Source: Deltaproteobacteria bacterium (GTDB lineage Bacteria > Desulfobacterota > Binatia > HRBIN30 > JACQVA1). Taken from it: a stretch of DNA of 33,175 nucleotides. Numbering within the stretch: position 1 is the first letter of the stretch; each line of letters begins with the position of its first letter. This document shows, piece after piece, positions 1-33,175 of the stretch. Location of the stretch: NCBI GenBank assembly GCA_016210005.1, contig JACQVA010000084.1, positions 1 through 33,175 of the forward strand. The letters are read 5' to 3'. The position numbers were made by a program, and so were the translations under genes. The notes below the pieces were generated by a model. The model saw nothing but the letters and a program-made list of their open reading frames with translations. It was not told the DNA's origin and searched no databases.

Positions 1-88
1 CTGGTCTACTACGAAGCGCACGGCTGCGCCGAGACCGCAATCGTGCGGGAGAAGCAGCTGAAGAAGCGGCGCCGCGCCTGGAAGATGG

Positions 89-137
89 CAAATTGCGTCC
101 CTTTCGGCCATGGGCCTCGGCCTGACAGTACACAGTA
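89..137 (+). repeat. Left copy of terminal direct repeat (at least 49 bp)
   Basis: Bases 89-137 are identical to 33127-33175, read by eye along the full 49 bases. Left of the repeat the two copies differ: the GIY-YIG coding sequence here, a palindromic element there. On the right the comparison ends only because the window ends, so the true repeat may be longer. The repeat contains a GGCC-rich stretch and most of the hairpin at 122-144. Confidence 0.9.
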
Positions 138-144
138 CTGTCAG
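122..144. repeat. Perfect 10-bp inverted repeat with 3-base loop
   Basis: CTGACAGTAC at 122-131 is the exact reverse complement of GTACTGTCAG at 135-144, with ACA between them. No T-run follows, so it is not a typical intrinsic terminator. It sits at the inner edge of the direct repeat, and the window's right end stops inside the same structure. It is probably part of an interspersed palindromic element. Confidence 0.8.
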
Positions 145-277
145 ACTGGTGAGGATTTGCCCGGTCGGCTGCACGTTACCCACAGATTTGTCGCACACCC
201 TCGCCCGGGCTTGCTTGAACCACGGCTGGCTATCGCGACCGCCATTGACTACGCTGGCATCCGCAGAGGGCGTGCGT

Positions 278-958
278 ATGCTGCGTGAACTGGACAATGA
301 TCTCTGGGTGGTAGAGCGGCCGCAGCGGTTCTACGGGCTCGAGGTCGGGACGCGTATGTCCGTGATCCGGCTCACCGATGGCAGCCTGCTGCTGCACTCG
401 CCGGTGGCGCTCTCGCCTGAGCTTGGTCGCGAGCTCGATGCGCGCGGAGCGGTTCGCTTCGTGGTCGCACCGAACCGCTTTCATCACCTCTATGCCGGCG
501 AGGTGCAGCGGGCCTACCCGCAGGCGCGGCTGTGGGTGGCGCCCGGGCTGGAGCGTAAGCGACCCGACCTGAGGATCTCGGGCGTCCTGGGCGACGGCGC
601 CCCGGAACAGTGGCGCGGCGAGGTGGATCAGGTCTTCTTTCGCGGGCGGCCGTTCGAGAACGAAGTGGCCTTTTTCCACCGCGCCAGCCGCACGCTGTTG
701 TTGTGTGACCTCGCCTTCAATTTCGGGCGCAGCGCGGCACCGCTGACGCGACTGCTGATGTCGGTGCTGCAGCGGCGCGGCGGCTTCGGACCCTCGCGGC
801 TGGACCCGCTTCTCATTCGTGATCGCACCGCCGCGCGCGCGAGCCTCGCGGCTATCCTGGCGTGGGACTTCGATCGCGTCGTGGTCGCCCACGGTGACGT
901 ACTCGAGCGCGGCGGCCACGCCGCGTTACGCGCCGGCTACGCCTGGCTGGAAGGGTAG
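278..958 (+). CDS. DUF4336 family protein (metallo-beta-lactamase-fold relative)
   Basis: The 226-residue protein has the hallmarks of DUF4336: a LDNDLWVVERPQRFYGLEVG start, a VIRL.DGSLLLHSPV strand, the APNRFHHLYAGE motif, a PGLERKRPDL stretch and a NEVAFFHRASRTLLLCDLAF segment near residues 130-150. The family is related to metallo-beta-lactamase-fold hydrolases but keeps only part of the metal-binding pattern; its substrate is unknown. I chose the ATG at 278 because AGAGGG at 265-270 lies seven bases upstream and family similarity starts there. The same frame is open back to 110, but that part runs through the repeat and looks non-coding. The gene stands alone, upstream of the repeat-derived DNA and convergent with the acyl-CoA dehydrogenase. 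It is probably cytoplasmic, since no signal peptide is visible. Confidence 0.85.
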   Translation: MLRELDNDLWVVERPQRFYGLEVGTRMSVIRLTDGSLLLHSPVALSPELGRELDARGAVRFVVAPNRFHHLYAGEVQRAYPQARLWVAPGLERKRPDLRISGVLGDGAPEQWRGEVDQVFFRGRPFENEVAFFHRASRTLLLCDLAFNFGRSAAPLTRLLMSVLQRRGGFGPSRLDPLLIRDRTAARASLAAILAWDFDRVVVAHGDVLERGGHAALRAGYAWLEG

Positions 959-981
959 GGCAGCGCTTGAATCTGCCGGGG

Positions 982-2133
982 CTAGACCTTGTAACGCTGC
1001 AGTAACTGGCGCGCGATCACCAGGCGCTGAATCTCGTTGGTACCTTCGCCGATGATCATCAGCGGGGCATCGCGATAGAAGCGCTCGACCGGAAACTCCT
1101 GCGTGTAGCCGTAACCGCCGAGAACGCGCATGGCTTCGGTGGCAACTTCCAGGCAGGTCTCCGAGGCGAACAGCTTGGCCATGCCAGCTTCGACATCGCA
1201 GCGCTCGCCACGGTCCTTCTTGTCGGCCGCGCGGTAGGTGAGCAGCCGCGCCGCGTCGATCTTAGTGGCCATGTCGGCAAGCTTGAGCTGGATGGCCTGA
1301 TGCTCGCAGATCGGCTTGCCGAAAGTCTCCCGCTGTTGCGCGTAGCGGATGGCCTGCTCGAAGGCGGCGGTGGCGACGCCGACGGCGCGGGCGGCGATGT
1401 TGATGCGGCCGACCTCCAGACCGCTCATGACCTGGCGAAACCCTTGCCCCTCCTTGCCGCCGAGCAAATTAGCCGCCGGTACGGCGTAGTCCTCGAAATT
1501 GACCTCGCAGGTTTCGATGCCCTTGTAGCCGAGCTTGCGCAAGTCGCGGCCGACAGTCAGTCCGGGTCCCTTTTCGCCGATGAACATGCTGATGCCTTTG
1601 TAGGGCGGATCGGCATGCACGTCGGTCTTGGCGGCGATGGCGTAGAGGGTGCCGTAGCGGGCGTTGGTAATGAACATCTTGCTACCGTTCAGGACGTAAG
1701 CGTCGCCGCGGCGCTCGGCGCTGGCGCGGATGCGCTGGACGTCGCTGCCGGCATGGGGTTCGGTCAGGCAGAGGACGCCGCGATGCTCGCCGCGCGCCAT
1801 CGCCGGCAGGTAGCGCCGCTGCTGCTCGGCGGTGCCGTGCACGCGCAGCATGTAAGCGAGCATGAGATGGGTATTGAGCACGCCGCTGAGGCTCATCCAG
1901 CCGCGGCACAACTCCTCGACCACCATGGCGTAGCTGGTGACGTCGAGGTCGAGGCCGCCGTACTCGGGGGCAATGGTCGCACCGAAAAGGCCCAACTCCT
2001 GCATCCGTGCCACCAGCGCGTGCGGATACTCGTCGCGATGCTCCAACTCGCTCGCCACCGGCAGTACCTCGCGTTCGACGAAGCGGCGGATGGTGGCCAG
2101 CAATTGCTCGCGAATCTCGACTGGGGTAGTCAC
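982..2133 (-). CDS. Acyl-CoA dehydrogenase
   Basis: The 383-residue flavoprotein has full family length. It should oxidise acyl-CoA thioesters to trans-2-enoyl-CoA with FAD, passing electrons to ETF in beta-oxidation or branched-chain amino acid breakdown. The N-terminal helical domain is followed by the FAD/substrate signature CLTEPHAGSDV near residue 125, the middle beta domain (YVLNGSKMFITNA), and the C-terminal helical domain with GGYGYTQEFPVERFYRDA. The catalytic base is Glu363 in IIGEGTNEIQR, the usual short-chain/medium-chain position. Translation starts at GTG (2133-2131) behind a strong AAGGAGG Shine-Dalgarno with a six-base spacer. The neighbours are unrelated: the gene is divergent from the transglutaminase-like membrane protein and convergent with the DUF4336 gene. 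Substrate chain length cannot be told from the sequence. Confidence 0.95.
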   Translation of the reverse strand: MTTPVEIREQLLATIRRFVEREVLPVASELEHRDEYPHALVARMQELGLFGATIAPEYGGLDLDVTSYAMVVEELCRGWMSLSGVLNTHLMLAYMLRVHGTAEQQRRYLPAMARGEHRGVLCLTEPHAGSDVQRIRASAERRGDAYVLNGSKMFITNARYGTLYAIAAKTDVHADPPYKGISMFIGEKGPGLTVGRDLRKLGYKGIETCEVNFEDYAVPAANLLGGKEGQGFRQVMSGLEVGRINIAARAVGVATAAFEQAIRYAQQRETFGKPICEHQAIQLKLADMATKIDAARLLTYRAADKKDRGERCDVEAGMAKLFASETCLEVATEAMRVLGGYGYTQEFPVERFYRDAPLMIIGEGTNEIQRLVIARQLLQRYKV

Positions 2134-2239
2134 GTGCAGCCTCCTTACCCGTGGGAAAGCCGCGCCTATGTGTCACTGTTGCAGGTTGATGGCAAGGCGG
2201 CCCGACTTGCCGCCACCGGGGCGGCTCTGTTACTCGAAC

Positions 2240-4492
2240 ATGGTGCGCTTCCGACGGTTTGGTTCGCTGGCCTGGGCTGTGGGTCTATTGCTCGCGGGGG
2301 CGCAGCTCGCCGCGGCGGCGGAGCGCACGCCGACCTCCGGCACCGAGGTGTTCACGGCCCGTGATGACGCGCGCCAGGGGCGCGAGAAGCCGGCGCTGGC
2401 GGCGACAACTTACTGGCGCGTGCAAGCTTTCGTGAAGGTGGCGCAGGCCGGCAGCGGCGCGCACGTGCAAATGTTGCTGCCGCTCTCCGACGCTCACCAG
2501 CAGATAAGCGCGCGTAGCTTGGCCGCATCGGCGATGGTATTTCGCGAGGAGCCGCAGGCCGGCAACCTGTGGGGTCATTGGACACTGCCGCAGGCCAGCG
2601 GTGGGCCAGTCGAGCTGGGCTACGAAGTCGTCGTGGCCAGCAGCGATTACGAGCGCCCGGTGCCGCGCACGGCGCTCAAGAGTTTCAGCGCGCCCGCCGA
2701 CGCGCATGCGGAGCTGCAGGCCTCGGCACTGATCCAGAGTGACGATCATGACCTCCGCCGGCGTGCCCACGAACTGATCAAAGATGCCCAAACGCTCGAT
2801 GCCGCGGTGTGGGCGCTGTTCCAGTACACAGCGGCATTCGTCAAGGGTGGCACGGCCGAGGCCAAGGCCGACGCGCGCACCGTGCTGCAACAGGAACGGG
2901 GCAGCAGCGCGGGCAAGGCTCGGCTGCTGGCCGCGTTGCTGCGCGCCGTGGGTATCCCCGCCCGCTTGGTCGGCGGTTTGAAGTTGGAGGATGCCAGTAA
3001 GAAGCGGGCGACCACTTCTTGGGTTGAAGCGCGCGTGGGCGCGGCCGGCGACAGCTGGGTCCCGCTCGATCCGGGCGGCGGCTACTTCGGCTGGCTGCCC
3101 CACAACTACCTGGCTTTGTACCGCGGCGATTTGCCGCTGATCGTTCACAGTGCGGAGCTCAGCCTCGAATACGGCTTCGTGGTGCATCAAGCGAGCCGTG
3201 AGGCGGCGCAGGCGGCCAACAGAGCCGCAGCCGGAGCGCCGCCGGCGGGCGTGCTGGCGGCCGGCCCCGAACAAGTGCGCACCACGGCCACCTACGTCGA
3301 GCGCCCGGTGGCCTCGGTGGTGTTGATTGCGGACCAGAGCGTACCTGAGGCAGTGAGCGACCGGATCGTCAAGGAGGCGCAGGAAGAGGAAATCGACGTG
3401 GTCTTGCTGCAAGCCCGCTTCGAGTCGCGCTACTTCCGCGAGCTCTACCTGCAGCGCCTGATCAACAACAACCTGACCTTGATTCGCCAGGCCAACGTGC
3501 TGCTCATCGCCACCGGCGACGATGCCGGCCTGTACGCGCTGCTGACGCTGGGCGAGAAGCAGATGGCGCTGGCGGATGCGCGCATCGTGATCGCGGGTGA
3601 TTTCCTGCAACCGGTGGGGGCGGTGATCGGGGTCGTGCTTCGGCGCCTAGTACAGGCCGGCGAGGTTGTCTTGGTGAATCGCCCGGCGAACTTGTTGGCG
3701 CTGTGGGAAATGACAAGAGCGAACGTCATCAATGGCGTGCCGATGGCGGAGGAAGCTCGCAAGTGGGATCTCCAGCCGCTGGTGGTGAGCCAACTGACGG
3801 ATGACGACCTCAGCCACTGGCGTCGCTTAGTGGTAGGCGCGTGGACCCGGGCAGTGCGCGCTCAAGTGCCGCTACAGGCGCTCAATCTGATCCTGGTGTT
3901 GCCGATCATCGCCGCGCTGATCGTGGTGGCGCGTACGGTGGTGGGACTCGAGACCTTCGGGATCTTTTCGCCGGTGATCGTGTCGCTGGCGTTCTTGACC
4001 ACGGGCCTGCGCTGGGGGGCCGCGATCTTTGCGGTCATTGTCGGTCTGGGAGCGTTGATGCGTGCCGGCTTGCAGCACCTGCGGCTGCAGCTGGTGTCAC
4101 GGCTGGCGATCTTGGTCGCCATGGTGGCGGGGGTGATGGCCGGGCTCACGGTCGTCGGCGCCTCCTTCGGCATCGGCGCGCTGATGAACGTAAGCATCTT
4201 CCCGATGGTGATCATGTCCAACGTGATCGAGAACTTCACCTCGTCGCAAGCCCAGTTCGGCACCCGCGAAGCCATCCGTCTGACGGTGAATACGCTGCTG
4301 CTGGCGACACTCTGCTATCTGGCGGTCGAGAGCACCGGCTTGCAGTCACTGGTGCTGGTGTTTCCGGAGATGTTGCTGGCGGCGATCGTGGTGGACGTGG
4401 CTTTGGGGAAGTGGCGCGGACTGCGGCTGCTCGAGTATCTGCGGTTCTTTGATCTCACTCGGCGGATGGAGAAGCCGTGGCGGCCGGTTTGA
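2240..4492 (+). CDS. Inactive transglutaminase-like protein fused to a multi-pass (7TM-type) membrane domain
   Basis: The 750-residue protein begins with a signal peptide (LAWAVGLLLAGAQLAAAAE). A periplasmic domain, a transglutaminase-like domain (about residues 175-300), a mixed linker domain and a C-terminal bundle of hydrophobic helices (about 543-735) follow. In the transglutaminase fold the nucleophile Cys is missing: the usual G.C..A..L block reads GSSAGKARLLAALLRAVGIP (residues 221-240). The active His before WVE is also replaced (TTSWVEARV, 258-266), while Asp277 in PLDP remains. This matches the known family of inactive transglutaminase-like proteins fused to seven membrane helices, usually encoded beside a RimK-like ligase, as here. 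A non-catalytic peptide-binding or scaffold role is inferred. ATG 2240 was chosen because the signal peptide starts there; the longer open frame upstream overlaps the divergent dehydrogenase. No clear Shine-Dalgarno is visible. Confidence 0.85.
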   Translation: MVRFRRFGSLAWAVGLLLAGAQLAAAAERTPTSGTEVFTARDDARQGREKPALAATTYWRVQAFVKVAQAGSGAHVQMLLPLSDAHQQISARSLAASAMVFREEPQAGNLWGHWTLPQASGGPVELGYEVVVASSDYERPVPRTALKSFSAPADAHAELQASALIQSDDHDLRRRAHELIKDAQTLDAAVWALFQYTAAFVKGGTAEAKADARTVLQQERGSSAGKARLLAALLRAVGIPARLVGGLKLEDASKKRATTSWVEARVGAAGDSWVPLDPGGGYFGWLPHNYLALYRGDLPLIVHSAELSLEYGFVVHQASREAAQAANRAAAGAPPAGVLAAGPEQVRTTATYVERPVASVVLIADQSVPEAVSDRIVKEAQEEEIDVVLLQARFESRYFRELYLQRLINNNLTLIRQANVLLIATGDDAGLYALLTLGEKQMALADARIVIAGDFLQPVGAVIGVVLRRLVQAGEVVLVNRPANLLALWEMTRANVINGVPMAEEARKWDLQPLVVSQLTDDDLSHWRRLVVGAWTRAVRAQVPLQALNLILVLPIIAALIVVARTVVGLETFGIFSPVIVSLAFLTTGLRWGAAIFAVIVGLGALMRAGLQHLRLQLVSRLAILVAMVAGVMAGLTVVGASFGIGALMNVSIFPMVIMSNVIENFTSSQAQFGTREAIRLTVNTLLLATLCYLAVESTGLQSLVLVFPEMLLAAIVVDVALGKWRGLRLLEYLRFFDLTRRMEKPWRPV

Positions 4493-5448
4493 GCGCGCGA
4501 CTGCGCTGGTTGCGCCACAACGTCCTGGGGATCAACCGGCGCAACCAGGAGCTGTTGCTGCGCTGCAACTCGCCGCGCCTGATCGCGCTGGTCGATCACA
4601 AGCTGCGCACCAAGACGGTGCTGGCGGCGCAGGGGATAGCGGTGCCGGCGACGTACGCGCAGTGCGCACGCGCGGGTGAATTGGTGGCACTGGCCGACGC
4701 CTGCGATCGCCAGCCGGAGTTCGTGCTCAAACCCGCCTGCGGTGCCGGTGGCGAAGGAATCGTGGTGATCGCCGGGCGCGACGGCGATCAGCTGGTCAAA
4801 GTCGGAGGTGGGCGGCTGAGCCGGCGCGACCTGCTGGCGCACGCCGCGGATGTGCTCAGCGGCGCCTTTGCACTCGGCCAGACGCACGACGAGGTGCTGA
4901 TCGAGCAGCGCTTGAAGACCGACGCGGCGCTGGCCCCGTTCTGCCCCGCGGGCGTGGCTGACTTGCGGGTGTTGGTGGTCTGGGGTGTGCCGCTGATGGC
5001 TATGCTGCGGCTGCCGACCCAGGCCTCGGAGGGCCGTGCCAACTTGCACGTGGGCGGTATCGGGATCGGGCTTAAGCTCGTGGATGGCTCGCCGGTTTAT
5101 GCCGTGTGGCGCGATCGCCCGGTCGAGCGCCATCCCGACACGCACCAGCCGCTGTGCGAGGTGCGCATCCCGGCCTGGCGCGAGCTGCTGGAGCTGGCCG
5201 CTCGCGCCTATGAGGCGGTGCCGTTGGGCTACCTGGGGGTGGACATAGTGATCGATGGGAGCGATGGGCCGATGATTCTTGAGTTGAACGCGAGGCCGGG
5301 CTTGAGTATTCAGTTAGCGAACCGGTGCGGTTTGCGTCCGTTGCTCGGCGCCCTGGCGCAGGAACAACCCGGGGCCGCCAAGCAGCTGGCCGCGGCGCAG
5401 CGGGTCGAGTTCGGGATCGCGCTGAACGAGCGTTATGGGGAAGGCTGA
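4477..5448 (+). CDS. Alpha-L-glutamate ligase-like ATP-grasp protein
   Basis: The 323-residue protein matches the RimK-related ATP-grasp subfamily often annotated as alpha-L-glutamate ligase-like. It has the typical N-terminal NVLGINRRNQELLLRCN, a VDHKLRTKTVLAAQGI helix, the glycine-rich nucleotide loop FVLKPACGAGGEGIVVI (82-98), and the C-terminal metal-binding stretch GYLGVDIVID...MILELNARPG, where the Asp, Glu and Asn of ATP-grasp enzymes are kept. Members use ATP to form an acyl-phosphate and join it to an amine, usually adding amino acids to a peptide or protein; the substrate here is unknown. The GTG start at 4477 lies inside the preceding gene (16-base overlap) behind a GGAG motif, implying translational coupling. 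The enzyme is presumably cytoplasmic and works with the membrane protein encoded before it and the L,D-transpeptidase encoded after it. Confidence 0.88.
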   Translation: MAAGLSARLRWLRHNVLGINRRNQELLLRCNSPRLIALVDHKLRTKTVLAAQGIAVPATYAQCARAGELVALADACDRQPEFVLKPACGAGGEGIVVIAGRDGDQLVKVGGGRLSRRDLLAHAADVLSGAFALGQTHDEVLIEQRLKTDAALAPFCPAGVADLRVLVVWGVPLMAMLRLPTQASEGRANLHVGGIGIGLKLVDGSPVYAVWRDRPVERHPDTHQPLCEVRIPAWRELLELAARAYEAVPLGYLGVDIVIDGSDGPMILELNARPGLSIQLANRCGLRPLLGALAQEQPGAAKQLAAAQRVEFGIALNERYGEG

Positions 5449-5452
5449 TGTG

Positions 5453-6031
5453 ATGAGTGATCGGGGTCGCGTGGCAGGATGGGTAATGGCGAGCGTTGCC
5501 GCGATCGCCGTCGCGGTACCGTGGGCATACGCCGGCGAGCGGCGCCGGCCAATGTCAACACTGCCGGTGATCGAGGTGTGGAAGGCCAAGCACGAGATGT
5601 GGTTGAAGCAGGACGGCCGCATCTCGCGGCGATTTCGCATCTACCTCGGCCGGCAGATCGAGGCGACCAAAGAGCATCAGGGTGATGGCCGCACCCCGGT
5701 GGGGAAGTATTACGTGGCGGAGAAGCGGGCGAAAAGCTCGTTCCGCCGCTTCCTCGGCATCAGCTACCCCAACATCGACGACGCCGAGCGTGCCTTTGCC
5801 GAGCGCCTGATCACGGCTGATCAGTGGGCCGACATTCTGTTCGCCAATCTGCGCGGGCAGGTGCCGCCGTGGCAGACGCCACTCGGCGGCCGTGTCGGCA
5901 TTCACGGCCACGGCGGCCGCGATGATTTCGGCTTCGATTGGACCAAAGGCTGCATCGCCGTTAGCGACGATGACATCGACTACCTTTACGCCCGAGTACC
6001 GGTCGGCGCCCCGGTGATCATTCACGACTGA
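5453..6031 (+). CDS. L,D-transpeptidase (YkuD family), exported
   Basis: The 192-residue protein has an N-terminal signal or anchor segment (VAGWVMASVAAIAVAVPWAYA) and then a YkuD catalytic domain. The diagnostic motif is present: His151 in GIHGHGG, followed by TKGCIAVSD with the catalytic Cys167. These enzymes form 3-3 cross-links in peptidoglycan or attach proteins to it, and act in the periplasm. The motif residue before Gly-Cys is Lys rather than the common His or Asn. ATG 5453 was chosen over the in-frame ATG at 5435 because GGGGAAGG (5437-5444) lies eight bases before it. The gene begins four bases after the ATP-grasp gene and closes the operon. In related loci the third gene is often a RimK-associated zinc protease, so a transpeptidase here is notable. 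Confidence 0.88.
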   Translation: MSDRGRVAGWVMASVAAIAVAVPWAYAGERRRPMSTLPVIEVWKAKHEMWLKQDGRISRRFRIYLGRQIEATKEHQGDGRTPVGKYYVAEKRAKSSFRRFLGISYPNIDDAERAFAERLITADQWADILFANLRGQVPPWQTPLGGRVGIHGHGGRDDFGFDWTKGCIAVSDDDIDYLYARVPVGAPVIIHD

Positions 6032-6061
6032 AGACGAAGGACGCGAGCGCTGCTGTGGCAG

Positions 6062-6889
6062 CTACAGCTTGAGCACCTCAGCCAACTCCTCGGGCGTGAA
6101 ACGAATACCGACGTAGAACGAGCCGAATTCACCGTAAATAGCGCTGCCCAAGTCGAAGCGCATCTCGTAGACGACGTCGCGCAGGCTCTTGAGGTCGCGC
6201 GCGAACAGGGTCACTCCCCACTCCCAGTCATCGAGGCCGATACTGCTGGTAATCAGTTGTGTGACACGGTCGGCAAAGCGGCGTCCGGTGGTAGCATGCC
6301 CACCCATGAAGCGCTTGCGCTCGCCGAAATCGAGCGTGTACCAGTTGCGCGTGTCGCGCCGGGTCTTGGTCATCGGGTAGAAGCACAGGATCGGAAAATC
6401 GTCGGGCAACTGCGGATGCACACGTGCATCGGCATACAGGGCCATGCGTTTGGTGAAGCTCTTCAGGCTAGCGGCAAACTCCGCTGAGGCCGGATCGAGC
6501 TTCTGCTCGTCGATCAGCTGTTTGGCCCAGTCGCCCGCCGTCGACATGTACTCGCTGACCTCCGAGATGGAGAGAAACGAGTACACCGGCAGCAAGCAGG
6601 CGCCGATCGCCGTGGCCGCGAGCTCCTGGCCCAGGCGCTGGACGCGGCGGACGTCGGGGTGGACCGCCATGAAGGCAACGTCCGCCTTGGCGATGCCCGC
6701 AAGGGGGATAAGCTGCAAACCCTCTTCGGCCTGCGCGGCTCGCAGCCAAGATTGGAATTCGGCCACGGCGCTAGCCCGCGCCGGCGCCGGCAGCCCATGC
6801 CAGCGGGCCCGATCGACGCGGTAGAAGAGATGCAGCACCGCCCAGCCAGCGGTGTCGGGGGTCAACGCTGGGCCTGCCTGATCGGCCAT
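6062..6889 (-). CDS. hemQ: Coproheme decarboxylase / chlorite dismutase-family protein HemQ (ChdC)
   Basis: The 275-residue protein is a HemQ-type member of the chlorite dismutase family, which oxidatively decarboxylates coproheme III to heme b in the coproporphyrin-dependent pathway. Key features are visible: YPMTKTRRDTRNWYTL with the probable radical Tyr184 and Lys175, MGGHATTGRR with the proximal heme ligand His198, and TQLITSSIGLDDWEWG with Gln211, as in firmicute HemQ. VYEMRFD...YGEFGSFYVG closes the second ferredoxin-like repeat. True chlorite dismutases have a distal Arg in a different context, so the HemQ assignment is preferred. The ATG start follows GGAAGGAG with a seven-base spacer. 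No other heme-synthesis gene is in the window; the next gene upstream on this strand is an unrelated exported protein 130 bases away. Confidence 0.92.
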   Translation of the reverse strand: MADQAGPALTPDTAGWAVLHLFYRVDRARWHGLPAPARASAVAEFQSWLRAAQAEEGLQLIPLAGIAKADVAFMAVHPDVRRVQRLGQELAATAIGACLLPVYSFLSISEVSEYMSTAGDWAKQLIDEQKLDPASAEFAASLKSFTKRMALYADARVHPQLPDDFPILCFYPMTKTRRDTRNWYTLDFGERKRFMGGHATTGRRFADRVTQLITSSIGLDDWEWGVTLFARDLKSLRDVVYEMRFDLGSAIYGEFGSFYVGIRFTPEELAEVLKL

Positions 6890-6983
6890 AGAGTGTCTCC
6901 TTCCAGCTCGACACTACCCAGCGTGCAGCGCTCCGGCAACAGGCTCCGGTGGAGTGCGGCAGCGAAGACGGCGACAGCGTGAC

Positions 6984-7012
6984 GGCCCCGCAAGGGTTCC
7001 GGCTTGGGGACC
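6984..7012 (-). terminator. Possible hairpin terminator after the exported hypothetical
   Basis: GGCCCC...GGGGACC with an inner CAAG/CTTG pairing forms an imperfect stem 7 bases past the stop of the gene ending at 7020. There is one mismatch and a bulge, and no T-run on the minus strand, so the call is weak. Confidence 0.3.
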
Positions 7013-7019
7013 GCTAACG

Positions 7020-7544
7020 CTAACTCTTGAGCTCAGCCAGCTTCTTGACCTCGATCTTCTTCCACCACTCTTGCATGGTCTTCGGATCGAGTCCGTTGAT
7101 GTCGATTTGCACCAGGTAGCGGCCGGCCAAGAAGACCGTGAGCGAGCCATACTTGTTATCGGTGTTGTAACGCTCGGTCGCCGGGTTGCCGTCGAGGGGG
7201 AAGCCCTTCTCGTAGCCATCGGTAGACTCGTTGGAGAACTGCGGCATGGCGGCATAGGCGGCATTGAAGAACTGGTTGCCGGTGCCGTCGGTGATCTTGA
7301 CCGTAACGGTATGTTCCGAGTCCTCCGAGTCCTTGTGGTAGGTTCGCGATACCTCAGTGACCTTGAACCCCATCGCCGCACTGGTGGAGCCCTGGGCCTT
7401 CTCCGCCACAAAGCCGGCGACCTTGTCGGGAAGCAGCGGGATGAGTTTGCTGAAGTGCAGCGGCTCGGTTGCCTGCTGGGCCAGCGCGCTGCGGGCGAGC
7501 AGCAGGACGGCCAGTGTCGAAGTGAGCGTGACGAAGGCTCTCAT
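7020..7544 (-). CDS. Exported protein of unknown function
   Basis: The 174-residue protein has a clear signal peptide (MRAFVTLTSTLAVLLLARSALA, cleavage before QQ), so it is periplasmic. The mature part begins with FSKLIPLLPDKVAGFVAEKA, continues with predicted beta strands (TYHKDSEDSEHTVTVKITDG, YGSLTVFLAGRYLVQIDI) and ends in a charged helix (EWWKKIEVKKLAELKS). No cysteine, metal-binding or catalytic motif stands out. It resembles other small exported proteins that open with a phrase of the type 'LLP..V.GF...' and may bind a ligand or partner, but I do not recognise a named family. ATG 7544 was chosen because AAGGAGA sits six bases upstream; the frame extends to 7610 without support. The neighbours are hemQ downstream and another exported small protein upstream, all on the same strand with gaps over 100 bases. 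Confidence 0.75.
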   Translation of the reverse strand: MRAFVTLTSTLAVLLLARSALAQQATEPLHFSKLIPLLPDKVAGFVAEKAQGSTSAAMGFKVTEVSRTYHKDSEDSEHTVTVKITDGTGNQFFNAAYAAMPQFSNESTDGYEKGFPLDGNPATERYNTDNKYGSLTVFLAGRYLVQIDINGLDPKTMQEWWKKIEVKKLAELKS

Positions 7545-7650
7545 TGCGAATCTCCTTGGTGGCAAAACCGAAGTCGCGGGCGAATAACACGACCGGGCCG
7601 GGGGAGTCAAAAGCGCCTCTTGCCTCTGGCGGGCTGGCGCACGTACTGGC

Positions 7651-8112
7651 TCACTGCGGCGTGTACTTCACCAACACGCGCGAACCGTCCTTGAAGCCGG
7701 AGCGGAACTTCTGCTCGTACGCGGGCCAGCGATCGGGGTATTTCTTGGCGTAGGTTTGCAGCATCAAGTTCTGCACCTCGGGGTCATTCACCAGCGAGCC
7801 GACAGCCTGAAAGGCCGGGCCGTCAGATTTTCCGATCGCGATTCTGGCCGCGGTGCGTCCGGCCTTGATGCGCTTCACGCGCCAGGTGGTCGGCGGTGTA
7901 CCTACCCAGAGCGCACCCGCGTGATGGAGGAACCAAATCTCTGCTGGCTTGCCGAAGCCGCCGGTCTTGCGTTGGCTGGCGATGTAGACGTAGGTGGCCT
8001 GGTCAAGTTCGGCCGTAAGCGCCGCGGGCAACTCGGCCGCGGGGATCGAGCCGGCGCGGCTCAGGCTAACGATGAGCGCCAGGGCTAACGCCAGGTGAAT
8101 CGGACGTGACAT
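7651..8112 (-). CDS. Exported split-barrel (PNPOx / deazaflavin-like) protein
   Basis: The 153-residue protein has a signal peptide (MSRPIHLALALALIVSLSRAG). The mature region has the pattern of a flavin- or F420-type split beta-barrel: ATYVYIASQRKTGGFGKPAE, IWFLHHAGALWVGTPP, WRVKRIKAGRTAARIAIGKS, then a helical PDRWPAYEQKFRSGF segment and a final VLVKYTP strand. Such proteins usually bind FMN, F420 or heme-like ligands, but most are cytoplasmic, so an exported version is unusual. The ligand is unknown. ATG 8112 follows a near-perfect AGGAGGTG with a six-base spacer, which decides the start; the longer frame to 8349 overlaps the divergent Fe-S gene. The assignment rests on pattern only and could be wrong at family level. 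Confidence 0.65.
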   Translation of the reverse strand: MSRPIHLALALALIVSLSRAGSIPAAELPAALTAELDQATYVYIASQRKTGGFGKPAEIWFLHHAGALWVGTPPTTWRVKRIKAGRTAARIAIGKSDGPAFQAVGSLVNDPEVQNLMLQTYAKKYPDRWPAYEQKFRSGFKDGSRVLVKYTPQ

Positions 8113-8253
8113 AAACACACCTCCTAGACGGCTCCCCTTTTTCGGTTCGGTTGCGCCACTCCTACCGATCGCCGCCGTGTAGTCAACCGCGCTGACCCCT
8201 TCAATTGTGCGCGGACACCGGCTAGTAGGTTGGTCAGAGGGGCAGGGGGTGCC

Positions 8254-9762
8254 ATGGCGGACGCAGTTGGGCTCAAGATCAACGATCCGAAGTTTTGGGA
8301 CGCCGGCGAGCTGCGGCAAGAGGTGAACCGTGTTTTCGACATTTGCCACAGCTGTCGCCTGTGCTTCAAGTTTTGCGGTAGCTTCCCGGCGTTATTCGAG
8401 CGAATCGATCAGATAACAGAGGGGCGGCGGCGGGCGCATTTGGCGGCGCACCCGGAACTGATCGCGGCGGCAGACCGCAAGCGAGCGGCGGCCGCAGCCG
8501 CCGAGCCGAAAGTGCATGAAGGCGAGCGGGCGGAGGCCTTCGGCGACGAGTTGCCCGAGCTAGCGGCGCACGCGAGCGACTTGAGCGAGGTCGAGATCGA
8601 CGGGATCGTCGAGCGCTGTTTCCAGTGCAAACTTTGCTATCCCAATTGCCCATACACCCCGCCGCACGACTTCGCGCTCGACTTCCCGCGCTTGCTGCTG
8701 CGCTGGAAGGCCTTGCGCGTGCGGCGCAGCGGGGTGCCGCTGACCACACGCCTGATCCGCAACAGCAGGCTCATCGGCCGGATTGGCAGCCTACAGCCGG
8801 GGTTGGCGAACTGGGCGATGAGCAATCGCTTGAACCGTTTGGTAATGGAGAAGACGGTCGATATCCACCGCGACAAGCTGCTGCCGCGCTTTCAGGCGGA
8901 GACCTTTCCCGCCTGGTGGCGCCGCCGTGGACCTGCACAGGTGGAAGCGCCGCAAGCTCCAAAAGCCGGCGTGGAGGCGCTCACGCCGCTGAAGGTGGTG
9001 CTGTTTTCGACCTGTCTGGTCGACTACCACGCGGCCGAGACCGGTAAGGCCGCCGTGCGGGTGCTCGAACATAACGGCGTCGAGGTGGTGTTCCCCGTTG
9101 AGCAACTGTGTTGCGGCATGCCCTTTCTCGATGGCGGCGACGTCGAGGCTGCGGCGTACAATGCCCGCCACAACGTTGTACTGCTGCACCAGTGGGTGGC
9201 GCGGGGCTACGCCGTGGTCATCCCGTCACCGAGCTGCAGCCTGGTCGTGCGGGAAGAGTACCCGCAGCTGCTCGGGGACGCGGCTGGCGCTGAAGTCGCC
9301 GCCCACAGCCACGACCTAGCGGAGTACCTCTACCGGATTGCGCGTGAGGGTCGCCTCAAGCGCGACTTCAAGCGCAAACTGGGGACGGTGAAATATCACG
9401 TGCCGTGTCACATCCGGGTGCAGAACATCGGCCTGCGCGGGCGCGACCTATTGAAGCTCATCGCCGATGACGTGCAGGCGATACAGGAATGCTCCGGACA
9501 CGACGGGACATGGAGTATGCGCACGGCCAACTTCGCCGAATCGCTGCGCTGGGGGCGCAAGCTCTTCGAGGGCATGCGGGCTGGGGTAGGGGAGGGCGGT
9601 TGCACCGCCTGCTCCGACTGCGGTCTGGCAGCGCTGCAAATCGAGCAGGGCTGCGGCCAGGCGGCCGTGCATCCGGTGGTGGCGCTGGCGTTCGCCTACG
9701 GGTTCGGCGTCGGCGACGCGGATCTCGTGCTGGGACCGCAGGCGAGAAGCAGCAGCCCGTGA
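8254..9762 (+). CDS. GlpC/HdrD-like Fe-S oxidoreductase with two 4Fe-4S motifs and CCG domains
   Basis: The protein of about 502 residues carries two ferredoxin-type 4Fe-4S motifs near its N-terminus: CHSCRLCFKFC (about 31-41) and CFQCKLCYPNCP (about 121-132). They are separated by an Ala/Glu-rich insert of roughly 80 residues. Two cysteine-rich CCG-type regions follow: STCLVDYH...LCCGMPF (about 252-289) and VPCHIRV...ECSGHDG (about 382-417). A further CTACSDC sits near the C-terminus. This is the layout of the heterodisulfide reductase D / glycerol-3-phosphate dehydrogenase C superfamily, which passes electrons at the membrane. Related genes often stand beside rubrerythrin and DUF3501 genes, which are absent here. 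ATG 8254 follows a G-rich AGGGGG Shine-Dalgarno. The gene is divergent from the split-barrel gene and convergent with the hypothetical ending at 9800. Confidence 0.88.
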   Translation: MADAVGLKINDPKFWDAGELRQEVNRVFDICHSCRLCFKFCGSFPALFERIDQITEGRRRAHLAAHPELIAAADRKRAAAAAAEPKVHEGERAEAFGDELPELAAHASDLSEVEIDGIVERCFQCKLCYPNCPYTPPHDFALDFPRLLLRWKALRVRRSGVPLTTRLIRNSRLIGRIGSLQPGLANWAMSNRLNRLVMEKTVDIHRDKLLPRFQAETFPAWWRRRGPAQVEAPQAPKAGVEALTPLKVVLFSTCLVDYHAAETGKAAVRVLEHNGVEVVFPVEQLCCGMPFLDGGDVEAAAYNARHNVVLLHQWVARGYAVVIPSPSCSLVVREEYPQLLGDAAGAEVAAHSHDLAEYLYRIAREGRLKRDFKRKLGTVKYHVPCHIRVQNIGLRGRDLLKLIADDVQAIQECSGHDGTWSMRTANFAESLRWGRKLFEGMRAGVGEGGCTACSDCGLAALQIEQGCGQAAVHPVVALAFAYGFGVGDADLVLGPQARSSSP

Positions 9763-9766
9763 CGTA

Positions 9767-9784
9767 GCCCCGCTCAAGCGGGGC
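9767..9784. terminator. Hairpin between convergent genes, possible bidirectional terminator
   Basis: GCCCCGCT (9767-9774) and AGCGGGGC (9777-9784) are perfect reverse complements, four bases after the Fe-S gene's stop and 15 bases from the stop of the convergent gene. No T-run follows on either strand, so efficiency is uncertain. Confidence 0.5.
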
Positions 9785-9799
9785 AGAATACAGCTGGCG

Positions 9800-10225
9800 T
9801 CAGAGCGAACGGCGCCGCTTGCTACTACACATGCGGCTTGCCATGCGCACATTGGGGCGCGAGCGCGGAAGGGCCTTCTTGGGGGGAACTCGCTCGCTGC
9901 GCAGCTTGAGCAATACCCTGCGCACGGCGTCGGGGCTGAGATTGAGCGTTTCGCAAACCACGACGAAAGAAAACGGCGAGCGGCGATGGGCCGAATGCAC
10001 CCAGTATTCAGCCTCTTGCGCTGCGTTCTTGGCGGCGCTGAGGTAGCTACGGATGCCGTCTTCGAGTACCGCGAGCATCAAGGCCTTGGTGCCAGTGAAC
10101 TCCGCCTGGCGCGGCTCGCCCCCTGCGATGGCTTCCAAACGGGCAAAGTCGAGATCTACGTCCGGTGTAATCACTTCTAACCCACCTTCCTGTTCCCGTG
10201 CGGAGCGACGCTGTGCTCTGCTCAT
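9800..10225 (-). CDS. Conserved hypothetical with HTH-like C-terminal half
   Basis: The 141-residue protein has a polar, basic N-terminus (MSRAQRRSAREQEGG). The central segment FTGTKALMLAVLEDGIRSYL is followed by EAEYWVHSAHRRSPFSFVVVCETLNLSPDAVRRVLL and a basic tail. The pairing of an ALMLAVLEDAIR-type helix with a W..S..R..PFSF..VCE.L.L.P...R..L block recurs in small uncharacterised proteins of deltaproteobacterial and acidobacterial genomes. The last part reads like a helix-turn-helix, so DNA binding is plausible but unproven. ATG 10225 was chosen as the first Met after a low-quality extension; a weak GAGAG lies about eight bases upstream. The gene stands alone, convergent with the Fe-S gene. 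Confidence 0.7.
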   Translation of the reverse strand: MSRAQRRSAREQEGGLEVITPDVDLDFARLEAIAGGEPRQAEFTGTKALMLAVLEDGIRSYLSAAKNAAQEAEYWVHSAHRRSPFSFVVVCETLNLSPDAVRRVLLKLRSERVPPKKALPRSRPNVRMASRMCSSKRRRSL

Positions 10226-10489
10226 GGTTACGTACTCTCGGCAGGTGAATGGCCACGGGCCACTCAGAAGCCGCGGCGAGTTGCCGTGGCGATTACACAG
10301 CAATCGACGTGCCCCGCGTTGGCGGTCGCGGGGTTGAATGGGCGGGAGCAGGAAGGGACACCTAGGCTGGCGAGAACGCGACAGCGTGGCGTTGCTGCCG
10401 CATTGCCCCGTTGCGTCGGCGGTGCCGAGGATTGCGGCTTAGGATCGTGGGCGGGAGGCCGAGGCGGCCAAGCAACCGCTGGCGATTTC
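10226..10489. other. Gene-free stretch upstream of the HTH-like gene
   Basis: About 260 bases separate the start of the HTH-like gene from the terminator hairpin of the DsbA-like gene. Short open frames here lack ribosome-binding sites and family motifs. I see no RNA gene or repeat. The promoter of the HTH-like gene should lie at its left end, but I could not pick out a convincing one. Confidence 0.4.
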
Positions 10490-10520
10490 GGGGGCTGGCA
10501 CGTGGTACACGCCAGCCCCC
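10490..10520 (-). terminator. Strong hairpin after the DsbA-like gene
   Basis: GGGGGCTGGC (10490-10499) and GCCAGCCCCC (10511-10520) are perfect 10-base reverse complements with an 11-base loop, starting 7 bases past the stop of the minus-strand gene ending at 10528. There is no T-run, so it may end transcription with help or protect the 3' end. Confidence 0.55.
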
Positions 10521-10527
10521 CGGGTCT

Positions 10528-11547
10528 TTAGGATGCCGCGCCCTTTTCCTTCAAGATGTCGTCGATGATCTCCTGGAAGTTCTCGAATGGCACTGCCCCG
10601 GAGATGAAGCGGCCGTTGATGAAGAATGCGGGTGTGCCGTTGACGCCCACGGAGTTGCCGACCTCCACGTCTTTCTGCACGGCTTCGGCGTACTTATCGC
10701 TCGTCAGGCAGGTCTTGAATTTCTCGCTATCAAGTTTGAGGTCGGCCGCGTACTTCTCCAAGTCGGATTGCTGCAGCGCCTGCTGGTTCTTGAACAACGT
10801 GCCGTGGTACTCCCAGTACTTGCCCTGGTCGCCGGCGCAGCGAGCGGCCTCGGCTGCCTTCTGGGCGAAGGGATGGAAGCCCAGAGGATAGTCCCGGAAT
10901 ACCAGGCGCACCTTGTCCTTGTAAGTGCTGAGCACCTGCTCAACTGCTTGCTCAGCACGACTGCAATAGGGGCACTGGAAGTCGGAGAACTCGATGATGG
11001 TGATCGGTGCATTGGCTGGGCCGCGCGTGGGGCCGGTGCCGGGTACGTTCACCACCGGCGGCTTTATCTTGATGGAGACCTTAGCCTGCGAGCGCAGCCG
11101 ACCGACGTAGGTTTCGCGCATGGCCTCGATCCGAGCATTGCGGAGATGCTGGACCAGGGCTTCGCGGACCTCCTCGATCGGCTTCTCGATGCGGTCCTTG
11201 GCTTGCTCATACAGACTTTCCACCTCGGCGGAAGTCGGCTCAGAGACCTTGGCGGCGATCTCAGTCTCCAACAGTGCGTCGACCGAGACGCCTTTAGCCT
11301 TGGCCTCCTTTTCGAGCAGGCGCTGCATGATCAGCGCATCGACGCCTTCCTTTTTCGCGTCGTACATTTCCGACTCGATGGAAATGAGCTTGCCCTGAAC
11401 CAGCTTGCGCACATCGCCTTCGGTAATGGGCTTGCCGTCGACAGTGGCGAGAACGTCGCTGTCGGCGGCGCGCACCGCCGAAACCAACCCAGCCAGCGCC
11501 AAGCAGGCAGCCAGCGCCAATGTCGTTTGTTGCCGGGAAAACATCAT
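10528..11547 (-). CDS. DsbA-family thioredoxin-fold protein with SurA/PpiC-like N-terminal domain
   Basis: The 339-residue exported protein starts with a signal peptide (FSRQQTTLALAACLALAGL...). Residues about 30-160 look like the helical N-terminal domain of SurA-type chaperones: VLATVDGKPITEGDVRKLVQ, then LIMQRLLEKEAKAKG and a helix-rich EVESLYEQAKDRI. A linker leads to a DsbA/DsbG-like thioredoxin fold with IIEFSDFQCPYCSRAEQAVE (redox CPYC at 192-195), FRDYPLGFHPFA and the cis-Pro motif NGTPAFFING (Pro306). It probably makes or isomerises disulfide bonds in unfolded periplasmic proteins, with the N-terminal part holding the substrate. The tandem ATG at 11547/11544 sits behind AAAGGA; the first ATG gives the better spacing. 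A hairpin follows the stop. The window's Cys-containing secreted proteins are possible clients. Confidence 0.88.
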   Translation of the reverse strand: MMFSRQQTTLALAACLALAGLVSAVRAADSDVLATVDGKPITEGDVRKLVQGKLISIESEMYDAKKEGVDALIMQRLLEKEAKAKGVSVDALLETEIAAKVSEPTSAEVESLYEQAKDRIEKPIEEVREALVQHLRNARIEAMRETYVGRLRSQAKVSIKIKPPVVNVPGTGPTRGPANAPITIIEFSDFQCPYCSRAEQAVEQVLSTYKDKVRLVFRDYPLGFHPFAQKAAEAARCAGDQGKYWEYHGTLFKNQQALQQSDLEKYAADLKLDSEKFKTCLTSDKYAEAVQKDVEVGNSVGVNGTPAFFINGRFISGAVPFENFQEIIDDILKEKGAAS

Positions 11548-11670
11548 CGAATGGTCCTTTCTATTCGCTTCTCTTGCCGAATTCATTTTCTCTTTCGCCC
11601 GCCACCGGGCAAGTCGGCACCGCACGCGTGGTCGTAACTGGTGCCACACGAGCGCCGGCAACGCAAATGG

Positions 11671-12015
11671 CTACTGCGCTGGCTCAGTGGCGGGCGGGGT
11701 GTTCGGGGCGGAGCTGCTCGCGGGTTGCTCGCGGCGGCGCATTTCCTCTTCCATCGCAGTGAACCGCCGCTCGAGTTCGCGAAAGCTGGTCGTCATTCGT
11801 TCGGCGAGGGTGCGGAACTCCTCAAGTTGGCGACCGAGGTCTTCCTTGTCACGCTGAGTTTCCACCAGGCGACGCGAGAGCTCGCCGACTTGCAAGGCGG
11901 CCACGCTCGAATCGGTATTGCATGGGGGCATGCCAAACAACGCGATGATCGCGCCCAATGGCAGGCCGAGGATCAGGCCGAGTAGGAGTCCCGGGAGAAA
12001 TCGCCAACGAGGCAT
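11671..12015 (-). CDS. Small single-pass membrane protein with coiled coil
   Basis: The 114-residue protein has an N-terminal membrane helix (FLPGLLLGLILGLPLGAIIA) with basic residues before it. A long charged helix with heptad character follows (VGELSRRLVETQRDKEDLGR through RRFTAMEEEMRRREQ), then a Pro/Ser/Ala-rich tail. No family is recognised. ATG 12015 lies two bases after the stop of the cytochrome gene (TGA-TA-ATG), so the pair is translationally coupled. It may anchor or space a partner at the inner membrane, and the coupling suggests a link with the cytochrome. The frame upstream to 12156 overlaps the cytochrome and was discarded. Confidence 0.7.
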   Translation of the reverse strand: MPRWRFLPGLLLGLILGLPLGAIIALFGMPPCNTDSSVAALQVGELSRRLVETQRDKEDLGRQLEEFRTLAERMTTSFRELERRFTAMEEEMRRREQPASSSAPNTPPATEPAQ

Positions 12016-12017
12016 TA

Positions 12018-12521
12018 TCACTGTACCGGCGTTGCCTCGCTGCCGGCGTCCTCGTTCTGGATCGACTCCAAGAAGCCGGTGAGCAGCTCCAGGCGGCGGC
12101 GGGCGTACACGGCAGCGACGCCCGGAGCGCCGCGGGCCGCAAAGCGCTGGTTCCATGCCGGCATCTCGCGCGTACCGTGGTCGGGTATTTCGCGCTCACC
12201 CGACAACACAGCGACAAGTTCGTCGCGCGGGAAGGCGCCGTGACGGGCGCGCAGGCTCGTGAGGTCGGCGGGCGCGCGCACCAGCGCAGCGGCCACCGGG
12301 CCGCGCCCGCGGGCGTTCGCCCCGTGGCACGGCGCGCATGCTTGCATGTACACCTGCTTGCCTTCGCTAATCGAGCCGGCTTGTTCGGCCGCGAACGCTG
12401 GAAGGTAAAGCAGGGCTGCGAGCGCAGCGCACAGGGCCAGGGAAGATGGCGGCCGCCGCCGCGCGGGTGGCTTTCGCGAAAGTCCAGAGGATCGGCTTGC
12501 CAGTGTTCGTATTCTAACCAT
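12018..12521 (-). CDS. Exported monoheme cytochrome c (class I)
   Basis: The protein of about 167 residues has an unusually long basic N-region, then a hydrophobic signal segment (LALCAALAALLYLPAFAAE). The mature part starts ISEGKQVYMQACAPCHGANARG, with the heme-binding CAPCH at 62-66, and has a probable axial Met120 in TREMPAWNQRF. It is a small electron carrier of the periplasm, with a single heme covalently bound. The C-terminal region LTGFLESIQNEDAGSEATP is polar. The start is uncertain: ATG 12521 is used, but GTG 12554 and ATG 12551 are also in frame, and none has a good Shine-Dalgarno. The membrane coiled-coil gene follows with a two-base gap. Its redox partner is not evident. Confidence 0.85.
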   Translation of the reverse strand: MVRIRTLASRSSGLSRKPPARRRPPSSLALCAALAALLYLPAFAAEQAGSISEGKQVYMQACAPCHGANARGRGPVAAALVRAPADLTSLRARHGAFPRDELVAVLSGEREIPDHGTREMPAWNQRFAARGAPGVAAVYARRRLELLTGFLESIQNEDAGSEATPVQ

Positions 12522-12584
12522 TGCGTGGCGCTGGTAGCAGGAAATGTGCATCACGCCAAGGACGCCCTGCAGCCGGCTACCGTT

Positions 12585-13454
12585 TCAGCGCCGGGCGCGG
12601 CGACCGCACAGGCCCAGCAGCGCCGCAATAAGTGAAAGGGCGAAAGCGGGGCTCGGACGTTGAGATCCAACCGCACAGCCGCCATCCTCCCCGGTCGCGG
12701 TAAGGTCGTAACCGGGAGGGGGCGTGCCCGGGGCAGCGGTCGCCGGTGCAGCTGTTCGAGTAGGTCGCAGCGTCGGCGTTGGTTTCAGGGCGGTCGGTGT
12801 GGGGCTTCGGCGTGGAGCGGTTGCGGTGGGAGTCGGACGGGCGCTGGCCGTGGGGGTAGCGCTAGGGGCCGGTTCCGAGGTGACCGTCACTGCGCCGCTA
12901 ACGGCCTCGTCGATCGGTTGCAGACTATTGCCCGTATCACGCGCCAACACGTTGCTCAGCGTCAGGGGTATGTCGCCGGGCGGGGTCGCGGCGTCCACGC
13001 CGAAGGTGATACGCAACAGCGTCGCTGCGGGCAAAGCATTACGGCGCGCTGGATCGGTAACCACAAGGTCCAGGCGCTGATCGTCAGCGATCGTGTCGCC
13101 GTTTGCGATGATCAGCGAGAAGGCATCCAACCCAGCATGGCCGTCTGGATTTTGTTCGATTGCGTCCGGGACACCGTCGAGATTGCTGTCAGTGGTATCA
13201 AAGCTCAGTCCCGAGAAATCCAGACTGAATTGCAGCGATGCAATCTCGTCGGCCCCACCCGCCGAGTGGTCGTCGTCGGCGGGCACAAAAAGCACCGGTA
13301 CCGACACGGTTCCGCCCGCGCGTGCCTCGGTGTCGCGTACCACGACGTCTAACCCGGCCTCGGTCTGCGGCTGGCCGCCGTGCGCTCCCGGTGAGGCCAC
13401 CAAAAGGGCCACAGCAAGCGACGTTGACGTTATCGAGAGCCTCATCCGCATCAT
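12585..13454 (-). CDS. Secreted cohesin-like protein with Pro/Thr linker and Cys-TM-Arg C-terminal tail
   Basis: The 289-residue protein has a signal peptide (MRLSITSTSLAVALLVASPGAHGG). The domain at about 35-192 has cohesin-like beta strands: LDVVVRDTEARAGGTVSVPV, IASLQFSLDFSGLSFD, LLRITFGVDAATPPGDIPLTL and AVSGAVTV. It contains a calcium-loop-like DSNLDGVPDAIE (89-100). A Pro/Thr-rich linker (about 195-250) follows. The tail reads EDGGCAV, then a short hydrophobic helix (269-283), then RRARR. A Gly-Gly-Cys before a membrane helix and a basic end recalls MYXO-CTERM-like sorting signals in which the Cys is processed and lipid-linked; that reading is inferred. Three ATGs are clustered (13454, 13451, 13445); AGGA eight bases before the first favours 13454. 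The gene is divergent from the four-domain secreted protein. Confidence 0.75.
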   Translation of the reverse strand: MMRMRLSITSTSLAVALLVASPGAHGGQPQTEAGLDVVVRDTEARAGGTVSVPVLFVPADDDHSAGGADEIASLQFSLDFSGLSFDTTDSNLDGVPDAIEQNPDGHAGLDAFSLIIANGDTIADDQRLDLVVTDPARRNALPAATLLRITFGVDAATPPGDIPLTLSNVLARDTGNSLQPIDEAVSGAVTVTSEPAPSATPTASARPTPTATAPRRSPTPTALKPTPTLRPTRTAAPATAAPGTPPPGYDLTATGEDGGCAVGSQRPSPAFALSLIAALLGLCGRRARR

Positions 13455-13478
13455 CTCCCCCGTCCTAGAAGGGGTTCG

Positions 13479-13508
13479 ATTCTCAGCGGAGTGTGAGGCA
13501 GATGTCAA
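13479..13508 (-). promoter_or_regulatory. Putative sigma-70 promoter of the cohesin-like gene
   Basis: On the minus strand a perfect TTGACA (13508-13503) is followed, after 18 bases, by GAGAAT (13484-13479; four of six matches to TATAAT). The expected start point near 13472 would give a short leader that contains the AGGA and GGGGGAG ribosome-binding region. Confidence 0.5.
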
Positions 13509-13655
13509 GCATAATCTTCCCCGTTCCCCGGCTCTCCCCCTGCTTGATCCTTGTAAACGGGGTACCGTAGGTTGGGTACGGTCGGGGCGAGCCATCACGC
13601 CGGAAATGGTTGGGCAATTCTTTGGGGCGGTGCGCGAGGGAAAAGCAAAAAACAC

Positions 13656-13685
13656 TTGACACCGGGTCATCACCTTGGGCAAAGT
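13656..13685 (+). promoter_or_regulatory. Possible promoter of the four-domain secreted protein
   Basis: TTGACA at 13656-13661 is a perfect -35 sequence, but the best -10 after an 18-base gap is CAAAGT (three of six). The rest of the roughly 300-base divergent region (13455-13754) shows no gene, only a small inverted repeat ACCGTA/TACGGT around 13564-13582. Confidence 0.3.
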
Positions 13686-13754
13686 GACGCCAGTGTGGTG
13701 GGCAGGTAGCAGGCAGTATCGCATTACGGGCGCAGCAGTTTGGGGGATCAGGAA

Positions 13755-15593
13755 ATGAAGAGAGGAAGATCAGTAGCGGTCGGGGTAGCACTATGTGGGC
13801 TCTTGGGCATGGGCGCGCCTGCGCGGGCCCAACTTCACGGCGATTTGCTTCCCGGTTTTAGTGCGAGCTGCACTATTCTGCGAGGGGCGAACCAGGTGAC
13901 CGTGCAAGTCCGCGCCTTCAACGGGTCGAACGTGGACCTGACCGGGCTGACCGCGTCGCACCTGACCATGGAGAGCTCGGGAACCGCCACGCTCGAGATT
14001 GTAACCATGCCGGTGATGCGCCGCGTGCTGATTAGAAACAACGCCCATAGTTTCAAGTGGCAGGGCACTCTTTCGGGTGAAGGCACGATCGCGATTTCAA
14101 CCGATGTGACCGCGGAGACGCCGAGCGGCCAGACCGTGACCACCGGTCTCGCATTTTGCGAAGTCATTACGGTGACGGTGCCTCCGACTGAGACGCCGCG
14201 GGTTGCGCCAACGGATCGCCCTACGCGCACGCCGGAACCGACCAGAACTGCGCGCCTGGAGGCAACACCTGAGCCTACACGCACCCCACGCCTGACTTCG
14301 ACACCGGAACCAACAGACACACCGCCGCCAACGAGGACTGCGCGCACTCGGTCAACTCCGACGGAGCGGCCGACACGTGAAGAGAAGGCGACGCGCACGC
14401 CGGTCCCGCCCCTGGCGACCCGTACCCGAGTACCTCCGACCAATACACCGGCTGTTGATCTCGGGGGGCTGAACGCTAGTTGCTTCACTTTCGTAGATGG
14501 TAGTGATGTTTCCGTCACGCTGCTGGTAGGCAACGGCACCGGGGTGGATCTGGAAGACGTCACGCCGCTCGTCCCGACCATCCACTCCACTGGGTCGGCA
14601 GTTCTGCAGCTTGGGAGCGCCGTGCCCGCGCGATTCTCGCGAGTGGCTGCGGGCAACAACGCACGTTTTCGGTGGGATGGGCAGATCTCCGGCGAAGGGC
14701 AGAGTGCCGCAAGCCTCAGCGCGCGCGTTACCGTTAACGGTGAGACCGCCGAGGTGCAGGCCGATTGCGAGGCCGTGTCTTCGACGGTGCAATCGACACC
14801 CACGCCGCGCGTTACGCGCACACCCGTGCCCGCGGCCCCGACACGCACGGCTTCGGCGACGCCAACGGTAAATCTCGGTGCCTTCGGGGCGAGCTGCCGA
14901 CTTGTTAAGGCCGGCGACCATGTGAGCGTCTTGCTTGTTGTGCGGAATGATACTGGCACGGCCGTCACCGCGGTGCGGCCGTCCAGCTTGGATATTAACG
15001 CCACGGACGGCGTTTCGTTTACTATCTCCAACGGTCCTGCCCCAGGGGTGTACAACCTGCTGGCGAGCGGAAACCGAGCGACGTTCAAGTGGAACGGGCA
15101 GTTGAGTGGCGCCGGCAATGTCATCATTTCGGTCGGCGCTTCCGGATTTGCCGCGGGCGGGGCAGAGGTAGCAACGGGAACGGTTGACTGTGGGGCTGTC
15201 GGAATCGAGGCACCACCAGTGCCGGCATTTGACCCGAATCAGCTGATTGGCCTGTGTACCGCGACAGTCGTTGATGGCAAGGTCTTGGTGTCGTTCCGCT
15301 TGGAAGTGTTCAACGGTACCGGCGCCGAGTTGACCAACCTGACTCCGTTTGGTCCGGATATTGAGACGACTGGATCGGTGGAACTGACCATGACGACTGG
15401 CCCGGAGCCAGGTTCGCTCCGACTGCTGCGCGCCGATCGCCGTGCCCGCTTCAAGTGGCAGGGATACGGTGGCGGCCGGGGGCTGGCGTTCATCCATGTT
15501 GGCGTGAACGCGACCGGGCCGAACGGCGAGGCGGTGAGTACTGGCGTGATCGAGTGTAATACGCTGGTGGTGCCTCCAAAGCCGCGCGGATAG
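13755..15593 (+). CDS. Secreted protein with four copies of a Cys-pair beta domain joined by Thr/Pro linkers
   Basis: The 612-residue protein starts with a signal peptide (MKRGRSVAVGVALCGLLGMGAPARA). It holds four copies of a domain of about 100-110 residues. Each begins with a [SG]xC element (C39, C243, C381, C501) and ends with a second Cys (C135, C338, C479, C601), 95-100 residues apart. Each carries an F[KR]W[QDN]G motif (100-104, 305-309, 444-448, 566-570), usually just before a [LI]SG[EA]G turn, and an early NG[ST]/N.TG segment. Copies 1-2 and 2-3 are separated by Thr/Pro/Arg-rich linkers (about 142-234 and 346-371); copies 3-4 are close together. Within each copy the Cys pair probably forms a disulfide bond. 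I do not recognise the domain; it resembles bacterial beta-sandwich surface domains. ATG 13755 follows GGGGGA at seven bases. A strong terminator follows. Confidence 0.85.
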   Translation: MKRGRSVAVGVALCGLLGMGAPARAQLHGDLLPGFSASCTILRGANQVTVQVRAFNGSNVDLTGLTASHLTMESSGTATLEIVTMPVMRRVLIRNNAHSFKWQGTLSGEGTIAISTDVTAETPSGQTVTTGLAFCEVITVTVPPTETPRVAPTDRPTRTPEPTRTARLEATPEPTRTPRLTSTPEPTDTPPPTRTARTRSTPTERPTREEKATRTPVPPLATRTRVPPTNTPAVDLGGLNASCFTFVDGSDVSVTLLVGNGTGVDLEDVTPLVPTIHSTGSAVLQLGSAVPARFSRVAAGNNARFRWDGQISGEGQSAASLSARVTVNGETAEVQADCEAVSSTVQSTPTPRVTRTPVPAAPTRTASATPTVNLGAFGASCRLVKAGDHVSVLLVVRNDTGTAVTAVRPSSLDINATDGVSFTISNGPAPGVYNLLASGNRATFKWNGQLSGAGNVIISVGASGFAAGGAEVATGTVDCGAVGIEAPPVPAFDPNQLIGLCTATVVDGKVLVSFRLEVFNGTGAELTNLTPFGPDIETTGSVELTMTTGPEPGSLRLLRADRRARFKWQGYGGGRGLAFIHVGVNATGPNGEAVSTGVIECNTLVVPPKPRG

Positions 15594-15615
15594 GAGCCGC
15601 CCGGCTACCATATGG

Positions 15616-15651
15616 ACAACGGGCCGGCAGCCGATGCTGCCGGCCCGTTGT
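15616..15651 (+). terminator. Strong intrinsic-type terminator
   Basis: A 15-base perfect stem, ACAACGGGCCGGCAG (15616-15630) and CTGCCGGCCCGTTGT (15637-15651), has a six-base loop and is followed by a moderately T-rich TGCTTCTA. It lies 22 bases after the stop of the four-domain protein and separates that unit from the next operon. Confidence 0.85.
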
Positions 15652-15684
15652 TGCTTCTAGCTCCGACGAACGGCTCGCGCACCC

Positions 15685-15713
15685 TTTTCGCACGCACGGT
15701 GTTGGTCTAGACT
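15685..15713 (+). promoter_or_regulatory. Weak candidate promoter for the permease operon
   Basis: TAGACT at 15708-15713 matches four of six -10 bases and lies seven bases before the ATG at 15721, which lacks a Shine-Dalgarno. The -35 position (TTTTCG, 15685-15690) is poor. A promoter must exist between the terminator and this start, which is the main support. Confidence 0.3.
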
Positions 15714-15720
15714 GCGGCGC

Positions 15721-16179
15721 ATGAGATCGCGTCGACACCGCAACGGGCACGGGCACCGGGGAGTTGGTGGAGCCGACCGGCCGACACCGCCAAACTCGAA
15801 CCTGGCCGCACGCTCCGGCATCGAGCCCTTCCAACTGTTCTGCGCCTATCACCTCGGCATCACCGCCGACGGCAGGTACGAGTTCCAAAACATCCACCAG
15901 GTCGCCAAGCGGTTCGGCACCAACGCCGGTGTCATTCGCCAAGCCCTGGCCGAGTTGTCCATGGACCCGGACACCATCGTGCACAGCTCATTCGACATGG
16001 CCGGGGCGCAAGTCGACATCATGCTGGCCCCGGAAGGAATAGACCGCTTCGAGCTAGCGCGCGAGCTGTACCAGAGCTTCCTTAAAGCTCCGCGGCGCGA
16101 CCGCGATTGGAAGCGGGAATTGGCCGATGATGCCCGCGACAACGAGCGGATTTTTGGTCCGGGACGAAAAGGGTACTGA
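15721..16179 (+). CDS. Conserved hypothetical protein
   Basis: The 152-residue protein has a variable basic N-terminus, then a well-formed core: GIEPFQLFCAYHLGITADGR, FQNIHQVAKRFGTNAGVIRQ, SFDMAGAQVDIMLAPEGIDR and the acidic, charged end RDWKRELADDARDNERIFG. This arrangement recurs in uncharacterised proteins of deltaproteobacterial genomes, but I know of no function. The segment QVAKRFGTNAGVIRQAL reads like a helix-turn-helix, so it could bind nucleic acid. No signal peptide or membrane helix is seen. The start at ATG 15721 is uncertain because no ribosome-binding site is visible and the first 30 residues are low-complexity. The next gene starts nine bases after its stop, so the two are probably co-transcribed. 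Confidence 0.7.
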   Translation: MRSRRHRNGHGHRGVGGADRPTPPNSNLAARSGIEPFQLFCAYHLGITADGRYEFQNIHQVAKRFGTNAGVIRQALAELSMDPDTIVHSSFDMAGAQVDIMLAPEGIDRFELARELYQSFLKAPRRDRDWKRELADDARDNERIFGPGRKGY

Positions 16180-16188
16180 TAGCGACAC

Positions 16189-17001
16189 GTGCGCACCTCC
16201 GAGCCAGCCGCCTTCTCCGCCCCCGACGGCGACGCCGCGGTCTATCTGGCACTGCATCGCCGCGGCTGGCGCTGGCGCCAGGTGGCCCAAGAGGCCGGCA
16301 TCCTGCCGGCCACTGCGCGGGGGCGGGACCGCTTCATGTGCCTGCTCCGTCACTATTCGTTCCGATTGTTCCTGCGCGACGTGATCAAGCACGGCGACGA
16401 CCTCGCCGTGGCTCTTCTCACCCGCTATTGCTCGCCCGCCGTGGCGCGGCGTTACCTTGACTTCCTGGTTGCCGCGCGACTGGTGCGCCGACTCGCCGCT
16501 GGGCGCTACCGCCTGTGCTCGCCGCCGGTGCGCTCGTTTGGGCCAACCCTGGAGTGGTGGGTGGCACAAGTCCTCGCCACCGAGTTCGGCGTGCCCTGCG
16601 TCGCGAGCCTGCGCCTTGAACGGGGCGCCGCCGGTGGCGACTACGACATCATCGGCTGGCTCGAAGGCGGGCTGCTCTACGTTGAAACCAAGTCCTCGCC
16701 GCCGCGCAACATCGACGAGCGCCAAGCGCTGGCGTTCTTGCGCCGCGTCGCCGCTCTGCACCCAGACGGCGCGATCTTCCTCAACGACACCCAGCTCCAC
16801 ATGGCACCGAAGATCGTCCCACTGCTGCGTCGCGCCTACCGCGCCGAGTTCGGCCCCTGTAGGCTGGAGCGCCTCGAACGTGAAGTGTACCTGCTCGGAC
16901 GTGCTGTGTACGTGACCAACAGCGACCCTGATCTGGTGGCCAACCTCGGACGCTGCTTGGCTCACCGCTTGCGCGTGCGCAACAACACGGCTCGCCCATG
17001 A
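16189..17001 (+). CDS. wHTH plus PD-(D/E)XK nuclease-like protein
   Basis: The 270-residue protein has two parts. Residues about 50-115 look like a winged helix (LLTRYCSPAVARRYLDFLVA, then RRLAAGRYRLCSP). Residues about 118-245 carry a PD-(D/E)XK-like core: an early acidic helix with Glu122 (TLEWWVAQVLATEFGV), Asp153 in GGDYDIIGWLEGG, and Glu166/Lys168 in LLYVETKSSPP. The pattern is Asp, then about 12 residues, then E-x-K. Such folds cut or bind DNA, though some members have lost activity. The GTG start lies nine bases after the previous gene, and the stop overlaps the start of the permease gene (ATGA), so it is translationally coupled to a transporter. No family name is recognised; nuclease activity is inferred from motif residues only. 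Confidence 0.7.
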   Translation: MRTSEPAAFSAPDGDAAVYLALHRRGWRWRQVAQEAGILPATARGRDRFMCLLRHYSFRLFLRDVIKHGDDLAVALLTRYCSPAVARRYLDFLVAARLVRRLAAGRYRLCSPPVRSFGPTLEWWVAQVLATEFGVPCVASLRLERGAAGGDYDIIGWLEGGLLYVETKSSPPRNIDERQALAFLRRVAALHPDGAIFLNDTQLHMAPKIVPLLRRAYRAEFGPCRLERLEREVYLLGRAVYVTNSDPDLVANLGRCLAHRLRVRNNTARP

Positions 17002-17918
17002 TAGCGCTGCGGCGGCTGGCGACGGGTCTGGTCATTTTGCTCGGTGTGAGCGTGCTCACATTCACGCTCGCGTTCGTGGTCCCCAGCGATCCGGCGCGCA
17101 CCGTCGCCGGGCCAAAGGCGGACAAAGAGACCCTCGACTTGATCCGACGTGAGATGGGGCTGGACCAGCCGCTGCCAGTACAACTCGGACGTTACCTCGG
17201 CCGCTTGCTGCGCGGGGATTTCGGCCGATCCTATGTTACCCGGCAGGACGTGCGCGCGGCGATCCTAGAACGGCTACCCGCAACCATATCGCTGGCGGTT
17301 AGCAGTCTGGTGCTGGCAATCGTGCTCGGACTCGCTGCGGGGGTGTTCACCGCACTGAGGGCGGGAGCCACGATTGACCTGACAGTCATGGGGGTGTCGC
17401 TGGTGATCTTGTCTTTTCCGGTCTTTTGGCTCGGCCTGCTGTTGTTGGATGTCGTAGCCTACCGCCTGCGCTGGTTGCCGCTAGGTGGCTACGGCGGCCT
17501 GAGGTCGGTGATTCTGCCCGCGTGTGCTCTTGGGCTTGGTCATGCGGCCTATTACGGGCGGGTGCTACATGCCGGCATGCGCGAGGTGCTGAGCCAGGAT
17601 TACATCCGCACCGCGCGGGCAAAGGGCCTCGGGCCGCTGGCCACTTACGCCCACCACGCGCTGCGCAACGCGCTGATTCCGCTCACCACACTGGTCGGGC
17701 TCGACTTCGCTGGCTTGATGGGTGGCGTAGTGCTGACCGAAACCGTCTTCAACTGGCCCGGACTCGGCCGGCTCGCCGTCGATGCGGTGTTCAATCAGGA
17801 CATCCCGCTGATCATGGGTACGGTCCAGTTCGGCGCGGTGCTGGTCGTCGCCGTCAACCTGGCGCTCGATCTTGTCTATCGCCTGATTGATCCGCGGATT
17901 CGCTACCACGCCCCATGA
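16998..17918 (+). CDS. Peptide/nickel-type ABC transporter permease (DppB-like)
   Basis: The 306-residue inner-membrane protein belongs to the DppB/OppB group of binding-protein-dependent permeases. The N-terminal helix LATGLVILLGVSVLTFTLAF is followed by the periplasmic RREMGLDQPLPVQLGRYLGR segment and the helices of the BPD_transp_1 domain. The EAA-type coupling loop is visible in DYIRTARAKGLGPLATYAHH and ALRNALIPL, followed by GGVVLTETVFNWPGLGRL, all typical of DppB. It should form the channel with the following permease for import of peptides or related solutes. The start overlaps the nuclease-like gene (ATGA), and its stop overlaps the next permease in the same way. Confidence 0.93.
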   Translation: MIALRRLATGLVILLGVSVLTFTLAFVVPSDPARTVAGPKADKETLDLIRREMGLDQPLPVQLGRYLGRLLRGDFGRSYVTRQDVRAAILERLPATISLAVSSLVLAIVLGLAAGVFTALRAGATIDLTVMGVSLVILSFPVFWLGLLLLDVVAYRLRWLPLGGYGGLRSVILPACALGLGHAAYYGRVLHAGMREVLSQDYIRTARAKGLGPLATYAHHALRNALIPLTTLVGLDFAGLMGGVVLTETVFNWPGLGRLAVDAVFNQDIPLIMGTVQFGAVLVVAVNLALDLVYRLIDPRIRYHAP

Positions 17919-18745
17919 GTGCGAGTTCGAATCGCCAACGCCTGCTGGCGCCGATCGGCGGCGTAATGGTGGGCGCGCTCATCGCGCTGGCTGTCGCCGC
18001 TCCGTGGCTGGCACCGTACGACCCCGTACGCGCCGTGGCTAACAGCTTCGGACTGCCGTTCTCGCCGCAGTGGGCGTATCCCTGCGGCACTGACGAGCTC
18101 GGTCGCGACGTCTTGAGCCGCATCGTCTACGGTGCGCGGATCTCTCTGGCTGTGGCGGCGGCGGCGACGGCGCTGATGGTCGGTATTGGTACGACCGTGG
18201 GTCTAACGGCCGGTTACTTCGGTCGTTGGGTGGACACTCTCCTGATGCGTGGCACCGACGTCGTGCTGGCGTTCCCGGGCCTGTTACTGGCGCTGGCGCT
18301 GGTTGCCATCATCGGGCCCGGCGTGTCATCGATTCTCATAGTCATCGGCTTGGTGAGCTGGCCGGGAATCGCCCGCACAATTCGCGCCGAAGTGCTCAGC
18401 CTGCGCGAGCGCGACTTCGTGCTGGCGGCCACCGCTCTGGGCGCGGCGCCAGGGCGCCTGATGTTGCGGCACTTGCTGCCGAACACGTTGCCGACGATCG
18501 TGGTGATGGCGGCATTGGGTAGCTCCGGAGCGATCGTGCTCGATGCCGGATTGAGCTTTCTCGGTCTCGGCGTCCCCGTTCCCGCACCGAGCTGGGGCCG
18601 GATGCTCAGCGATAGCCAGACCTACTATCGCACCGCCCCGTGGCTCATGATCTTTCCCGGTCTGGCGATCGTCTACGCGGCGGTGGCGTTCAATTTCCTC
18701 GGCTACGGGCTTTTGGCGCGCCTCGAACGGCGCCGGGACGGGTAG
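17915..18745 (+). CDS. Peptide/nickel-type ABC transporter permease (DppC-like)
   Basis: The 276-residue membrane protein is the second permease. The N-terminal helix (APIGGVMVGALIALAVAAPW) is followed by LAPYDPVR and CGTDELGRDVLSRIVYGARI, both hallmarks of DppC/OppC, then by the BPD_transp_1 helices. The coupling loop includes RERDFVLAATALGAAPGRLM with HLLPNTLP after it, and the C-terminal part has LDAGLSFLGLGVPVPAPSWG. It should pair with the DppB-like subunit. The start overlaps the preceding gene by ATGA, and the solute-binding protein gene starts one base after its stop, so the three form one translation unit. ATP-binding subunits are not encoded nearby. Confidence 0.93.
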   Translation: MSASSNRQRLLAPIGGVMVGALIALAVAAPWLAPYDPVRAVANSFGLPFSPQWAYPCGTDELGRDVLSRIVYGARISLAVAAAATALMVGIGTTVGLTAGYFGRWVDTLLMRGTDVVLAFPGLLLALALVAIIGPGVSSILIVIGLVSWPGIARTIRAEVLSLRERDFVLAATALGAAPGRLMLRHLLPNTLPTIVVMAALGSSGAIVLDAGLSFLGLGVPVPAPSWGRMLSDSQTYYRTAPWLMIFPGLAIVYAAVAFNFLGYGLLARLERRRDG

Positions 18746-18746
18746 G

Positions 18747-20351
18747 GTGCGCTCCCTGGCCTGGCTGCTGGTGCTGCTGCTTGGCTGCGGTGCGCCGCAA
18801 CCAAGCGATCTGCCGCCGGACTATCTTCGCCTTGCCGGCGTCGACGACGTGCCCACACTCGACCCCGCGCTCGGTTACGACACCACCTCGTGGCTCTTCG
18901 AGCAGATGCTGTTCAATACCCTGCTCGACTACGATGACGCGGGCGGCCTCGTACCCGAACTCGCAACTTCGTGGGAGGTGAGCCCGAACGGGCTGATCTA
19001 CAGCTTCAATCTGCGCCACGACGCCCGCTTTACCAACGGCCGGCCGGTGTTGGCTGCCGACGTGAAGTTCACGCTCGAACGTGTCCTCAATCCCAAGACA
19101 CGCTCGCAGGGCATCGAGTTCTTCACCTCGATTGCCGGCGCCGGTGAATTCATCGCCGGAGGTGCAACCGAGGTCACGGGCATTCACGTGGTCGGCGACC
19201 AGGAGTTGCGGATCCAACTCCTGCGCCCTGACCCACTGCTGTTGCACAAACTCGCCTTGCAGTTTGCCGCCGTCACACCGCGCGAGGAGGTGGAACGTTG
19301 GGGCGAGGACTTCACCGAGCACCCGACCGGCAGCGGCCCGTTTATCTTGCAGGCATGGGCGCGCGGGCGGCGCTTGGTGTTGCAACGCAACCCGAACTAC
19401 TTCGTCGCCGGCCAGCCGCGGCTGGCCGGGGTGGTGCGGTTGGTCGGCGTTAGCGACCAGCTGGCGTGGTTCAAGTTCGAGGCGGGCGAGTTGGATGTCA
19501 CGGGAATTCCAGCGGCGGAATTTCCGCGCGTGATCGCCGACCCGCGCTACGCATCGCTCTTGCGCCAGGAGACCGCGTTGCGCACGCAGTACCTCGGCCT
19601 CAACTGCGAGTTGCCGCCGTTGACCGATCACCGGGTGCGCCAGGCGGTCAATCACGCCGTCAACAAGGAGAAGCTGTTACAACTGATCAACAACCGTGGC
19701 GTCGCGGCCCGGCGCATCGTGCCGCCCAACATGCCCGGTTACGAGGCTGAGATTGCCGGCTATGAATTCGACCCCGCGCGCGCCCGCACGTTGCTGGCCG
19801 AAGCCGGCTACCCCGAGGGCTTCGCCACCGCTCTCTGGGTGCGCTCGGACGAAGACGGCCGGCGCATGGCCCAAGCGGTTCAGCAGGATCTCGCTGATGT
19901 CGGCATTCGCGCTGAGATCCGGCCGATCGCCTGGGGGCCGTTTCTCCAGGCGGTAAAGAGCCCGGGCTTGGTGCCGATGTTCCAACTCGGCTGGGAGGCC
20001 GACTTCCCTGACCCGAGCAACTTCCTCGAGGTCCTGTTTCACTCCAAGAACCGCGGCTCCAACAACGATGCCTTCTACGCAAGCGCCGCGGTTGATCAAC
20101 TGTTGGATCGCGCTGCCGTCACCGTCGCCGCGGCGGCGCGGGTGGCGGCGTTGCAGCGGGCCGAGCAGTTGATCATGGCCGATGCCCCTTGGGTGCCGTT
20201 GTACCACCCAGTGGCGTACCAGGTCGTCAGTGAGCGCGTGCGTGATTTTCGCCTCAACCCGCTGCGGCCGCCACGCCTGGAGCGAGTGTGGCTGGCGCCT
20301 ACTAGCGCCGGGGTGCCGGCACCGACTCAACCTGCCCCGAGCGCATCTTGA
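18747..20351 (+). CDS. Extracellular solute-binding lipoprotein, family 5 (DppA/OppA-like)
   Basis: The 534-residue protein has a lipoprotein signal (WLLVLLLGCG, lipidated Cys14) and a full family 5 solute-binding domain. Visible elements include VPTLDPALGYDTTSWLFEQM, LVPELATSWEVSPNGLIYSF and LRHDARFTNGRPVLAADVKF, with FTEHPTGSGPFILQAWARGR and DHRVRQAVNHAVNKEKLLQL further on. It should capture peptides or similar solutes in the periplasm and deliver them to the two permeases encoded just before it. The GTG start lies one base after the DppC-like stop; no independent ribosome-binding site is needed if the genes are coupled. Its last 50 bases overlap the 3' end of the convergent coiled-coil lipoprotein gene. 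The natural ligand cannot be told from the sequence. Confidence 0.93.
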   Translation: MRSLAWLLVLLLGCGAPQPSDLPPDYLRLAGVDDVPTLDPALGYDTTSWLFEQMLFNTLLDYDDAGGLVPELATSWEVSPNGLIYSFNLRHDARFTNGRPVLAADVKFTLERVLNPKTRSQGIEFFTSIAGAGEFIAGGATEVTGIHVVGDQELRIQLLRPDPLLLHKLALQFAAVTPREEVERWGEDFTEHPTGSGPFILQAWARGRRLVLQRNPNYFVAGQPRLAGVVRLVGVSDQLAWFKFEAGELDVTGIPAAEFPRVIADPRYASLLRQETALRTQYLGLNCELPPLTDHRVRQAVNHAVNKEKLLQLINNRGVAARRIVPPNMPGYEAEIAGYEFDPARARTLLAEAGYPEGFATALWVRSDEDGRRMAQAVQQDLADVGIRAEIRPIAWGPFLQAVKSPGLVPMFQLGWEADFPDPSNFLEVLFHSKNRGSNNDAFYASAAVDQLLDRAAVTVAAAARVAALQRAEQLIMADAPWVPLYHPVAYQVVSERVRDFRLNPLRPPRLERVWLAPTSAGVPAPTQPAPSAS

Positions 20352-21366
20352 AGATGAGATCCGCCACCCGCTGCGCGGTTTTTAGCTTGGCGTTCAATTC
20401 CTCGTTGTTGCGCACCATGGCCGCCACCTGCTGGCGCAGCTCGGCGTTCTCGGCGCGGGCCTCTTCCATCGCTGAGACCGGTACCGCGACCTGCGCCGCA
20501 CGCGTGCGCGCCACCGTCACCTCTTCCTGCAGCGCCGCCAGCTGGCTTTGCAGCGCAGCCTCGCGCTCGCGGCTGGCAGCCAGGTCGCGCTCCGCGCTCG
20601 CGACGATCTCTTCCTGTCGCGCTTGCAGCTCGTTCAAGCGCTGCTGCAGCTCGGGGTCCGGTGCAGGCGCGTCGGCTGGCGGGGCCGGGGCTTGCGCCTG
20701 CGCCTGCAATTCAGTCAGCTGCTGAGCGAGGCGCTCGCGCTCGGCGCGCTCTTTGTCGAGTTGAGCGCGGAGCGCATCGACTTCGCTGCGCGCCTGCCCG
20801 AGAGCAGCCTCATCAACGGGCGGATGCAAAGGGGCGGTCGAGGTTTCCTGTTTGAGGCGGCCCAACTCACCTTCGACGTTCTCGCGGCGCAGCCGCTCGC
20901 GGGCCAGCTCATCCTGCAAGCTGGTCACTTGCTGGCGCGCCTGCTGTGCCTGGCTCTGGGCACTCGCCAACTGCTGCCGCGCGGCTTCGGCTTCCGTTTG
21001 AGCGGCTTGCAGCACGGCGGGCGTAACGCCGGTGTCCGCCGTTGCGGCGGCGGGGGCCGCGTTCACGGCGGTGCTCAGGCGCGCCACTGTCGTCTCCAGC
21101 TCCTTGCCGTGGGCCTGGAGGCGCCGGACCTCGCCGTGCAAAACGTCAACCTGCTCCTCCCGCTGAGCCAAGCGCTCGCGCAGCATGGCGTTCTCTTCTT
21201 CCTGGCGCTTGAGCACGGTATCCGCCTCGTCAACCGCAAGCACCGCAGGTTCCGGTGCGAGGGCGACGACAGGCGGCGGGGCAGGGGGCGGTGTGACCGT
21301 TGGGCTACAAGCCGCGAGGCTCAGTACCGCGCCGAGGAGCAGCGTTCTCGCCTGATGTGAGCGCAT
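20302..21366 (-). CDS. Coiled-coil lipoprotein of unknown function
   Basis: The 354-residue protein has a lipoprotein signal (MRSHQARTLLLGAVLSLAAC, lipobox LAAC). A Pro-rich spacer (TVTPPPAPPPVVALAPEP) comes next, then almost 270 residues of charged helix with Glu, Gln, Arg and Leu in heptad order, for example LKRQEEENAMLRERLAQREE and LDKERAERERLAQQLTELQA. Two Ala/Pro-rich breaks interrupt the coil. The mature protein is probably anchored to a membrane and rod-like, perhaps spanning the periplasm. No enzymatic motif is present. ATG 21366 was chosen because the signal starts there; there is no Shine-Dalgarno, but a promoter-like pair sits directly upstream. The gene lies 39 bases behind the NRDE gene on the same strand, and its 3' end overlaps the solute-binding protein gene by 50 bases. 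Confidence 0.8.
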   Translation of the reverse strand: MRSHQARTLLLGAVLSLAACSPTVTPPPAPPPVVALAPEPAVLAVDEADTVLKRQEEENAMLRERLAQREEQVDVLHGEVRRLQAHGKELETTVARLSTAVNAAPAAATADTGVTPAVLQAAQTEAEAARQQLASAQSQAQQARQQVTSLQDELARERLRRENVEGELGRLKQETSTAPLHPPVDEAALGQARSEVDALRAQLDKERAERERLAQQLTELQAQAQAPAPPADAPAPDPELQQRLNELQARQEEIVASAERDLAASREREAALQSQLAALQEEVTVARTRAAQVAVPVSAMEEARAENAELRQQVAAMVRNNEELNAKLKTAQRVADLIFKMRSGQVESVPAPRR

Positions 21367-21372
21367 GGCCGC

Positions 21373-21402
21373 AAAGTACAAAGAAGTGGGCAGGGTTGTC
21401 TA
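21373..21402 (-). promoter_or_regulatory. Possible promoter giving a leaderless lipoprotein mRNA
   Basis: On the minus strand TAGACA (21402-21397; five of six matches to TTGACA) and TACTTT (21378-21373; three of six) are 18 bases apart. The -10 ends six bases before the ATG at 21366, which has no Shine-Dalgarno. Confidence 0.35.
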
Positions 21403-21405
21403 GCG

Positions 21406-22152
21406 CTAATTCGGTAGGGGCACCGGCTCGAACCGGCTCCGGCACGGTGCCCCCGCGGCGTGGAAATAGTGGTAACGGCGGTCGCGGCGCGCAAACAGCA
21501 CGACCGTCGCTGAGCAGGTGCCGTAGCGGGGCGTGTGGACGCAGAGGTTATTCGGCGGCAGCTCGGCGCGGGGGTCGAGCGGGGTCGAGTGGTCCGACAG
21601 AATGGGCTGGAGCGCATGCACCAGGCTCTGCGGCCCTTCGCCGGCCGTGACCGCCTCAAACAGTCGGGCCGACTTTGCGATCCGCGGACAGGTCGGATCG
21701 TTCAGTTGCAGATTGGTCAACAGGTGTACGCCCGGTTCGAGGGGGGTGATCGCGATCGCGGCCTCGGCGTTGTGCGCCACGTAGGCCGCTGCCGGCGTGG
21801 CCAGCAAGAGGTTGAAGCCGTTGTAGCGGTCGCCGTGCTCGCCGCGGAGGCTTTCCAGAGCGGCCTCCAGCGAGCGGCACTCGAGCATTGCCAGCGCCAA
21901 CAAGCCGCGCGAGCGGCGGCTGGGATCGACGCCCGCGGGATGGCGGCGATTGAGCAGGCCCACCACCAGGCCGGCCTCGTTCAGCCCCAGCCAGGTACCA
22001 CCGGCCACCAGATCCTGTCCCGCCATAACCCAAGGGTCGGCGGCAATCAGTTGCGGCGGCGCGGAGGCGCGCTCGTAGAATTCGTCGCGGTTGGCCGCCA
22101 CCACCAAGGGATAGTCGGCAAAGCGCTGCAGGTACAACGCCAGTGTGCACAC
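21406..22152 (-). CDS. NRDE family protein (TANGO2-like)
   Basis: The 248-residue protein carries the family's name motif, AANRDEFYERASAPPQ (NRDE at 21-24), followed by VAGGTWLGLNEAGLVVGLLN and a GDRYNGFNLLLA segment. The C-terminal CVHTPRYGTCSATVVLF is also typical. The family is related to N-terminal-nucleophile hydrolases, and members normally begin Met-Cys-Thr-Leu. Starting at GTG 22152 gives exactly MCTLALYLQRF, placing a Cys at position 2 that could become the nucleophile after Met removal. The longer frame to 22197 lacks family similarity and was rejected. The function in bacteria is unclear; eukaryotic TANGO2 is linked to heme or lipid handling. The gene is divergent from the MoxR gene and has a strong promoter ending seven bases before its start. 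Confidence 0.88.
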   Translation of the reverse strand: MCTLALYLQRFADYPLVVAANRDEFYERASAPPQLIAADPWVMAGQDLVAGGTWLGLNEAGLVVGLLNRRHPAGVDPSRRSRGLLALAMLECRSLEAALESLRGEHGDRYNGFNLLLATPAAAYVAHNAEAAIAITPLEPGVHLLTNLQLNDPTCPRIAKSARLFEAVTAGEGPQSLVHALQPILSDHSTPLDPRAELPPNNLCVHTPRYGTCSATVVLFARRDRRYHYFHAAGAPCRSRFEPVPLPN

Positions 22153-22159
22153 GGGGCGG

Positions 22160-22188
22160 ATTATAGGAACACGACTGTCGAGCCGCAA
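22160..22188 (-). promoter_or_regulatory. Sigma-70-like promoter of the NRDE gene, possibly leaderless
   Basis: On the minus strand TTGCGG (22188-22183) and a perfect TATAAT (22165-22160) are 17 bases apart. The -10 is followed by seven bases and then the GTG start at 22152. Transcription should begin at or next to the start codon, and no Shine-Dalgarno is present. Confidence 0.6.
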
Positions 22189-22263
22189 CGCGACCACCTT
22201 CGTTGTCTTGACCGGAACCCTGTGTTAGCGTCCGCGCGGCTCGCTCGCCTGACTGGAGACCCT

Positions 22264-23229
22264 ATGTTTGTTTCGATCGAGGACGTGATCGAGCGCTTTG
22301 GACGCGAAAAGTACATCTGCAGCCGGCGCATCGCCACGGTCGTATTTCTGGCCGGCCGGCTGGGTAAGCCGATCTTGGTCGAGGGGCCGGCAGGAGTCGG
22401 GAAGACCGAGCTGGCCAAGGTCGTCGCCGCCACGCTAGGGCATGAGCTCATCCGTCTCCAGTGTTACGAAGGGCTCGACGAGGCCAAGGCGCTCTACGAA
22501 TGGGAGTACGCTAAGCAGCTGCTCTATACCCAAATCCTCAAAGACAAGATCAGCGAGGTCGTCGGCGGCGCCCAGAGCTTGAAGCAGGCGGTGGATAACA
22601 TCGGCAAAGAGGAGGACGTCTTCTTTTCCGACCGCTTCATTCTGCCGCGGCCGCTGCTGCGCTCGATTTCGGCCCCCCATCCCACCGTGCTGTTGATCGA
22701 CGAGATCGACAAGGCCGACGCCGAATTCGAGGCCTTTCTGCTCGAGGTGCTGAGCGATTTCCAGGTCAGCGTTCCCGAATTGGGCACGCTGCGCGCCCGG
22801 CACATCCCGTTCGTGGTGTTGACCAGCAACAACGCTCGCGAGATGTCCGATGCACTCAAACGGCGTTGCCTGCACCTGTACATCGATTTTCCGCCGCTCG
22901 AGCAGGAGCTGGAGATCGTGCGCCTCAAGGTGCCCGGCATTGATGAGAGTTTGGCGCAGCAGGTGGTCGCCGCCGTGCAACGCATCAGACAGATCGACCT
23001 GAAGAAGGTCCCGAGCATCAGCGAGACCCTCGACTGGGCCAAGGCCCTGACGCTGCTGAACGTGACGCACCTAGACGCAGCGCTGGTGAACGATACGCTG
23101 AGCGCCATTCTCAAGTACGAGGGCGATATCCGCAAGGCGCAGGATGAATTAAAGGATTACCTCCAACGCCAGAAGTCCAACGCGCCGACCGCCGCCGACA
23201 ACAGCGGCAACAAGGATTTCCTCCACTGA
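22264..23229 (+). CDS. MoxR-type AAA+ ATPase
   Basis: The 321-residue ATPase has a Walker A loop (EGPAGVGKTELAK, about 40-52) and a Walker B motif (TVLLIDEIDKAD, 141-152). The helix-2 region and a sensor 1 segment (FVVLTSNNAREMSDALKRRC) are also typical of MoxR proteins, which work with VWA proteins to insert metal cofactors or remodel enzyme complexes. The best match is to the subgroup paired with CoxE-like VWA proteins, involved in maturing molybdenum- or copper-containing enzymes in some species; its client here is unknown. ATG 22264 follows GGAG at about five bases. The long frame running back to 21535 is antisense to the NRDE gene and was discarded. The VWA partner starts 22 bases after its stop. 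Confidence 0.92.
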   Translation: MFVSIEDVIERFGREKYICSRRIATVVFLAGRLGKPILVEGPAGVGKTELAKVVAATLGHELIRLQCYEGLDEAKALYEWEYAKQLLYTQILKDKISEVVGGAQSLKQAVDNIGKEEDVFFSDRFILPRPLLRSISAPHPTVLLIDEIDKADAEFEAFLLEVLSDFQVSVPELGTLRARHIPFVVLTSNNAREMSDALKRRCLHLYIDFPPLEQELEIVRLKVPGIDESLAQQVVAAVQRIRQIDLKKVPSISETLDWAKALTLLNVTHLDAALVNDTLSAILKYEGDIRKAQDELKDYLQRQKSNAPTAADNSGNKDFLH

Positions 23230-23251
23230 GCCCAGTGGGGCAGGGCACGGC

Positions 23252-24661
23252 ATGGAGGAGAAGATCATCGAGTTCGCCGCGCTCCTACGGCAGAACGGCC
23301 TGCGCGTGTCCATGGCCGAGCACATGGACACCTTCCACGCCCTGCAACTAGTCGGGGTCGAAAACCGCCGCATCTTCAAAGACACGCTGCGCGCCACCAT
23401 GGTCAAGCGCAGCGTCGACGCGCCGGCCTTCGATGAGTTGTTCGAGCTTTACTTCACCGGCCTGGGCGAGATCATCAAAGGCAGCGCTGAAGCTACTCAA
23501 GGGGCGCTGAGTCTGAGCAGCGCCCAGCTCCAGGCGCTGATGGAACAGCTGTCGCAGATGCTGCAGGAGATGGGTATCGAACTGTCCGAACTGGCGCGCG
23601 CGCTGCTGTCGAACGACACCGGCCAGCTCGAAAAGATGTTGCGTGAAGCAGCGCGCCAGGCCGAGGTCGGACAGATAGAAAGGGCCTTTCAAGAAGGGCG
23701 CTACGCTCACAGCTTGGCCCAACAGCTCGGCCTCGGCGACCTCGCCCAGGAGATCGATGGCTTACGCCGGCAGTTGGCGCAAGCCGGGCTCGATCCGGAG
23801 CGGGCCGAGCAGCTCCAGCGCTTCCTCGAACGGCGGTTGCAGGACCTGAGCGAAATCATCAAGCGTGCGGTGCGGGCCGAGTTGGCTAAGCGTGATCCCA
23901 CGCAGCGCGACAGCGAGCGCATGCGTAGCTTGGCCGAGAAAAGCTTCTACTACCTCTCGGAAGACGAAATCCGCCGCATGAAAGAAGCCGTCACCAAGCT
24001 GGCGCAGCGGCTCAAGAACGTGGTCGCGATTCGCCGCAGCCGCGCCAAGCGCGGCAAGTTCGACCTCAAAGACACGCTGCGCAAGAACCTGCAGTACGGT
24101 GGCGTGCCGTTCAAGATACAGTTCGACCGCCGCGTGCGCGACAAGCCGCAGGTGGTCATCTTGTGCGATGTCTCCGACTCGGTTCGCAACGTCTCGCGCT
24201 TCATGCTGCAGTTTGTGTACTCCTTGCAGGACCTTTACTCGCGCGTGCGCAGCTTCATCTTCGTCAGCGAAATCGGCGAGATCACCCACCTCTTCGAGGA
24301 GCAGGAGATCAACGAGGCCATCGACCAGGCCCTCACCGGCAACATCATAAATGTGTTCGCCCACTCCGACTTCGGCCGCGCCTTCCGCGGCTTCCACCGC
24401 GACTATCTCGGTTGCGTGAACAACAAGACGACGGTGATCATCCTCGGCGACGCGCGCAACAATTACAACCTACCCCACGAATGGGTGCTCAAGGACGTGC
24501 GCGGGCGTGCCAAGCAGGTGATTTGGCTCAATCCCGAAAACCGCATGACCTGGGGCTTCGGCGATAGCGAAATGGATCGTTACCTGCCGCACTGCGATTT
24601 GGTCGAGGAATGCCGCAACCTCAACCAGCTCTATAAGGTCATTGACCGCTTGGTGGCCTGA
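23252..24661 (+). CDS. CoxE-like VWA domain protein, partner of the MoxR ATPase
   Basis: The 469-residue protein has an N-terminal helical region (EEKIIEFAALLRQNGLRVSM), a long helix-rich middle (about 80-240) and a C-terminal VWA domain. The metal-ion-dependent adhesion site is visible as LCDVSDSVRNVS, with Asp306, Ser308 and Ser310 in the D-x-S-x-S pattern. Further VWA elements follow: SFIFVSEIGEITHLFEE, TGNIINVFAHSDFGRAF and TTVIILGDARNNYN. Such proteins act as adaptors that bind a client through the metal site while the MoxR ATPase supplies force. The gene starts 22 bases after the ATPase stop behind a G-rich site, so the two form one unit. No cytoplasmic client gene is adjacent. Confidence 0.9.
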   Translation: MEEKIIEFAALLRQNGLRVSMAEHMDTFHALQLVGVENRRIFKDTLRATMVKRSVDAPAFDELFELYFTGLGEIIKGSAEATQGALSLSSAQLQALMEQLSQMLQEMGIELSELARALLSNDTGQLEKMLREAARQAEVGQIERAFQEGRYAHSLAQQLGLGDLAQEIDGLRRQLAQAGLDPERAEQLQRFLERRLQDLSEIIKRAVRAELAKRDPTQRDSERMRSLAEKSFYYLSEDEIRRMKEAVTKLAQRLKNVVAIRRSRAKRGKFDLKDTLRKNLQYGGVPFKIQFDRRVRDKPQVVILCDVSDSVRNVSRFMLQFVYSLQDLYSRVRSFIFVSEIGEITHLFEEQEINEAIDQALTGNIINVFAHSDFGRAFRGFHRDYLGCVNNKTTVIILGDARNNYNLPHEWVLKDVRGRAKQVIWLNPENRMTWGFGDSEMDRYLPHCDLVEECRNLNQLYKVIDRLVA

Positions 24662-24732
24662 CTCGCGGAAGAAAGGGATTGACCTCGCCAAACCTTTCTG
24701 CGCAGAATGCCAGCACCGGCAGGGAGCGGACG

Positions 24733-25248
24733 ATGAGTTCGGACGAAGCAGTACTGATGAGCGTCGGCGGATTGACTCTCGATCCGGTCACCAAGACGCC
24801 TATCGTCATCCTCAAGGATCCGGACAATAAGCTGAACCTGCCGATCTGGATCGGGCTGCTCGAAGCCACCGCCATGGCGACCGAGCTCGAGGGTATCAAG
24901 ATGGCGCGGCCGATGACGCACGATCTGCTGCGCACGGTTATCGACGAGTTGGGTGCGCGGGTGGAATGCATCGAAATCACCGACCTGAAGGACAATACCT
25001 ATTTCGCGGTGATTCACCTGCGGGTGAACGGCGCCAATCATCAGATCGATTCGCGCCCCAGCGACGCCATCTCGTTGGCGCTGCGCACCAAGAGCCCGAT
25101 CTATGTGGCCAAGCGCGTGCTCGAAACCTCGAGCGTCCTGCAGCAGATGGAGGAAGGAACCGAGACCAATCTCTCCAACGTCGCGCGCGACAAGTGGGCC
25201 GAAATCCTCGAGAAGATGACCCCCGACGACTTCAAGTACAAGATGTGA
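24733..25248 (+). CDS. DUF151 / bifunctional nuclease family protein
   Basis: The 171-residue protein fits the bifunctional nuclease (DUF151) family throughout. VGGLTLDPVTKTPIVILKD and LNLPIWIGLLEATAMATELE come first, followed by RPMTHDLLRTVIDELGARVE, YFAVIHLRVNGANHQIDSRP and SDAISLALRTKSPIYVAKRV. Plant and bacterial members have been reported to cut both RNA and DNA, but the role in most bacteria is unclear. No signal peptide is present. ATG 24733 follows AGGGAG with a six-base spacer, which favours it over the in-frame start at 24679. It lies 71 bases after the VWA gene and 42 bases before the TPR gene, so it may be read with either. Confidence 0.92.
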   Translation: MSSDEAVLMSVGGLTLDPVTKTPIVILKDPDNKLNLPIWIGLLEATAMATELEGIKMARPMTHDLLRTVIDELGARVECIEITDLKDNTYFAVIHLRVNGANHQIDSRPSDAISLALRTKSPIYVAKRVLETSSVLQQMEEGTETNLSNVARDKWAEILEKMTPDDFKYKM

Positions 25249-25290
25249 TCGCTGCCGCCATCACACCCGCCGCTCGCTCACTATAGTTCC

Positions 25291-25968
25291 GTGGCTCGCA
25301 CTACCCGTATTCACCGCAAGGACCTCAAGCGTCCTGATGAGTTCGTCACCATCAGTGCCCAGGCACTCGCGTGGCTGCGCGCCAATCAGCGGGCGGTCGG
25401 TTGGGCCGCTGGCGGGATTGCGGCCGCCATGCTCGCGAGCGTGGCCTTTGTCGCCGTGCGCCAGGCGCGCGAGCGCGATGCCAACGCCGATCTCGGCCGC
25501 GCACTGGTGCCTTACCGCGACGCCAAGACATCGGCCGATGCCGCTAGCCAATTGGCTGAGGTTGCCCGCCGTTGGAGCTCGACCTCCGCCGGCCAGGTCG
25601 CCAAGCTAATGGCGGCCAGTACCGAGATCCGCAACGACAATCCCGACACCGGTATCGTCGGTCTCCAAGAGGCCTTGGCGCTGCCGAGTCTACCGGGCTA
25701 CCTAAAGCAGCAAGCACTTCTTGGCTACGGCTACGCCTTGGAAAAGAAGAGCGAGTTGGGCGAGGCGGCAAGCAAGTACGCCGAGGCCGCCGGCCTCGAT
25801 GGTCCGTACACTGCCCAAGCGCTGGCGGCTGAAGCGCGGGCGCGCAAGGCACTGGGGCAGGGTGATCAGGCGCGAGCGGTGTACGAAAGGCTCAAGAAGG
25901 ATTTCCCGGAGGCAGCCGAGCGCGAGCAGATCGACGACCGGCTAGGTGCCGCGGCCAACTTTCCATAA
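25291..25968 (+). CDS. Membrane-anchored TPR-like protein (YfgM/TPR_21 type)
   Basis: The 225-residue protein has a cytoplasmic N-terminus of about 35 residues (RTTRIHRKDLKRPDEFVTIS...), one membrane helix (VGWAAGGIAAAMLASVAFVA, about 36-56), and a periplasmic part made of helix pairs rich in Ala and Leu. TPR-like repeats are visible in QALLGYGYALEKKSELGEAA and TAQALAAEARARKALGQGDQ. The layout matches YfgM-like proteins, which act as ancillary factors of the Sec translocon and periplasmic folding. That role is inferred from the layout. The GTG start at 25291 has no clear Shine-Dalgarno. It follows the DUF151 gene by 42 bases and is convergent with the dGTPase gene. Confidence 0.75.
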   Translation: MARTTRIHRKDLKRPDEFVTISAQALAWLRANQRAVGWAAGGIAAAMLASVAFVAVRQARERDANADLGRALVPYRDAKTSADAASQLAEVARRWSSTSAGQVAKLMAASTEIRNDNPDTGIVGLQEALALPSLPGYLKQQALLGYGYALEKKSELGEAASKYAEAAGLDGPYTAQALAAEARARKALGQGDQARAVYERLKKDFPEAAEREQIDDRLGAAANFP

Positions 25969-26001
25969 CATATCTTATCTGACATTGCGTCGGCCGCGAG
26001 C

Positions 26002-27144
26002 CTAAACCCGCTCCTGGGGATCGAACAGTTTGCGGTGCTCATCGAGCGCGAAGCGGTCCGTCATGCCGGCGATGTAGTCGCAGACCACCCGGGCGACGGT
26101 CTCGCCGTCGCGCGTGCGCCGCAGGATGTGCGGCGGCAGCTGCTCCGGCGCGGCCATATAGCTCTCAAAAAGCTCCGTGATCACGCGCTGCGCCTTAATC
26201 ATCATGCGTAGCACCCGGTGATGCTGGTAGAGGTTCTCCATAAGAAACGCCTTCAGCTCCAGGCGCGCCGCTTCAGTCTTCGCCGACAGCGCCACCAACG
26301 GCCCGCGGTGCTGCCGTACCGCGTCTACGCTGGCGACGTGCTCTCGCTCCAGGCGCCGGCGCACGGTAGTAATCAGGTCGGTGACACAGCGGTCGATCAT
26401 ACGGCGAATTGCCTGATAGCGCGTCACGTGGTCGCTGGCGCGGGGATGCTGCGCTCGCACCTCGTTGATGCTCTCGCGCCACAGCGCCACGCCTTCGATC
26501 TCCGCCGCATCGAGCAGTCCCGACTGTAGTCCGTCATCGACGTCGTGGCCGTTGTAAGCGATCTCATCGGCGTAATCGACGATCTGGATTTCCAGGCAAG
26601 GAGCCTCGCCGGGCGCGAAGTCGCCGGCCAGCGGCCGGTCGTACGGTGGCGAGTGTTTGGCGATACCTTCGCGCAGTTCCCAGCTCAGATTGAGGCCGCG
26701 GAAGTTCGGGTAGCGCTCTTCCAGAAGATCGACGATGCGCAAGCTCTGGGCGTTGTGCTCGAAGCCGCCGTGTGGCCGCATTAGTTCGTCGAGGACGCGC
26801 TCGCCGGCATGCCCGAACGGGGTATGACCGAGGTCGTGCGCCAGCGCGGCCGCCTCGGCTAGGTCCTCGTTGAGCTGCAGTGCCCGCGCGATCGTGCGAG
26901 CGATCTGGGCCGCCTCCATCGTGTGAGTGAGTCGGGTGCGGTAGTAATCGCCCTCGTGGTTGATGAAGACTTGCGTCTTATACTCGAGCCGGCGAAAAGC
27001 CACCGAGTGAATGATGCGGTCGCGGTCGCGCTGGAATGCAAGGCGAAACGCATGCTCCGACTCCTGATATCGCCGGCCCTTACTCTGGCTGCTCCGCATG
27101 GCGTAGGGGGCGAGATGCTTCTCCGCGTCCGTGGTAGCTGTCAT
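26002..27144 (-). CDS. dgt: Deoxyguanosinetriphosphate triphosphohydrolase-like protein (HD domain)
   Basis: The 380-residue protein is a dGTPase-like HD hydrolase that cleaves dNTPs to the nucleoside and triphosphate. Early residues (YQESEHAFRLAFQRDRDRII, SVAFRRLEYKTQVFINHEGD) form the nucleotide-binding region. The metal site has His74 in RLTHTMEAAQIA, His103 and Asp104 in LAHDLGHTPFGHAGE, and a later Asp in IVDYADEIAYNGHDVDDGLQ. The C-terminal part (GETVARVVCDYIAGMTDRFA) is typical of the family. ATG 27144 begins family similarity; there is no Shine-Dalgarno, but a promoter-like element ends eight bases before it. The frame continues to 27897 across the divergent gene and was rejected. The enzyme probably adjusts dNTP pools. 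Confidence 0.92.
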   Translation of the reverse strand: MTATTDAEKHLAPYAMRSSQSKGRRYQESEHAFRLAFQRDRDRIIHSVAFRRLEYKTQVFINHEGDYYRTRLTHTMEAAQIARTIARALQLNEDLAEAAALAHDLGHTPFGHAGERVLDELMRPHGGFEHNAQSLRIVDLLEERYPNFRGLNLSWELREGIAKHSPPYDRPLAGDFAPGEAPCLEIQIVDYADEIAYNGHDVDDGLQSGLLDAAEIEGVALWRESINEVRAQHPRASDHVTRYQAIRRMIDRCVTDLITTVRRRLEREHVASVDAVRQHRGPLVALSAKTEAARLELKAFLMENLYQHHRVLRMMIKAQRVITELFESYMAAPEQLPPHILRRTRDGETVARVVCDYIAGMTDRFALDEHRKLFDPQERV

Positions 27145-27152
27145 CGTGCCGA

Positions 27153-27182
27153 TATATACGCCGCGGCCGCGCTGTCGAGCAA
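27153..27182 (-). promoter_or_regulatory. Possible promoter of dgt, near-leaderless
   Basis: On the minus strand TTGCTC (27182-27177) and TATATA (27158-27153) are 18 bases apart, and the -10 ends eight bases before the ATG at 27144. No Shine-Dalgarno is present. The CTCGACAG sequence after its -35 is also found in the NRDE promoter. Confidence 0.4.
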
Positions 27183-27231
27183 GAATTTGCTTGCACGCGG
27201 GCACCGGCGATGCCAGAGATAACGCTCGACC

Positions 27232-27759
27232 ATGTCGGCATCTCCGCCTCCACGGCCCCGTATCTACGCGCTGTGCGACAACGAACGAGTCGCCGAGACG
27301 CTGGCCGTACTTCTTGGCCCCGAGTGTGACTTCCGCTGGATCGCACCCACGGACGCTGCGCCCGAGGCCGACAGCCCCCTGCCCCGTCCCGCGCTCTTGC
27401 TCGAGGCGCGCGCGCGGCGGCACCAGGCTCGAGCGGCCAGCGCTGAGTACCGCTGGCCGGGCTTGCGTGTGCTCAGGGTCAACCTCCAGGTTACGCTCGA
27501 TCCGGTTGCGGCTAGGCGGGCCATTGCCGCGGCTCTGGCCGAGGCCAACGCGGCGCTCGAGCTCGTCGAAGTTGTAAACGGGATGGCGGCTTTGCTTGCC
27601 GCCGAGGTCAAGCCGAGATTGGTGGCCGCGCGCTGCCTGCTTGCCCTGACACGCAACCATCGCGCTGAGAGTCGTCGCCCGTGGGCAGCGTTGCTCAGCG
27701 AGCAGTTCGCGGCCATAAGCGAGTACGTCGACCGCTTGGCCGCAGCGAGCGAGCGATGA
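27232..27759 (+). CDS. Hypothetical protein, possible degenerate receiver-like domain
   Basis: The 175-residue protein begins PRPRIYALCDNERVAETLAV, which reads like the first strand and helix of a response-regulator receiver. PALLLEA and WPGLRVLRVN could be the later strands. The position that would hold the phosphorylated Asp (in PALLLEA) has none, so phosphorylation is unlikely. The C-terminal half (from about residue 105) is helical and Ala-rich, without recognisable motifs. No signal peptide is seen. The stop overlaps the ATG of the PAS-like gene (ATGA), so the pair is translationally coupled. The fold assignment is tentative. Confidence 0.6.
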   Translation: MSASPPPRPRIYALCDNERVAETLAVLLGPECDFRWIAPTDAAPEADSPLPRPALLLEARARRHQARAASAEYRWPGLRVLRVNLQVTLDPVAARRAIAAALAEANAALELVEVVNGMAALLAAEVKPRLVAARCLLALTRNHRAESRRPWAALLSEQFAAISEYVDRLAAASER

Positions 27760-28271
27760 CGGTGGTGCTAGTGATCGCTCTCGCGCTCGCGGCGCTGACC
27801 GCGGCGGCGCTGGTACTGCGCCAGTGGCTGCGCGCCCGCCGCCTGGTGCAGGTGCGCGCGGATGTGCGCGCGGCCGCGCAGGCCGCGGCGCTGCCACTGT
27901 CGCCAGTGCCCGCTTGGCCGCGCATGCTCGATCAACCCGCCAGTGCCGACGGCTTGATCGTAGCCACCCCGGACGGCCAGTGTACCTATATCACAGCGGG
28001 TGCGCGCACGTTGTTGGGGCTGGACGGCAGCGCTGGCACCTCGTGCCGCCTGCACGCATTGCTGAGAGACGGCGAGCGCGAGGCGACGGGGATTCTCGCC
28101 GACTTGCGCGCACGCCCGCTACTCGCCGCCCGCCGCGTGCGCCCGGCGGCGCGGCCGGAGCTGCCGATCGAGGTTGCCGCGGTGGCGCTGCGGGACCGCG
28201 CCGGCAACCTCTGGGGCGCGGCGCTGCTGTTACGCTCGGCCGCGCTGGCGACTGACCCGCAGGGTCGGTGA
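27756..28271 (+). CDS. Membrane-anchored PAS-domain protein
   Basis: The 171-residue protein has an N-terminal membrane helix (TVVLVIALALAALTAAALVL) followed by a basic juxtamembrane region. Residues about 60-165 look like a PAS sensor domain: SADGLIVATPDGQCTYITAG, ARTLLGLDGSAG, and late strands AAVALRDRAGNLWGAALLL. No kinase, cyclase or phosphodiesterase domain follows, so the output would have to come from another protein, such as the coupled gene before it. The start overlaps the preceding stop. It could sense a small molecule or redox state, but the ligand is unknown. The small-gene pair is divergent from dgt. Confidence 0.65.
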   Translation: MTVVLVIALALAALTAAALVLRQWLRARRLVQVRADVRAAAQAAALPLSPVPAWPRMLDQPASADGLIVATPDGQCTYITAGARTLLGLDGSAGTSCRLHALLRDGEREATGILADLRARPLLAARRVRPAARPELPIEVAAVALRDRAGNLWGAALLLRSAALATDPQGR

Positions 28272-28292
28272 GCTAGATGTCCGGCAGCCGGA

Positions 28293-28916
28293 TCACGCCG
28301 CGCTGGCGTGAATACGGGTGTGTTCGAGCACCGTCAGTGCCGCGGCCAGATCATCGAGCCAGTCGAAATCAGCTGCCGGCACGCGCTCCGTGCTGAGAGC
28401 GAACAGGACGCCCCGGTGCTCGCGCTCGCCGAACGGAACCGCCCGGCCGCACCCGCTGTCGGTAGTGAGCAGCGCGCGCGTCGCCGGGTCGAGCTGACGC
28501 CAGAGGCCGGCTAGTAAGTCGCCGCTCGACCCTATCGCTGCAGCTTGGCCGCTACGCGCCGCCCGCGCCAGTGGATTTCGGGGATCGGCAAGTGGAAGGG
28601 CGCCGTCGCGCAAGACCGAGGCAAACCCGGCCCACGGTTGCTCGCTGACTCGCGCGCGCACGGTGCTGATGCGGACGGTGTCCCACTCCACCACCGCCGC
28701 ACCCACCAGGGCCCAGCGAGGATCAGCGAGGGTCGCAATGATGCTGGCGCCCTGCCCCGCCATCAGGACGCCGCGCCCGCGCACCAGCCGATCGAGCGCA
28801 ACGGCGCGTTTGGTTGCGCCGCGCCACGCCCGCGCCAGCTTCGGCGCGCCGACGGCAACGGCGGCAACGAGAATCACCAGCACACAAACTGAAATCGACA
28901 ACGGGATCACATCCAC
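28293..28916 (-). CDS. Hypothetical membrane-anchored protein, weak GAF-like character
   Basis: The protein of about 207 residues has one N-terminal membrane helix (LSISVCVLVILVAAVAVG), a basic segment (KLARAWRGATKRAVALDRLV), then an alpha/beta domain with the strands ILMAGQGASIIATLADP-like (written here by pattern: GVLMAGQGASIIATLADPRW) and ALVGAAVVEWDTVRI. The final part (GRAVPFGEREHRGVLFALST, then a helix with DDLAAALTVLEH) has the rhythm of a GAF domain, but no clear motif. The start is uncertain: the longest frame begins with TTG at 28925; GTG 28916 is used. It is convergent with the PAS-like gene, from which it is separated by 21 bases, and the two share the one-helix-plus-sensor layout. 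Confidence 0.55.
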   Translation of the reverse strand: MDVIPLSISVCVLVILVAAVAVGAPKLARAWRGATKRAVALDRLVRGRGVLMAGQGASIIATLADPRWALVGAAVVEWDTVRISTVRARVSEQPWAGFASVLRDGALPLADPRNPLARAARSGQAAAIGSSGDLLAGLWRQLDPATRALLTTDSGCGRAVPFGEREHRGVLFALSTERVPAADFDWLDDLAAALTVLEHTRIHASAA

Positions 28917-29218
28917 TCTCGCCAAACCAGCTTTGCTGCCGACACTGACAGGTGCGGCCTAAACCACCCGCATCTTCGTGGTTGTCTGACCCGGTTGCGC
29001 CGATTCCTGCGATCCACGGCCAGCAACAACGCAGGGCTTATGGCACAGAATTACCCCTGCTGGCTAGCACACCGCATCGAGCATCTTCTGTCACAGCGGT
29101 CACGTCAGGCGGCACATAACCGACACTTCGATGCCAAACGACGCCTTCGTAACAGCCGTCGACACTAGGCGGTTACACCAAGGGTGCCCAATCAGCTGAT
29201 CCCAGGTCCTACCGCGAG
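28917..29218. other. Gene-free region upstream of the minor pilin cluster
   Basis: About 300 bases lie between the GAF-like gene and the promoter of the pilin genes. It is less GC-rich than its surroundings and has no long open frame. I looked for tRNA, cyclic-di-GMP riboswitch and terminator structures and saw none. It could hold binding sites for an activator of the sigma-54-like promoter at 29219. Confidence 0.4.
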
Positions 29219-29233
29219 CGGCACAAAGGTTGC
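29219..29233 (+). promoter_or_regulatory. Possible sigma-54 (-24/-12) promoter of the minor pilin genes
   Basis: CGGCAC (29219-29224), five bases, then TTGC (29230-29233) matches the TGGCAC-N5-TTGC consensus in all but the first base, with the exact GG-N10-GC spacing. Start near 29245 would leave only seven bases before ATG 29252, cutting off the GAGG at 29240-29243, so translation might begin at ATG 29309. Confidence 0.45.
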
Positions 29234-29251
29234 GATCATGAGGCTAGCAAC

Positions 29252-29773
29252 ATGGATCATGCACCTCAGGTCTTCGAAGGTAGTGGCGCGGCGCCGCACT
29301 GTTTCGCCATGCGGGGTTATACATTGATAGAAATACTCGTGACCATGTCGGTGATGGCAGTTATGGCCGCCATCGCCCTGCCCCACTTCGACTCGCGCCG
29401 CCTGGAGATCAACAACGCACAGCGGCTGCTTATCGCCAACCTTCGCCAAGCCCGTTTCAACGCCATCAGCAAGAGCATCCACTTCCAGGTCTCGTTCCCG
29501 CAGAACGACCACGTCGTCGTCTCGCGCATGAAGGAGAACCCCGCCGGCTCCGGCACCTGGGAGGTTGACACCACGGAGCCGACCAACGTGCAGACCACCA
29601 GCTTACCGGCCGGTACCACGGTTAAGTCGGCCGCCGTCGGCACCACCATCGAGTTCAACTCGCGCGGAATCGTGCTCAACATGAACACCGCCAAGCAAGT
29701 CGATGTGCAGGACACCTTCGGGGTGACACGTTCCCTCCAAGTGTGGCCGTCGGGACAAGTCAATGAACTGTAG
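29252..29773 (+). CDS. Type IV pilus minor pilin, GspH/FimT family
   Basis: The protein has a prepilin signature: a peptidase site after RG in MRGYTLIEILVTMSVMAVMA, with Tyr at +1 and Glu at +5. The hydrophobic helix leads to a GspH/FimT head, including NNAQRLLIANLRQARFNAIS and a C-terminal VTRSLQVWPSGQVNEL. GspH/FimT proteins join the tip complex that starts pilus assembly. ATG 29252 was chosen because GAGG sits eight bases upstream; ATG 29309 would give the short leader MRG that many FimT proteins have, but has no ribosome-binding site. It begins a cluster of four overlapping pilin genes. The likely role is in twitching, adhesion or DNA uptake. Confidence 0.87.
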   Translation: MDHAPQVFEGSGAAPHCFAMRGYTLIEILVTMSVMAVMAAIALPHFDSRRLEINNAQRLLIANLRQARFNAISKSIHFQVSFPQNDHVVVSRMKENPAGSGTWEVDTTEPTNVQTTSLPAGTTVKSAAVGTTIEFNSRGIVLNMNTAKQVDVQDTFGVTRSLQVWPSGQVNEL

Positions 29774-30149
29774 GCGACTTCTTGGTCAGCGCGGGACCAC
29801 TTTGCTCGAGTCGCTCGCGGCACTCGGTCTCTTCGCCATTGCCGCGTCCGCGGTTGGCAACCTGCTGGTTACGCAGATGCGGCTGGAGAACGCCAACCTC
29901 ACCCGTACCACTGCCATCGGTTACGCCGAGCAGGAACTCGAAGACCTGCGAGCGATGGACTACGGCGACATTGCCAGCCGGACGACGACGAAGACTACCG
30001 GCGGGACCATCTACACCGTGGCCACAACGGTGCAGAACGACACCCCCGCCGACAACATGAAGAGCATCAATACCGTCATCAACTGGAACGACCCCAGCGG
30101 TTCGCAGACCTATGCACTCAATGCCATCTACACCGCGATCAAACGCTGA
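29763..30149 (+). CDS. Type IV pilus minor pilin, PilV family
   Basis: The 128-residue protein has a prepilin leader (MNCRRLLGQRG), a site after Gly and TTLLESLAALGLFAIAASAV with Glu at +5, followed by GNLLVTQMRLENANLTRTTA and a short head. LTRTTAIGYAEQELEDLRAM resembles the PilV/GspI helix, in which an E-Q-L-like segment follows. It should help form the initiating tip complex with the other minor pilins. It overlaps the GspH-like gene by 11 bases and the PilW-like gene by up to 38, so the four genes are coupled. No separate ribosome-binding site is obvious. Confidence 0.85.
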   Translation: MNCRRLLGQRGTTLLESLAALGLFAIAASAVGNLLVTQMRLENANLTRTTAIGYAEQELEDLRAMDYGDIASRTTTKTTGGTIYTVATTVQNDTPADNMKSINTVINWNDPSGSQTYALNAIYTAIKR

Positions 30150-30975
30150 GCGGGGATTCTCGCTGGTCGAGCTTCTGGTGGCCACCACCGTAATGGCAGC
30201 GGCCTTGGCAGCCGCCGGCAGCTTCTTCGTCGCCACCCGCAACAACGTGCAGGACGAGATCCTGCGGGTTGAGACCCAACAAGGCGTGCGTAGCGCGATG
30301 GATACCATGGTGCGCGACCTGCGTCTCGGCGGCGCTTGCCTGCCAGTGAGCGGCGACTTCGTTACCTTGGACAGCGTCAACTCCACTAGCGATCAGATCG
30401 CTACCCGCACCGGCTTGGTCCGTCCCAACCAGACCTGCATTCGCACAACCACCACCGCCGACATCTCCGCTACCACCAGCACCATCGCGGTCGAAACCGC
30501 CAATGGTTTCACCAGCGGCATGCGCGTCTACATCCGCAAGGCCGACGGTACCACCGGCGAGATCTTCACTCTGACCGGCGTCAACGTCGGCGCCAAGACC
30601 CTCACCAAGGCGACCACGCTCTCGCAGTCGTACTTGCTGGGCAGCGGCGTTTATGCGGTCGACGAACGGCAATACGCAGTTGACAGCTCGGTGCCGGCGC
30701 AGCCCGTCCTTACGATCGCAGCCAACGGCGGTAGCGCCACGCCGTTTGCCGCGGGGATCGAAAACCTGACCGTGAAGTATCAACTTGCCCGCAACTGCGA
30801 CAGCGCCAGCGGCTGTGACGTCGTCGATATCCCGGCTAACGACGCCGAGTTCGCCATCGTGAACCAGCTCTACATCACTCTGACGGCGCGCTCGCGCACC
30901 ACCCTCACCAACGGCCAATACTACCGCATAACCAAGACCGTCAGCGCGAAACCGCGCAACCTACTGCCCGGATAG
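30112..30975 (+). CDS. Type IV pilus minor pilin, PilW family
   Basis: The 287-residue protein has a leader ending in ERG, then FSLVELLVATTVMAAALAAA with Phe at +1 and Glu at +5. The following segment (VQDEILRVETQQGVRSAMDT, MVRDLRLGGACLP) is typical of PilW-like proteins, in which the N-terminal helix is followed by a large beta-rich head. Two Cys pairs (Cys110-type CLP and TCIR early, then NCDSASGCD late) may form disulfide bonds. Two starts are close (ATG 30112 and 30121), both overlapping the PilV-like gene; neither has a good ribosome-binding site. The PilX-like gene begins eight bases after its stop. Confidence 0.85.
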   Translation: MHSMPSTPRSNAERGFSLVELLVATTVMAAALAAAGSFFVATRNNVQDEILRVETQQGVRSAMDTMVRDLRLGGACLPVSGDFVTLDSVNSTSDQIATRTGLVRPNQTCIRTTTTADISATTSTIAVETANGFTSGMRVYIRKADGTTGEIFTLTGVNVGAKTLTKATTLSQSYLLGSGVYAVDERQYAVDSSVPAQPVLTIAANGGSATPFAAGIENLTVKYQLARNCDSASGCDVVDIPANDAEFAIVNQLYITLTARSRTTLTNGQYYRITKTVSAKPRNLLPG

Positions 30976-30983
30976 GAGCCGCG

Positions 30984-33041
30984 ATGAATGCAGCACCGCA
31001 TCGGTCCGGCGAAGCCGGCGTCGCTCTGATCACCGTCCTCCTGCTCATGGCGATGATGATGGCTTTGGCTACGGCCGTAACCACTGCCATAAACATGGAC
31101 ACCAACTTGCGCGGCGCCTACACCCGCTCCACCACCGGCTTCTACGCCGCCGAATCCGGTCTTAATCGCGGCATGGGCGATTACCGCAACATCTTCCTCA
31201 GTTTCAACGTACCGAGCGGATCCGACTTCGCCCCCCACACCCTCACCATCGGCGACCGCACCGTCAACTTCCAGATCGTCGAGGTCGCCGGCAATCCCCA
31301 GAGCATCACCATTCCCCCGGGCCAGGTGTTCGGCGGCTTGAGCTCGATCGAGTACGACTACATCGTCAACTCGACGGCACAGTCGAACAACGAAACCGAG
31401 GCCCGGGTTTCCGCCGAGTTCAAAGTCGGCAATATCCCGGTCTTCCAGTTCGTCGCCTTCTACTCGAAGGACCTCGAGATCGCACCCGGCCGGAACATGA
31501 ACCTCAACGGCCGCATTCACACCAATGGCGACCTCTACCTCAGTGCGGATAACGCCACCCTCGCGATCGCCGACAATTACCCCAGCATCCCGACGGTGCA
31601 GGTATCCTCGAAGGGCGCGATCTATCGCGGCCGCAAGCGCCAGAACGCCTGCGATAGCCCGGGCACGGTTACCGTTGACAAGCTCGAAGACGTCGTCAGC
31701 CCGAAACCCAATGACCTCGATCCTCAGACCCTCGGCTGTGGTGGCAGCAGCCGCCGCAAGGTGCCGGTGTCGGAGCTGGCAACCTGGAAGGGCAGCATGA
31801 TCAGCCAGATCGAAAGCATTGCAGTGCCGCAGCCGGACATAACCGCGCAAGGCGGGCTGTACTGGAACCGCGCCGATCTGCGCATCGTGCTGAATCTCAA
31901 CAACACCTGGACTCCGCCCTCGACCCCAACCGTCGCCTCCATCGAGGTCCAGGATATTACCGGCGCCGCGGATGCCGCTAAGACCGCTCTCTTGCGCACC
32001 TTCATATTGGACACTACGTGGAACAACGGCGCCGGCAACAGCACAACCGCCGGTACTCGTCCCATCTTTTACACTGACGTGCCGACCAACAGCGGCGGCG
32101 TCAACGGCTGCAACGTCACCGACGCCAATGGCACAACCACCACCAAGAACCAGGTTGCCGCCTGCTACACTCCGACCTTCGCCAATGCGCCGCTCGGCAG
32201 CGTGTCGACCGCGGCGCAAAACAATCGAGTCTACGGCACCGGCGCGCTGATGACGACCGACAACGACCCGCGCCGCGGTGGTTTCTACAACTGGCGCGAA
32301 GGCAAGTGGATGTACCTCCTGAACGTGAACCTTGACGATCTGCTGGACTGGAACATAGACCAGCCCAGCAGCAATCGCCTGTTCGATCCGGCCGACACCA
32401 GTGACGGTGGCATCCTGCTCTACTTGACGGTGAAGGGTCCGGACGCCGCCAGCAGCGCCAACAACTACGGCGTGCGCCTGTTTCGCTCGGCAACTCTTTC
32501 GTTTCCCAATACCGGGGCCGATCCGACCGGCGTCACGGTTGTCAGCGACCAGGCCGTCTACGTCGCCGCTGACTACAACAGCACCAACTGGCAGCCGGCC
32601 GCAATCCTGGCCGACAGCATAAACGTTCTGTCGAACAACTGGTTCGCCATCAGCCCCGGCGCCGGCACCAACTTCAACGACCGCCAGAGCAACCTCGCTC
32701 TGACCAGCCGCGTCGCCACGAATACCACTATCAACACCGCCTTCCTCGGCGGCGTCGACGATACCGACAAGGACGCCGGCGCCAGCGGTTACAACGGCGG
32801 CCTCGAGAACTACCCACGCTTCCATGAAAACTGGTCGAACGTGACCTTCAACTATCTGGGTTCGTTCGTCAGTCTCGGTAATCCGCTGCACGTGACCGGC
32901 ACCTGGAATGCCCAGAGCTACAACCCGCCGCTGCGAGTATGGAACTACGACTCGCGATTCAATAATGCGGCTACGTTGCCACCGCTGTCGCCGCGCTTCG
33001 TGTACGTGCAGCAGGTGCTCTTCACCGAGGAGTTCAAGTAA
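30984..33041 (+). CDS. Type IV pilus assembly protein, PilX-like, with a large C-terminal domain
   Basis: The 685-residue protein has a prepilin-like N-terminus (HRSGEAGVALITVLLLMAMM) with Gly before the helix but Thr rather than Glu at +5, as in PilX/GspK-type subunits. RGAYTRSTTGFYAAESGLNR after the helix is typical of the PilX N-terminal domain. The remainder is much longer than a usual PilX (about 200 residues). It contains FYSKDLEIAPGRNMNLNGRI and HTNGDLYLSADN, then Asn/Thr/Gly-rich beta structure with several Cys. The family resemblance of the tail is to large PilX-like proteins of deltaproteobacteria. AGGAG five bases before ATG 30984 supports the start. No PilY1 gene follows before the window ends. 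Confidence 0.85.
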   Translation: MNAAPHRSGEAGVALITVLLLMAMMMALATAVTTAINMDTNLRGAYTRSTTGFYAAESGLNRGMGDYRNIFLSFNVPSGSDFAPHTLTIGDRTVNFQIVEVAGNPQSITIPPGQVFGGLSSIEYDYIVNSTAQSNNETEARVSAEFKVGNIPVFQFVAFYSKDLEIAPGRNMNLNGRIHTNGDLYLSADNATLAIADNYPSIPTVQVSSKGAIYRGRKRQNACDSPGTVTVDKLEDVVSPKPNDLDPQTLGCGGSSRRKVPVSELATWKGSMISQIESIAVPQPDITAQGGLYWNRADLRIVLNLNNTWTPPSTPTVASIEVQDITGAADAAKTALLRTFILDTTWNNGAGNSTTAGTRPIFYTDVPTNSGGVNGCNVTDANGTTTTKNQVAACYTPTFANAPLGSVSTAAQNNRVYGTGALMTTDNDPRRGGFYNWREGKWMYLLNVNLDDLLDWNIDQPSSNRLFDPADTSDGGILLYLTVKGPDAASSANNYGVRLFRSATLSFPNTGADPTGVTVVSDQAVYVAADYNSTNWQPAAILADSINVLSNNWFAISPGAGTNFNDRQSNLALTSRVATNTTINTAFLGGVDDTDKDAGASGYNGGLENYPRFHENWSNVTFNYLGSFVSLGNPLHVTGTWNAQSYNPPLRVWNYDSRFNNAATLPPLSPRFVYVQQVLFTEEFK

Positions 33042-33101
33042 GAGACGACGCGACATGGGTGCGCGACAAATGTGTGGGTAACGTGGTTCGGCGTTATGGC
33101 C

Positions 33102-33127
33102 GTCATTCCCGCGAAAGCGGGAATGAC
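33102..33127. repeat. Palindromic repetitive element (REP-like)
   Basis: GTCATTCCCGC (33102-33112) and GCGGGAATGAC (33117-33127) are perfect reverse complements around a GAAA loop. This GTCATTCCCGC-type palindrome is widespread between genes in proteobacterial genomes. It sits 61 bases after the pilX-like stop and directly abuts the terminal direct repeat. Confidence 0.85.
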
Positions 33128-33175
33128 AAATTGCGTCCCTTTCGGCCATGGGCCTCGGCCTGACAGTACACAGTA
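33127..33175 (+). repeat. Right copy of terminal direct repeat
   Basis: This copy is identical to 89-137. It begins at the last base of the palindromic element and is cut by the window edge inside the hairpin that is complete at 122-144. Confidence 0.9.

Follow-up and report, generated by a model that had tools for sequence, protein, structure and literature searches.

The stretch of DNA analysed here (the window, 33,175 nucleotides) encodes a 612-aa secreted protein carrying four copies of a Cys-paired, Ig-like domain, which we read, at a probability of roughly 0.5, as an exported non-catalytic scaffold whose Cys-clamped domains gather extracellular proteins of the lineage. The domain matters chiefly because it points to a specific protein as the possible substrate of a bacterial lysyl oxidase; in relatives it is fused to a lysyl oxidase, ends a Lys-repeat protein and occurs on rhodanese-domain proteins. 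The lysyl-oxidase fusion lies outside the window, in genomes of a sister family, and is the most informative fact about the domain.

The protein is read from an open reading frame with an ATG start at 13755-15593 of the forward strand. Its parts and the surrounding features are as follows:

13755-15593, + strand: gene of the four-domain secreted protein, 612 aa, from the ORF reading, with a 55% identical ortholog at the syntenic place in a second genome (G001)
13755-13829, + strand: Sec signal peptide, likely cleavage APARA/Q (residue 25/26), from the sequence
13854-14180, + strand: domain copy 1, Cys39/Cys135, FKWQG, from motif and alignment, with an AlphaFold2 model at pLDDT 93.6
14181-14465, + strand: linker 1, Thr/Pro/Arg-rich, from composition
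14466-14789, + strand: domain copy 2, Cys243/Cys338, FRWDG, from motif and alignment
14790-14879, + strand: linker 2, Thr/Pro-rich, from composition
14880-15212, + strand: domain copy 3, Cys381/Cys479, FKWNG, from motif and alignment
15213-15239, + strand: short Pro-containing joint between copies 3 and 4, low pLDDT in the pair model
15240-15578, + strand: domain copy 4, Cys501/Cys601, FKWQG, from motif and alignment
15616-15651, no strand assigned: perfect 16-bp inverted repeat with a 4-nt loop, directly past the stop codon, without a T-run and not scored as a terminator
12585-13454, - strand: divergent neighbour with a signal peptide, possible cohesin-like domain, Thr/Pro linker and MYXO-CTERM-like tail (GGCAV...LSLIAALLGLCGRRARR), from the sequence
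20302-25968, no strand assigned: conserved block with an AAA ATPase (21535-23229), a CoxE-type VWA protein (23252-24661) and others, also flanking the lysyl-oxidase loci of relatives

Each copy spans about 110 aa and holds a Cys pair enclosing an F[KR]W[QDN]G motif, which gives the eight domain Cys in four pairs that the original prediction had described. The predicted Cys spacing of 95-100 residues was borne out at 96, 95, 98 and 100 for copies 1 to 4, and the motifs start at residues 100 (FKWQG), 305 (FRWDG), 444 (FKWNG) and 566 (FKWQG). The arrangement likewise agrees with what had been proposed: Thr/Pro/Arg-rich linkers part copies 1 and 2 (~95 aa, about residues 143-237) and copies 2 and 3 (~30 aa, about 344-375), and copies 3 and 4 are adjacent, with about 10-13 residues between them. 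Pairwise identity among the four copies, aligned over their full length, is 27-34%, with positions for Cys, Val, Asn, Phe, Trp and Gly common to all. When a profile built from three copies was used to score the fourth, the left-out copies reached 62-79 bits, compared with best scores of 8.7-14.5 bits among 2000 shuffles per copy, so the four-fold repeat is not a product of chance. Because DNA-level repeats in the gene are negligible, FKWQG codons aside, the duplications that produced the copies must be old.

A first scan of genome contigs with the four window copies returned no relative. Surveying 148 genomes of the class, we found the Cys-pair form in seven genomes only, all of one order, two of them in the window's family (f1) and five in the sister family (f3; records include Deltaproteobacteria bacterium OFTM157, JAJCZJ010000104, uncultured bacterium RBC016, CADEER010000051, and bacterium Co_bin.149, JAUIGL010000110); a sample of 395 genomes of the phylum added Cys-less relatives only. 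The window's own genome has no domain copies beyond the four. Across the 29 copies from the seven genomes, two Cys (Cys6 and Cys102) and one Asn (Asn23) are invariant (29/29). The motif is strict only in the window and reads FKWGG, FIWKG, FEWGG, FDFQG or FDWSF elsewhere, and the Lys of FKW is not conserved across the wider family. We considered an isopeptide bond formed by a Lys-Asn(-Asp/Glu) triad and dropped it, since Asn23 is invariant yet the 29 copies contain no invariant Lys. We infer instead that the two Cys form a disulfide in each copy, probably joining the regions of the first and last strands.

An AlphaFold2 model of copy 1, computed from an alignment of the four window copies alone, contains strands only (mean pLDDT 93.6, pTM 0.82). 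In structural comparison it gave a best Z of 10.9 over 102-104 residues at 2.2-2.4 Å, and the top matches are Ig-like and appendage domains (a TRAP subunit, the COPI gamma and adaptin appendages, and transglutaminase C-terminal barrels). On this model, we are confident in predicting an Ig-like beta-sandwich, which is an ordinary fold; as Ig-like domains are versatile, it gives no function. A model of copies 3 and 4 together, whose input included related pairs from three further loci (L069-L071), shows two beta domains, with residues 112-122 at pLDDT < 50 and a pTM of 0.48. The poorly modelled linking segment and low pTM leave the relative orientation of the two copies unfixed, as at a flexible joint, and do not support a rigid pair.

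The original prediction had called the domain unassigned, with no named family known for its pattern. This held in the sense that no curated cut-off was reached: the window copies had no significant match among Pfam, NCBIfam or PDB sequences, the 29-copy profile had nothing significant among PDB sequences, and the best Pfam score over all 29 copies was to DUF7507 (E = 0.012, with weak matches in 3 of 29 copies, below cut-off). It did not hold in the sense of an isolated domain, as the fold is Ig-like and there are Cys-less relatives. HMM searching from the copies reveals Ig-repeat proteins of the DUF11/DUF7507 kind; the 29-copy profile matches such repeats in other classes at E values of 1e-8 to 1e-10, none of them with the Cys pair, but hhalign placed the domain profile on one DUF11 stretch at only 35% probability. 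We discarded a PDB match to 8zvk (E = 6.6e-6), which covers the Thr/Pro linker only, and sub-threshold matches to LpxB, Porin_3 and Pgp3_N, which are biologically implausible. DUF11 (PF01345), DUF7507 (PF24346) and CARDB (PF07705) share with the domain an Ig-like beta-sandwich repeated in secreted proteins, a conserved Asn after a V-x-V strand and the pattern '..GP.P..L..G....F.W....G.G'. They differ in that the Cys pair is invariant in the window domain and absent at the same positions in these distant relatives, and in that no member of the domain reaches a curated cut-off. Given the Cys-less proteins that match the profile, and DUF11 and DUF7507 as the nearby Pfam names, we regard the domain as a Cys-stapled offshoot of an Ig-like repeat that is common in bacteria. 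What is new is the Cys-stapled, lineage-specific form; the underlying kind of repeat is known.

We next consider export and location. The signal peptide is of the signal peptidase I type. The sole Cys outside the domain pairs, Cys14, lies inside it, and the signal peptide of the G001 ortholog, which ends in MMRRAWVSASVAVLVGSLAFGSRVSA/Q, has no Cys, making a lipobox unlikely. Reading the sequence of the protein, which ends in PPKPRG, for an anchor, we found no sorting tail, C-terminal helix, transmembrane segment or lipobox. The earlier proposal of a modular surface or matrix protein therefore fares unevenly: modularity and secretion agree with the signal peptide and the Thr/Pro linkers, whereas an anchor is missing, and the surface or matrix is a plausible location only.

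The G001 ortholog, from the same family, is 55% identical, keeps the four-copy layout and sits at a syntenic locus. At both loci the divergent neighbour is of similar build and the downstream genes agree, with a small conserved gene followed in our listing by a peptide-type ABC transporter and the AAA ATPase/CoxE-type VWA block. The divergent neighbour has no PF00963 match, although PF00963 cohesins are present elsewhere in the genome; the counterpart in G001 stays just under the TIGR03901 cut-off of 20, at 19.0 bits. A DsbA-like thioredoxin protein with a SurA-like N-terminus is encoded 2-3 kb upstream (10528-11661, - strand) and is conserved in G001. It could be the disulfide source for the window protein; DsbA-like proteins are common. 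Elsewhere in the window (1937-5448), a 7TM/transglutaminase-like protein adjoins a sugar-transfer-associated ATP-grasp protein.

Four of the f3 genomes (G003, G005, G007 and G009) encode proteins of 761-775 aa (stop-to-stop frame) that run from a signal peptide through one domain copy, a Thr/Pro/Arg linker of 172-179 aa and two adjacent copies to a lysyl oxidase. The two fusions scanned match PF01186 at E = 2e-35 and 1e-36, and alignment of a fusion to human LOXL2 (5ze3, E = 9e-28) pairs the copper-binding HxHxH, the Lys of GHK and the Tyr of DVY (DxY). Residue types essential in lysyl oxidase include the copper HxHxH and the Lys and Tyr of the LTQ cofactor (PMC4448552). The enzymes of these relatives keep the catalytic residues and are predicted to act as amine oxidases on lysine. 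The AAA/CoxE block found downstream of the window gene also adjoins the lysyl-oxidase loci. PF01186 has no match in the window protein, the window's whole genome or G001. Linkers of the fusions contain 0 Lys and 125 Arg in 702 residues. Linker 1 of the window protein has 28% Thr, 24% Pro, 15 Arg and 1 Lys in 96 aa, and since its linkers have almost no Lys, the window protein is itself unlikely to be a lysyl-oxidase substrate. In two of these genomes (G005 and G009), we also observed secreted proteins in which EF-hand/dockerin-like repeats and two rhodanese domains are combined with a single C-terminal Cys-pair copy (L038:2947-4365 and L041:7943-9853).

In all four genomes, the next gene on the same strand as the fusion encodes a secreted protein of exact 20-aa repeats:

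L037:10956-12839: RKPT repeat protein beside a domain-bearing lysyl oxidase
L038:11885-13009: RKPT repeat protein beside a domain-bearing lysyl oxidase
L039:10050-11843: RKPT repeat protein beside a domain-bearing lysyl oxidase
L040:10670-11488: RKPT repeat protein beside a domain-bearing lysyl oxidase

The unit reads R-T-R-K-P-T-K/S-T-x-R-P-T-R-T-P-I-x-x-x-x, and where the contig is complete the protein ends in one Cys-pair domain copy. RKPT recurs exactly every 20 residues, with 21, 7, 20 and 12 repeats seen. Lys occupies position 4 in every repeat counted, a constancy that is partly by construction because the repeat-finding pattern includes this Lys, which is not so for the unbroken 20-residue spacing; flanking codons vary, and three of the four genomes have a second Lys at position 7. 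Lys is scarce in the other Thr/Pro linkers that we sampled from 800 kb of the fusion genomes. Strong repeat matches occur only in the fusion genomes, with weak ones in G011, where the fusion gene is cut by the contig end. The remaining genomes of the order, including those with unrelated lysyl oxidases, gave no match to the repeat, and neither did the window genome or G001. Since fusion and repeats are confined to one family, they represent one phylogenetic event without independent replication.

Because its genome lacks both lysyl oxidase and repeat protein, we favour reading the window protein as a non-catalytic scaffold. It would consist of four Ig-like beads on flexible, extended Thr/Pro/Arg linkers, with a disulfide probably clamping each bead, and export beyond the periplasm is assumed. 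The domain would probably work as a binding or assembly module, gathering exoproteins into one matrix or surface layer. In relatives, the lysyl oxidase would probably convert the evenly spaced lysines of the repeat protein next to it into allysine, leading to cross-links, and the shared domain would hold enzyme and substrate together; the window genome would keep the scaffold only, without enzyme and repeat protein. Against the scaffold reading, the window protein has no anchor or known matrix motif. The copy tree, built from the 29 copies, joins window copy 1 to copy 1 of the fusions with support (90/92) below the starred level; window copies 2-4 cluster together.

Connective tissue in animals is cross-linked by lysyl oxidases, and the relatives' loci invite an analogy with the animal elastin/collagen matrix, as the enzyme adjoins a Lys-bearing, extended repeat protein. 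The repeat differs in being Thr/Pro/Arg-rich (RKPTKTxRPTRTP) and unrelated in sequence, and is absent from the window genome. We propose only tentatively, as a doubtful extension of the scaffold reading, that the relatives hold a bacterial counterpart of the lysyl-oxidase/elastin system, with an oxidase, a repeat substrate bearing one or two lysines per 20 residues and a shared disulfide-clamped docking domain, of which the window protein would be a scaffold branch. In a survey of the family, prokaryotic lysyl oxidases were mostly single-domain proteins and were judged unlikely to cross-link bacterial collagen-like proteins (PMC4448552); our literature search for bacterial lysyl-oxidase substrates found nothing beyond that paper. 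With four genomes pairing an intact, domain-bearing lysyl oxidase with a domain-bearing neighbour of periodic Lys, the substrate question becomes directly testable.

The absence of lysyl oxidase from both the window genome and G001 also suits a different account, in which the window protein would serve as a surface adhesin or stalk protein and bind something external, for instance a polysaccharide or a second cell, its tie to lysyl oxidase being domain ancestry only. Adhesins are usually built in this way, with Ig-like beads on Thr/Pro stalks, four copies would give avidity, and a divergent neighbour with a sorting-tail-like end is conserved alongside. Known Ig-like stalk adhesins carry isopeptide or ester cross-links (e.g. 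PMC12617251, PMC10619420); they share with the window protein secreted Ig-like beads and an internal covalent bond, predicted here, but the window domain has two Cys in place of Lys-Asn/Asp. The protein lacks an anchor of its own and matches no ligand-binding family, and the recurrence of its domain on enzymes and a repeat protein in related organisms suits an internal assembly role, so that we consider an adhesin possible but doubtful.

The flanks, syntenic with the lysyl-oxidase loci, could instead mark the gene as a relict, a former fusion whose catalytic domain and substrate gene are gone and which now drifts or is redundant, as the clustering of copy 1 with copy 1 of the fusions and the joint absence of enzyme and repeat protein would also allow. 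We think this unlikely: a 612-codon frame, eight domain Cys and a layout kept in a 55%-identical ortholog argue for selection, and the oxidase may have been gained in f3 rather than lost from the window's lineage. We give very little credence to the copies being inert spacers, stable Ig-like filler lending secreted proteins length and rigidity. DUF11-like repeats commonly serve as spacers and the copies have diverged to 27-34% identity, but a single terminal copy, where a spacer would be useless, is frequent on the rhodanese and Lys-repeat proteins.

Two lysyl-oxidase loci outside the fusion genomes may include further Lys-bearing partners, although these are suggestive only. In G012, a secreted protein of 25-aa repeats rich in KPHKPHKPQK (L182:14228-14827) is encoded about 6 kb from a lysyl oxidase (L182:7041-8726), and in G002 a lysyl oxidase has its own Lys-Pro-Thr-rich C-terminal tail (PPKPTRPPKPT; L183:7323-8801). 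Other bacterial lysyl oxidases, in G004, G006 and G010, have Arg-only tails. Near L105 there is also a Lys-rich ORF, which is histone-like and perhaps spurious in part.
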